This document shows, in pieces, positions 1 through 64,000 of a DNA stretch of 64,000 bases. Source of the DNA: Punctularia strigosozonata HHB-11173 SS5 (lineage: Eukaryota; Basidiomycota; Agaricomycetes; Corticiales; Punctulariaceae); assembly GCF_000264995.1 (NCBI RefSeq), contig NW_006767436.1:967414-1031413 (forward strand), written 5' to 3'. Below the pieces are notes generated by a model. The model saw nothing but the letters and a program-made list of their open reading frames with translations. It had not been told where the DNA came from and ran no database searches. The stretch's first letter is position 1. Every line of letters starts with the position of its first letter. The position numbers were made by a program, and so were the translations under genes.

Positions 1-77
1 TCTCCGGGATATGTTTGATTGCCGGACCTTAACCTCGGGGAAGGCAAAGGAGCGCCGGTTCGACATCAGCCGCGACG

Positions 78-1502
78 ATGAGCACAACAGAGAAGTACGT
101 CTGGCTGGACTGTGATCCGGTACGCATACGCGCCTCAGATCTCTCGGAAATGAACCGCGTTACAACCTTCCATTGCATGCCAGGGACACGACGATGCGAC
201 GGCCATCCTTCTTGCCTTGCATTGTCCGAACATTCGATTGCTCGGTGTGTCGACAGTATGAGCAGGCCTCCGCTTCTCCGATCCAAGCAGATCATCGTCA
301 TGTGCGCGACAGGTCCACGGCAATGCAAGCGCGGAAAATACGATGAGGAACGCGGCTAGGTGTCTGCACGCATTCGCTGCTCCACCGTCTATCCGCGTCT
401 ATCCTGGGGCAACCAAACCTCTGCTACGCCAGGCTAAGCACGATCCAGGCACGTTCATCATGCTACATATAATCGACAGATATGGATCCAACATCACCGC
501 AGAGATACATGGCGCTGATGGCCTGGGCGGTGTGGAGGGCCTGCCATCCGCAGAAAGCGACGCTGTCCAGGCGAGACTCGGTAATGATGAACCCGTTCGC
601 GCTCTGGACGCCATGTCCAAGATCATCCGCGAGACATGGGATTCTGGAAAGGGGGTCAAAGTCGTGGTGGTATCGACGGGCCCGATGACGAATATCGCTC
701 TCTTCGTATCGGTCTATCCGGAGCTTGTCGATGCCGTGGAAGAGTTCGTATTCATGGGAGGCGGCATCGGAGTAGGCAATCGAAGCGCGGTAGCAGGTAA
801 GTCGTTCGATCATCATCTTTAACCCTTCCACTAACGCGCACTTTCTGTATAGAATACAACATTCTATGCGACCCGGAAGCAGTTCAGATTGTCCTTGACA
901 CACCCGTGAAGTCCTCGATTGAACTGATGATTCCCTCCGGTATACTAATCCGGAACACTCGCAGGTGAAGAAATGCATGGTCCCGCTAAACGTGACGCAC
1001 ACGGCGATTGTCACCCGCGACATCCACTCCAATATCCTATCTCCAGGGAACGTCCTTGCATCGGACACCGCGCCTCTCCCGCCCCCCGCAACGCCGCTCC
1101 GGCATACGATCTCCACGTTGATCTCCTTTTTCGCCGAGTCATATCGCTCGACATTCGGATTTGTCCGCGGACCGCCCCTGCATGACGCGCTTACGATCGC
1201 GTACGTGTCCAGGCCGGAGCTCTTCGCGTGCATGCGGTACCGCGTTGACGTCGAACTCGGTGGATCTTACTGTGCCGGACAAACCGTGGCCGACGTCTGG
1301 AACTATAGGCAGTGCGACGATTCTTGGGGCCCAAGCGGTAAGAACTGTCTGATAGCAGAAACTATGGACGTGAGCATGCATGTTGCGCCTTAGACTCCGA
1401 AAGCGAAACCTGACTGGAAAACAGGTGCCTGGGTTCTTTGAGCTCTTCCTGGACGGCCTTGCCAAATGTGACGTCGAATCCCCTCTGAACAAGAGTATAT
1501 AA
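78..1502 (+). CDS. Inosine/uridine-preferring nucleoside hydrolase
   Basis: Hydrolyses the N-glycosidic bond of ribonucleosides for purine and pyrimidine salvage; probably cytosolic, as no signal peptide is seen. Seven exons: 78-119, 184-255, 313-448, 503-796, 853-905, 965-1369 and 1425-1502. Joining exons 1 and 2 gives the family's Ca2+-binding signature DCDPGHDDA. Later come HGNAS, a DPEIHG turn, the STGPMTNIA strand, an MGGG loop, VPLNVTH, and a C-terminal block with the WGPSGKNC motif followed by VPGFFELF. Length (about 350 residues) is normal for the family. The third intron (449-502) begins with GC, not GT; only this junction restores DPEIHG in frame. The gene converges on the formin gene, whose stop lies 135 bp away. 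Yeast URH1 is the obvious homologue. Family call is very secure; the exact nucleoside preference cannot be read from sequence. Confidence 0.92.
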
Positions 1503-1636
1503 GCAGCGCATATGTAAAACTACATCCACACTAGATAAACTACTAGTATATACGAGGTCAAATGCTACAGATGGTGGTGAATGAAGCAACAATCGCTGTT
1601 CTCGAAGTCCTATATCCGAGTCCTCGTGATGACATA

Positions 1637-4600
1637 TCATTCGTACATCCTACTCTGACGGTTGCCCCCATCCAGGAAGATCTTGCTTAGCGGACGTTCC
1701 CGGTTAGGTCGCTGCCTGCGGTGGCCCTGACGCAAGCTGCGCATCGCCTGATCGACTTCCCCACGGCCCACCGACTTGCCCGCCGTCCTGCCATACGAAG
1801 GCGGCCGCAGCGTGCTCGCCTCTGAAGGCTCTTGCTCATGACGTGAGGACGTCGCAGTCTGCTCGCTTTCGATGACCGATATCTGCACGGTGGGGGTGTT
1901 TGTCCCGCTCTTCGCTTCGGCATCGTGGACCTCGAGCGCTGCTTTCTGAAGCGACGAAGAGAAGGAGCAGATCATAGAGAAAAAGTCTTCGTACTTCGGC
2001 GCCTCTGGCGACTCGGGCGACTCCCCGAAGTACCTGAGCATCGATTGAAGGTCGCTTTCCAGCGCCGTCGACATGTTCTTGAGTGCAGATACGCTGTTTT
2101 CATGCTGGGTAACGAAGGGCTGTGGGGACGCACATCAGATATCTGTTCGAATTTGGAGAAAAGACCGGTACCCACTTCCATCACATAGATAAATCGGTCG
2201 CCGTACGGCATCGCTTTGCTTTGCTTCGACTGCTGAATCTCTGCCTTGACCAATTCCATTCCAGCGACCAGTCCGTTAATCTGTATGCCAATATCTGGCA
2301 CGGAGACTACCATACATGTCAGGATGATTTTTTGATACTATATGCGCATACACTTTACTCACTTCGAGCGGCAGCTTCTAAATGTGGCATTTCGTCGATG
2401 AAGGCAGGGAGGTTGGGATCGGTACGGAGTAGCACCCTTGCGAGATAGTGTAGTAGCGTTGGGCAGTCCGATCCTGCCTTCGCAGTCTTGGTCTCCTTCA
2501 TCTGTGATACTTCTTAGAAAGGCTGGGGCACAAAGCCATACGGAAGCGTACCTTCAGCAGTGCGTCGAGCTTGAATCCGCGAGCATTTCCACGGAAGGAC
2601 GACCCATTGAGTGCGTTACCAAGCGTCAGGACAGCCTGTTGGAATTGGCGATCAGCAAGGAGAGAGATGGGGCAAGCCCAATAATTTGACCTGTATAATT
2701 CGCTTGAACTTGATCGATGAGCGGAGCTCCTTGCAAGCATTATGAACCATTGATAGATCAGGGCGAATCTCTTCTATCTCTATCTCGAGCTTGCGTCGGT
2801 ACAGCATACACTCCACTCTCTGCGCGAGTCGTGGTATGGTCATGATCTGGAGCAATGATATCATCAATCAACTTCGCAGCGGGAACATATAACCATATCA
2901 TACCTGGCTGAAGTATTGATCGGCCTTAGCGAGGGTGCTGACGTTGCCGAAATCTTGTATGCGATTGATCTACGCGCGGCAGTTATGGTCAAGAAAACAG
3001 CTTCAACCATCAGGTAGGCAACATTCGCACCTCTTCAGCGGTTGGAAGATGTTTCGCGATCGCCCTCAGGTCGTCCGTAGAAAGCTTCTCGTCGTCAACA
3101 TCTAGGAGAGCCCTGCGGATCTCCGGGAACCCTAGTTTGATCCGCGCTAGCATTATGGCTACGCAAGGTAAGGTCAGGTTCGGCACTCAGGTTGAAATGA
3201 CATGCTCACCGATGTTTTGCGATCTGGTAATGTCGAGCAAGGTGGTGACACCTTGGCCCTTCTTACTGGCCACTGACAATTGTGACGCTTGGCGCAAACC
3301 CTGGGCTTCGTTGACGGCGAAAGTCGCCTCTAGATCACCAAAATCAAACGAAGCATCGGGAACGGTGTCGGCCCATATTGAATCGCTGGAGGGGACGTTG
3401 GAGAGTTTGTTCCAAAAGAAGGGTCTCAGTCGCTTCCCAGGGTTTGTCACCTTCGGAATTCCTCCACCTCTGAAGGCCGAAGGGGGCGGGGGTGGAGGTG
3501 GGAAGCCGGGTGCGCTGGGTGGTGGTGGTGGTGGTGGTGGAGGGGCAGACGGTGCGCTGTGCCCGGGTTGCGGAGGCGGGGGAGGCGGCGGGGGAGGGGC
3601 AGGCGAAGCAATGAGGGCTGAGCCAGGTGGTGGAGGTGGTGGCGGCGGTGGCGGCGGTGGCGGTGGCGGCGGCGGGGGTGAAGGCGAAGATGAAACCGGA
3701 GTATTCGACGATGACTGCAGCCCAAGAGGTGGTGGTGGTGGAGGAGGAGGAGGAAGCAGGGAAGCAGCCGTTGATGAGTTACCATTACCGACTCCTCCAG
3801 GAGTGGAGTGTTTCCTTGAAGGTGGCGGGGGCGGAGGCGGATTCTTCACTTTGAAATCTTTCTCCGTGACGAACTTCGGTTTCTCCGCAAGCTGGGTTTC
3901 GAGATCGTGTATGCGAACCCGGAGGTTCGCAATCTCATCGTCCTTCTGGGTTAGGGTCTCAATCGTGCGGCTCGCCATGAGCTGTGCGTCAACGTCTGCC
4001 TCCTCCCGAGTTTGGAAGCGCGAATATACGGATTCTAAAGCACGTTTCAAGTAGACGACCTCCTTCTCTTTGATGTTCAAAGATATCTCGAGCTCATTGG
4101 CCTGTGGGAAGGGTGAGGTGCGAGGCGCGCAAAGTCGCGGAGGGCCAACCTTCATCTTTAGCTTCGCTATTTCCTCGTTCAACACGTTCCATTTCGCTCG
4201 GTCACGTTCCCGCTTGATCTTCTCTTCCTATAAGACCTTGATGTCAGCGACGCGCGTATGTTGTACAAAGTCAACGTACTGCCTCGCGGCCATCAGTCGG
4301 ATTCTGGGCTCTCAAGCGATCTAGCTCAGTTTGGAGTTGTAGAACCTGCTTTTCCTTGGCAACCAAGCGCTGAACAAGGCCATGGAAGCTTTGCGATGAC
4401 TGAAAGGTATTAGGTGCAGTTAGGTTGCTGGACAAAACGGCTCACCTCGGGACCCGATTTGCCCCCTCTTGGTGCGTTGGGCACCGGGAGCTTCAAAGGA
4501 AGCGACTTGAGGGTTTCGATCTCTGCTACTTGTTGTGCGATCTCGCTCCGGAGCTCGGTCCTCTAGAGCGCATCATTAGCGATCGCCGCATGCAATGCTA

Positions 4601-7600
4601 GAGTAGGTATAACCTCGTTGCTAAGTTCCTCAACTTTGTTGCGAAGTTCAACGAGTTGCTCCTCTATCACAGCATCATCACTATCCGAGACCGGCTTGAC
4701 GTCAAGCTCTTGGCCCGTGATATGCTCCACCGAGTTGGCAAATCGCTTGAGGAACGTTCTCCAACCATCATCGCTGTGCCACAAGCAGTCAGTTCTATTG
4801 TTCCTCTACTGCGAGCTCAAATGTTCATACAAGTCGTCTAGCACCGCAGCTTGTTCGATGAACCTATCAAGGACGGTGAAGAGGTCGGATTTGACTTGTC
4901 TACGAGGACATGAGCAGTCAGTAATGTAGTAAAATGAGTGAGACTCACTGATCTACTTGACGTTGCAATATGAGCCCGAAACGTCTCAATATCTCAACCA
5001 TCATTGGATAAAGGCCTTCGTGTTGTTTGGCCAGTAGTACAAGCTCTTCAAAGACCACTTCAGATTCAGAGGCGCTGCGATGATGATCCCCGTGATTTTT
5101 GAACGCGTGACGCAAACGATCGCGCATATCTTCCTCGTCTTCGAATTTCTCTTCCGTGTAGACATCTAACTGCGTTAATAGGGATTCAGGCGGTTTAACG
5201 TATCGAAGCGTCTTCATGTTCAATCAGCCTTCACGTTGACAAAGCGGTGATACCAATCCAGGCTCACCACTATGATTTCGTTGAGGCCCCTCCGACCGAG
5301 CTCTTCTCTAAGCATGATACGCTCTTCTAAGGAATCTGCGCACGTCGTGAGGGCGTTGATGAGAGCCATTGTCGCTGTCCTAGCCTCCCAAACGCCGTCC
5401 TGTTCTGAGGACGGATCGTCCCTCGCATCGCCACTCGCATCACTATCGAATCCTGAGTCCATGGGCCTGAGGAAGTTGAGCAACTCCTCAAATCGGAACC
5501 CTTCGTCGTATGTGACGCGATAGTCGGAGATGGCTGCAAGGACGGCTGCGCGGCCTTCATCTACAGAGACAACAGAGATTGCTGCGAGGACGTCCGAGGC
5601 CAACGTTCTGAGTTTCAGAGAGGCGCCGTGCAAAGAGTATGCGATGTGGGTGACGATAGTTGGGGCAGCGAGAATATGACGAAAGCCTGGCTGAAACCAC
5701 TTTCGTAAGGACATTCATGTAAACGTATCCAATTACTGACCTCCGTGTTGAGTAACACTCTGAGACACTTGATCAGCTCGAGCAGCACTGACTCTTCGGT
5801 CTCAGTCAGTTTCTTTCGTTTACCCCCTTTCCCGACCAGATTGGACAAAATGTCGCCAAGTACTTCCACACCCTTCGCCTCGTCCGTGAATTCCTGGACC
5901 CATGCAAGTTGTGCTGTTGATATATGAACACGCAGGGATATCAAGTTCTTGACAAGTTTCATATCCATCTTGGCCGCCCGCACGCCATTAGCGTACGATT
6001 GCGGGGTCTTGTCGCCCGCGTTGGTCCTGTCGCCACCAGACGACGTCCACCAGCTTCCCCACAATCCGCCAGTGTTTTGAGAGGCTAAAGATTTCGGTTC
6101 GTCTACATTGGGTGACGCAACCGCGGTCCTCTCGGCGGGAGATTTACTTGATTCGGAATGTGAGGCTGAAACTGCAGCAGCAGCTGTTGGACCAATGCTA
6201 CCGGTCCATCCAGCCATAGAGAATCGCTTCATCAGTCCCTGCTCTCCTGTCAGCTGAGGAACCAGACGAGGTAGTATTCCTGCCGCCGCTGTCGGGCCAA
6301 TCGATCCTGAGGTGTGTGCTGTCTGTAACTTCGCGGCCGAAGACTTCGAGAGTGTGCCTTGCTTCACTTGCTGGTTGGACTGCAAGAGATACCGTTTACG
6401 CTCAGGAGGAAGGCGGTACATGGCTTCACGATTTGGGCCTTTCAGATTTAGATCGTCCTGGAAGCAGATCGAAAAGTTGTTTTGTACATGCGAGCCAATG
6501 GACTTACAAGTAAACGCTCAAAATCGTCAACATTGGGCTCGTCTTCACTCGCCGTGTCTCCTTCCGTATGCGGAGATGATGGGGCTGAAACATTTCCTGT
6601 ATGTTGGGGCATCAGCTGCGGTTCGCTGACGTTCTTCCGCCCTGGACTACGCGTCGGGGAGGATGAGCGGCCCCATCCCTCGAACATGCTCGAGAAACGG
6701 TGCTGAGATATTGACGCTCGCCAATCCAATGGAGCCTGGAAGCTCGCTGAAGGGGAACCTTGAGGGGAGGACGAATCGCTCCTAGCCTGTTTCGCTGTGC
6801 CCCCGGCCTCCTCTTCATTGTCGTCTTCCGAGTCCATTAGTTGTCGCAGGCGCTTTACGGTGGCTTCGGAGGGTTCTAAATGTGCAGGCTTTCTCTGGCG
6901 TATCTTCGACCGTCGATACCACTCCTCGGGGACGCACAACCGGAACGGGGGGACAGAACCGGGTGGGCCATGATGGTGTTCGAGTATCGAGGACAGATTA
7001 TCTGAGGGCTGATACCTCGTGAATGCTGATGAAAGGCGTTAAACTCAGGATGAGGATGTCACTAATGACACTCACATTCCCCGTCGGAGTCCGTCCATAC
7101 TTCTTCTAGGACGTATTGCAACGTACCTGCACCGGGTATAGGTAGTGACCTCGTCAGTCCGAGCTCGTCAGCAATCCCGTCAAGGAACTCTTCTACAGTC
7201 GTTGACCGCGAAAAATAGCGCCTCCATTGAAAGCCATCGTGGATCTCAGGGACTCTCAGGAACGAAACGACGAGAGAGAGTGCAGGATGGAGTGACACAA
7301 GTCGTAGTGTGGGCGTATGCAGATGAGAAGTAAGAGGAAAAGCCGAGAAATGCCGGCCTTTGGGGGAGGTCGGCTTAGCTGAGGTGTTCAGCAACGGAGC
7401 CACGACTGCGTCCATGGGCAGAATACCTAACACGGAGATGAAAAATAACGAAACCATGGAAAACTGAGTTTGAACACACCGTCGTCGAGGGCCTCGAGTT
7501 CCTCCTCCTCCCATGTCCTTCCAGTTCTGAACCCGATGATCCTCTGTATAGCCCATCCTTGAGGTTGTAGATCCCCGAGTATGTCGGCCTTGACTTCATC

Positions 7601-7711
7601 GAGAAATGACAGACGGTCGAGTAGGTCCTTGACGGTGCCATCTTGTTGGATCTCCACGAATTGTAATGATACATTGGTGAGCACAGGTACGATGAGAGGG
7701 CCAGTGGTCAT
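1637..7711 (-). CDS. Diaphanous-related formin (SepA/Bni1 type)
   Basis: Nucleates and elongates unbranched actin filaments for polarity, septation and cytokinesis. Start is the ATG at 7711 (MTTGPLIVPVLTN). Reading down the minus strand: an N-terminal GTPase-binding/FH3 region (about 7700-4700) with Ser/Pro-rich spacers; a coiled coil (about 4700-3900) of heptad-like charged residues; a Pro-rich FH1 region (about 3850-3480) with several uninterrupted proline tracts for profilin-actin; an FH2 domain (about 3460-2000) recognised from FFWNKL, TIWAD-like IWAD, GNALNGSSFRGNARGFKLD and DIGIQINGLVAGM; and a basic C-terminal tail (about 1900-1640) resembling a DAD autoinhibitory segment. About 15 or more exons; several interior boundaries were not fixed. 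Protein size is roughly 1,700 residues, normal for this class. Sequence alone cannot say which fungal formin function it serves. Confidence 0.92.
3478..3850 (-). repeat. Proline-codon microsatellite (FH1 region)
   Basis: On the plus strand this is a G-rich stretch of GGT/GGC/GGA triplets that reads as long proline runs on the coding minus strand. The longest runs lie near 3528-3545 and 3627-3676. They form the FH1 profilin-binding tracts of the formin. Such low-complexity triplet DNA is prone to length change and to G-rich secondary structure. The long plus-strand open frame across it (poly-Gly) is only a shadow. Confidence 0.9.
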
Positions 7712-8070
7712 GGTGCACCCAGAGGATACGACTTGCGACCTTACGGCCGGATGACGACTATATATGAGCGTGTTTACGTGTGTCAGTCAGCGCGTTTGTA
7801 TGAAATGTTCAGGATAGCCACAGCGACATGAGACTAGTGTATGTGGATGCAGCGAATCAGTGATACACGAGTCCCTGTGAGGTCAGTGTTGGCCACGTGC
7901 GCGTGAGTCGTCAAGCGCGTCCAGGGAAGATCGCCACAAAAGGCAAATTGAAATACGCCGAGCGGCACGGAGGGACTGGCATAGGAGCGCCTCCCATTCT
8001 CAGATAGAATACAGCCATGGGTACATTAAGTGAGGTAAAAAGACAGCGGCAATACAAGACGATATAGACT
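7712..8070. other. Intergenic: formin promoter and MCM6 3' flank
   Basis: About 360 bp between the end of MCM6 and the formin start codon, both on the minus strand. It should hold the formin 5' UTR and promoter. A TATATA-like stretch lies at about 7759-7766, only some 50 bp from the ATG, so it may not act as a TATA box. No further gene is visible. Confidence 0.5.
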
Positions 8071-11311
<3,241 letters not shown>

Positions 11312-11476
11312 GTTGGCGAGTTGCAAAGTTGCGACACGACGCGAGCGCGCCGTGGCGCGACGAATTACGAAGTTTAGGGTAGGCTCTCTGGTGTCAGGTG
11401 GCGGCGTCACCGACAACCGTGACGGCAACACCAGGTCCTCCTCCAACTCCTGCATATACTGTTTCACGTACATAGG
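11312..11476. promoter_or_regulatory. Bidirectional promoter, MCM6 / phosphatase
   Basis: 165 bp separate the two divergent start codons. All 5' UTR and promoter elements of both genes must fit here or overlap the coding ends. No clear TATA box is seen. If MCM6 starts at a more upstream in-frame ATG, the two transcripts would overlap antisense. Confidence 0.5.
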
Positions 11477-12556
11477 ATGGATATCGAACCTCTGGACCCC
11501 CATTTTGTTACCGAACGTCTTGCCCAGCCCCCTTTTGTAACCATTGATGGTGTCTATAACGTTCGGGATCTGGGCCGACTCACAGAAACCGACGATTGTG
11601 TCTCCTCCGGGTCGAAAAGTAGAAATGGCGTCAGACCTGGTTTTGTATATCGCTCCGCAGAAGTATCCGGAATCACAGATGCAGGTACACCCTCAGCCAC
11701 GCTCCCAATACTGCTCACTTACCCTTTGCCTTCACCAGGCAGGTCACAGCTGAGAGCACTTGGAATCAGAAAGATATTCGACATGCGCTCTCGCCCTGAG
11801 ATTGCGAAATGGGATAGCCCCATGCCTTCCATAGATGGTGTAGAAATCCTCCATACCCCCGTTTTCAATGACGAAGACTACAGCCCTGAGGCGATGGCGA
11901 AGTGCGTACGTGCTGTCTCATAACCTTTCTCGACGCAGCTCTAAGCATACCCCGATTAGGCGGTTTGAGCTCTACTCTAGTGGAAAGACAGAAGCGTTTA
12001 TGCAGTTGTATACTCAACTTCTTGAACATGCGGGTCCCTGCTTTGGCACAATAATGCGGCATGTCAGGGATAGACCAGACGAACCGTTCCTTTTCCACTG
12101 TACAGGCGAGCTGTGTTTATCATCCCGTGCATACAGTAGACTTATGGTGACAATAGCCGGAAAAGACAGAACTGGAATCCTCGCCGCCCTCATCCTACGA
12201 TTGGCGGAAGTAGACGATGACACCATCGCCCTTGATTATGCATTGACACGCATAGGGCGAGAACCATGCCGGGCAAAGATTATGGCACGTCTCACGAAGG
12301 AGCCCCTGTTTTCCAGTAACAATCAGGCAGCACTAAACATGTTTACCTGCAGGTAATGTCCTCTTTCGAATACAACTCGAGAAATGCTAATCAATGTTAG
12401 ACATGAGACAATGCTCGCTTTCCTTATGTTGCTAAAGGGACGTTATGGCGATGCTGAGGGATATTGTCGCGCTTATTTAGGGCTGACTGAGGGAGACATA
12501 TCTCAGATCCGTCGTCACCTTGCAACAGTTCCCGATTCAGTAGAGGCAACCTCGTG
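11477..12556 (+). CDS. Protein tyrosine phosphatase, Y_phosphatase3 family
   Basis: Single-domain phosphatase of about 280 residues. The N-terminal FVTIDGVYNVRDLG and PGFVYRSAEVSG, then LRALGIRKIFDMRSRPE, are family hallmarks. The active-site loop is HCTAGKDRTG, with Cys nucleophile, Asp-Arg-Thr and conserved glycines. The loop is split by a 51-nt intron (12106-12156) beginning GC and ending AG; removing it restores TAGKDRT. Other introns lie at about 11683-11743, 11903-11959 and 12354-12401. The last exon gives HETMLAFLMLL and ends EATS. Start is the ATG at 11477 (MDIEPLDPHF), divergent from MCM6. The substrate is unknown; the wider family includes dual-specificity and phosphoinositide phosphatases. 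It converges on VAC14, about 100 bp away. Confidence 0.88.
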
Positions 12557-12660
12557 ATTACCATTATCCGAGATATAATCATTGCTGTCGTAGATACATC
12601 CAAGGCGTATATCAATAAATTAGTAGCCCTAGACTAACATCGGTCGAATTGAGGCTAATG

Positions 12661-15600
12661 TTATGTTTTCCGGGACAAACTGAATGACCGCTCTGGCTTT
12701 GTTTTGCCCTCTGAAGATGCAGGACTCGGTGACCGGTTAGGCGCGGCACGACCAAAGCGCGACGCCGCCATCACAGCGATTTGCCCGGTCGTCCTTTTGT
12801 GCGGATTCAAGGGTGAAAGTGCGCCAGCTCGAGACGGCGCCTGATTCTGAGCTCCTGTACCCTGCCGTCGCAAGGGGTTACGCGCCCCTGCAGATGACGT
12901 AGCGTTCGCTGGTGCTGGTGTATTGCTGGGCCGCTCGATGTCCATGAAATCCGTGAACGTGACTTCTGAGCCGGACGCCTGCCTTCTCGCTTTCTCGTGT
13001 TTGAACTGCACGGACCGGAAGTGAGATAGGAGCTCCTGCCATTTTATTTCTTCGCGTCCGATTTTGGATCTCGTGCTGGAGATCGATGCCCCTGGCCTGA
13101 CGGGACTGTGAGTATAAGTCGGCGAGGACATGAAGATGGTACATACGTCTTTGGTGATATATGCAGGAAGCCAGCGGAGTTGACCGCATGCAACCGATTG
13201 CGTAACGACAAGAAAGCAGAACTTTGTGGCAACAGCATCAAAAGGCCGTATAGGCACTTGAAGAGGAAGGGATATCTGTCAGGCTCAAGTAGCTGTAAAC
13301 GTAGGTCTGAATATTCGATTATTATCATGAACATTCTTCCTCATAGTTATAATCAAACCTGCTCACATGTGAAGACCGGCGATTCAATGAGCTGAACCAA
13401 CTTGTCAACTTGCACCAGTAAAGACACCGTCATGTCCAATTCCGCACTGGTAGGGGTTGTTAGTGTTTCGACGATCTATCGTGGCGGCGACTGACAATAT
13501 GTAGAGCAAGTTTGATGCATGCTCGTACGCCTGCGCTAACAGACAGAGCGAGAACGTCGCGACTGCATTGTGACACCATGACCTATATAGCGTAGTGAAC
13601 AACGCCTGACCGTCCGGCTATTGTATATGAGTCTTTTCAGACATGCACATGCACGAGATACGCAGACATACACGTGTCTCTAGATTCTTCAACCTCCGGC
13701 GGAAGTCCGCTAGTTCAGGTGATGTGATCAGAATCAAGTTCAGCTTCTGCACTATTCCGCTGGCAAATTCCAAATCCTCATCTGATATCAGGCTTCGTTA
13801 GCTCATGAATTAACGCGGACGCACCTCTTCTTTGTCGAGGATTTCAGCGAATGTGCGGTAAATCCGCTCTGTATTGAGATTCAGGCAAAGCTGTCTTATG
13901 ATCAGACTCCCTCGGGTCTCGAGAAGCTTTCTGTCGGTGCTGAATAGTCCAAGCAGATTGATCATGAACGCCTTGAAATAACCCTCCTCAGAGGTCGAAG
14001 ATATCTGAGCAATCAGTTGAAGGTCTTGTTTGATGACCTAAGGCATACTCAGCATCTATTGTAACAGCATTCGCTAGCACTGACCTCTTCAGACGAGTCA
14101 GAAAGCGTCTTAAGCAATGCAGGGAATGTTCCATCATCCATTGCTAATATCTATACGGCTCATGTTGAGGGCGCGAACCTGGTTGGAGGGGAATGCACTT
14201 GCCTTCTTGGGAGCTTTCTGATGTAGCATAATCAGCCATTTCAGTGCCGCGACCCTCGTTTCTTCATGCTCGCTCAGAAATTGGAGAGTGAGTGCATTCA
14301 CGGTGGTCTGATAATCGAATGGATCAGGCTCCTCCGAGGGAGGTGCCGGCTGTAAAACTCCGGTTTGGGGAGGTAATGAGGGTTGCATTGGTACATCTTG
14401 AGCCGCTGGGTTGGTAAGATCGGACTGTGCCACGCTGTTGACTTTCGCAGCCGCAGTGATGGTCGACTGCGTAGGTGTAGGGCCGGCGTCGGACAATGAT
14501 TCCATGCTCTTTTCGTGCGGCAATGAAATCGCATCCTTGCTGAATGTCTGACGGGTAGTAGACCCTGGAACGCTCGGGGCAGGAGATGTGGCGGATGTTC
14601 GTACGGAGGGTGTACCAGACTTCTCGGCTGTTGGCGGCGCGGGAAGCGCCTGAATGACCGCGGTCAACAGTCTGTTAGTACGTATGGCCGCATTCCGTAT
14701 CATATCGTGATGATGTGCGAGGTTCGGAAGGATGGCATGCAGTAACCGAGGGGTGAATGGTATCAAGACTTCAGGTGCGACTGATAGAAACTCCGCAAGC
14801 CATTGAAGTGCCGTCGACTCCTGGATCTCGTCGTCTGCCGTACCGTGAGGGTGTGTCGCAATGCCATGAAGTGAGAAGACTAACGTTGCCCGTCCAGCTG
14901 CTCCATCAAGATTTCTGTAAGAGCATCATAATCGATTCTCACACCTTGACCGCGTTCCCAAGCTGGAAGAGGTGAGCACAAACACAATTCGTGGTGCTAA
15001 AGTGCCTACCACCAATATCATCTATTGCTTCGGGTTCATCCTTCAGCAACGAGTTCTTGTCGTACTCCGCCTCATGCTCGTAGCCTTCTGCAACGAATGG
15101 TCCTCGATCTAACCGGGAGGTTTCGTCATTTGCAATAGGCCGAACAGAGGGAATAGTAGACGACGTCGTATGCCGAGATTTGTTCCTTTCCATCCGTTTC
15201 TGCGTCAACGTGACATCGCGGATCTCCTTCAGAAAGTCGGCCAATATATTCTCAGTAGCGATCTTCACGTCCTCGATGGGGTCCGAGAGGTACTTTCTGG
15301 TGATTATTAGTCACATTTACGATGAAGATGAAGTATCACCTACAGTAGGCCATCGAAGAATTCTGGAAGGTATGTGATGAGTTCCAATTCAGGAACAGAG
15401 TCAAGAACGGTTATCCAGGAAACCAAGAAGCTGCGGGTAAAGGGGCTGACAACGTATATACGCTCGGAGAGCAAGGGTATGAAGTGCGCGAGGGAGAAAG
15501 CTTTTCTGGCTTCTCGCATGTCTTCGCCATTCGCGACGTCATCCGGATGAGGCACTACAATGCCTTGCCCATAAAGTTCGTCCGCTTTCTCTCTGATCTT

Positions 15601-16282
15601 CTCTGTCTCGGGATACTGAGGAATATATGCCGAGGCGGATTCGGCCACAATGTCCTTCAGTAACCTGTCTAGCAGCTCGGCCCCATTCTTGACGGAGAGC
15701 TCTGAGTCTGCCGCAAGCTAAGAATCTGATGGTCAACGCGGACAAGGAGGCAAAAAGAATATACCCACCTTACTCAACGCGTCGAAGATCGGGTTGAAAT
15801 ATACCAAGATTTCTCCTTTGGACACCTTGGCGATGTTGTATAGACATTCCGCAGAGAAATACCGGACTCTGTTCTCGGGGTCTGTGAAGCATATAAGGAG
15901 CGAGTCGATAAACTTCTCCATATATGGAGCGACGTCCACCCCAAGGGCGATAGCCGTGGCAGCAAGACCGATGAGCCCCCCGTTTCGGACATGCAGAGGA
16001 TTGCTAGGCTTGTTGAACATTTCGACCAGCTGGTCTATGATTTGACCTATCCTCCGATGGTCACCTTCCCGGTGACAGTCTCGAATCTGCCTGCGGAGGC
16101 CTCACATGAGCTACAGAGCCATTGAACACGTACGTGGGTCAGAGGATGCTCACTTCTCCAGGTCCAACGCAGCCGCCTTCCTCTTCTCGTACATCTTATC
16201 CACCAGCTGTTTCGCGATTGCCGAATCTATGGCGCCGTGATCTTCTACTATATTTTGGTGTTGAGGGACATCACGTACCCAT
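12661..16282 (-). CDS. VAC14: VAC14, scaffold of the Fab1/PIKfyve PI(3,5)P2 complex
   Basis: HEAT-repeat scaffold holding Fab1 kinase and Fig4 phosphatase on vacuole/endosome membrane. The N-terminal block [26 protein letters not shown]-type sequence is diagnostic; it is made by joining a first coding exon of only 4 nt (ATGG, 16279-16282) to exon 2 across a 52-nt intron (16227-16278). Next come [18 protein letters not shown] and [21 protein letters not shown] (Vac14 Fab1-binding region), a disordered Ser/Pro/Thr stretch near 14300-14650, and the C-terminal Fig4-binding region with [40 protein letters not shown] and [19 protein letters not shown]. The tail to 12661 is low-complexity and basic. 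It faces UreF head to head. Highly confident in identity. Confidence 0.94.
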
Positions 16283-16507
16283 CTTTCCGGCTGGCAGGTG
16301 CTGATATGTGCGAGCTTGAGTCGATCACAGCAATCCAGCTTTGTGTATGGTAGAACACTCCTCCGCAGGTTCACGCAGTCGCCGGATTTATCAGACGCGC
16401 GGACACCGTTAGCGGAACAGACCCGGACCTCAGGGAACAGTGACGACAAGTTATGGGCAAGACGCGTCGCGCATGCATACGGTTACCGCCACTCAGTGCT
16501 GCCAGAT

Positions 16508-17417
16508 ATGGACGTCGATGAGGAGGCGTATATTCTCCTGCTTCTTGCCGACGGAAATCTCCCGACAGGCTCGTTCGTTGCGTCGTCTGGGCTAGAGTCG
16601 TATATCACACATGGATTCTTCGCTCGATCTTCAACAAAAGCCCCACTACAGTCTGTTTGCGAGTTCGTCGAAGATAGCCTAGGAACTTACGCAAGAACTG
16701 CTTCGCCATTCGTGACGGATGCCCACCAGATCGTCTCCTCCATGACGTGCGGCACAATGACCACAGAAGACGCCCTTCCTCAGCTCATCACCCTCGACGA
16801 CCTATATGACGCGATGACCTTGAACCACGTCGCGCGCCGTGCTTCCCAGGGGCAAGGTGTTGCCTTGCTCACACTTTATTCGAAGGGATTCTCGGCTCCT
16901 GCTGATTCGTACTCCGTGGGACCTCCTCCATTGAACGCCTCCGCGGAAAAGATGGGAAAGATAGTGGACAAGATGAAATTTACTATTCGCAAAGGAGATA
17001 CCCCAGGCCATCTGCCGATCTGCTGGGGTATCCTCACCGCGGCCCTAGGACTCGGTGTCGGTACGCAGAGCTGGAGATCCTCCCAAAATTATCGTTAACG
17101 GACTCATAGAGCGGAGTTTGCGACTGCACCTCTTTCTACATGCGAGAGGCCTCCTTTCTGCTGCGGTCAGGTTAAACGCCATCGGACCTTATGCCGCTCA
17201 ACAGCTGTTACTACACACGATCAAGCCGCTGGTCCAGCAAGAAACTCAGAGATGCACCGATCTGCGGACTGGTGTAATGGAAATCCAGTCTGGTACACAA
17301 CCATCGCCTTCAGACCGTGCATCGGTTACCGTGGATGGTCCTGCAACAACCTGGCCCCTGGGGGAAATTCTCGCAACAAGACACGACTTACAACATTCCC
17401 GAGTTTTCAACAGTTGA
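16508..17417 (+). CDS. ureF: Urease accessory protein UreF
   Basis: Cytosolic chaperone that, with UreD and UreG, loads nickel and carbamylates urease. The start ATG at 16508 gives MDVDEEAYILLLLADGNLPT, followed by GSFVASSGLESYITHGFF, the usual UreF N-terminus. The first exon runs to about 17056, ending GILTAALGLGVG. An intron of about 48 nt then leads to the second exon, with LRLHLFLHARGLLSAAVRLN, IGPYAAQQLLLH and the end TWPLGEILATRHDLQHSRVFNS, all typical of eukaryotic UreF. About 285 residues. Its presence implies a nickel urease elsewhere in the genome; none is in this window. It is divergent from VAC14 (225 bp between starts) and convergent with eIF3f. Confidence 0.94.
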
Positions 17418-17491
17418 CGCCCTATCACACGGAAATGATACATTTCCTCAAGCAGATACAAACAGACAAATAAAGACAGCAGGACTTGCAA

Positions 17492-18679
17492 TCACGCGGT
17501 AGCAAGTGCCAAACGGGCAGAGATTTCGGCTTGCGACCTCACAAGGTTCGCCAAGTACGACACCATCAACGTATCCTGAACATGATGTCAGTCATCCTCC
17601 TCCGAGATGAGCGGGCCGTAGGGATGAGCTGACCTGCAAGGCAGTGTTAAAGCCTCCCTTCTCCAGATCTTCTGTACTGGCTCCCAGCGTATCCATGAGA
17701 TACCGCCCGATCGCAGCATCACCCTTAACCTCCCCTGAGAGTACAGACCGAACGTATGCCAGAACCCGGTCAAGCATGCTGGAAACCGTTTTTATCGCTG
17801 CTTCAAGCTGCTCCAGATCAGTGATGGGTTCTGTCGGAGAGTCCGAAGCAGAGGCGAGCAGATCGACTGAGTGATTTTATAAGAGAGTGCAGGCGCCAAC
17901 AAATGATTAAACATACAACCACTGCGCTCAGCAGGGGTGAAACGCAGTTCGCAGGGAACCGGAACGAAAACGCAATTCTCAGGTTTAGGCTGCACCCCTA
18001 CGGGTGAGCTACGGCGTCCATCAGTGACCATGCCGCAATCCTGGCATCAGACATGCGCACCTGATGTATGCCTGTACGCCTGGTTGAGTATCTTCTTCAG
18101 TACCAGTGTTGAGCGCAAGGTGGATCGCCTGATGAGGCGTGGTTTCTTGGGTATAGAAATTCTGTATAAGGGCAGAATAGGTGTTGAGGTTGGAGCCCGT
18201 CGAATACCTGTGCCATTTAGTCAGGACGTGTCACATATGAACTCGGTGGATCAATTCACCAGCCGACGATCGTCTCCTTCGGGTGTACCTTGTGGTGCAG
18301 ATCGTACATGGTCTGATGATACTCCATGTCGACAGCGACTTGTTCAGCGGTCTCGCTGTGCAAAACCGCGAACGAAGAACGTATCTCGATCTCGTTGTCG
18401 GTCCGGAAACCGAGCAGAGTCCCGATTACGCGCTCTTGCGCATCCGTGCGGCGCAAATAGTGATCTAAGATAGAGAACAACGCTACCGGATGAACAGTCA
18501 CCAGGGTAGGTGTGCGTCTATGCGATTAAAGCAAAACCGTATTTCAGTCTTGAATTATTCACGGCACATCACGGTGTAGATGCGGCGAGCGCACGGCGTT
18601 GAACATACGGCTGCGAAGAAGTTGCAGTTGATTTGGCATTTTGAATGTGTAACGCTGAAGATGATGGGCCGAGCGGCAT
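17492..18679 (-). CDS. Translation initiation factor eIF3 subunit f
   Basis: MPN-domain subunit of eIF3. The start at 18679 gives [15 protein letters not shown], a Ser/Thr/Ala-rich lead. A phase-2 intron then leads to [60 protein letters not shown] and [21 protein letters not shown], the classical eIF3f MPN core. Further exons supply [31 protein letters not shown] and the C-terminal helices [19 protein letters not shown] and [19 protein letters not shown], ending in LALATA. The MPN fold here lacks a clear JAMM metal signature, as expected for a non-catalytic MPN subunit. It is head to head with TOM7 (136 bp between starts) and tail to tail with UreF. Confidence 0.93.
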
Positions 18680-18815
18680 TTTGACGAGTTGAAAGGATCG
18701 CTGAGCCTTGCAGAGGACTGATGCGCCATTTCAGACAAAATCTGAGTTCTCTCACGTGATCCCAAATTTACTGGTGACGCGCCGAGTTGGGCCGCATACG
18801 AGCTCATTCACGACC
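18680..18815. promoter_or_regulatory. Bidirectional promoter, eIF3f / TOM7
   Basis: 136 bp between the divergent start codons of two highly expressed housekeeping genes. It contains a CACGTG-like CACGTGA site at about 18752-18758. No TATA box is seen. Confidence 0.45.
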
Positions 18816-19128
18816 ATGCCATCCGAAGAAACAAAGGTCAGAAGTAGACCAGCCTGCATCTAGCCCAGTACTGACGTGCCATTCAGGAGCGCATCATTAA
18901 GGCCGTTGAGCTTGGCAAGGTATTGCTTGTTCGTCACCCGGAAATGATTGGTTTTGTTGACTGTCAGCACAGACCGTCGTCCACTACGGATGGATACCCT
19001 TCATCATCTACGTCGGGTACACACGGAGTAACCCCCAGCCGTCTTTGATCAAGTACGTTCTCAGCTGCTATTCCCGGTCTCCGGCTATTGCTCATCGTTC
19101 GTTCAGGCTGATTAGTCCTTTGGCATGA
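18816..19128 (+). CDS. TOM7: Mitochondrial import receptor subunit TOM7
   Basis: Small tail-anchored subunit of the outer-membrane TOM complex. Three exons. Exon 1 is MPSEETK. A short intron leads to ERIIKAVELGK. A second intron (starting gtattgc, ending cacag) leads to TVVHYGWIPFIIYVGYTRSN, the diagnostic TOM7 transmembrane motif, then PQPSLIK. A last intron leads to LISPLA and stop. About 55 residues, the family's normal size. Reading straight through the second intron gives a longer open frame without TOM7 character, which could mislead automatic gene callers. Confidence 0.93.
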
Positions 19129-19545
19129 CGAGCACATTCCTATGTCATTGTATATACTCTAGTCCGTTCAATTAATGCCACTGCCCTCTTCTTCGAGTCT
19201 CCACTTTCTACGGCTGACATCGCCACGCAAGAATCAGACCGGAAACCGACACCTTGGTGAGTTCACTCCCCTCTGCAGTCTTGCATGATTATTCTTGTGG
19301 TGGCGCTTCGCGCTCCGACTTCCGCCCTTGTAACTGCATCCAGCTGGTTTATGGGTTTCGTGGGGATCCTTTCAAGGCCAGATATGAACCTGCTCCACGT
19401 TGTTTTTCTTTGCCTCTGACTACGCTGACTAGTTGTCAGACTATCACTCCTATCACGTCTCTGGAGTTGCGATGAAAGCAAATGATAGACAAGAACGAAC
19501 AGACAGCAGCACATGACAGTGTATGGATGACCACGCAGCAAAACA
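19129..19545. other. Convergent intergenic region
   Basis: About 420 bp between the ends of TOM7 and the RING ligase gene. It presumably holds both 3' UTRs. I see no gene, repeat or RNA signature in it. Confidence 0.5.
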
Positions 19546-21036
19546 TCACAAATATACCCTCCTAAGCTCCGTGGCCGCCGTGATGCGTTTGCACATCGGA
19601 CACAACTTCGTTGATCCAAGGCATCTGAGCCAACATTCACGGCAGCATGTATGCCAACAGCCGGTGGACACGGTCGGATCTCTATACGGATCCAAGCAAA
19701 TGCGACACGTGGGTGCCGTCGATGAGAGCACCCGCATCGACTCCTATAATTCGCTCATCAGACTCCGAGACGAGACGAACAAAACGTTTCGTATGTACTG
19801 ACCAATAGCTTGACCTTCCCCTCGAGTGCAACCACAAGGTCACGGGGGTTCCCCGTGCGACGCGCCGAGAGCAAGACCATCTCTGCGCGATCCAAGTCGC
19901 CTAGCTCGGCCGCATCTTCGACCGACGGCTTCGTCGCGACTGCAAGCGACCCCTCAGCAGGCCCCCGTTTGACCACTTTCCCCAAGGCTACTAGCTCCCT
20001 CAGCGACTTTCCCTCCGCGTCGTCCTCGCCGCTGTCTTCTATTTCCTGGTCTCCTGTAGAGGCCACCTCCTCCAACAGAACGACGGGGCCATTCCCAGCA
20101 ACCACGTCACTCTCTGTGAATTGGACGTCGCCAAATAACATATCCTCGTCACCCTCCACATCGATGTCTTCTTCGACATCTTGCTGAGTGCGTTCCCGGA
20201 CATGGAAGCCCATCCCTCGCAAACCATTCGGGCCCGCGATATGTATTCGCCCCTCACCCTCCGCATCCTCCCCTTCATCCCACCCGTCAACATCTACCTC
20301 CAATGCCTGCTGCTCCTGCTCAAGCCTCTTCCTCTCCTCAATCAACTTCGCCTCGTACGCTAGACAAGAGTCTACGTGTGCCTCGATCACGTCTGTGTCT
20401 CCCCTGACCACCGCTGAACACACCGGACATACGCCCTGCCCACCGCCAATATCCCGGCCCGCTCGGTACAGTGTGAGCAGCTCTTCGTCCTCTCGCGTCA
20501 TCTCACGCAATTTAGCGTGGCGGGTCTTGCGGTTTCGCTTGATCGCATTGATAGTCTTGTCCGTCTGCTGTAGCGAAACAGCGAGTGCAGAGCGATTACT
20601 CATGACTTGACGAGCCTTCACAGCTGAGCGCCGCGGGGCGCTGGGACTATGCACCGGGTGTCAGAAGGGCGTTCCTTCTCGTCCGCCTTAGACGCACCCT
20701 GCTCCCGGTGTTTCGAGCTCTGCTTCAATATGCACCTCCAACGATCCAACGGACCGCAAGATCATGTCCACGCGCTCCGATTCTAACTGTGCATGGGTAC
20801 CCATGAGGCGGAGGGGTATAGGTTCTTGACATACGGGGCAAGGTCTTGTCTCTGCGCATTTGGCTGAACATACGGCTGGTCAAGATGGTGCGTAAAGCTC
20901 ATCACCACTGGTGCGTACGTTTTTTGACGGGCACTCTCGCAGAGGTTTGGGAGTCCGGCGAGTCAATCCTGTCATGGTTGTACGAAGCCTTCCGTTTGCC
21001 CCTAACACAGCGCTTCAGCAGCTTCCAGAATGACAT
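19546..21036 (-). CDS. RNF220-like RING-type E3 ubiquitin ligase
   Basis: Predicted nuclear/cytosolic ubiquitin ligase. Start ATG at 21036 (MSFWKLLKRCVRGKRKASYN). A phase-1 intron joins VPVKK to a zinc module with CPVCQEPIPLRLMGTHAQLE, then a phase-2 intron leads to the long middle exon (up to about 20642). That exon carries a basic stretch, a second zinc-finger-like CPVC ... HVDSCL element, a coiled coil (LIEERKRLEQEQQ) and a long acidic linker. The last exon encodes a C-terminal RING: CRIC, CWHTCCREC and CPMC, ending LRRVYL. The order C2HC module, helical middle, C-terminal RING matches the RNF220 family. About 430 residues. Other RING ligases have a C-terminal RING too, so the subfamily call is less certain than the RING itself. 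Confidence 0.78.
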
Positions 21037-21575
21037 GGCTGAGAGGCTAGGCACTTTGAGAGACGCTTCATGGACATTGTCGCCGCAGACTCAATGGCAG
21101 CACCCCGCGTATAATATAGCCAAGCGCGTCCCCTGGCTCGCCGAGTCGTAGGTTCAGAGCCTCCGATGGATTCACGGCGGAGGAATTGGATGTTGCGTAT
21201 GCACGTGGAGGCGAGAGCAGGATCGTTGTGGCGATGCCAGCTGTCCCTGTTCGGTTGACTCGCCCCGCGAGTGCTCTCTCCAACCGCGAGTACGTACGTA
21301 TACCCCTGAACCAAGCACACCGGCCCTCTTTCCGATGCGGCGTGTCCGGCAAGAACGTTCATGAGAGCACAGGCCGACGTCGGCCGCCACCTGCCCTTTC
21401 CTGGTGGCATCTGCGTGCACAAATCTGAATGTCCCCCAGCACTCGCAGTTCCGAGGTTTATCCGACCCACAACCAGTGACCGTATGGCCCGTATATAAAG
21501 CCGGCATGTTCACCTGCGCAACCCTTGTGCTACTCTCGACAGGACCTGCCTTGATCTATCCGATTGACCAATACG
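21037..21575. promoter_or_regulatory. Divergent intergenic region with TATA box for the beta-glucosidase
   Basis: About 540 bp between the divergent RING ligase and beta-glucosidase starts. TATATAAA at 21492-21499 on the plus strand lies 77 bp before the ATG of the glucosidase, a plausible core promoter. Short open frames here have no recognisable content. Confidence 0.6.
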
Positions 21576-24500
21576 ATGTTGCCCTCCGACTTTGATATCG
21601 AGGATGTTATCGCGAAGACGCCGATGTCCGACAAAATCAAGCTGCTTGCAGGCTTGGTGAATATCTGACCTGCATGCTGCCACCTCGCAGCATGGCTGAC
21701 TACTCCAGGGCTGGTGGCACACACACCCTGTTCCCAATGTTGGAATTCCATCGATACGCATGAGCGACGGTGAGAATGCAGCGATATAGCGAGGCGTCGG
21801 CTCAGGCGCGTTTGCATCAGGACCGAACGGCGTTCGTGGCACGCGATTCTTCAATGGCGTACCCGCCAGCTGTTTCCCTTCGTCTACCGGACTAGGCTCC
21901 TCGTTTGATTTAGATCTCGCGCGTAAAGTCGGGGAGGCGCTTGCCGACGAATGTCGTGCCAAGGGCGCTCATGTGCTACTGGGTAAGGTGCTCTCTTCTT
22001 CATGGATGCTGCGCATTGTTGGGCTCATTGTCGGTAAGGTCCGACCGTTAACACTCAGCGTTCACCCCTCGGTGGACGAGGTTTCGAGTCCTTCTCGGAA
22101 GACCCTCACCTGAATGGCCTGATTGCCGCGCATTACATCAAGGGCCTTCAGTCAAAGGGAATAGCCGCAACTATAAAGCATTTCGTTGGTTAGTAATGTC
22201 TATGCCTACTCTCCTGTATCTCATACCGACCGCATGTTTAGCGAACGACCAAGAGTATCAAAGGTTATTATTTATCAGTAGTTTTTGCAAACTCCATTTC
22301 TAATCTGACATACCACACCTAGGTTCTCCATTAGCAGTACGTCAAACGTCAATATTTCTTCTGCGACCGTTCTGTTCATACTTCTCAGGCGACCTGAGCG
22401 AACGCGCTCTGCGTGAAATATACCTGAAGGTACTATGCTACTCCCGTGTTGTCTATCTTACTGATAAAGTCATGTCCAAGCCTTTCCAACTTGCTCTGAA
22501 GCACGGGGACTTCTGGGCTCTCATGACGGCGTATGCATTGATGCCTCATTTGTTCGTTTCACTATTAACTCATGGTTACTTTTCAGATACAATCGGATCA
22601 ACGGGACGCATTGCTCTGAGCACAAGGGCCTTCTGATTGACATCCTACAGAAGGAATGGGGTTACACAGGCTTGATCATGAGGTATATACATCGCCAGTT
22701 CCGTTGCTGAACCCTCATATAACGATGCATAGCGACTGGATTGGCGTATACTCGACTGTGGAGAGCATCCAGGCCGGGCTTGACATTGAAATGCGTTCGT
22801 TACGTTTCCTATCTTATCGTCTTCAGCCTGTCTGACGAACATATTCAATAGCCGGTCCCACCGCAATGCGGGGCCCTGCAGTTCATCGCGCGCTTATCGG
22901 CGAGAAGCTCTGGCCATCAGACATCGACGCTCGCGTGCGCAAGATACTTGGATTGCTAAAGCGCGCCTATGCGTCCGGCGTACCCTTCGACGCGCCCGAG
23001 GGCGGAGTCGATACACCGGAGCTCAGAGCCTTGCTCCGTACTGCCGCCGCCGACGCCATCGTGCTCCTCAAAAATGACAAGAAGCTTCTTCCACTGCCGA
23101 AGGCGCCCCGCAAGATCGCTGTGATCGGCCCCAACGCTAAGCAGGCTATGACGAGCGGCGGCGGATCGGCAAGGCTGCTGTCGACCTACACCGTCTCTCC
23201 CCTCGAGGGCATCACGGAGGCCGCCAAGGAGTTCGGCGCCGAGGTGAAGTTCGCCACGGGCGCGCTGACGATGCGCTATCTCCCTTTGTTGGATGGTTAT
23301 ATGCACCTGCCGGGTTCCGAGAGCCTAGGCGCCTTGATGGAGTTCTGGAACGAAACTCCTAGCGACGACTTCTTGAACCTGAACCCAAACTTGACGCAGT
23401 CGCTGCCCACATGCGCGTGGAGTACGCCGACGCAAAGCAGCTACGCCTTTCTCGTCGACGGCGTGCCGGATGACATCGTCAACGAGATCTGTTGGATTCG
23501 AGTCAGTATACAATAGCTTTGTGCATAATGGCGCGCTCATTACTTCTGACGCAGTTCACGACGGACTTCGTCCCAGACGAGAGCGGTGACTTCAAGGTAT
23601 CCCTCAACGTTGCAGGATTGGCCAATCTGTTCGTAGACGGCCAACTCGTGATTGAACTCAGCGACGACCCGGCGCAAGGCGAATCGTTCTTCGGGAACGG
23701 AACGGTAGATAAGGAGGCCGTCGTCAAAGACCTGAAGGCCGGAAAGTCGTACCGCTTCGAACTCCGCCTGAGCAACCAAGCCTTCATGTCACGGGCCAGC
23801 CCGTTCACTTGCCGGGGTGGAATAAGGCTCGGCGCGTGGAGAGACGTCGCTGTCGAGGAAGGGATTCATGAAGCAGTTGCTCTTGCGAAAGAGAGCGATG
23901 GTCAGTGCTTTTCTCTTTCTATCGTGCATCGATGGTTGATTGACGTTGTTTCAAGTGACAATCCTGGTCGTCGGCTTGAATCACGAGTACGCTCATGATA
24001 AAACAACCCATCATATGTCCCGGCTGACGTTTCTTCTGTCAGTTGGGAAAGCGAAGGTTTCGACCGTCAAGACATGAAGTGAGTTCACTTCCAGGGGCTG
24101 TGGCCACTATAAACTGATTAACCCGATAATCTCAGGCTTCCAGGAGCCACCAACCGCCTTGTCACCGAGATTCTCCAGGCAAATCCCAACACGGTGGTTG
24201 TTCAGCAGTCCGGTACACAGGTGGAAATGCCATGGGTTGACGAGGCTCCGACCTTATTGCAGGTGAGAACGAACCGTCTTCTTCCGCCGGCCAGGATCTG
24301 ATCAATCACAGGCTTTCTATGGTGGTAACGAACTCGGCAATGGTCTGGCGGATGTGATCTTCGGGAAGGTTAACCCTGCGGGAAAACTGTCGTTGAGCTT
24401 CTAGTGAGTCTTTCAGGCCCTGCGGATCGCTGAGCAGACATCTGAGCCTCGGCGAAGCAAACGCTTAGAAGATGCCCCCTCTCACCCGTCCTTCGGCGAT

Positions 24501-25048
24501 AAAGGACAGGAGTATGGGAAGATACTCTACAATGAGGTGTGCTCTCACCTTGTTCATGGTGGTTGATAAAACACTAACAGACCCGCCGGTAGGGTATCTT
24601 CGTCGCCTACCGTGGACTCGAGATCAAGGATATCGCGCCGATGTTCCCATTCGGCTACGGGCTCTCGTACACGACGTTCGAATATTCGGACCTTTCTACC
24701 ACCGCGATCTCGTCCGAAGGCGCTTTCTCCGTTAGTTTCACTGTGAAGAACACGGGGGCCGTCGATGGACGAGAAGCGGCACAGGTCTACATTAGAGACG
24801 TGGAATCCAGCCTCCCGCGTCCGGTGAAAGAACTCAAGGGCTTCGCGAAGGTTGCTTTGAAACCCGGAGAAAGCAAGAAAGTGAAGATCGACCTTGACAG
24901 AGACTCTCTCAGCTTCTACGACGATAGGAAGAAGAGTTGGGTAGCGGAGGCGGGAGTTTTCGAGGTCCTTGTCGGCGCATCCTCTTCGGATATCCGATTG
25001 AAGGCAACGGCGGAGCTGAAGAATACGCTGACATGGTCTGGGCTATGA
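21576..25048 (+). CDS. GH3 beta-glucosidase with PA14 insertion
   Basis: Hydrolyses terminal beta-D-glucosides such as cellobiose. Many short exons. Start [20 protein letters not shown], then [23 protein letters not shown] and [14 protein letters not shown]. The nucleophile motif is MSDW, split by an intron near 22690, followed by [14 protein letters not shown]. The second (alpha/beta sandwich) domain begins at [18 protein letters not shown]. It is interrupted by a PA14 domain (about 23260-23900), seen as [20 protein letters not shown] and [15 protein letters not shown]. Then come [13 protein letters not shown] and [11 protein letters not shown] fibronectin-III-like domain ([17 protein letters not shown]) closes the protein. 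About 840 residues. There is no N-terminal signal peptide, so it is probably intracellular, as in the fungal GH3-PA14 subgroup. Exact glycoside not determinable. Confidence 0.93.
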
Positions 25049-25265
25049 GCGTGATTACATAGATCTTGTACTTGATCTGTATAGTAGGCTTCATGAATCC
25101 GGCTAGGTTCAAATATATATATGATGCGCGTGAGAGCAATCGGCAGCGGCCCGTGACAACCGGTGTACCAAGGTGTCGCTAAGCTCACGGTCTGCCATCC
25201 ACCCCAGGCACGGGCGACCCCATCCGTGACCCGAGCACCTCCAGCCTTTGTTACACCCATGCGCC

Positions 25266-27796
25266 ATGTCGATGCTACCGTATATGCTGCCGTCTGACTC
25301 TCAACGGCTCCCTCAAAGCCCTACCAGCGCTGCGTCGCAGACCCATCTCCCTCTTCCACCTTCTGTGCCTAGACGGTCTCGATCGACGGACTCCGTTCAT
25401 AAGTGGTTCGCCTCCAACTCGGCCTCGCCGCGTATCTCGAGCCCAGCGGGGCCCTCTGCCACGGCGACCTCGGTCGAGACCCCTCGATTAGCAGACTCGG
25501 GCAACACGGAAGTCATAGCTCCCCGACCCAGGCAGGCGAAGCACTTCGACCTCGCCACCCGGAGACAACGCCTCCCGCGACGGCCCCACACGTCTGGAGG
25601 TTCTGATCAGTCTCAGACAAATCCCATTCCTCGAGAACGGAGTCCTGTCTCAATATACCCCATTTCGCCTGATGCCTGGCCACGCAGGACTCCGGGTTCA
25701 TACCCGCAGGCTGGACGCGTTACGCCCGAACTCAGCCCCTCCACCACCCCGACGTCGGCCAGAACCCCCACGCCCACGTTGTCCTCGCCCTCTTCATATG
25801 CGACAGCATCTTCATCGCCCCCTCAACCCCTTCGACTCTCAAACTCTTCCCCGTCCGTCCTGCCGCCTGTATCCCCATCCCCCACGCGTGCACGCTCTAT
25901 GAGCGATTTGCTGTACACCTACCAGAATGGAAAGAGCAAGGAACGGGGCGATGTGACATCTTCGGGCCCGAACGCAGATACGGCGGTGAACTGCACTCCC
26001 GTATCAACTACATACTCCACGCCGCAAAAGCCAACGGCAAAGGACAAGCGGATACCGTGCGTCTCATCATTGCTATGCATCTGAAATTGCGTCCTCATTG
26101 GTTCATTCAGAAATCCGAGCATTTGGGTGACACTGGACGATCTTGTAGACAGGTTGCTCTTCCTCTCCATCTCGGGCGACGACGCGGCGTATTGTCGACA
26201 TTTTCTGCTGGTTTATCGTCGTTTTGCGTGTCCCCGGAGCATCCTGCTAGGCATGCAACGGAGGATGCGCTCCTTTGACGCCGACTGGATGCGGAATCCG
26301 CCGCTTGCGGGATTTGGTCAGCAGAGGTACGTCGGGTCCTTTCTCGCCCTTATCGGGGGTACAGTGCCTGGCTGAGCTGATATTATGTGCCTAGGATATG
26401 TGCTGTTTTGCAAGACTGGATGAAGCGATATCCTCACGATTTCGCTGTTCCAGGCACAGAGGGTGCGCTCGATGCACTCGTCAAGTCCGTAGCGCGAAAA
26501 ACGCATTTGCTGCACTTCGCGATGTCCTTCCACGAATTTCAGCAGTCGTTGCCCCGCCAGATAGACACGGATATCAGCTGGGCAAAACGACCGGATGAAC
26601 TGCTGCCCGATGACTCGGACGACTCGTATAGCATGTCAGACGATGACGATGCTCCGGAACAACCCTCGAGCAGTTCATCCTGGGACGGGATCAACGATGC
26701 CGCGACGAGTTACAGTCACGTGAAGTCCCTCAGCAGTATGGGGCGATCAAGCGGGGAATATACCCGCCCTACGAGTAGGATGCGCAAGTCAAGCTTACCA
26801 TTCACTGCGATGGACTTGCCCCAAGTCTCGCAGGCCGACGTTCGCAAATCCAAGCTCAAAGTGCTGCATTCTGTCGCCGAAGATCTACAGCAGTTCACCA
26901 ACCAGGAAATCGCGGAGGAGATTACGCGTATCTGTGTCAGACTGTTCCTCGGCATCAACCCACGGCATTGGCTCAAGTACACCTTCGAAGGCGCCCAGAA
27001 GTCGGCGGACACATGTCCCGTGATACGTTTCAATCGATTTGTGAACCGCCTCGGCGATTGGGTTACTTCACTCATACTTTGCCACGATAAACCCCGCTCG
27101 CGGGCGCGTCAGATGGAGAAGTTCGTCGAAGTCGCGTCTGCTCTACGAAGAATGAACAACTACACCGGGTTGAGAGCCGTAATCGCTGGTATCAATCTGG
27201 CGGCTGACGACGAAGATCCCGCAATGGATGCGTTCAAGCATCGCAGCCCTGAACTCTCAAAGCAATTGCAGTCCTGGGACGTGCTACTGTCTACGTCTGG
27301 AAATCATAAAGCATACAGACTCGCTCTCAAGAACACGCCAAGTGCATGTGTCCCTGCGCTTGAAATCCACCTGTCGGATCTTCTCCGCTCCCAAGAGGGA
27401 AACAAGGACGTGCATGATGAAGACCCGCGTCTTATCCACTGGGCAAAGTTCAACCTGATTGCGAAGTGCATCGATACGGTGACTGAATGTCAAGATAAGT
27501 GCCGCAAAGCCGGGAAGGCCTATGCTCCTCCCATGCGAGCACGTCTCCAGGAACTCGTGCTCTGCGATGAGCTCATGGACGAAGAGGTATGTCAAATAAG
27601 CTGACATTGTAAGGGGGTTTCGCCTACTCATGCATTTGTTCCTCTGTAGATGAAAGCGGCCAGGCGTGCATATTCCAGTGAGCCACCACCAACTATGGAA
27701 GCTGTTCAGTTGTTCCGTAGCTTGACCAAAGACGGTGGTTCGAGTCAATCCGTTAGGCGAGACTCTGTATTTTTACGCAAGCTCTTCGGTCGGTAG
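25266..27796 (+). CDS. Ras guanine-nucleotide exchange factor (CDC25 family)
   Basis: Activates a Ras-family GTPase. Start ATG at 25266 (MSMLPYMLPSDSQRLPQSPT). The first about 260 residues are Ser/Pro/Thr-rich and disordered, with many SP/TP sites. An intron leads to the RasGEF N domain: WVTLDDLVDRLLFLSISGDD and HFLLVYRRFACPRSILLGM. The exon beginning ICAVLQDWMKRYPHDF completes it. An acidic/Ser linker (DDSDDSYSMSDDDD) follows, then the catalytic CDC25 domain with FNRFVNRLGDWVTSLIL, EKFVEVASALRRMNNYTGLR and ACVPALEIHLSDLLRSQEGN. The last exon ends LFGR. About 780 residues. No SH3 domain is seen, unlike yeast Cdc25. The target Ras is unknown. Confidence 0.9.
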
Positions 27797-28235
27797 CCTC
27801 TTGCTACGTCGCGAACACTCCACTACGCCGGATTATGCGTTCCACACAATGTACTGTTCACCACAAGACACTCCATCCTCATGACCCAGAGCCTCGACCA
27901 CGCTTTCATACGCAATGCACGCACCTTCATGTTGTACGTCTGGATCGGATCATTTGCTGCTCATTCGTGCTGTACACAAACTGTGAATTTATGCATGTAA
28001 ATGTACAACTTTGTACACTGGTATATTTACAGGCCATGTTCGTGTCCAGCAGTTGGGCATATATGATTCCGGGTGCCGGTGAACGCTCAGCGCCGGTGCC
28101 GGTAAAGGCCGGTGGCTGATCTCCGAGTTCCGGCAAGACACAGGACTGCACCTCCTGTCTCTTGGGACTACAAGTTACACTAGATCTGTCATCTTGCTTT
28201 TATTTATCACCTGCGTGGCATAATCCCTCTGAGCT
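27797..28235. other. Intergenic between two plus-strand genes
   Basis: About 440 bp holding the RasGEF 3' flank and the AFG1 promoter. A short imperfect repeat of TGTAAATGTAC/TTGTACAC type lies near 27994-28030, and CCGGTGCCGGT-like repeats near 28071-28107. No gene is seen. Confidence 0.45.
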
Positions 28236-30143
28236 ATGCTTTCCCCCCGATGCAGACAGCCTAATCTACGACCTCTCTCACGCCTGCTTCATCGTTCAGG
28301 CCGACCCGCTGCCATCCGAATCTCGTCACCGCTACGAACAGTTCCAGAGCATCGTCATCGTCACGAAATAGAAGGATGTTCGGCCCACCCGCGTCTACCC
28401 CAGCAAACTAGACATTCATCAAATGCAACCTTTCACTCTTCATCCGGTACGGCATCTATGCCAGGCTTCGAGTGCGCCTATAATGACCCCAGTCCACGGC
28501 TTCAGGGGCACCTCCGGCAGCCCCCTTACAACACTACCACCACCTGGTCAAATCTGGGACATTGCGTAAGGATGACCACCAGACCAGGATCATCCAGAAG
28601 TTGCAGAAGCTTCACGATGAACTGGAGCAATATACACCACCACCACTGCCAGAAGCGCAGCAGAAGGCTTCTTGGGTATGCCCATCCCCCAACATCCTTG
28701 CTAGGTCAAAACTTTGAGCTTCTGTCCTTCAGATAACCCGTCTGTTCCCCCGACATTCAGCACCGGAGCCATCCGAGCTACAACCGCCAGAAAATGTGCC
28801 TAAAGGCTTATACCTCTATGGCGACGTTGGAACCGGCAAGACCATGCTTATGGATTTATTCTACAACACCCTTCCCCTAAAGATCAAACGGAAACGCCGA
28901 GTTCATTTCCATGCGTTCATGATTGATGTGCACAAACGCTTGCACGCCGCAAAAGCTGCAATGGGCCACGCAGGGGGTGACCCCCTACCCCCTGTTGCGA
29001 GAGATTTGGCAGAAGATGCATATGTTCTGTGCTTTGACGAGTTCCAGGTGCGGGGGATCGCCGGGTCAACCATCTCATTCTGTTCCTAGCCAACTGTATG
29101 CGCTAACATTGTCCTGTCTGAACAGGTGACTGACATCGCGGACGCTATGATCCTTCGCCGACTATTTGAGAGCCTGCTGAATTATGGGGTGGTCTGCGTA
29201 ATAACCTCCAAGTAAGCAGCCTAGCGGGGAATCCATACTCATTCTACGTTAATGCTCGATCCAGCCGCCATCCTGACGAATTATACAAGAACGGAATTCA
29301 AAGGTCGAGCTTTGTTCCCTGCATCGAGCTATTGAAGACCCGTTTCGATGTCACAGACCTGGACTCGGGAACTGGTATGTCGATTATCTGGTCTATCGCG
29401 ATCTAGGCCCCAAACCATACGTACAGACTATCGTCGAATACCTCGCGCTCTGTCGCACGTCTACTACCACCCTTTGAGTCCTGAGAACGAAGCTGAAGTG
29501 GAGAAGATCTTCCGGTCCCTTGCTGAATCCTCGCCATCCGGTTCCATCGTCCAGGACCGCAAACTTTCCACCTGGGGACGCACCATCAACGTACCCGAGT
29601 CCTCTGAAGACGTTGCGAAGTTCACTTTTGACGATCTCTGCGGAAAGCCATTGAGCTCGTCCGACTATCTTGAGATCACAAAGACATTCAAGACCGTGTT
29701 CGTACTCAACGTGCCGAAGATGGATCTTGGCAAGAAGGATATGGCTAGACGATTCATAACCTTCATCGACGGTAAGCAACCCTTTATTTCGAGGCAATGG
29801 ATATCGATTGATGTTTCGGTCTCGCAGCTTGTTATGAAAACAAGACGAGGTTGTTCGTCTCATCGGAAGTCCCCATTACGCAGGTCTTCTCTGACGAGAA
29901 AGCTGGGGCATCCAGCGATATATCCGACCATATGCGCAGCGTGATGGATGATCTTGTGAGTAGCCCTCGATCTGCCCAGTTTCCTTGAGTTCATAATCAG
30001 TTTCATAGGGCCTCTCGGTTGATCAAGTCGGTACAAGCTCCATGTTCACTGGTGATGAAGAGATCTTCGCCTTCGCGCGTTGCTGTTCTCGCTTGGTCCA
30101 GATGGGTACGCGCGAGTGGGCCGAGTCCGCAGGAGAGCGATAA
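28236..30143 (+). CDS. AFG1: AFG1/LACE1-family mitochondrial AAA+ ATPase
   Basis: P-loop ATPase of mitochondria, implicated in turnover of respiratory-chain subunits. The start at 28236 gives an Arg/Ser-rich lead (MLSPRCRQPNLRPLSRLLHR) that suits a mitochondrial presequence. A phase-1 intron (donor at about 28446, acceptor cttcag near 28504) joins it to APPAAPLQHYHHLVKSGTLR. Then KDDHQTRIIQKLQKLHDEL, ITRLF, and the core: Walker A GDVGTGKT, RRVHFHAFMIDVHKRLH, Walker B VLCFDEFQ joined to VTDIADAMILRRLFE, then RHPDELYKNGIQR, FTFDDLCGKPLSSSDYLEI and the C-terminal GREWAES-type end (TREWAESAGER). About eight exons, about 490 residues. Tail to tail with the RTC3-type gene. Confidence 0.92.
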
Positions 30144-30320
30144 AGACGCCCGTCCCGCGTTGTGGATAACCTAGCGTTGCCAATTATCTTGCGGGCATGC
30201 TCGAGTTGCATTCAATCTCTCATACGCATCGGTATTTTTCGAGCATCAATGTGTTATTGCATTAATATACAGGTTTAATGTGTTGGTTTGACTTCTTGTC
30301 CGCCCGATGTGACGCAAATA

Positions 30321-30968
30321 TCAGATACCAGACGACCGAGGGTTTCCACGAGTATCGATGGTCTTGGTTCCGTGAGCGTCGTTGAGTGCGGAAGAACCAC
30401 GACCACCTTCGATCGCAGACGCCTGTGACTGTTTCAACATCGCAATAACAGGAGTGCAAGCAAAATCTCTTACCGCTTGCAAGGTACCCTTCTCGAGCAA
30501 CGCTTTCACGGCATCAACGTCCTTGCTGGAGCCGAACGTGTCTTCGAGTTGTTGATGTGATGCTTGGCCAAGCTTGCCCTGCGAGCCTTGGTTCGTGAAG
30601 AATATGTGGAATGCTGATGAACGCATATTCAGCATGCGTCCTCAGTTCTCATGATTGAGTTGCTTACAGTCCACGACTTCCACGAGGGGTATCGTACTGC
30701 GTTGGGTTCAGCTTCAGAACAAATGGAAGCTGCCACAAGGACTCACGTATCTGGTAGGGAAATCAGCAAGATCGCTTCGCGCACCGGTGTCTACATGTGC
30801 TTACCTCCTTCTTTCCATTTCTTGTACTGATGAATGCAAACAATTCAGCGTCGCGCATGCTAATGCTTGACGACTTGACATTACCTCCTCGGGGTTCACG
30901 ATGACATGGTACTCATCGGTCGACTGAGAATCGGGCTTGTAGATGACCTTGCTGAGGGACTTGGGCAT
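30321..30968 (-). CDS. RTC3: SBDS-domain protein, RTC3 type
   Basis: Small protein of about 126 residues resembling yeast Rtc3, a single SBDS N-terminal-like domain with a suggested role in RNA metabolism. Six exons. Exon 1 is MPKSLSKVIYKPDSQSTDEY plus HVIVNPEE. Exon 2 is only 22 nt (30805-30826, YKKWKEG). Exon 3 is only 4 nt (30747-30750, ATAC). Exon 4 is 29 nt (30668-30696, TIPLVEVVD). Then SFHIFFTNQGSQGKLGQASH, QQLEDTFGSSKDVDAVKALL, and a low-complexity Gly/Ser tail. The tiny exons are needed to obtain KEGDTTIPLVEVVDSF in one frame with canonical GT..AG introns; without the 4-nt exon the frames do not connect. The identification is strong; cellular function is inferred from the yeast family only. 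Confidence 0.85.
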
Positions 30969-31202
30969 GATGGACGTGAGCGGATAGTGGTGAGATGAGT
31001 TCGTAGAGATTCGTAGGCGATGTAGCTGCAGAGTCATCGATCCATCACTCTTATACGGCGGACTAGCATGACGTCATAGTCATGCTACTTCGCGACGCTC
31101 CGAGGGTGCTCGGGCCACGTCGTTACTCAACGGCGGCAGTGTTTTCAATTCACCCACTCCAATCTGATCTTACACCACTCCGCAGAGACTACTATCGATT
31201 GG

Positions 31203-34200
31203 CTACGTCGGTCGTGGTGACGCAAAAGCGTCCATGCGCGACCAATCCGCCACAGCCCGCCGAGGATTGGGCGCGTTTGCGATGGTCATCAATGGTGCCA
31301 CCGAGGGCCTGAACAGGATGAGATCGGCAACAGGAAAACGACAAACATGGCGCACCTTCCGTGAGCGCATTGGAAAGGGAAGGCTTTCGTAGAGAGCTGT
31401 TCTATGAGACGTTCGCACTGTTCCTTCTTCAGAGGATCGTTGAACATGATGGCGCCTAGGAAGATCGAGTTATTATGTGATGCTGCATAGAAAAGGTGAT
31501 TTACCCCTGCATGCTTTCGAGTTGACCATTTCCAGAAGAGCGCCAGGCATCCAGCGTAGGGCAGATTGCCAGGAGCCCTCGTCAGCAGGATCTTCGGCGG
31601 TCTGTGGTCCGGAAGCAAATTCGCCTTCGCTTGTCAACTGCGCAATATACGTCTTCACGAACTCTTGAAGTTGATTACCCTGAGTGACCTAGGGAAACTC
31701 AATACGCATTGCTTCATTGACATGATTCGGATCATACCTTCTGCCCGACAATTAGAGGGACAGTGTGCACCACGACTTGACAGTAGTCCTTGCCGAGGGA
31801 GGAAGTCGAGCTGTCCTGTTCTGATACAGAAGTTATGTGAAAGCCCCATCGTTCGAATGCCTTCGCAATATATGCTGACCGAGCGAAGACACTTGCTTCG
31901 TGTTGCGTGAGCAATACCCTCTCCGGAGGGTCTAGCGGCAAGACCTCGACTCCCTGGCTTGTAGCAGGATCATATCGAAGATAACCCTGGCAAAGCTCTT
32001 CTAGGAAATGCTCTACGCGGACTCGCTCGTCGGCCGCATGCTGATCGACTAGAAATAACGATATTTCCGTCCGGGTATCCGCCTCGGCATCAAGCAAGCA
32101 TGCTATGAATTTCCTGTCGACTTGACCAAGGACTCTTGCACGGGCCAGTTGCCCTGCAGAAAGTTGCTGCGAGATCGGTTCTCCAAATTTGTTTGGCGCG
32201 TGGCCATATCGGTCATGGTGCGATTGAGAACACCGACCGAGGGACATGTAATCTGCCCTACGTACAGCATGGTTGCTGTGGGAGACCGCCGAGGCATGAG
32301 GAGGCACCGTCGGAATCGCAGGGTCCGACACGGAATAAGACTGATTAGCCTACGGCATCCGGGAAAAGGTCAGAATAGGTATCGATCCACTTCAAACATG
32401 ACTCCTACACAAAGCGCATTGCGAATCCAATCGGGAACTGTGTCAACAGTTTGCGACCCCGTGTGACGATCGCCGAGCTTCTTTATCCAGGGCGCGCTCA
32501 GAGTCCGTCGGCCCTCGTAAGTATCCCGACCCGAAGACCACTCGTGCCCATCTTGCAGGAGGGTAGTCGGATTCCTTTCCCTTCGATATGAGAACCCGGT
32601 GCGAGTATCGACGACAAACTGTTCGCCTGTGGAAGGATCCGTCCAAACCGATTTCGTCACATTCTCTTGCCCGTCGCCCTGCACGACGTTCATATTAGAG
32701 CAAAAATCCCCACCGACGTCCATGTGTAATGCATACAATGATAGTACACGCAGCGTCGAGTGAAGAGGGCTTGTTCTGGCACGCTGGTCGTGCCATCGAT
32801 CCAGTACGAGCAAGTATCGTAAGCTGGCCTTCCCCATGACTGGTCTTCAAACGCTTGGGCAATGGTGAGTGAACCGTAGCGGAACGACTCAACCGCTGCT
32901 GAGCAAATCCGTTCCGAACTAAGAAATGATGTATTGCGTCTCTGAGAAACGTCGAGACAGCTTCGTCAGTCTGAGTACGCGAAATGCCAAGAAAAGTTAT
33001 CAGATAAGGACGCATAGTCAAGCCCATTCCCATGCCGAGCACCTACCGCGAAGTGCACGGTCACCTTTGCCGGCTCGAGAACATTGTCAACATGCGCCCG
33101 CGATATTGTTAGATCCAGACAGTATACAGCATGGCGTTGAGCCTTCCGTGGCGATCGGCGGCTGGCTGGGGGAACGGTTCACATGAGCGTCGAAGCCTGA
33201 GAGCTCGGATGCCACAACCGGGAGAGAATGCGTACTTGATCGAGGGAGGCTGGTTGCGCCCGATTCATCGTAGGCCTATAGAATCGCTCGTGAGTCTGTG
33301 GGCACGGGAGAGCGCGACGTGGCACTGTACGTTCTTCCCGAAGGAACTCGCGGTAAACTGGCTTTCAATCACGTGGTGTAGACCGCCCTGTGCGATGGGG
33401 TGTTGATTCAAATCTATTCATCTTTTGGTAAGATACCACTCCGTCGGCGTGGAATATCCTGGAACTCTGCCACAGCTCACAGAGAAACTGGTATGACTGT
33501 GGACATATCAGTTCATGTGCTTCTCTATGCTCTCGGTGCCTACCTTCCCAAGAGCCCCTTCTAAACTGATGAAACCTTTCAATGCCATATCACCTGAGGT
33601 AACATTGATTTCCTCAACATGCTGGGCAATAGTAATGGAGGAATAGTAAGAACCAGCGCCGCGCACAACGCTGAATATTGTTATGCTCACCTCTGCTAGC
33701 GCCCTGCCAAACATGTGTCGAAACGATGCAACCGTGGAAGTGGTCTACAGGGGCAATCAATGGCATGAATGTATGGAATGCATAAGAGCAAACCTTCGGT
33801 ATTGCCATTAATCTCTTGGTGGTACGGGACGTGCTTGAGGCTCCACGATTATTGGTATCCTCAAGCGTGAAGGACACACCGGGAAACATCAGTGCATATG
33901 TTTCAATGTCCCTCTGGATCGTCTCCAGCGTCTTGCCAGGCGCCGTGTGCGACGAACGTCTGACTGGAATCTTCAGGGTATTCAATAAGAGTGAGTCACA
34001 AGAACGAGTTGCATAGGGTGCATACATTGAAGAATGCATCACGAATGCAGACTACGGTCCCTTGCGTCTCTCTTCGCCAGCGGACTGAAGGGCCGTCGTA
34101 CAAAATATTCGGGCCCTATATGCAGTATTCAAACACAGTTCGCGAGGACCGCAATGCTCATCAACCTTAACAAGAATAGACCAGCATTCTCGAGATACGT

Positions 34201-34707
34201 TTGTCCTTGAAGCAACCTCGAGGCACGAAACCTCCGCGGCTGAAGCTAACGCTGAAGGCACGGGGCATCAGTGTCAGATCACTATCTTATTTATGTCCGG
34301 CAGCCACCTTCACCACGGAATCCAAACGTTGATACGTCGATAAGGGAGTTCAAGTCGTACGCCTTAGAAGTATCTGAAAGGCAGAGAAAAGCACTCAGCG
34401 GCGCGATCACGCGAAGAGAAACGTCACCGAGCATACGGTACCGGCGCTGCTCTGAGCATTCCGCAAGCTTGCGCAAGCCATCTTTCGGAATACCAGTACC
34501 GTCATCTTTTACCCAGCAACTCCATTCCTCGCAGTTCACGCCAACTTCGATGTGCGAAGAGCCGGCGTCCAGCGAATTTTGCAGCAACTCAGAGACGATT
34601 TGGGGCAAAGACGTCAGGATCTGTGTTGAACGTAAACTCGTACGCGTCGGAGCAGGCAAGCCTTGCAGCGTTGGTAACGTAGTGCTACATGCTTTGTCTC
34701 GACTCAT
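31203..34707 (-). CDS. MLH3: DNA mismatch repair protein MLH3 (MutL homologue)
   Basis: Partner of MLH1 in meiotic crossing-over and mismatch repair. The N-terminal GHKL ATPase has TSLPQIVSELLQNSLDAGSS, DDGTGI and STFGFRGE joined by an intron to ALASAAEVSCLE. A long variable middle follows. The C-terminal endonuclease domain carries DQHAADERVRVE (the DQHAx2Ex4E metal site), then CRSAIMFND and FPFQCAHGRPS, all motifs of a catalytically competent MLH3/PMS-type nuclease. The last exon reads VAPLMTIANAPNPRR and ends ASPRPT. The DQHAADER form and the C-terminal HGRPS favour MLH3 over PMS1. The ATG at 34707 is the last usable in-frame start before the ATPase. About 8-10 introns, several boundaries approximate. 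Confidence 0.88.
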
Positions 34708-34922
34708 GAGAGAGAGAGTACGAGGATGGTTGTGGGTCAAGCGTTTAGGCGCCGCTTACCGGAGGGGAACAGCCACCTGCGGAAGCAAAAAGAAAACTCA
34801 GATCCTCATCTACTGATAAACACTGCAACACCGCTATATGACAGAAGTGTCGCACAACCGAACAGTCAAACAGCCCACGATTACAAACGGGATGCCGATA
34901 GACCGTAAGCACACGAGTACAA

Positions 34923-36418
34923 TCAGAAATCCTTCCATTCATCATCCCATCCGTCCTCTCCTTTAGCGATCGGTTTGCTAGTAGAAGTCGCAGTCTGTTG
35001 AGTAGCAGGTTGCGCCGGCGGATGGGATCCAGAGCCGCTCGACTCGAACTCTCCGAAGAAATCGTCCTCGTCCTGGTACAGCGCCGAGCTCTCGTTATGG
35101 TGGTCCTGCGAGATGCTCGAGTACCCCTCGTGCGACGGACCGGCCACCGTCTGGCGCACCGTCCCCACGGCGCCGCCGACGCTCGCAGCGACATCAACGC
35201 CGAACTGCTGTTTGCTCCACTGGTTGGCGACGCTTCCAACCTCTGCGGCACTGAGGAGCTCCCGTCAATCTGATGTGCATATCATCACGAACGAGACACC
35301 GACCGTTTCGAAGCTTCGGTCGCATATCCCTTGACGGCCTGATGGAGATTCGGGTCCATGACCTTCTCCATCCCCGGCTGCACGACGTTCTCCGCAATAA
35401 CCTTCGACGCGCCCGCGACCACGGACGAAAACAGCGACCACCCTTTGCTCAGTGCCGCCGTCGGATTCTGCTGTATCTCCGAGAGCGTCGGCGCCGCCTG
35501 CGACGACAGCGCCCACGCCGGGGGCTGCGCGGGCTGCGGGCTCGGCGTGCTGCCGAAGCCCTGATATCGCCCGCCTTGCGACGGCGGAAGGTTGTCAGGC
35601 CGGGCCGCGTTCGCGTGCCCGAGGCTGGCGAAGTAGCTCTCGTTCGCGCTCTTCTGGTCCGGCGAGGGCGAGTTGGGGGCGGGCGAACCGCTGTTGCTAC
35701 GCAGCCCGCTGCCTGCGCGCCCAGACGCGCGGGATTTGCGGAGGCCTTGGGCGGAGGAAGGGCGGCCGGGGGGCGACATGGTGCCTTCGGTTGGAGGGGA
35801 AGGTGACCAGGGTTTGCCAGCGAGTTCCGCGTCAAGCTGGGTACGATGTAAGAACGAGCCCCTGGAATGTAAGGAGAGTAGCTACCTTCTCCCGGTATTG
35901 TGTCGCCGCCCAGCAGTGGTAGGTATCATATGCACTCATGCCTTGGGTATAGCCACCCTGTTCAGCGGGCGTATAGGATTCCATGAACTCTCTGAAGGGG
36001 CCATTACCGCCCAACTTGAGGGCATGGTCAGACCCAGATCGATGCTCATTGTGTAGCGGGAGGCATACCTGCATCCTCTTGACCTGTTCCTCTGACCATG
36101 TGTCCATCGAAACAGATCGCACGAAGCTACCCGAAGGTCAACTTCCGCGATCCATGTAGACAAAACGGCGCGTACGCACCTAATGTGTACACCGTAACCG
36201 CGATGCTGTCCCGCACATTGAAGGCAAATAAAGATAGCGAAACTGCGTTACACGATCCAGTTGGTTTCGAGTAGCATATATAGCGATCGGGTTGCAATGG
36301 ACCTAACGCTGGCCCATTGGGGATTAGGGTTGCCGCAGTCTACGCAGGTCTTGTTCTTGAGGTCCTCGCGCTTGATGAGTTCGTTGAGGGTCTTCTTAAG
36401 CGCTTGCTGCTCGGCCAT
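34923..36418 (-). CDS. ARF GTPase-activating protein (ArfGAP1/Gcs1 type)
   Basis: Stimulates GTP hydrolysis by Arf1 at the Golgi, regulating COPI coats. Start at 36418 gives MAEQQALKKTLNELIKREDL and the zinc finger CVDCGNPNPQWASV ... CLQCAGQHR (CxxC-x16-CxxC), with the catalytic arginine in the QHRG turn. Next come FVRSVSMDTWSEEQVKRM, LGGNGPFREFMESY and the Ser/Pro/Gln-rich linker (MSPPGRPSSAQGLRK). ALPS-like amphipathic segments follow: LSKGWSLFSSVVAGASKVIA and AVKGYATEASKR. The tail ends in an acidic/aromatic DGWDDEWKDF, like other ArfGAP1 proteins. About 390 residues. Head to head with NOP8 (176 bp between starts). Confidence 0.92.
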
Positions 36419-36594
36419 CTTCTATAGTATTATCCACAAGGTTAGGAAGAGCGAAGGAAGCAAGGTAGAGAAAGTGAGGTGGCAGCTTGCAAGTTCAGAG
36501 AAATGGCACTGCCTCCAGCATCACTTCCTGCTCCTGCCTTACTCGCTGGGAGCTTGAATTCGGGTTTACTTTTGCGGTCGTACTGGGATCGATC

Positions 36595-38366
36595 ATGGAG
36601 GAGACGTTCTCAAAGCGTCTCCATGTATCTGGCCTTACACCTGCGATAAAGCCGTCTGACCTCCAAGACCGCTTCGGAAAATTCGGCACAGTGAAGGCAC
36701 TGGATGGCTTCGGACTGCTTGACGGCTTGGGTCAACCGCGCCGATTCGGATATATCACACTGGAGGCGACGAAGGCTCAGCTTTCCCGCTGTACGTTCTC
36801 GAGTTCACGGATTTTGCATGTGCTGATGGCTCGCGTTACATAGGCTTGACCCTGATGAGCGGGGTCACATGGAAAGGCGCAAAGCTACGCGTTGGCGAAG
36901 CCAAGCCGGATTTTCAGGAGAGGCATGGCATTTTCGCTGCATCATCCGAGACGTACATACCGAGCTCACGTATCTACTGCTTCAGACTAGAAAAGGAACG
37001 CGCGACCGAGGACGGCGACGATGTCCGGCCCAAGAAGCGACGAAGGTTAGCTCGGGGCGTCCAAGGCGTTCACGCCGAAAACATGGATCCTGTTACACCC
37101 GAAAACGTCAAAGCTCGCCCCGGCTGGCGCGTCACGGTTTCCGGACGCTTGGTCAGACCGATCCGAATCCGGTCTGCGCGACCGCTACCAGAACCGCTGT
37201 CCGCAAAAATCGCCACCGCCAAATCCGGAAGCTCCAAGGGAAAAGAGGTGAAAAAGAAGAAGAGGATAAAACCTCCGCCCGTGCGTGCGCGCAGACGTAC
37301 GATAGACCCCACGCGCTGGGGTTCCGAACATTTGAAAGGCGCTTTCCTAGGCGAAGAAACGACGCTCCCTAGCCCACCCGCGTCGACGAGCTCCGAGGAC
37401 ATTGTGATAGGTTCCGCAGAAGAAGACGACGAAGGCGCGGAAACTGAACCGGACGAAGAGGAGCCGCAGCAGACGGTCGCGGTAGCGAACGAGAAGGCAG
37501 AGAAACCTTCTGCCGACGCTTCGACGCATACAACCCATGCAGCGCCCGCTATCGGTAATGCGATTCAGGAGGAGAAGCGGGCGACATTGAGTCTTCTACG
37601 ATCCATGTTTGACGAGACGGAAGACGACTGGGGCGGCGCAGAAGACGTCGAGTCAAACGTCGACGTTGGAGAGGGGGAATACGACGAGGATAGCGTGCCT
37701 GCTCAACCGATGGTCGTCGATCGGCCAGACGTCACGACCGGCGCGATATCCAGCACCGTGGAAGATGTGGCACCCCCGGTAGGCGTTGAGCCCGAAAAGT
37801 CTGAGAGACAGGCGCCGGTACAGCGTCCCAACTTGAAAGAACTGTTTGCTCCCAGGGAAGAAGACGGTAGGCTTCTCTCTCATCGGGGACAGACCAGAAC
37901 CCGTCGCTTATCACGATGGAATCACTTCACAGCTGGGTTCTCACTCCTGGATCAGCTCGATATCGACCTCGAAATGGACCCGGACGTGGACTTTGGGGCA
38001 ACATCTCGTGAGCATGACCGGGGCTCGCCCGTGCCGTCGTCCGCTCGCGAGAACGTCGCAGATGTGCCGTCGGCCGACGTGCGGCCGCGGAACGACGGTG
38101 TGTTCGTGCCCGATCCCAAGGAGCCGCTATTCTTCCCTGCGCCGGAGTCGGTGCGAAGGGGACGTGGTGGCGTCAAGGACATGTCGGACGTGGCGCGAGA
38201 AGGCGGCTGGGACTGGCGGACGGCGTTCTACAGGACGGAGACGGACGAGGAGTTGCGCCAGCAGTGGGAAGAACAGAAGGGCGAGTTGACGCGGACGTGG
38301 AAGAGGCGGCACCGAGAGGCGTTGAAGAGCCGGCGGCGGCGGGGAGGCGGGGAGGAGGCGGAGTGA
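36595..38366 (+). CDS. NOP8: NOP8-like nucleolar RRM protein
   Basis: Predicted 60S ribosome-biogenesis factor. Start ATG at 36595: MEETFSKRLHVSGLTPAIKP begins an RRM with LHVSGL (RNP2-like) and FGYITLE (RNP1-like). One intron (about 36791-36843) joins it to GLTLMSGVTWKGAKLRVGEA. The rest is long, charged and probably disordered: KKKKRIKPPPVRARRR (basic, nucleolar-type signal), an acidic stretch (EEDDEGAETEPDEEE) and a C-terminal helix (RTETDEELRQQWEEQKGEL, RTWKRRHREALKSRRRRGG). A further small intron near 36953-36986 is possible. About 560 residues. The RRM plus acidic/basic tail fits fungal Nop8; other nucleolar RRM proteins cannot be excluded. Confidence 0.75.
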
Positions 38367-38691
38367 TCTGGTTGTACGTACCCGGTGGTGTAATCCATGG
38401 TCGCGTAGCGTTCTGGGACGGGATGTCGGAGTGAATGGGATGAATGGCTGCTGGGCGGGCGGTGGCGCGTCGGATGAGCTGTGTGGTCGGACGCGTTGTG
38501 GCCCCTAATTCGGGCGTCCATCCCTTGCCTTGGGTTTCCGCCGCTGCACGGCCCACTCTCTCGGGCGTCGCACTCTCGCGCGCAAAGCGTCCCTCGTTGC
38601 GTCGTGTGAACCGTCTCCGTTGGCGCGCGCACTATATCTTCGCCCCCCCAGCCCGTCGTCCAGCCAGTCCCGAGCTGCGAGCGCCGCCGCC
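38367..38691. promoter_or_regulatory. Promoter region of the velvet gene
   Basis: About 325 bp between NOP8 and the velvet gene, both plus strand. It is GC-rich with a TATA-like CTATATCTTC at about 38631-38640, some 55 bp before the ATG. No gene is seen. Confidence 0.4.
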
Positions 38692-40775
38692 ATGATCCAG
38701 ATCGTCCCCAGCCATCGCCAGCCCACCTCCGCCCTCACCGCGTCCGATGCCGGCGCTACCGCCTCCCCGCCCAGCTGGGGCAAGTGGTATGCCAACAGGT
38801 CCGTCTCCACGACGGCGGCGCCGTGCACTTTGATTCACGAGCGCCGCGTGACAGACACTACTCGCTCGAAATAGCCCAACACCCGTTGCGGGCGCGCATG
38901 TGCGGGTTCGGTGACAAGGTAAGGGCTTCATCCACTCCCTCGGATCCCTACGGGTCGGTGACTCTGATCGTTTCATTAATCACAGGATCGACGGCCTATA
39001 GCACCAGCTACGGTAGCGAAGATGATCGTGAGGACCAAGGACAATAATGTAATAGACGTCGAGTAGGTCTATTCGCGCAAGCCATCGATGCGACCGACCC
39101 AGAAGCTTACCGCCGACTTTGACCGTGCAGACAGATAGATCCCACCTTCTTCGTGGTCACCGTGGACCTTTGGTCGGAAGACGGCAACAAGGAGATGAAC
39201 CTCGTCCTCCATCCGTCGTCCGCTGACAGGCATGCGAGCAGCCATACACCCAAGCATCGACGGCGCGGTAATACAGGCCCATCTACCCGGGAGAGCCCTA
39301 CCGTGCCTAGCGACTCGTTACCGAACACATCCTATCACGGACGTACTCCAGCGGATTCTTCGGTACGTCGTTCGCATCTTCGGCTGCTGCATGGCTAACA
39401 TCTAGCGCCAGCAGCAGTCCTCGTCGGTGACCCCGATCCTGACGCCCTCAAACTCGTCATACGGACCCGCCTATCCGTTCCCTCAAAGCCAATCCGCATC
39501 CGCGCTTCCGTCTTCCTTTACATTCGCTCACTCTAATCCATACGGCACACCACAGCATCAACCACAAGTTAATACATGGGGCTACGGCACCCAGGTCCCC
39601 GATCGCGCTCCCTCGCAGTACAACAGTGCCGTTCTCCCATCCATCAATTCCATGTCGCGCAACGCGTCCTCCTCATCGATGTCTAATTCCGGCATTCCCA
39701 TGGTCGACCCGTGGGCAAACTCCCGGGATATGCCATCGGCGGCGCCCTCCTACAGACCCTGGGGCTCGCAGGATTCCACTCTGGCCCCTGGCATGGCCGT
39801 CCCCTTCTCGCTCGACCCCTCCCAGAGCCTGCGCGCCTCCCACCCGTACCCCTCCGCGATCTCCGCCGACCCCCGGATGAACCCGTACGACGCGTACGGG
39901 CAGCCGCGCTACCCGCAGGAGCCCTTCGCGGCGCCCCCGGTACCCGCATCGCACTACGAGGCGTCCATGGCCGCCTCCGTGTACGGCGGTGCTACCCACA
40001 CGCCGCAGTACCCTCCGCAGCAGCCGTCCTCGAGCGCGAGCACGCAGAACTCGCCCCCACCCCCGCTCCCGGCGTCCGACATGCCCTCGCTCCCCCGCCA
40101 TACCTACACGCGTACGCTCGTCGGCCCGCTCTCCGCGAACGCGTGTCGCCTGCTGGACGAGCATCGGAAGCCGGGCATCTTCTTTCTCTTCCAGGACCTC
40201 TCCGTTCGCACGGAAGGTACGTACGCTGTCTTTGGGCCGGTATGAACCACACAGTGCGCTGAAACCTGCTCCTTGATTTTGCGTGCGCAGGGACCTTTCG
40301 ACTCCGATTGCGACTCATGCACATCGGACCGTGCGTACCGTGCCCACGTCGTATATACTTCAGACCGGTGCGCTGACGTGGCGATCGCAGGCCCAACATA
40401 CCGGGTGTCCCCTACCAAGTCCAGACTGGTGTATCACCGATACTGGCACAGATCTTCACGGAACCGTTCGTGGTCTACTCGGCCAAGCGCTTTCCGGGTG
40501 TGCCGGGTAAGCATAGACTCGTCTCGTCCCACTGCCAAAAAGCCACTGCGTCTGACCAAACACCTCGCTGCGGCAGATACTACTGCGCTCTCGATCGCGT
40601 TCGGTAACCAAGGGCAAAAACTGCCTCTGGTGAGTCGCCACGTCGCTGGCTGCGCTGACTGACGGCATATCAAACTAATGTTGCACTGCAGCGGAGCAAG
40701 AATGGTGAGAGCAAAGGTCGCAGGAGGAAGCGCAACGATTCCGACTCGGGCGGGTCCGACGACGGTTACGATTAG
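38692..40775 (+). CDS. velB: VelB-like velvet-domain regulator
   Basis: Nuclear DNA-binding regulator of development, spore viability and secondary metabolism, usually acting with VeA or VosA. The first exon (MIQIVPSHRQPTSALTASDA) joins to HYSLEIAQHPLRARMCGFGD, then KDRRPIAP, the first velvet half. After FFVVTVDLWSEDGNKEMNLV and LHPSS comes a long disordered insertion (Ser/Pro/Gln/Tyr-rich, about 280 residues, 39215-40100). The second half resumes at RHTYTRTLVGPLSANACRLL, FFLFQDLSVRTEGTFRLRLR, IPGVPYQVQTGVSPILAQIF and YSAKRFPGVPDTTALSIAFG, then a basic Lys/Arg tail and stop. The split velvet domain with insertion and the QDLSVRTEGTFRL motif are typical of VelB. About eight exons. VosA is the main alternative. 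Confidence 0.86.
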
Positions 40776-40870
40776 ACACAACTTATTGGCGGTGACTTTG
40801 AAACACCGATCTTCGCTATTGTGTACCATGCGTGTGTTTGTGCTATCATGCAAATTAATGTATTGGCGCT

Positions 40871-43800
40871 TTATGATATTTTATGTCGGTTCTTTTGGAG
40901 GCCGCGAGTCTCGGCGCGAAGGTATTCGTCAATGGCCATCACTGTCCGTGGGTAGTCGCTGTAAATGCGAGAGAGTTGCTCTCTAGCGATGGCGGCACGA
41001 GACCACGGCTCCTGTTCGGAATCCGTCACCGGTGGTGGGTCCTCTCCCGGCGGTCTTATTGGCTGGACAATCGATCCCGACTCTAAGTGTTCAAGCACGT
41101 TGCTCAGAACACCAATCGTGACACCGTGCGGACGCCACTGGTTCCACTGGATGGAGACCTGTTGCAAAATGTGCAGTGGATGCGCGTAATCGAAGTTCTG
41201 CTCTTCGTTCTCGCTGAGATCGAGCAAGTTCCGCGTCTTCCGCGTCGATCTCTTGACCATCTCCCGACGACGCTTGCTCCGGCGCAACGGGGACTCGGAA
41301 GGAAGGTCCAGCACCGTCTCCTCCCTGTCCACCGCGTCGTCATAGAATAGCGGCGAATCCGGCTTGTCGTTACGCTGCTCGGCGAGTTGCCTGGCCTGGT
41401 CCTGGTACGGTAGGATCACCCGTTCCACGACCTCAAACGCCAGCTCCGGTTCCCCTGCGCGGACGAGGGCAACGACGAGGTGATTCCAGTTGTGCGAGTC
41501 GAAGGAGAAGCCGTGCACCTGCAACTTGTGCCAAACCCCCGCGACCTCATTGTGTTGTCCGGCCATGGAGAGAGCGTCGATGTAGATCGAGAGCGGCACG
41601 CAGAGTACGTTCGACTGCCGACGTGGCACCTCGCCTGCGGATCCATTCTTGGGGAAGAGCGCATCCACACGAGAGTACCGCAATGCCATCTGGAAGATCT
41701 GAGGCCATACCTGCTGCACGCTCTCCAAATTACGGGTCCGACGGTAGGCGTCCATGAGCATGGTTAGAGTACCCAGCGTGGGCTCTCCGCCGGCGTCCAA
41801 CAACCGTTGAAACAACCTCTCCACGTCAGCGGGGCTGTCGCGCCGCCGATAAGAACCCATCAAGGGAGCGTAGACGTCCTCCAACGCCTCCGCTCGTGAT
41901 CTCTCGATGTGCATCCAGCTCTGGTCGTTGCCCTCCGCCATGAGACTGGATAGGAAGCTTTCGGCGATCTTCATACTCTCTTCCGTCCCCTCGCCGCCGT
42001 AGGCTTTGAGGATAGTACCGAACGTGACGGATGTTGGCTGAATGCCGCGCGTACGCATATCGTCGTAAACGGCCTTTGCCCGCAGCTTGTCGCCCCGGCG
42101 CAGATAGCCCGCCATGATGATGGTCATCACGTACGCGTTGATGTGCAAGTCTGAATGCCACTGCTCGCTGAGTCGGTCCATCTCGACAAAGATGCTGCTG
42201 GCGATGTCCATCAAGTTCGCATCGCAGGCCGACTGGATCAGAAGGGCGAAGGTGTATCGATCCGGACGCAGGCCGGCCTCGTTGAGCTTGTGAAAGATCG
42301 CCGATACGACCCTGTACGGGGCACCGATGAACACGTATGCCTTGAGCAAAGTGTTGTAGATGTCGATGTTGAGCGAGATTCGGCTGGTTGGCGACTGCTT
42401 GAGGTAGTCGAAGGCTCGAATGACACCGCGCCACGAACCCGCTTCGACGTGAGCGTTCATGAGCGCGGCGATCATGCGCCAATCTGGGACAATGCCTTCG
42501 CTGATCGCCCGCTTATAGATGGCTTCGGCGGTGATGGGGTCCTTCCGGTCCGCGAGCGTCTTGACGACGGTCGTATAACTCACGGCGTTCGGAGGAAGGC
42601 CGGCTTCGTGCATCTGGTCGAGCACCGCCGCGAGGGAGTCTACGTCCTTCCTGTTGGCGAAGCTTTTGAGTATGACGGTGTAGACGTAGACGTCAGGTTG
42701 GATTCCCGCGCGCGACATCCTCTCGAGCCAGGCGTTGAGGCCCTCGAAGTCGCCACGCTGTACATGTGCGAGAATGACCGCCGTATAATGGTAAATGGTG
42801 GGAGACCCCGCTGAGGACTTGCTATTCTGGAACAGGTCGGCGAAAAGACGCGTGACGTTCTCAGTATCGCCATTGACGGCGTGCGCGTGAAGGAGGAGTG
42901 CTTTGTCTGCGTTCGAAACGCCTCCGAAAAACCGATGGATGTGGTCATAGAACCGGATCGCGTCGGAAGCGTTGCCCTGGTGCGCGAAAAGAGACAGGCC
43001 GGTGGAATGGTAGAATCTGAATCGCTGCCCTTCTGCGGCCATCCCGGAGAAAAGTGGGTTCGCGAGCTCGAATTTGCCGGACTTGACAAGCGCGCGGACG
43101 ACCCGTAATTTCAGCCGCACGGGAGCGTCCAGGCCTTGGTCCTGCATCTCATCCAACACGCCCAGAGCATGTTCGCCCATTTCCCGTTGGCAGAAGACCT
43201 GTATTAGCAGTTCGCAGGCGCGGTCCCGTGTTTGCTTGTCCCAGTGTGATCTTGCTTGCTGAAGCAGGGTTACTGGACTACCCATGACCTCTATCACGTC
43301 ATAGACCAGCTCCAGAAATGAGAGGGCTTGCCGCGTGACGGGCGCCGAGTACTGGAGATCTCTCCGCCAATGAATGTAGGAGTACCATAGATCCCAGTGC
43401 TCCATGATCATCACGAATGCGTCGCGAGGACCGTCAAAATACCAGCTGGCGAACAACACGCTCTCGAGGGTTCGTATCACAAGGATGTGATCCTCGTCGG
43501 TGGTCGTGAATTGGGCGAGACGATGCGCGTACGTGAGCGCGTCATCGATATCGCCGATGGCCGCATAAGTGCGTGCAGCTATCGAATGCTGACGAAGGAC
43601 AGCAGATTCCTCAATATCCGGCGCCACATCGCGTAGCAACGCATGCAGACGTTCCCGCCAATGCTGTATCAGCTGCGGGTCCCGGCGTTCTTCCAGGAGC
43701 GTGACGAGTCGATCGGCAAAAGCTAGGGTCTCTTGAGGATATGGACGTTCCGTTCGATCGTGACGCTGTGCATCGACATATGCCTTCCATGCAGATTCCG

Positions 43801-44056
43801 GGTCAAATCGAGGGTCCGGCAGGGCCGCGGCGATGCGGAAATGATCCAGAGCTGATGAGGTGCTGCCAGCGATGGGATGAGGAGCGTGTGGTGCGAAAGC
43901 GGGTGATGAGGAAGCGTGACGTTTTGCAGGCGGTGTCCATGAGCATCGACCGGGATATCGGCGTGATTGCGTGCTGGGCGATAGGGCACGGAGGAGCGAA
44001 GTTCTTTCCACAGGCCTATACGACTGCGCCCGTCGCCGTATATCCCCTTGCCCCAT
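40871..44056 (-). CDS. Pentatricopeptide-repeat (PPR) protein, probably mitochondrial
   Basis: A single uninterrupted frame of 1061 codons, striking among intron-rich neighbours. The N-terminus is basic and Ser/Arg-rich (MGQGDIRRRAQSYRPVERTS ... RRYPGRC), suiting a mitochondrial presequence. The middle holds many tandem 35-residue PPR units, for example PTIYHYTAVILAHVQRGDFE, PDVYVYTVILKSFANRKDVD, PNAVSYTTVVKTLADRKDP and PTSVTFGTILKAYGG. PPR proteins bind organellar RNA for processing, stability or translation. The C-terminal about 250 residues are more charged. The RNA target cannot be read here. Gene start is the ATG at 44056; GNAT gene lies upstream in divergent orientation. Confidence 0.9.
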   Translation of the reverse strand: MGQGDIRRRAQSYRPVERTSLLRALSPSTQSRRYPGRCSWTPPAKRHASSSPAFAPHAPHPIAGSTSSALDHFRIAAALPDPRFDPESAWKAYVDAQRHDRTERPYPQETLAFADRLVTLLEERRDPQLIQHWRERLHALLRDVAPDIEESAVLRQHSIAARTYAAIGDIDDALTYAHRLAQFTTTDEDHILVIRTLESVLFASWYFDGPRDAFVMIMEHWDLWYSYIHWRRDLQYSAPVTRQALSFLELVYDVIEVMGSPVTLLQQARSHWDKQTRDRACELLIQVFCQREMGEHALGVLDEMQDQGLDAPVRLKLRVVRALVKSGKFELANPLFSGMAAEGQRFRFYHSTGLSLFAHQGNASDAIRFYDHIHRFFGGVSNADKALLLHAHAVNGDTENVTRLFADLFQNSKSSAGSPTIYHYTAVILAHVQRGDFEGLNAWLERMSRAGIQPDVYVYTVILKSFANRKDVDSLAAVLDQMHEAGLPPNAVSYTTVVKTLADRKDPITAEAIYKRAISEGIVPDWRMIAALMNAHVEAGSWRGVIRAFDYLKQSPTSRISLNIDIYNTLLKAYVFIGAPYRVVSAIFHKLNEAGLRPDRYTFALLIQSACDANLMDIASSIFVEMDRLSEQWHSDLHINAYVMTIIMAGYLRRGDKLRAKAVYDDMRTRGIQPTSVTFGTILKAYGGEGTEESMKIAESFLSSLMAEGNDQSWMHIERSRAEALEDVYAPLMGSYRRRDSPADVERLFQRLLDAGGEPTLGTLTMLMDAYRRTRNLESVQQVWPQIFQMALRYSRVDALFPKNGSAGEVPRRQSNVLCVPLSIYIDALSMAGQHNEVAGVWHKLQVHGFSFDSHNWNHLVVALVRAGEPELAFEVVERVILPYQDQARQLAEQRNDKPDSPLFYDDAVDREETVLDLPSESPLRRSKRRREMVKRSTRKTRNLLDLSENEEQNFDYAHPLHILQQVSIQWNQWRPHGVTIGVLSNVLEHLESGSIVQPIRPPGEDPPPVTDSEQEPWSRAAIAREQLSRIYSDYPRTVMAIDEYLRAETRGLQKNRHKIS

Positions 44057-44634
44057 AAATGAACGCTGATAATCTGTGGAGCGAATCAGAGCAAGAACGT
44101 CTACTTACACGAGGTAGCTTACCATATAGCCATCGCGAATGTGCCGTGGTAGCAACTTTTGCTATATGCCCGACCCATGACCATCCCTCCTCGTCCTCAG
44201 AGTTCTGCCTCCGTTTCCCCTGAGCACGCGTGGAAGAACTCGGCGTCTCGTGTAGCACACGTTGAGCTGTAAGCCGTGCCATGTTTACAAGAAGTTTGGA
44301 AGAGCTGGCCGTGGGTCGGGCGGACAAAACGTTATGGAGGACGACGGCACAAGGCTCGAGCATTCCGGCACCCGTGGGGGTAACCGCCGGTCAGAGCCTG
44401 AGGGCGACGGTAAGCAGCGGCGTAAAAGACTGTTTTATGACCATACCTTCGATAAATAAACCTCAGCCAGCGTCGGTCGAGCACGGCTACGTCGAATTTC
44501 GTCGGTGAGCAAGTCGGGAGACCAGGCCCGTCCAGGTCACGTTCTCGCGTCAGCCACCATAAGCGCCCGCCGCTTTTCCCTGGCTCATGACACGAGCGCC
44601 TATTCGATCTCTTTGTCCGGCTTCGATCTCAATA
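44057..44634. other. Divergent intergenic region, PPR / GNAT
   Basis: About 580 bp between divergent starts. Several short open frames exist on both strands but none has recognisable content or obvious splice logic. Treated as promoter and 5' UTR space. Confidence 0.45.
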
Positions 44635-45659
44635 ATGGTACAGGGCGTACCTCCCGCGCACGAACTCATCGTTGTGCCATCCGAGGGCGAGGAGCGCGAA
44701 CGCGTGAGGGACATGTGCCTACGATGTCCCTACCTAATCCTGCTCACTGCCCACCTGATCGCCCGTGTGTAGCTCCGGCAACAGTGCTACGACGTCCGCA
44801 TCGCCGTATTCATCGATGAGCAAGGTTTTTCCATAGACGACGGTCAGGTCGTCCTCCCCGGCCTCCCACCTTGCCTCCGTCACCGCCCCACCTGACTAGC
44901 GCACTCTAATCCCAATAGAGATCGACAAATACGACGAAACGGGCACTCACATCCTCCTCCGGCTCACCGCGCCGGGGGACCTCAACCTTAAACCCGTCGG
45001 GACGATACGCTGCGTCCGGCTCCCGGATCACGACCACCGCTCCGGCGGGGACTACTACTGGAAGCTGAGCAGGCTCGCGCTTCTGAAAGAATGCCGCAAG
45101 TGGGGCTGGGGCGCCGAGCTCGTGAACGCGCTGCACGACCACGTCCGCGCCGACGCGCGCGCGCTCGCGTCCGGCTCCGGTCACGCCATGAGCCAAGCCA
45201 CGGTCGTCTGCCACTCGCAGATCCCCGTCAAACGGTTCTACGAGAGGTAAGCGCTGATCTAATACTGCCCGTGCGATACAGAGCACCGACCGACGGCGGT
45301 GCGCCCCTTCCCCTCCCCCTCCCGCGATCCTCGAAGGTTCGGTTACAAACCAGAGGTAAGTAAGCCCTAGTGCCGCTCCATTCTCGTTCTCGTCTATCAG
45401 TGGGTCGGCCCCGACCATCCGGCCTCGCTTCTGCCGTCCACGCCCGATGTCGGAGCGCCCAGGGCCACTTTGCCCAAACAAAGCCTGTTGCTTGGTTAAT
45501 CCCATTCAATCGCGCCGAGCACTCCGTATGAACTCTGCTTTCTCTCTCTCTTTCTAGGGTGACGAATTCGACGAGGACGGCGCACCGCATCAGCGCATGG
45601 TCCTGCGTTTGGACCTGACGGACCCGCTTAGCGGCACGCCACCGGCCTCTAGCTCATAA
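44635..45659 (+). CDS. GNAT-family N-acetyltransferase
   Basis: Acetyl-CoA-dependent acyltransferase of about 185 residues. Start ATG at 44635: MVQGVPPAHELIVVPSEGEE. A first intron (about 44701-44771) joins to LRQQCYDVRIAVFIDEQGFS; a second leads to EIDKYDETGTHILLRL, the substrate-facing edge. Then PVGTIRCVRLPDH, YYWKLSRLALLKECRKWGWG and AELVNALHDHVRA, the acetyl-CoA-binding strand and helix (R-x-x-x-G-x-G variant). SQATVVCHSQIPVKRFYER leads across an intron to FGYKPEGDEFDEDG and HQRMVLRL. This is the VFIDEQ-type GNAT subfamily common in fungi; the substrate is unknown. The last intron ends in a (CT)-rich tract, TTTCTCTCTCTCTTTCTAG-like. Confidence 0.85.
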
Positions 45660-46439
45660 AGATCCAGGGTGGTTTCATGCGCATGGACGGATACACGGCG
45701 GTCTCGGACAGGCGATCCTACCGGAACACCCAATCTTCACGGCATAATTAACGAGCCCACTGTCGAGATAAGGTTGGATACCGTATGCGAACGGTCCGAT
45801 CTTGGCGCGCCCAAATCGTATATAGCACCGGATCGTAATGTTGGTTCCGCAAACATACTACATGCGATCACCATGCTAGATTAGGACTGAGTAAAGTGAA
45901 ACAAGTACGCATGTCAAATGGGCACCGCAGATTGCTGGGCCAGGCATATCTGTCCATTGGCCTAGACGAGGAGAGGTACTATACATTTCCACATATACAA
46001 GGGGGTGTGGTGACGTGTGAACACGAGCGTCTATGCCAATTCCACGATAGAGATACATTCGGTATAGGGGGAGTGGTGGGTGGGGTCTTAGGCATCCTTC
46101 GTGTAATCGATACCAGTACAAGGAAAGAACACTAGTCCGATGGGAAGGGCACGAGGAAAGGCATAAAAAGCTCCAAGCGCGCTTCAAGCTTCAGCACCGA
46201 ATAAAGAAGATTGAACATATATTCGCAACTCGCGACTCCCTTCCGCCGCGTGAACGAACGAAGGAGAGGTATAAGCGGCGGACCAGCTAGGATCCGCCAT
46301 TGGGGGGAGGTCGTACGGGTCGTGACAGGGTCGTGACTGGAGAATGAGACGCTAAGAAAGAAGCCCATATACCGGAAATAAAAGTCCCTGAAATGGAGGT
46401 GAACGGAGGAAAGAAGACCGCGGGAGGGAGGCTCAAAAT
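45660..46439. other. Convergent intergenic region
   Basis: About 780 bp between the stops of the GNAT and HMG genes. It has no supported gene. The distal half is purine-rich on the plus strand. Presumably both 3' UTRs lie here. Confidence 0.45.
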
Positions 46440-48389
46440 TCAAGAGGGGATGGAGTGGAAAGTGGAAAAGCCATCAGCGGTGGCGGCGGTCGCGCCTTCC
46501 CGATTGAGACGCGCCTCGGCCTCGCCGGCCTCGACTTTGATGGACGGCGCCGACGTCGCCGGCGCGGCCGCAAAAGTACGTGGGATCGAGGCGGCGCTTG
46601 AAACGGGGCTGCCGGGGAGGATGCTGAAGTTGATGTTCGAGTATCCGGGGGACGACGCGGCGGAGCCCTCCTCGTAGATCTTGCGAGCCGTCTCGTACTC
46701 GAGCTTCTCTCGCTCGGCCTGCGCAAGGAAGGGCTACATAGAAAGCAACACGAATTCAAAGTCAGCTCACATTGTCCCTCCAGCGCTTCCCAGCTCATGG
46801 GCTCAGGGCGTAGGGTTTGAACCGTACCTTACGCTCTTCGTCGGTCATGGATCGCCACTTTGACGCTGCGAGTACGCTCTGCTTGGTCGTCTCGGTCTCG
46901 TGTCCGAACACCTCCCTGACGAGGCCCGGGTCGGACCGAATGGCCTGAAGGAACATGAAGTACGCGCTGAGCGGCTTCTTGGGCGCGTTAGGGTCCTTGA
47001 TATTCCCCTTGCGTGACTTGCCCGCTTTGCGCTGCGAAGTCCGGAACGCGTTCTCGCGCTTGATGTCCTCGGGGGTGAGCGTGCGCATGTACGCGGCATG
47101 CTCGCGCTCGCGCTGTTCCTTGAGCATCTGCGAGCGGCGTTTATACGGCTATGAATGGACGACGGGGAATTTTCAGCTCGGAGCAAAAAAGCAGGGTAGG
47201 TGTGCATGCGAACGAACCTCCTTCTCCGCCGCGGAGAGCAGAGCGTATTCCTGGCCGGCTTCCTTGGCGGCCTGCGCCACGTTGAGCTTCTTGGTGCTCG
47301 TCTCCTGGTGTCGCTGTATCCAATCGGTGAAATAGAGCTGCCACGCGCTCGGCGCCAGCTTTGGAGGGCGCAGCAATGACTTGGCCGGGGCTGTACCTGC
47401 TGCGAACCAAGACGAGTCAGCGGACGCCCTGACGAGAAGCGCGAAGCGGAAGAGACGGGAGAGGGTGGGAGCGCGCGGGGGTCTATTACGGGCGCGGGCG
47501 TGGGCGTGGGCACGAGGGGAAATGGCGAGAACGGAGAAGCTGCACAGGCGGGGAGGGGGGACAATGACGCACCGGATTCGTTGCCTGATTCAGAGACGGA
47601 CGTGGGATCGTCGGCGGGCGACGGGCGCTTCCTCCGAGCGCGCACTGTCGCCTCGCGATCGTCGTTCGAGAACGAGACCGACTCGGCCCGCCGGCTGTAT
47701 GGCCGCGACAGCATCGGCATGTGCGCGTTCACTTGCGCGTGCGGGCGCGAGAGCATCAGCCCGGACGGCGCAGGCGCGCTCGCGCTCTGGAACAGCTGCG
47801 TGACGGACGTCGTGCGCTGCCGGTGGATCGGCCGCCGTTGCGTGACAGAGTAGTCATCGTCTGCGCCAGGCAGCGGGGGCAGCGGGAGCGAGGGCGACAA
47901 CGGCGACGCGAGGTGTGGCGGGCTCGGAACAAAGAACTGTTCGCCCCATTGATGCTGGTTGAAGGTCTCGGGTGGCGAGACGGACGAAACGGCGGGCGGC
48001 GAGTACACGCTCGGATGGGCGAACAATGGCGACGCGGCCGGCGGCGACGCAGGCAGGGCGGCAAAGTCGCTGTAGGGCGAGAACGACGACGGCGAGAAGG
48101 ACGCGTCGGTCCGAAACGGCGACTCGGGGGTGTCGGGCACGGTGGGGGCGGAGGTCGACGGGATCGGGATCGGGGCGGAGGGCCCGGCGGGGTCGAGGGG
48201 CTCGGTGAGCCAGTTGGCGAAGGTGAAGGTGTCGGCGTTGGAGACCATGTCAACGGCGCCGTAGGCGGGGTCGAAGGGCTTGTCGAAGAGGTCGGCGTTG
48301 TCTAGGATCGGGTGCTGGTGGACATCGTCGAGGTCGAGGGCGAAGACGCCGTCGGCGACGGGGTCGAAGGAGTGGTAGTAGGACTGCAT
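46440..48389 (-). CDS. Tandem HMG-box protein with long disordered N-terminus
   Basis: Probable DNA-binding protein. I take the ATG at 48389 (MQSYYHSFDPVADGVFALDL); in-frame codons continue up to 48533, so a longer form is possible. The first about 330 residues are Pro/Ser/Ala-rich with FANW, SYSVTQRRP-like and basic patches. After an intron near 47395 comes HMG box 1: PKLAPSAWQLYFTDWIQRHQ with KLNVAQAAKEAGQEYALLSA. An intron near 47150-47215 leads to YKRRSQMLKEQREREHAAYM. HMG box 2 follows at DPNAPKKPLSAYFMFLQAIR, LAASKWRSMTDEERK and an intron to PFLAQAEREKLEYETARKIY. The tail is Ser/Ala-rich and ends FHSIPS. About 590 residues. Tandem boxes resemble HMGB-type proteins, but the long lead suggests a transcription factor. 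Specific function unknown. Confidence 0.83.
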
Positions 48390-48840
48390 CGGATAGGCGC
48401 GGGGGAGGAGATGGGGCTGCGCGCTTACGGGTGCGGACTTATAGGAGGGGGGAGCGGCGGATGCAGCTCGGACGTGGACGAGTCGGCGGAGGCGGACCCG
48501 GCGAGTTGACAGAAAGCGTCGCATTATAAGCAAAGACTGAGTCGGAACAAGGACGCGCGCGAATCAGGACGGGGCTGCACCGCCCGATTCGGCCACCTAA
48601 CCCTCGGCACGGTCACTCAACGCTTTCGCAGAAGCTGCCCAGGCCGATAAGTAGCCTCGCGTCGAACCCATCACGCCCGTCACGCTCTCGGGCGCGGGTC
48701 CCAGGCCCGGAAGCCCAATCCATCCTCCCTCCGCAGCACAGGCGCTCGCTCTCCCATGTCCGAGGATGCCTGCCATAAGAAGCCAATCTATCTATCAAGC
48801 CCTATCCCCGGCGCATCCATAACTAGCCACCCAAACGTCG
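48390..48840. other. HMG gene 5' flank and NDUFA13 3' flank
   Basis: About 450 bp between two minus-strand genes. If the HMG gene starts at 48533 part of this is coding. Otherwise it is promoter DNA, CG-rich, with no recognisable element. Confidence 0.4.
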
Positions 48841-49535
48841 TCACAGCACGACGATCTGTTCTGCCGGCCGGTATCGCGGGTTGTTGTACACACTCTTCCC
48901 CGCCTGGTGATCGCAATCAGGCCACTGCAGATGGAAGCGCGCGCAGGCAATCAGGCCACTGACCTCCCAACCCTTGACGTCCTTCATGATCTCCTTCTCG
49001 CGCGCGATGGCCGCCTGCTCCCTCCGATACGCGTCTCTATCGCTCTCCGCCAGCAGCAGCGGCACAAGGTGCAGCCGCGACCACGTCTTCTCGCGCACGA
49101 GCTCCCTGCGCACGAAAACCAGAGGGAAATCACGATCATCAGCGGTCCGGAAACGGGCACGAACGTCCAAATCAGGAGGTGCTGATAAGATGCTGCCGCG
49201 GCCCGGAACCAGAGTGCCACGTTCCACGATGGGCGGCGCGATTGGGGCCCGCCGCTGCGGCACGTTCTACGGCCAGCGCGGATAGAGTTTCGACGTGGGT
49301 CCGCTGACCGAGTACCCCACGCGAAAACAGGGCAAAAGCGGGACAAACACAACGCGCTTTTTTTTTTCTATCGGAGACGGACGACTCACTTCTTCTCGCT
49401 GTTCCCGAGTCCGACGCGGTAAAAGCCGTAGACGCAGACGGCCGTGACGCCGCCGAGGATAGCCAGCGCGCTGGGGCCGCGGGCGGGAAGGTTGCGCTTG
49501 TATTTGATAGCCTCAAAGCCGCCCGGCGGGGGCAT
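48841..49535 (-). CDS. Complex I subunit NDUFA13 (GRIM-19)
   Basis: Accessory subunit of mitochondrial NADH:ubiquinone oxidoreductase. Three exons. The ATG at 49535 gives MPPPGGFEAIKYKRNLPARG, the diagnostic start, then the single membrane helix ALAILGGVTAVCVYGFYRVG. An intron joins GNSEKK to ELVREKTWSRLHLVPLLLAE, SDRDAYRREQAAIAREKEIM and KDVKGWEV; a last intron leads to GKSVYNNPRYRPAEQIVVL and stop. About 130 residues, normal length. An in-frame upstream stretch (SEPDYRD) precedes the ATG but holds no earlier ATG; a longer spliced start is possible. A second complex I gene (NDUFS8) lies 4.2 kb away. Confidence 0.92.
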
Positions 49536-50136
49536 ATCCCTGTAGTCGGGTTCGGATGAGCCATCGGGCGCGGGCAAGGGTGGAATCGGAGGAAGGTGCT
49601 TACTGCCGATATGGCGCAGACACTGTTATCGCATTTGCAAAACGGGCGTGAGTGGGAAGCGGTCAGCTGAGGGCGAGAATACGCACTCTTTCACCGTGAC
49701 GAGGGTCGAAAGAGGATAGAGGGAAGGAGGAATGACGGAGACAAAGTCTATGTGGATTGCGCCGGTGGTGGTAGGAAGGCAAGTGATGTCACGTGGGATG
49801 GACGAGTTGCCCCGCGAAGTGGAAGCCGTTCCGGTGCCCACGAACGCAGGACATCGGCAGTGTGATCGCCAACAGGCGAATGCGACGGACGACCGTTCAA
49901 TATTATTGTCCGTAGTGTTACTATTGTCAGCCGATATTTGGTCGACGAAGGCGCGACCGTCGTTATTGCTTAGAGACACGAATGACTTGTCGCACAATCA
50001 TCAGGCGCACGTCACAGCTTCCGTATTCAACGCCGCGGGTCAGAAATAAAAAGTAATCCATGTCGCGGGCGCAACAGGCGCACACGCCGCCGTGCCACAG
50101 TCCCACCCCTCTGCCCGATACTCTGCGGCCAGCACC
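49536..50136. promoter_or_regulatory. Divergent intergenic region, NDUFA13 / INO80F-type gene
   Basis: About 600 bp between divergent start codons. It should hold both promoters. A CACGTG-like TCACGTGG lies at about 49788-49795. No gene is supported here. Confidence 0.45.
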
Positions 50137-51905
50137 ATGTCCCGCCAGCTCTCCCCCGGGTCCGCCAACGCTCACCCCCACTTCCAACAACCGGCTACCC
50201 CGCAGTCCGTCCGACAAAAGGCCAAAGTGTACGCTCCCGGCATCGTCGCCGGTGTTGAAGATGTAAAATATCAGGCGAAATACAAGGACCTCAAGCGGAA
50301 GGTCAAAGAAATTGAAGCGGTGCGTCGCATCTCTGGAGGTCTACGGACAGCATGCTCATAAGCGAAACACAAAGGATAACGACAAGCTGCAATACAAGGT
50401 CTTGCAGGCCAAGCGTAACATTCAGCGCATGAAACTCGAGAGGGCGTAAGTCTCCATCGCTATGGAAATATCACCTCAGACCGACAACCAACCACAGAAT
50501 TCTGTACGAACGACTATCTATGATACCGCCCTCACCCGAGCACCATGGCCGACCCTTGCCCCCCGTTGGCATACAGCAAGCACCGCTTCAGTATCCATCC
50601 CCTCACCCGCAAGCTGTAGAACAAGCCGCACTCGAGGCCTCCGAGCACGCGCGACGCCACTCACAAGGCCCACGCCTCGCGCCTATCGCCCTCCAGCATG
50701 ACCGTTCCCGGCCGCCTGTCGAGGAAATCACCATTGGGCCCGGCATGATCCCTCCCCCTCCACACGGCCTTCCCGGCCTCCACGCACCGAACAACGGACG
50801 CATGCTCCCTGAAGGCGAAGCATACCGCCAGCTGCCGCCGCTGCCCGCAATGCAAGGACCGGGAGGACTGCCCCCGCCACGAGGACACCCTCATCACCTC
50901 CCACCGCCTCCCTCCATTCCGCACTCGCATTCTTCATCGCCTTCGGATGTCGGTGGACGCACGCCGCGTGGTGTACCAGCATCTGCGCACTCGCTCAGTC
51001 CGCCAATGGGGCCTGCCCCGCCGCACGTTGTGATGCCCGGTCCCGGGCATGCTCCTCCTCCCTCTGCGACGCTTTCGCCCTCCACAAGCAGTCGGTCGAG
51101 CAGCCACCACCACCATCACCACCACCACCATCGCACCAACTCTGGCCGCATCCACAACCACCAGCGCATCGGACCTGGTGTCAATATCAACCAAGCCGAA
51201 TGGGAGCGTCAGCGCGAAGAACGCGATCGACACCGCGAGCAGATCGAACGTGAACGCGAATGGGAACGCGAGCGGGACCGCAACATGGAGAGGGAGTACG
51301 AGCGCGAACGCGAGATTCGCATGATGCGCGAGTACGAGCTCGGTCGGCAACGCGACATGGAGGTGCAAGCTATGCAAGAGCGCCAGCAGCACCGTGAGCG
51401 CGACGCTCTGCGCCGCGGCCAGACTCCACCACCCTACGCACCCTCGCTGCGAGGCGGCGCGCGCGACACCCCCCCGCGCGACGTGCCACGTCTCGAGCGT
51501 CGCGAGAGCGGGCACTCCTCCCGCCCCTCGCGTTCCGATTCACCATCCTCTTCGGGCGGGCACCCACGCGATCGTGAGCTTATCTCCGAAGGCCTCTCCC
51601 GGCCGAGCTCCCGCACCCAGCATCCCGAGATGCCAGTGGGTCATACGGCGGGCTCGCGCTTGCCTTATCCGGACTCCTCTCGCTCCCTGCTGTCTGGTCC
51701 TGGGGTTGATTCCCGCAAACGCTCGCGAGGTGACATGGAGGTTGATGACGAGGGCCCAATGCCTCCGCGAGGCGAGGCGGATCACTACAGATCTTACTCA
51801 GACGACCGCGACCGGGGCTACAAGCGCCACCACCTCCAGGACGAGCCGATGGACATCGCCCCGACGCGCGATCTGGACGAGGGTCCTGGTCAGGGTGACG
51901 AGTGA
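50137..51905 (+). CDS. INO80 complex subunit F-type domain protein
   Basis: Predicted nuclear chromatin-remodelling subunit. Start ATG at 50137 (MSRQLSPGSANAHPHFQQPA). The conserved core is a coiled coil built from three exons: KYQAKYKDLKRKVKEIEA, DNDKLQYKVLQAKRNIQRMK and LERAILYERLS, which matches the INO80F domain. The rest is low-complexity: Pro/Gly/His-rich, a run of about ten histidines near 51104-51135, and a long Arg/Glu-rich single-helix-like stretch (about 51200-51410) of repeated ERER/REWE units. It then becomes Ser/Pro/Arg-rich and ends DLDEGPGQGDE. About 540 residues. The domain call rests on a short coiled coil, so identity is moderate. Confidence 0.7.
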
Positions 51906-52323
51906 CGAGGTCTTTCAAAGAAGCAAAGTTTGTATCCCGGTGGGTATGTTTCAATGTTCGGGGCGATCGGAAGCGGTCCCAGGCCCCAATCTTACGCCCT
52001 CCCTGTGCCAATATGTCCATACTCGAGCTTACCAGGAATCTTCAGATGTTTTATTTGTGCTCATTGTTCAGCTTCCGCTGCCGGAAGCTTATTACCGAGC
52101 TTCGCGGCTTCTCTCGGAATGGGTGGGGACCTCGTGCCTATTCAACGCTTCTGGGATGGACAAACTCACATCTCAGTACCCTCTCGGCCATTGTCCCCAA
52201 TGCATGCAGGTTCGTATTAACATGACGGTCTGTCTATCTGGTCATCGCTCCACCGATGGTTCCGCGCCCGGCTGTGACGCCCGTTTCCATAAGCGACGTA
52301 ACGAGCCCGAGCGGGACTCGTTA
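51906..52323. other. Convergent intergenic region
   Basis: About 420 bp between the INO80F-type gene (+) and the orphan gene (-), probably both 3' UTRs. No gene is seen. Confidence 0.45.
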
Positions 52324-53304
52324 TCAAGAGTCCCCGCCGATGTCGGGACCCCAGGCTGCGGTCGATCTCTCGGCAGATACCTGCGACCAAGTCTTTCGGG
52401 CAGGATCGGTCCGGACACCCCGCCACTGGTGCAGAGCCCCGTCCACCTCGTCATCGCTGACGGCGGGGTCGCCCCAGTCGGCGCTGACATAGCTGCAAAA
52501 GCTCGGAGGTTGCAGCAGCCGCTCGTACAGCTCCGCCGCCTCGATTAGGACCTCGTCCCTGTACGCGGAGTTGGGCTCTCGGGCGTCGAGGATGACGTCC
52601 ATCGCGAACGCCGGCCGGCCTGAGGCACCCATTCTGAGCTCGGCGGCCCGCGTCGCTTCGCCCAGCCTGCGGCGCATGGGAGACGCGTAAGATTTGCGTT
52701 GAATCCGTTTGGGTTCGTGAGGGTGTTGATGCTGCAGGTGCACGGACACGCATCTACTTGACTCCGCCGGACGTCGCTTCGCGGTGTTCTTCTTTGAATT
52801 CACCTTCTCATTCGAATTGCTCTTTTCGATCTTGACTGCGCGGCCCCGCCGCACCGCCGCGCGCTTGGGCGGATGGGGCGTGTGTGCTCGACTGCGCGTG
52901 CCGTGCCCGCTCCTGGATGTGCTTAGTGTCAGGGGCTGAGGAGAGCTATGCAAGTGATAGATGGTATGGGACATTGCGCTAGAAGATATCATGGACGCGC
53001 TTACGGTATGGATGGTAACGCTCTCGAACTCTCGCCCCAGTAGGTTGTTGCTAGTGTGTCCGGGTTCATGGTTCGTAGCGTACGTCACAGAACGCCCCAG
53101 TGAAATATACTGCATGTCAAGCAGCGACGGATCATACGTATCTGGAGGATGCCCCGCATCCGATCCGCCGTGACGCGGATAAGTTGAGCTCTTTCCGAGA
53201 GAAGAATGGCGAGCGGATCCCCTGCATCCGCACGCGGACAACAAGGCGACGCAGTACCCACCATGCTCAATGCAGTACAAGCTGCGAAAGCAGACGCGAC
53301 TCAT
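52324..53304 (-). CDS. Hypothetical basic protein (orphan)
   Basis: I do not recognise this gene. An uninterrupted minus-strand frame ends at 52324 and offers in-frame ATGs at 53304, 53115 and 52974; MSHTIYHLHSSPQPLTLSTS at 52974 is a plausible start. The centre is basic (PPKRAAVRRGRAVKIEKS, KVNSKKNTAKRRP), suggesting a nuclear signal. The C-terminal third looks folded: MDVILDAREPNSAYRDEVLI, EAAELYERLLQPPSFCSY and an acidic AVSDDEVDGAL. Codon use resembles neighbouring genes and the frame is long, so I think it is real. The true 5' end may include an exon from the open frame just upstream. Confidence 0.5.
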   Translation of the reverse strand: MSRVCFRSLYCIEHGGYCVALLSACGCRGSARHSSLGKSSTYPRHGGSDAGHPPDTYDPSLLDMQYISLGRSVTYATNHEPGHTSNNLLGREFESVTIHTVSASMISSSAMSHTIYHLHSSPQPLTLSTSRSGHGTRSRAHTPHPPKRAAVRRGRAVKIEKSNSNEKVNSKKNTAKRRPAESSRCVSVHLQHQHPHEPKRIQRKSYASPMRRRLGEATRAAELRMGASGRPAFAMDVILDAREPNSAYRDEVLIEAAELYERLLQPPSFCSYVSADWGDPAVSDDEVDGALHQWRGVRTDPARKTWSQVSAERSTAAWGPDIGGDS

Positions 53305-53509
53305 CCGGAGTGACAGCCAGTGACAGTGCGATTGTCAAATCTGCAATGTTCAGATGTAATGGCATTCCATCATGCCGTGCATAGCCCGGTTTGAGATGCG
53401 CCGGTACGCGAAGCTGTACATAAAGTGATGGAATTCGCCAGCTGTAGGGAAGACATGACTCGCCGGGAGTTTCTGACGCGGCACTCCGCGGGTTCGCGTC
53501 CGAAGGCAT
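53267..53509 (-). CDS. Possible 5' exon or small ORF of unknown function
   Basis: An open minus-strand frame from the ATG at 53509 reads MPSDANPRSAASETPGESCL, then SLYVQLRVPAHLKPGYARHD and LHLNIADLTIALSLAVTPDE. It has the look of coding sequence but no family I recognise. It overlaps the 5' end of the orphan gene in another frame. It could be an upstream exon of that gene, although I found no splice junction with the right phase, or chance. Weak call. Confidence 0.25.
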   Translation of the reverse strand: MPSDANPRSAASETPGESCLPYSWRIPSLYVQLRVPAHLKPGYARHDGMPLHLNIADLTIALSLAVTPDESRLLSQLVLH

Positions 53510-53713
53510 AAATTGCAGAGGTACCTTGTGGGCGTGAGGAACGTCACAGCCGCGGGCGAACCGCGGCCTGAACTCGAGAACGAGGCATGGATCCAAATAC
53601 TTATATTTCACAGTGACTCTAGCAGAGAGAGCGATGAAGGACGGGTAAAGTGACGTATGCAGGTCGCGGGCCCCTTCTCTTTCACTCCAGGATCGGTGTG
53701 CAGAGTCGGTACA

Positions 53714-54777
<1,064 letters not shown>

Positions 54778-54858
54778 TTCCGCGCCAGTGTCGGTAGCGG
54801 CTGGCCTCCGTCAGCCAATCATCGGCCTCCATTTCCAAAGCTCCTATACGCTACAACC
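54778..54858. promoter_or_regulatory. Very short bidirectional promoter, NDUFS8 / prefoldin 2
   Basis: Only 81 bp separate the divergent ATGs. It holds a CCAATCA on the plus strand at about 54815-54821, which is an ATTGG-type CCAAT box. Both 5' UTRs must be very short or overlap. Confidence 0.6.
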
Positions 54859-55389
54859 ATGGCCTCCAAGAAATCCAAAGCTCCTGCCCCGCTCTCAGAC
54901 CAAGGCAAGATTTCGGCGGTGCTACGTGTATATACACTATCTTGATTGAAGGGGCCAGCCAGAAATCCAGGAGAAGTACACAGGCTTGCAGAATGACATG
55001 CAGGCTCTCGCGAGCAAAATCGGCGAACTTGAATCAGAAGCGGATGAACACACGTATGCCCTCCTCCGGATGAGCAGATTGCATTGATATCAACCTGAGG
55101 TAGCTTGGTATTGGGGACTTTGAAGGATGCCCTTCAGGAAGACCCCGATCGGAAGTGTTTCCGGTTGATCGGAGGCGTCCTTGTTGAACGTACGGTCAAG
55201 GACATCGTACCAGCTTTGCAGACTAACAAGGATGGGGTATGCTGTTTGCTTCTTGTTCCTAGTCAGAAGCTAATGTACTCTGTCCAGATTCAGAAAGTCG
55301 TGACCAACCTGGCCGAACAGTATAAGTCCAAGGAGCAGGAGTTTGAGACCTTCAAGCAGGAATACAAAATCCGACCGGTGATGCGATGA
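54859..55389 (+). CDS. GIM4: Prefoldin subunit 2
   Basis: Beta-type subunit of the hexameric prefoldin co-chaperone that delivers actin and tubulin to CCT. Start MASKKSKAPAPLSDQ, then after a GC-AG intron (54905-54962) EIQEKYTGLQNDMQALASKI and GELESEADEHT. A second intron leads to LVLGTLKDALQEDPDRKCFR and LIGGVLVERTVKDIVPALQ, the hallmark prefoldin 2 hairpin. A third leads to IQKVVTNLAEQYKSKEQEFE, ending RPVMR. About 120 residues with coiled coils at both ends. The alternative GT donor in intron 1 would add unconserved residues (GKISAVL), so the GC donor is preferred. Identity is very secure. Confidence 0.94.
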
Positions 55390-55544
55390 TGTAACAGACG
55401 TTAATTGCGGGTGTATACCAAGTGCCGAGAGCTACAAACATTCCCTATTGTGATTCATATCGCAAGTCCACAGATGCTGCTGTCCGAGATCTACAAATGA
55501 AGCCAGTGGCCCAACAGAACAAGAGGCTACGTTCGTATCACAGA

Positions 55545-56434
55545 CTACGTAGAAATAACGACCGTTTGCTCCGTATCGACCTCCTTTGTGGTGACGGTCG
55601 TGACATCCACTACCTGTAAGATCGTTTGCAGCATCTCAACGATAATCTGGGACTGGCTCCTCTCGGATATCTGGTTCGAGACGATGCCGGTCACATCGTT
55701 CGAGTTACTAGAAACCGGCGCTCAGATGAGAACGTAGAAACGAGATGTCATCGGGGACTCACACGTTGATGCCGAAGGACTGTACTTGGTCGATGATCGT
55801 CTGAATGTCCTTCTGCTCGCTATGAGGAAGGATGAGCGTTTCAAAACATGAGTATTGCCAAGACGATGGCGCGCTCACATGGTCGTCTTTTGGACCTCGG
55901 TGACCACGAGAGACTTGACGACAGTTTGCACCACAATCGTCTCTCCTGCGTTTGAGCGCCTAATTATAACGTCACATCAACGCCGAGCTCGAATTGGAGG
56001 CTCTCTTCTCACCAATCAGATGAGATCTTGCCTGCGATGCTCTTCAGGGCGTCCGTCATGTTCGAAGGTAATGAATCCGTCACGTTCGAGTTGCTAAGAT
56101 TGGTCGAGTTGTAGGCGCTCGAGTTATTTGAGTCACTCGAGCTGACGTTGCTGTTGTTGTACAACGTGGAGTTGTACGCGTCCGCAGACAGAGAGTACAC
56201 CGACGTGTTGTTGTTGTTCGATCCGGACACCGTCGAGTTCGAGTTCGAGTCCGACGTATTATTTGACGACTGTACTGAGGTACTGTTCGAATCGTCCCGG
56301 ATCTGCCTACTCACAGCATCAGGCTAGCCATACCGGCACCCACGAGCAGAAATGACGTACCACATCGGGCGAGCTGTGGTTGAGGCCACAAGCATGGATA
56401 GAGCAAGCACACCGGCCGCGAAAAGTCGGACCAT
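55545..56434 (-). CDS. Small secreted Asn/Ser-rich protein A (tandem paralogue)
   Basis: No known family recognised. Start ATG at 56434: MVRLFAAGVLALSMLVASTT is a clear signal peptide (likely cut after TTA). Five exons, all introns phase 2. Exon 2 (56013-56306, 98 codons) is Asn/Ser/Thr-rich with about 15 N-x-S/T sequons, ending KSIAGKISSDW. Exon 3 is RSNAGETIVVQTVVKSLVVT plus EVQKTTM; exon 4 EQKDIQTIIDQVQSFGIN; exon 5 DVTGIVSNQISERSQSQIIV and EMLQTILQVVDVTTVTT, ending VVIST. About 220 residues, no cysteine in the mature part that I can see. It shares exon order and motifs with paralogue B 1 kb upstream on the same strand. Probably cell wall or extracellular. Function unknown. Confidence 0.72.
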
Positions 56435-57429
56435 ATTGAAAGGATTGAGTCGGGTAAAGATGAGTGTGTAAGAATGAACGAAAGGTGGCCGGTAGAGCTG
56501 AGTCGAGCGCGCCGAACGAAAGAGTAAGCAGCAACTAGGCTAGCTCGAGACGAATGTCAATGAACAGAAGAGGTACTCAATACCCTGACCGAACGACCAA
56601 AAGACCAAAAAAGAGTGCAGCTCTTGCGCCTTCCACCAGAGAAGAGAGGGCTTTTATACTTGAGCCACATGACGACCGGGCATTCTCGCTTGAACAGCAG
56701 AATGTAATTCAATCCGTAGGCACTTCACCAGCTTGGCCGCAGAGCCTCAGAAGCGTTACAGGCTGCCACAGCGACGGCGGAGATTCCCTTCCCATGGTTC
56801 TGTGAGTGGAGGAGTTGGATACGACGCGCAGTGTTTACATTCTTGATCGGACCCGCGGGCCTGTGCGATTAAGGTAGTGGGCGAATGCCGGCGCGATACT
56901 ACTCTCAGGTAACCACCTGAGTATTGTCACAGAACGCTACCAGCGTGCAGGATACAATCAGATCCCTTGAAACTCGAGTACGACTTCTTGAAGGCTGAAG
57001 GAGTGACAGTGTTTGCAAGGCTGCGTTTAACACGGGAAGCGAAAGACGCGCGTCCGTGAGTATTTCCGGACTTCAGTGTCCCTGCACTTAGCAACCGATC
57101 AGAAGTCCTAAACCGAATCTGTTCAGTAAAGCACGACTTGAGCATCTCGCACTGCAGCAATCGGGCGAGAGGAATGAGAGCGGTTCCGGAGATAGTCGCA
57201 GTGCGAGACGAGAACTTGAATATGCTTTTCGCACGCTTCTGTGGCCAAAATGTTAGGAGCTTTGCTCGTGCGCCATATGTTCAATAACCGGCAGGTACTA
57301 TGAACAGGGTTGTAGAGATGGTAATGGAGGCCCAGGAAACAGTATTATAATGGCCCCAAAATGTCCATAGCCCAGCAGAAAATGTACGCCAGAAACACTC
57401 CATCGTCAAATGACATGCAATCAGCGGCA
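56435..57429. other. Intergenic between the secreted paralogues
   Basis: About 1 kb between the start of A and the end of B. Its proximal part is A's promoter, with the TATA box. The remainder (about 56820-57360) shows open frames on both strands without recognisable content. I see no gene and no terminal repeats. Confidence 0.45.
56651..56658 (-). promoter_or_regulatory. TATA box of secreted gene A
   Basis: TATAAAAG on the minus strand, about 217 bp upstream of A's ATG. The motif and orientation fit a regulated, TATA-containing promoter. Confidence 0.5.
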
Positions 57430-58087
57430 CTAGACACCGAAGCTCGAGCTGACCAACCCAGAGCTCGAGCTGATGGACTCAGAGTTGACAGAGACAACGC
57501 TCATGATCTGCTCCAACATCTGGACGACGATCTCCTCTTCGCTGACGTTCACCATGTCGCTTTGGATAATGTTCACGATGTCGGACTGGTCACTGCACAG
57601 GTAATCGGTAATTGTCAGCCAGGCAATCATCTCAACTAGAGAAGATACAAACATGTCGATCCCGAATGAAGACATTTCGGAGATGATCTCCTGGATGTCG
57701 CTCTCCTCACTATTGACATTCGTCAGGGTAGTCTCTCACGAAGCGTGAACCGATTCACTCACACTACATTCTCGGAAACGGTTTCCAAGACCAAAGACTC
57801 GACCATTGAGTTTACAATGATGGTCTCAGAGGAGCTCGAGCGCCTAGACAGTGGATCAGTTCAGATTCGTGGTGAACATATGGCGCTCGTACCAGTCCGA
57901 AGAGATATGGCTACCGATGTTGTGCAAGTATCCGGATAGGTTAGAAGACACGGTCCTTGCTTGCCTAAACATGCTTTCATTCTTGAGTTTATTCCTTATG
58001 TTGTTTGAATACTTACATGACGGGTGCGGCGAAGATGGGGGCGATCGCTAAGAGAGCAACAGCAACGGCAGAGAAGATGCGAACCAT
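57430..58087 (-). CDS. Small secreted protein B (tandem paralogue)
   Basis: Paralogue of A, family unknown. Start ATG at 58087: MVRIFSAVAVALLAIAPIFA, a signal peptide ending about AAPV. Five exons, four introns all phase 2, matching A one for one. Exon 2 (57893-57964) is only 24 codons: QARTVSSNLSGYLHNIGSHI ending SSDW. Exon 3 SSSETIIVNSMVESLVLETV; exon 4 EESDIQEIISEMSSFGID; exon 5 SDIVNIIQSDMVNVSEEEIV and VQMLEQIMSVVSVNSES, ending SSSFGV. About 145 residues. Alternating hydrophobic and acidic/Ser residues in exons 3-5 suggest amphipathic helices. The extra residues of A are all in exon 2. Secretion is inferred; role unknown. Confidence 0.72.
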
Positions 58088-60415
58088 GGTGAATATCGGA
58101 GGATTGTGAGGGGTCAGAAAGCGAGCGTGTGTTGGCGAGGGTGTGCTGTGAAGCAAGCGGAAGCGCTGGGCTTGAAGGAGCTGGAAAGGTAACCCGGTAC
58201 CTGGAATGAACGAAGAGAGCACGGCTGGAGAGACTGTTCGACATATCGCAGCTTATATACCCGCCTTCCGTGGCAGAGACTCAATACGCTTTGTCCCAGG
58301 ATGAGCAGGTCGAATGGTACCGATGGTGCGTGTGTTCAGATTGGACAGATTCGGAGATGCCAGACTCTGTATGAATAGGCCCAGTCCCACAGGATGTCCA
58401 GAAATAGCTCGGGGAAGTCCAATACAGTGGACAACTGGCAAGGAGTTCCTGTGTGCACATCAGATGCAAAAGGTAATTGCGTCTTGATTTGCTGAAGTGC
58501 CTTTAGGTATAATGTCCTATGTTGTCGAAACACTTGCGGAGGGTACCGTGCGCTTTCCTCGATCCAAGCAATGTGTCTAGACTACCCGTCCAGATCGCGA
58601 CGCTGGGAACACAATAGGTTCGAGTTCACTAGCGGACGTTGACCGAGGTCGCCGGCGGATTCCCAGTACAGAAACAGCGCCAGGTGTTCGCAGCAACGCG
58701 ATAGACCGTGGAAGGAGCCTCCCGGGCATGAAAGTTCTTCTGGCCGAGAGGTGATTCAGCACCGGAACTCCTGGATGGCCCGCACCTTCGGTTCATCAGG
58801 CCGTAGCGTTGTCCAGTTCTAGCTTTGGGCAGGAGTTCCGTAAGCTACAGACTGAAGTTCTCACGCAATGCTGTAATCATATGCATGTGACGCTGAACCA
58901 CCATGGACTACGCCTTGATTCGCGTACATGCATCTCTCGCAAACATTCGAAAACGCGCTTGCCATGAACGACGAGAAGTAGCCGCTACCTACAATTACAT
59001 GAGTACTTGCAATCGTGCTGCCCCCAGAACCAGTGCAATGGGATTTGCAACAAAATCATTCATCGGTGCTTCTCGAAATCCGCCGCCCCGCTTCGCCTGC
59101 ATCTCTGCGATACGTAGGCTTAATATAGGTAGTTCTCATTCTCAGCACCAGGATCACTTGGTCTACTCTTACCCGCCGATGTACACGGTACGGATTTCCC
59201 GTGGGGTCAAGTCGTCTGATAGGCTAGGGATGGCTCAGCGCTCGTTCAAAGCTATGCGTGTTGCAACTAGGCAACCGTTCAGCTGTGTTCGACGATTGAC
59301 TCGGACTTTCATACGTGGTTTCATCCGTTGATGCCAACCACAGGAGAGTGCCATAAGTATTAAGTACCGGCAGCATGATGGCGCGCATTTCTGCGCACTT
59401 GACAATCGAAGAAGGCTCAAGAACCATAACGCCGATCTCCCTGTTCGCAACACGGTCGACGCTGAGAGCCTCAGACATCTCGTATTGATGTGTGGCGAAA
59501 ACGGGCACGACAAACTGATGCCTCCTGCAAGAACCTGTGGCTCTCGATATCAGCAGAACGTGAGATCGATGATATTTTTTCCCTCAGGACGCCCGGCTCT
59601 CATGGAGACCAATCGATTCATAGCTGCATTGCTCAGGGAGTCTAACCTGTATTTGGATGTCGCTTCAGCTCCGCCACTGGGTACGAAACCTCGAGCTCTG
59701 GACGAAGACATGCATGGATGGCAACTGACAACTATTGTGTATCAAGTGTACTTGAGCCTGAATCCGAGCAAAACGACTTCCCAATGGCCTTGTCATCTCA
59801 CTGTTTGATCTTATGCGTTGTTTAGCCCGGTCCCCCCCCCCGGCGGAGGTACTGATGGACAATCTTGTGTCGGTCCGGGCTCGCGATGCGCGTGAATATG
59901 ATTCACTAAGATTCGCAAATGGGATACTCTCCCATCTGGACGGCATTTCTGCATTCTCATGAAGGAAGTCGACTCGGGCAGACCTGGGGATATGTGCAAT
60001 GAATTCAACGATGTATAAGCTCCTGTTTACTTGTCGCTTTCTACAGCCGCGCTGTATACTCTGATTTGTACGCAGCCAACAGGCGACGTTCTCGGATCGT
60101 TCAGACTGGCTCTGCGGCCGGTTGATTTCGATAGACAAAGGCGTATACCGAGCCTATTCAGTATGAGTTCACGTAGCGCGCAGCGTCCCTGCTGACCTCG
60201 TATTTAATTTTGACGCTCGACTGGTTCTCGATCACGTGCCTTACACTCATCGAGCCTCCATTTGGGCCTGAGCTTAGTTTGGAACTACAGCGCATGTACC
60301 CCCATCGTTCCGCCAAGCTCTGCTTTACTCAGTTACACTGATTCGGAGTCTCCGCCCGTCTGGTCAACCGCTCTGGGACTTGTATCTCTCCCTTCAGCGA
60401 CAAGCTCGGCGCAAA
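58088..60415. other. Gene-poor stretch, 2.3 kb
   Basis: Apart from B's promoter at its left end I can support no gene here. Open frames reach only about 140-160 codons on either strand, with no domain, signal peptide or convincing splice signals. A cytosine run (CCCCCCCCCC) lies at about 59832-59841. The right end should carry the deubiquitinase promoter. A decayed or very lineage-specific gene is possible. Confidence 0.4.
58253..58259 (-). promoter_or_regulatory. TATA box of secreted gene B
   Basis: TATATAA on the minus strand, about 165 bp upstream of B's ATG. Confidence 0.5.
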
Positions 60416-62759
60416 ATGCTGGCTACACAGACCCTCCCGTCCCTGACGTTTCCTTCCACAAGTCGAGCAGAAGAATCCTCGTCTCAGTACCGTCCGGCTA
60501 AGGATATAGAAAGCTTCAATGCTCTCCTACCACCTCCGATTGAATTTGTTGAAGGTTCATCATCCGGAACGCTGGCCGTTGCGGAGGGGAAGTACGAGCC
60601 CATCAATGTCCCTTCTGCCAAGGGCGCCCGGGGACCTCCTCCCTCAGTAAGTACTCCACGTATGCACCTCAGTACATGCTAACAAATGAGAATCAGGCGG
60701 ATAAGGTTCCCACAAACCGGCGTGACAACTCTCCAAAGACACCCAAAGCTCCCATTACGCGTCGACTCTACGAAGGTACCTTGAACACCAATTGGAGACC
60801 AGGTATCAAGGTCGGCGTCGGCCTCGTGAACAATGGAAACACCTGCTTCCTAAACAGCGTCCTGCAATGTCTATCCTATACCCCTCCCCTGATCAACGTC
60901 CTATTGGATCACGGACAGGTGGAACCATGTACGCACGAAGGATGATGAACGCCGGCGTCATCGCTGACTGTGAAAATGTTAGGTCGAGTGAACGATAACC
61001 AGTTTTGTATGGCATGCGCCCTTCGAAAGGCGGTACTTGAACTCCATACCCGTGGGCGACAACCTTTCATGCCGACCATGATCACATCAAAACTCCAGGG
61101 TCTGTGGTTCCGCCGCGTTCCAATATCGGTCGCGTTGACAATACTGTAGCCATCGCGAAAAACATGCGACGAGGGAGACAGGAAGACGCCCACGAATTCC
61201 TACGCTACGCTATCGATGCCCTTCAAAGGTCTTGTCTGGCTGGGCATCCCCCGTGAGTCAATTCCCCGGGCCCCGTATCGTAATTACTCATCTTGCTCTA
61301 GGAAATTGAACCCGAAGCTTGCGGAAACGACCTGGGTTCACCAAATCTTCGGCGGGCGGTTGCGCTCGCGAGTGCACTGCCGTGAATGCAAACACAACAG
61401 CGACACGATCGACAGTGTACTAGACCTCAGCGTTGATATCCAAGGCTGCTCAACTTTGAAGGAGGCGTTGCGCAAGTTCGTTGCAATCGACACTCTGAAG
61501 GGCGCGAACAAGTACAAATGCGAAAAGTACGCTTTCAGAGCATTTTCTCTTACCCCATACTCATCAGGATCCGAAGGTGCAAGCGTGCAGTCGTTGCAGA
61601 CAAAAGTTTCACCATCGCCGAGGCGCCATTAATCCTCACCGTCCATCTCAAACGCTTTTCACCTCTGGGCAGAAAAATTGGTCATATGCTCGACTATCCA
61701 GAACGCCTTGACCTCGAACCATACATGAGTGAAGGGGTTCCTGGGCGAGTGTACTCATTATATGGCGTCATCTGCCATGCGGGAAGCGGTCCAAACTCAG
61801 GCCACTACTACGCCTTCGTGAAAGCACCAAGCGGAAAGTGGTACGAGACGAACGACGAGCTGGTTAGCTTCACCAGTCATGTACTAGGCAAGAAGGCCGC
61901 GTATATGCTCTTCTATATGCAAGAGAAGGGCCAGGCATTGGAGGCTGCGGTCAAGCTGACCGGCAAGTCGCCGTCGGCACCCCGGGCAGGTGGTGTCGAT
62001 GGTGCCAAGAAGCGCAAGATCATGGACAGCGACGAAGAGGACCTAGGAATTTCGGCGGAGCCCCGTAGAGAAACCTCGAAACGGTTCATAGGACCATTGC
62101 TCCCCGCGCCTTTATTCGACCCCGATACCGCTCCGGACAGAAGCGGGTATGCTCCCTGCACGTCTTATTTATTCGACCCCGATACCCCTCCGTGCGCAAG
62201 CGGAACCGATGCTCCTTCTACTCCCCCGAGGTCGAATCTGAAGAATGCAAAGGCTCAGGATCCCCCAAAAACCCCGATTGTGTCCCAGTCCAAGTCGTCT
62301 GGGGCACTTCAGCTGCTTGCGATGTATTCCGATGACGAAGACAACGAAGACGAGAAGGCGGATCGCGCGGGTCCGACGTCGTCTCCGCCAGCCGGGCCTC
62401 CCAGCTCAGCCGCCGTGCCGTCGTCTCCCGCGGTTCCGATAGCCGTCAGTAGTTTCTATGGTTCTTCAAAGAACAAGAAGCGGAAGTCACCTGAGGAGTT
62501 CGATGACGGCGACGAAGCACGATCCGTCCGTGAACCTTTGTCCGCGACTAAATCAAGACCGAGCTACCCATCGGTCTCCAGCTCTGGAAAGCGATGGGCG
62601 ACCAATTCCATTGGTCGCAAATCGAACTTCGGAGGGGGCGCCGTGAACCCTTACAGTCGCTTGTCGGGGAGCAATAACCTACGCCGGCAAGATTCACCGA
62701 AAAGGCAACATGTCATCCACAAGTACGGCAGCAAGAACAGGCATAGAAAGCGGTTTTAG
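60416..62759 (+). CDS. Ubiquitin-specific protease (USP36/USP42-like)
   Basis: Cysteine deubiquitinase, probably nuclear. The start ATG at 60416 (MLATQTLPSLTFPSTSRAEE) opens a Ser/Pro-rich lead. The catalytic core is split over about six exons: Cys box VGLVNNGNTCFLNSVLQCLS, then NDNQFCMACALRKAVLELHT, RRGRQEDAHEFLRYAIDALQ, TWVHQIFGGRLRSRVHCREC and CKRAVVADKSFTIAEAPLIL. The zinc-binding CxxC pairs are present. The His box is GPNSGHYYAFVKAPSGKWYE, and the fold ends in YMLFYMQEKGQ. The C-terminal about 280 residues are disordered, with KKRK and acidic clusters and a 57-bp internal duplication. About 700 residues. Substrates unknown; Dot4/Ubp10 is the nearest yeast relative in function. Confidence 0.9.
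62111..62224 (+). repeat. 57-bp tandem duplication inside the deubiquitinase
   Basis: The sequence TTTATTCGACCCCGATACC starts at 62111 and again at 62168, a period of 57 bp (19 codons). Each copy encodes LFDPDT followed by a Pro/Ser/Gly segment. The copies have diverged outside the first 19 bp. Confidence 0.8.
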
Positions 62760-62925
62760 TGCTAGGTCATATATAGACCATTCCTTGACATCCTGCCAGA
62801 CTTGTTATACCTACCATCATGTTGTATACATCACGTTGTTCTCTCCGCATACCACTCATGCGTTTATCATCAATGATAACTGTCCATTGCATTCTGTCCG
62901 AGCAGCGTGAACTTCCTCATGGCGC

Positions 62926-64000
62926 CTACAGCTTGGGTATTAGGCTTGGAGGCGGAATCTCGGAATCCCGTTCCCAGCTGACAACTGTGACCGTCACATC
63001 GTCGCGCCAGCTGCGGGAGTACGGAGCCGGAATGCTCATCAACTTCCGCAGCGAGTCTTCATCTCCGCCTCCGAAGGCATTTCTGATGAGATGGGCGCTG
63101 AGGTTGTCATCGACGAACGCCCACGACCCCTCGTTCGAAGGATCCTTCCGCTTGTCCTTGCCTTCTACCGTAGGCGTGCCCGATGCGGTCCGCACGAGAT
63201 CCGGCAGGCTGGTTTTAGGGATGGCGCCTTTCAAGCCCTTCAAGTGGCCCGCGACCAGCGCAACAGCCTCCTCCGATGATAGCTTGTCCCAGAGACCATC
63301 GGTCGCCAAGATCAAGAAGCGCAATGTGGAAGTGTGCTGGGGCTTGTCAAGTGACAGAGGAACCTCGAGCTTGCGGTGGGTGATCACCGGGCGCGCAGTG
63401 ACATATGGACTGTAGTATGGAGTTAGTGTGCGGCACAGCTGCAGATTGAACTACGGACGGTGTTTTGAGGAGCGACGAAGCTGGCCGCATGCTACGGTTG
63501 TTCCCTTCCAAGAAGGCCTTACTCAGGCTATTTCTCTGCATCAATAAAGGGGTCCGTAGTCTGTGTCGTCGGTGCTTACATTTCTTGCATTTCTTTGGGC
63601 CATTTGTAACGTGCATCTCCGAAGGCGCGTGTGGGCTCCAAACCGCCCAGTACACGACCTCGTTGGATAACGTACTGTGCTTCATCCGATGGATGTTCGG
63701 ACTGTACTCTGTTTGAGTACATGTCATTAGATATATACTCGCGAGTGAAGAAGTAACACACCTGGCAAGTTCTTTAGGATTTCGACCAGTCTGATCTTCG
63801 CTGAGAACCTCAACTCGCCATGAGCCGCTGCCCTCGGTTGTTGTTTCGTCCCAGTAACCAGCGACAGCTCTGGCGTCTCCAGTGCATGCGACGTACAGAT
63901 TTTCATGCTTGGTATCCAGCACAGCCATGAGAGCGCAGCTTCCTACAGCAAACAATGAGGATGGACCGTACTGATACGGAGACGGACTTACCGGACATGG
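62926..64000 (-). CDS. PP2C-family phosphatase, PTC5/PDP-like (partial)
   Basis: Mg2+/Mn2+-dependent Ser/Thr phosphatase, probably the mitochondrial pyruvate dehydrogenase phosphatase. The 5' end lies beyond the right edge of the window. Visible parts: GSCALMAVLDTKHENLYVAC, TGDARAVAGYW, SEDQTGRNPKEL, HPSDE, VLGGLEPTRAFGDARYKWPK, FLILATDGLWDKLSSEEAVA, DDNLSAHLIRNAFGG and DDVTVTVVSW. The TGD and ATDGLWD metal-binding aspartates are present, as is the final DD. The LEPTRAFGD and long inserts fit the PDP/Ptc5 branch. The last frame ends SLIPKL. Mitochondrial targeting cannot be judged without the N-terminus. Confidence 0.88.

Follow-up and report, generated by a model that had tools for sequence, protein, structure and literature searches.

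The window, by which we mean the whole stretch of 64,000 nucleotides of Punctularia strigosozonata that was analysed, carries on its minus strand, at 30968-30321, a predicted gene of six exons, the third of which would consist of the four nucleotides ATAC (Table 1). The product predicted with ATAC in place has 128 amino acids and reads ...NPEEYKKWKEGDTTIPLVEVVDSFHIFFTNQGSQGKLGQASHQQLEDTFG.... The start codon of exon 1 was chosen by us; another ATG lies upstream in frame, at 31037 on the minus strand, and would extend the protein by MTLQLHRLRISTNSSHHYPLTSI, a stretch that is probably 5' leader.

Table 1. Exons and introns of the predicted gene, in order of transcription. Ranks are those among 91 introns called in other gene models of the window, on a scale where rank 1 is a poor site and rank 84 a good one.
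Feature	Coordinates	Strand	Length (nt)	Description
Exon 1	30885..30968	-	84	Phase 0 end; MPKSLSKVIYKPDSQSTDEYHVIVNPEE
Intron 1	30827..30884	-	58	Donor GTAATG weak (2.57, rank 4/91); acceptor rank 24/91
Exon 2	30805..30826	-	22	YKKWKEG plus 1 base
Intron 2	30751..30804	-	54	GTAAGC ... GCTGATT ... CCAG
Exon 3 (candidate microexon ATAC)	30747..30750	-	4	Last two bases of an Asp codon and first two of a Thr codon
Intron 3	30697..30746	-	50	GTGAGT ... TCTGAAG ... GCAG
Exon 4	30668..30696	-	29	Encodes TIPLVEVVD; equivalents of S. pombe SNOR E43 and D46
Intron 4	30614..30667	-	54	
Exon 5	30474..30613	-	140	(S)FHIFFTNQGSQGKLG...LEKGTLQA
Intron 5	30429..30473	-	45	51 nt with the next AG; uncertain
Exon 6	30321..30428	-	108	Stop codon included; tail SQASAIEGGRGSSALNDAHGTKTIDTRGNPRSSGI

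Some features of the introns are recorded here for their own sake. The branch-like motif of intron 5 is poor (rank 3/91) and the intron has no in-frame stop; since its length is a multiple of three with either acceptor, an mRNA that retained it would encode 15 or 17 more residues ahead of the C-terminal tail. Introns 1 and 4 are alike in their last 20-odd bases (GCTGAA...TTCATCAG), with a similarity score of 21 that is reached by 16 of the 4560 intron pairs. The idea that introns 2 and 3 arose by duplication was also considered and found no support: their local alignment score of 10 is attained by 4258 of the 4560 pairs.

Several other loci of the window, all on the minus strand, deserve a mention. 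The upstream neighbour (31203-32693) has a weak match to the MutL C-terminal dimerisation domain (27.3 bits, cut-off 25), and the 5' part is missing from its model; we presume that it is perhaps an MLH3/PMS-type gene. At 53714-54741 lies a six-exon gene with short introns for a predicted 4Fe-4S protein, which we take to be the complex I subunit TYKY/NDUFS8. A second microexon was suspected in this gene and rejected, as our gene finder, which does make splice errors, had taken a wrong acceptor there; judging from the cysteine motif, we assume that it should have used the next AG upstream. The products of two neighbouring predicted genes (55545-56434 and 57430-58087) are small and related to each other; they share an ISSDWRS...ETI block (BLOSUM62 local score 194), and by eye their starts resemble signal peptides. 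Neither protein has a Pfam match at E 0.001.

The family of the six-exon gene had been given in the original prediction as RTC3-type, and this assignment is right. The Pfam family SBDS_N (PF01172) matches residues 6-96 of the 128 with 75.5 bits (cut-off 24.6) and is the sole family at E 0.001; the predicted product has this domain but lacks SBDS domains II-III. Among solved structures, its closest relative is the S. pombe 'SDO1-like protein C21C3.19' (9phc/9rvu; 60.1 bits, E = 2.6e-15), the next one is budding yeast 1nyn (29.6 bits, E = 7.4e-6), which we take to be S. cerevisiae YHR087W, and Sdo1 homologues follow at about 22 bits. In 2026 the S. pombe protein received the name SNOR (Rtc3); in dormant ribosomes it is described as occupying the peptidyl transferase centre and as helping translation restart, with its residues E43 and D46 in contact with the ribosomal protein uL16 (PMC13345908). 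According to the same source, a survey of 2,248 fungal genomes detected SNOR in 87% of them, and the share among the annotated Basidiomycota genomes was likewise 87%. In our alignment with SNOR the pattern D-x-T-[IV]-P-L-x-E-[IV]-V-D-S-F is kept, and between the Trp of exon 2 and the end of the block there is just one gap, of one residue. The residues encoded by ATAC face S. pombe Asp36-Lys37 (D36-K37), and those of exon 4 face Glu43 and Asp46 (E43, D46), both of which are kept; the numbering of the alignment matches that of the paper, as the same count locates E43, D46 and K68. The positions of the ribosome-contacting H96/R97 of SNOR fall outside the alignment. These matches support a host gene of the SNOR/Rtc3 type with an SBDS_N domain. 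Relatives of the gene were also sought in two collections that are viral and prokaryotic, not fungal (viral_contigs and genome_contigs), where 51 and 70 pattern matches contained no relative by tblastn, a miss that says little.

The original prediction had placed ATAC at 30750-30747 between introns of 54 and 50 nt, with exons of 22 and 29 nt beyond them, and these coordinates and sizes proved exact. The ordinary splice ends claimed for both introns are likewise there (GTAAGC..CCAG for intron 2, GTGAGT..GCAG for intron 3), as are the phases: one spare base ends exon 2, and exon 4 starts at the third base of a codon. Because these phases do not match, joining exon 2 straight to exon 4 gives a frameshift and a stop after 80 amino acids. 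With ATAC inserted, the predicted spliced junction is ...GAAGGAG-ATAC-TACGATACCC..., and the reading KEGDTTIPLVEVVDSF is restored, the S. pombe counterpart there being RK-DKTVPLTEIVDSF. ATAC is internal, with GT-AG introns on both sides, and its addition of in-frame coding sequence to a conserved protein is seen in the frame, in the alignment and in the Pfam score: SBDS_N is matched with 75.5 bits when ATAC is present, and with 20.6 bits, in a product truncated to 80 amino acids, if ATAC alone is skipped. The premature stop of the skipped form lies 32 nt before the exon 5/6 junction.

The splice signals were judged against profiles built from the sites of 91 introns that belong to 17 gene models elsewhere in the window, the SNOR/Rtc3-type gene being left out. 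These introns measure 46-94 nt (median 54). They were called by a small gene finder of our own making, whose consensus profiles are generic and whose length preference stops at 110 nt; the set therefore leans to consensus sites and to short introns. Introns derived from long flanking reading frames alone had been tried for this purpose and were too noisy. A Pfam check of seven finder models gave, for the four that belong to the intron set, two strong matches (AFG1 ATPase and glycosyl hydrolase family 3) and two models without a match; the other three, low-scoring models that were no part of the set, gave matches to prefoldin, to 4Fe-4S and, a weak one, to MutL_C. Among the 91 introns, intron 2 ranks 84 by its donor, 44 by its acceptor and 65 by its branch-like motif, and intron 3 ranks 35, 10 (a weak acceptor) and 42, respectively. 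Skipping of ATAC demands an intron of 108 nt, compared with 94 nt for the longest one called. On both strands of the window there are seven places, ATAC included, where an acceptor and a donor at least as good stand 1-12 nt apart.

How often such an arrangement arises by chance was estimated on the 108-nt stretch between exons 2 and 4, with its outer 8 and 12 bases fixed, microexons of 1-12 nt allowed, and acceptor, donor and branch scores added. A frame-fitting microexon scoring at least as high as ATAC occurred in 8 of 20,000 dinucleotide shuffles and in 3 of 20,000 random slices of the window; when the frame rule was dropped, the counts were 29 and 10 of 20,000. If both introns are to have at least 40 nt, the stretch itself offers four candidate internal exons, and ATAC is the sole one that fits the frame. 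At an intron minimum of 20 or 30 nt, two more candidates fit, among 18 and 14.

The gene finder has a generic splice consensus and no knowledge of the family, although the SNOR/Rtc3-type gene is among the models used to retrain its codon table. When informed of intron lengths, it picked the exons of 22, 4 and 29 nt at all three stringencies. In the models kept at the two stricter settings, no internal exon but ATAC was as short as 15 nt or less; the loosest setting produced spurious-looking internal exons of 0 and 2 nt elsewhere. With a flat length prior, ATAC was included in three of six runs, exon 2 was joined to exon 5 in two, and one run placed no minus-strand gene there; these flat-length runs were poor, with neighbouring genes fused.

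The frame could also be kept by one intron of greater length. Holding exons 1 and 5 constant, we enumerated the single GT-AG and GC-AG introns with a length of 30 nt upwards from the start of exon 2 to the end of exon 4; three of them lead in frame into exon 5, using a donor GTAGAC at 30794 (98 nt), a GC donor at 30800 (104 nt) or an acceptor at 30677 within exon 4 (128 nt). We hold it very unlikely that one of these replaces the two short introns, even though little of the Pfam match is lost with the donor variants (71.0 bits for GTAGAC and 74.9 for GC, against 75.5). All three are longer than any of the 91 introns called, each has a poor site or loses part of the conserved block (GTAGAC has just rank 4/91, the GC site scores -2.01, and the acceptor in exon 4 has rank 1/91 and leaves 57.4 bits, i.e., 18 bits are lost), and none accounts for the acceptor and donor that are so well placed on either side of ATAC. 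The score of GTAGAC is 2.96, and the accepted donor of intron 1 is slightly weaker at 2.57, so that donor strength alone does not dispose of this variant; it is the length and the unexplained good sites round ATAC that carry most weight against it.

A little harder to credit is the joint skipping of exons 3 and 4 (4 + 29 = 33 nt) as the main form, with exon 2 spliced to exon 5 over an intron of 191 nt. Such a transcript would be in frame and free of a stop, its outer sites are good (donor rank 84 and acceptor rank 50 among 91), it is the form that two of the six flat-length runs chose, and splice-site scores do not dispose of it. However, the Pfam score drops from 75.5 to 48.4 bits, the intron is twice the longest of the 91, and the lost block, DTTIPLVEVVD, is conserved in S. 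pombe SNOR and holds the uL16-contacting E43/D46. An assembly indel that puts exons 2 and 4 out of frame, ATAC then being intronic, seems to us hardly credible: the 108-nt intron is still needed, its branch motif, acceptor and donor would have to match by chance at the low frequencies given above (8/20,000 and 3/20,000), and both exon 2 and exon 4, once translated, agree with the alignment of the family. Practically negligible, in our view, is a 28-nt exon at 30774-30747 that contains ATAC and uses an acceptor GCGAAG; it is in frame, but it leaves an intron of 30 nt where the shortest of the 91 has 46, and it inserts eight residues that are absent from the two fungal solved relatives in the alignment.

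We believe that ATAC is, in all likelihood, a genuine internal exon of 4 nt in a SNOR/Rtc3-type gene, most likely a constitutive one, and that it is very probably ordinary in its mechanism. Its inclusion in the mature RNA and the route of its splicing are what we infer from the gene model. Since it is unlikely that four bases accommodate U1 and the 3' splice-site factors simultaneously, introns 2 and 3 would probably be recognised individually, each across its own length (intron definition). Removal of the first intron would leave a partly spliced RNA in which ATAC is fused to a larger exon, and the second intron would then be removed. Four nucleotides are enough for the exonic positions -3 to -1 of the donor as well as for the base that follows the acceptor, so neither splice site would lose its exonic bases. 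Intron 2 has the better donor and acceptor, which suggests that it is the first to go.

By analogy with the Trichoderma Xlr2 microexon, which is reported to be tuned by glucose, one could also think of exons 3 and 4 as a regulated in-frame cassette of 33 nt for the uL16-contacting loop of a SNOR-type factor, whose splicing would tune ribosome restart to the nutrient state; we consider this very unlikely. Were it so, inclusion of both exons would give the active protein, exclusion of both an in-frame protein without the contact loop, and exclusion of ATAC alone a truncated product.

ATAC offers a sharply testable case, namely a predicted exon of 4 nt between introns of about 50 nt, and exons so small between short introns are suited to testing intron definition and stepwise splicing. 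Exons as tiny as this one are easily missed. A gene model that omits ATAC loses either the ribosome-contact loop or everything past exon 2, and surveys of the newly described SNOR/Rtc3 could therefore miscount the gene or misread its product.

The original prediction further held that 4 nt is close to the lower limit known, which does not stand: constitutive exons of 1 nt have been verified in plants (PMC4674806, PMC8831610), and a micro-exon of 3 nt is reported in Drosophila homothorax (PMC7392893). The 1-nt exons of Arabidopsis APC11 (PMC4674806) and VPS55 resemble ATAC in being tiny, internal, coding, needed for the frame, flanked by GT-AG introns and missed by annotation. They differ in that the plant exons are proven by cDNA, and that of APC11 by reporter tests as well, whereas ATAC is predicted from the genomic sequence; the APC11 exon, moreover, was found inside an assigned intron of 422 nt, and ATAC lies between introns of 54 and 50 nt. 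For the APC11 exon, intron definition was held to be the more plausible model (PMC4674806). The homothorax exon is also very small, but it is alternatively spliced and a multiple of three (PMC7392893); ATAC has 4 nt, so that skipping it alone breaks the frame.

Closer to our species, the P450 genes of Phanerochaete chrysosporium (PMC1184071) and basidiomycetes generally (PMC2897884) are described as often having very small exons, and their introns are likewise small (45-55 bp); exons for fewer than 10 residues are called frequent in basidiomycetes (PMC2897884). The abundance of short introns in the window is consistent with a basidiomycete host. The shortest exon reported for the P450 genes has 6 bp (PMC1184071), compared with the 4 nt of ATAC, and a last exon of 6 nt is described in fungal peroxidase genes. 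The microexon of Trichoderma virens Xlr2 (PMC11121469) is fungal and, like ATAC, of a length that is no multiple of three; it is longer than ATAC, at 20 nt, and is reported to be glucose-regulated. Work on fungal microexons is called limited in one paper, and a limited search of the literature on microexons and small exons, basidiomycetes included, met no fungal exon of 4 nt, although one may be in print.

At the level of the protein, the nearest known system is S. pombe SNOR/Rtc3 (SPBC21C3.19; 9phc, 9rvu; PMC13345908), which belongs to the same family, consists of a single SBDS domain with a tail, and shares the conserved E43 and D46. The two differ at the position of SNOR Lys68, which is described as rRNA-contacting and strongly conserved (PMC13345908) and where the predicted product has a His, encoded in exon 5 (30474-30613, minus strand). 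As to the exon itself, since exons of 1 and 3 nt are documented, ATAC would be a very small example of a kind of microexon that is already known.
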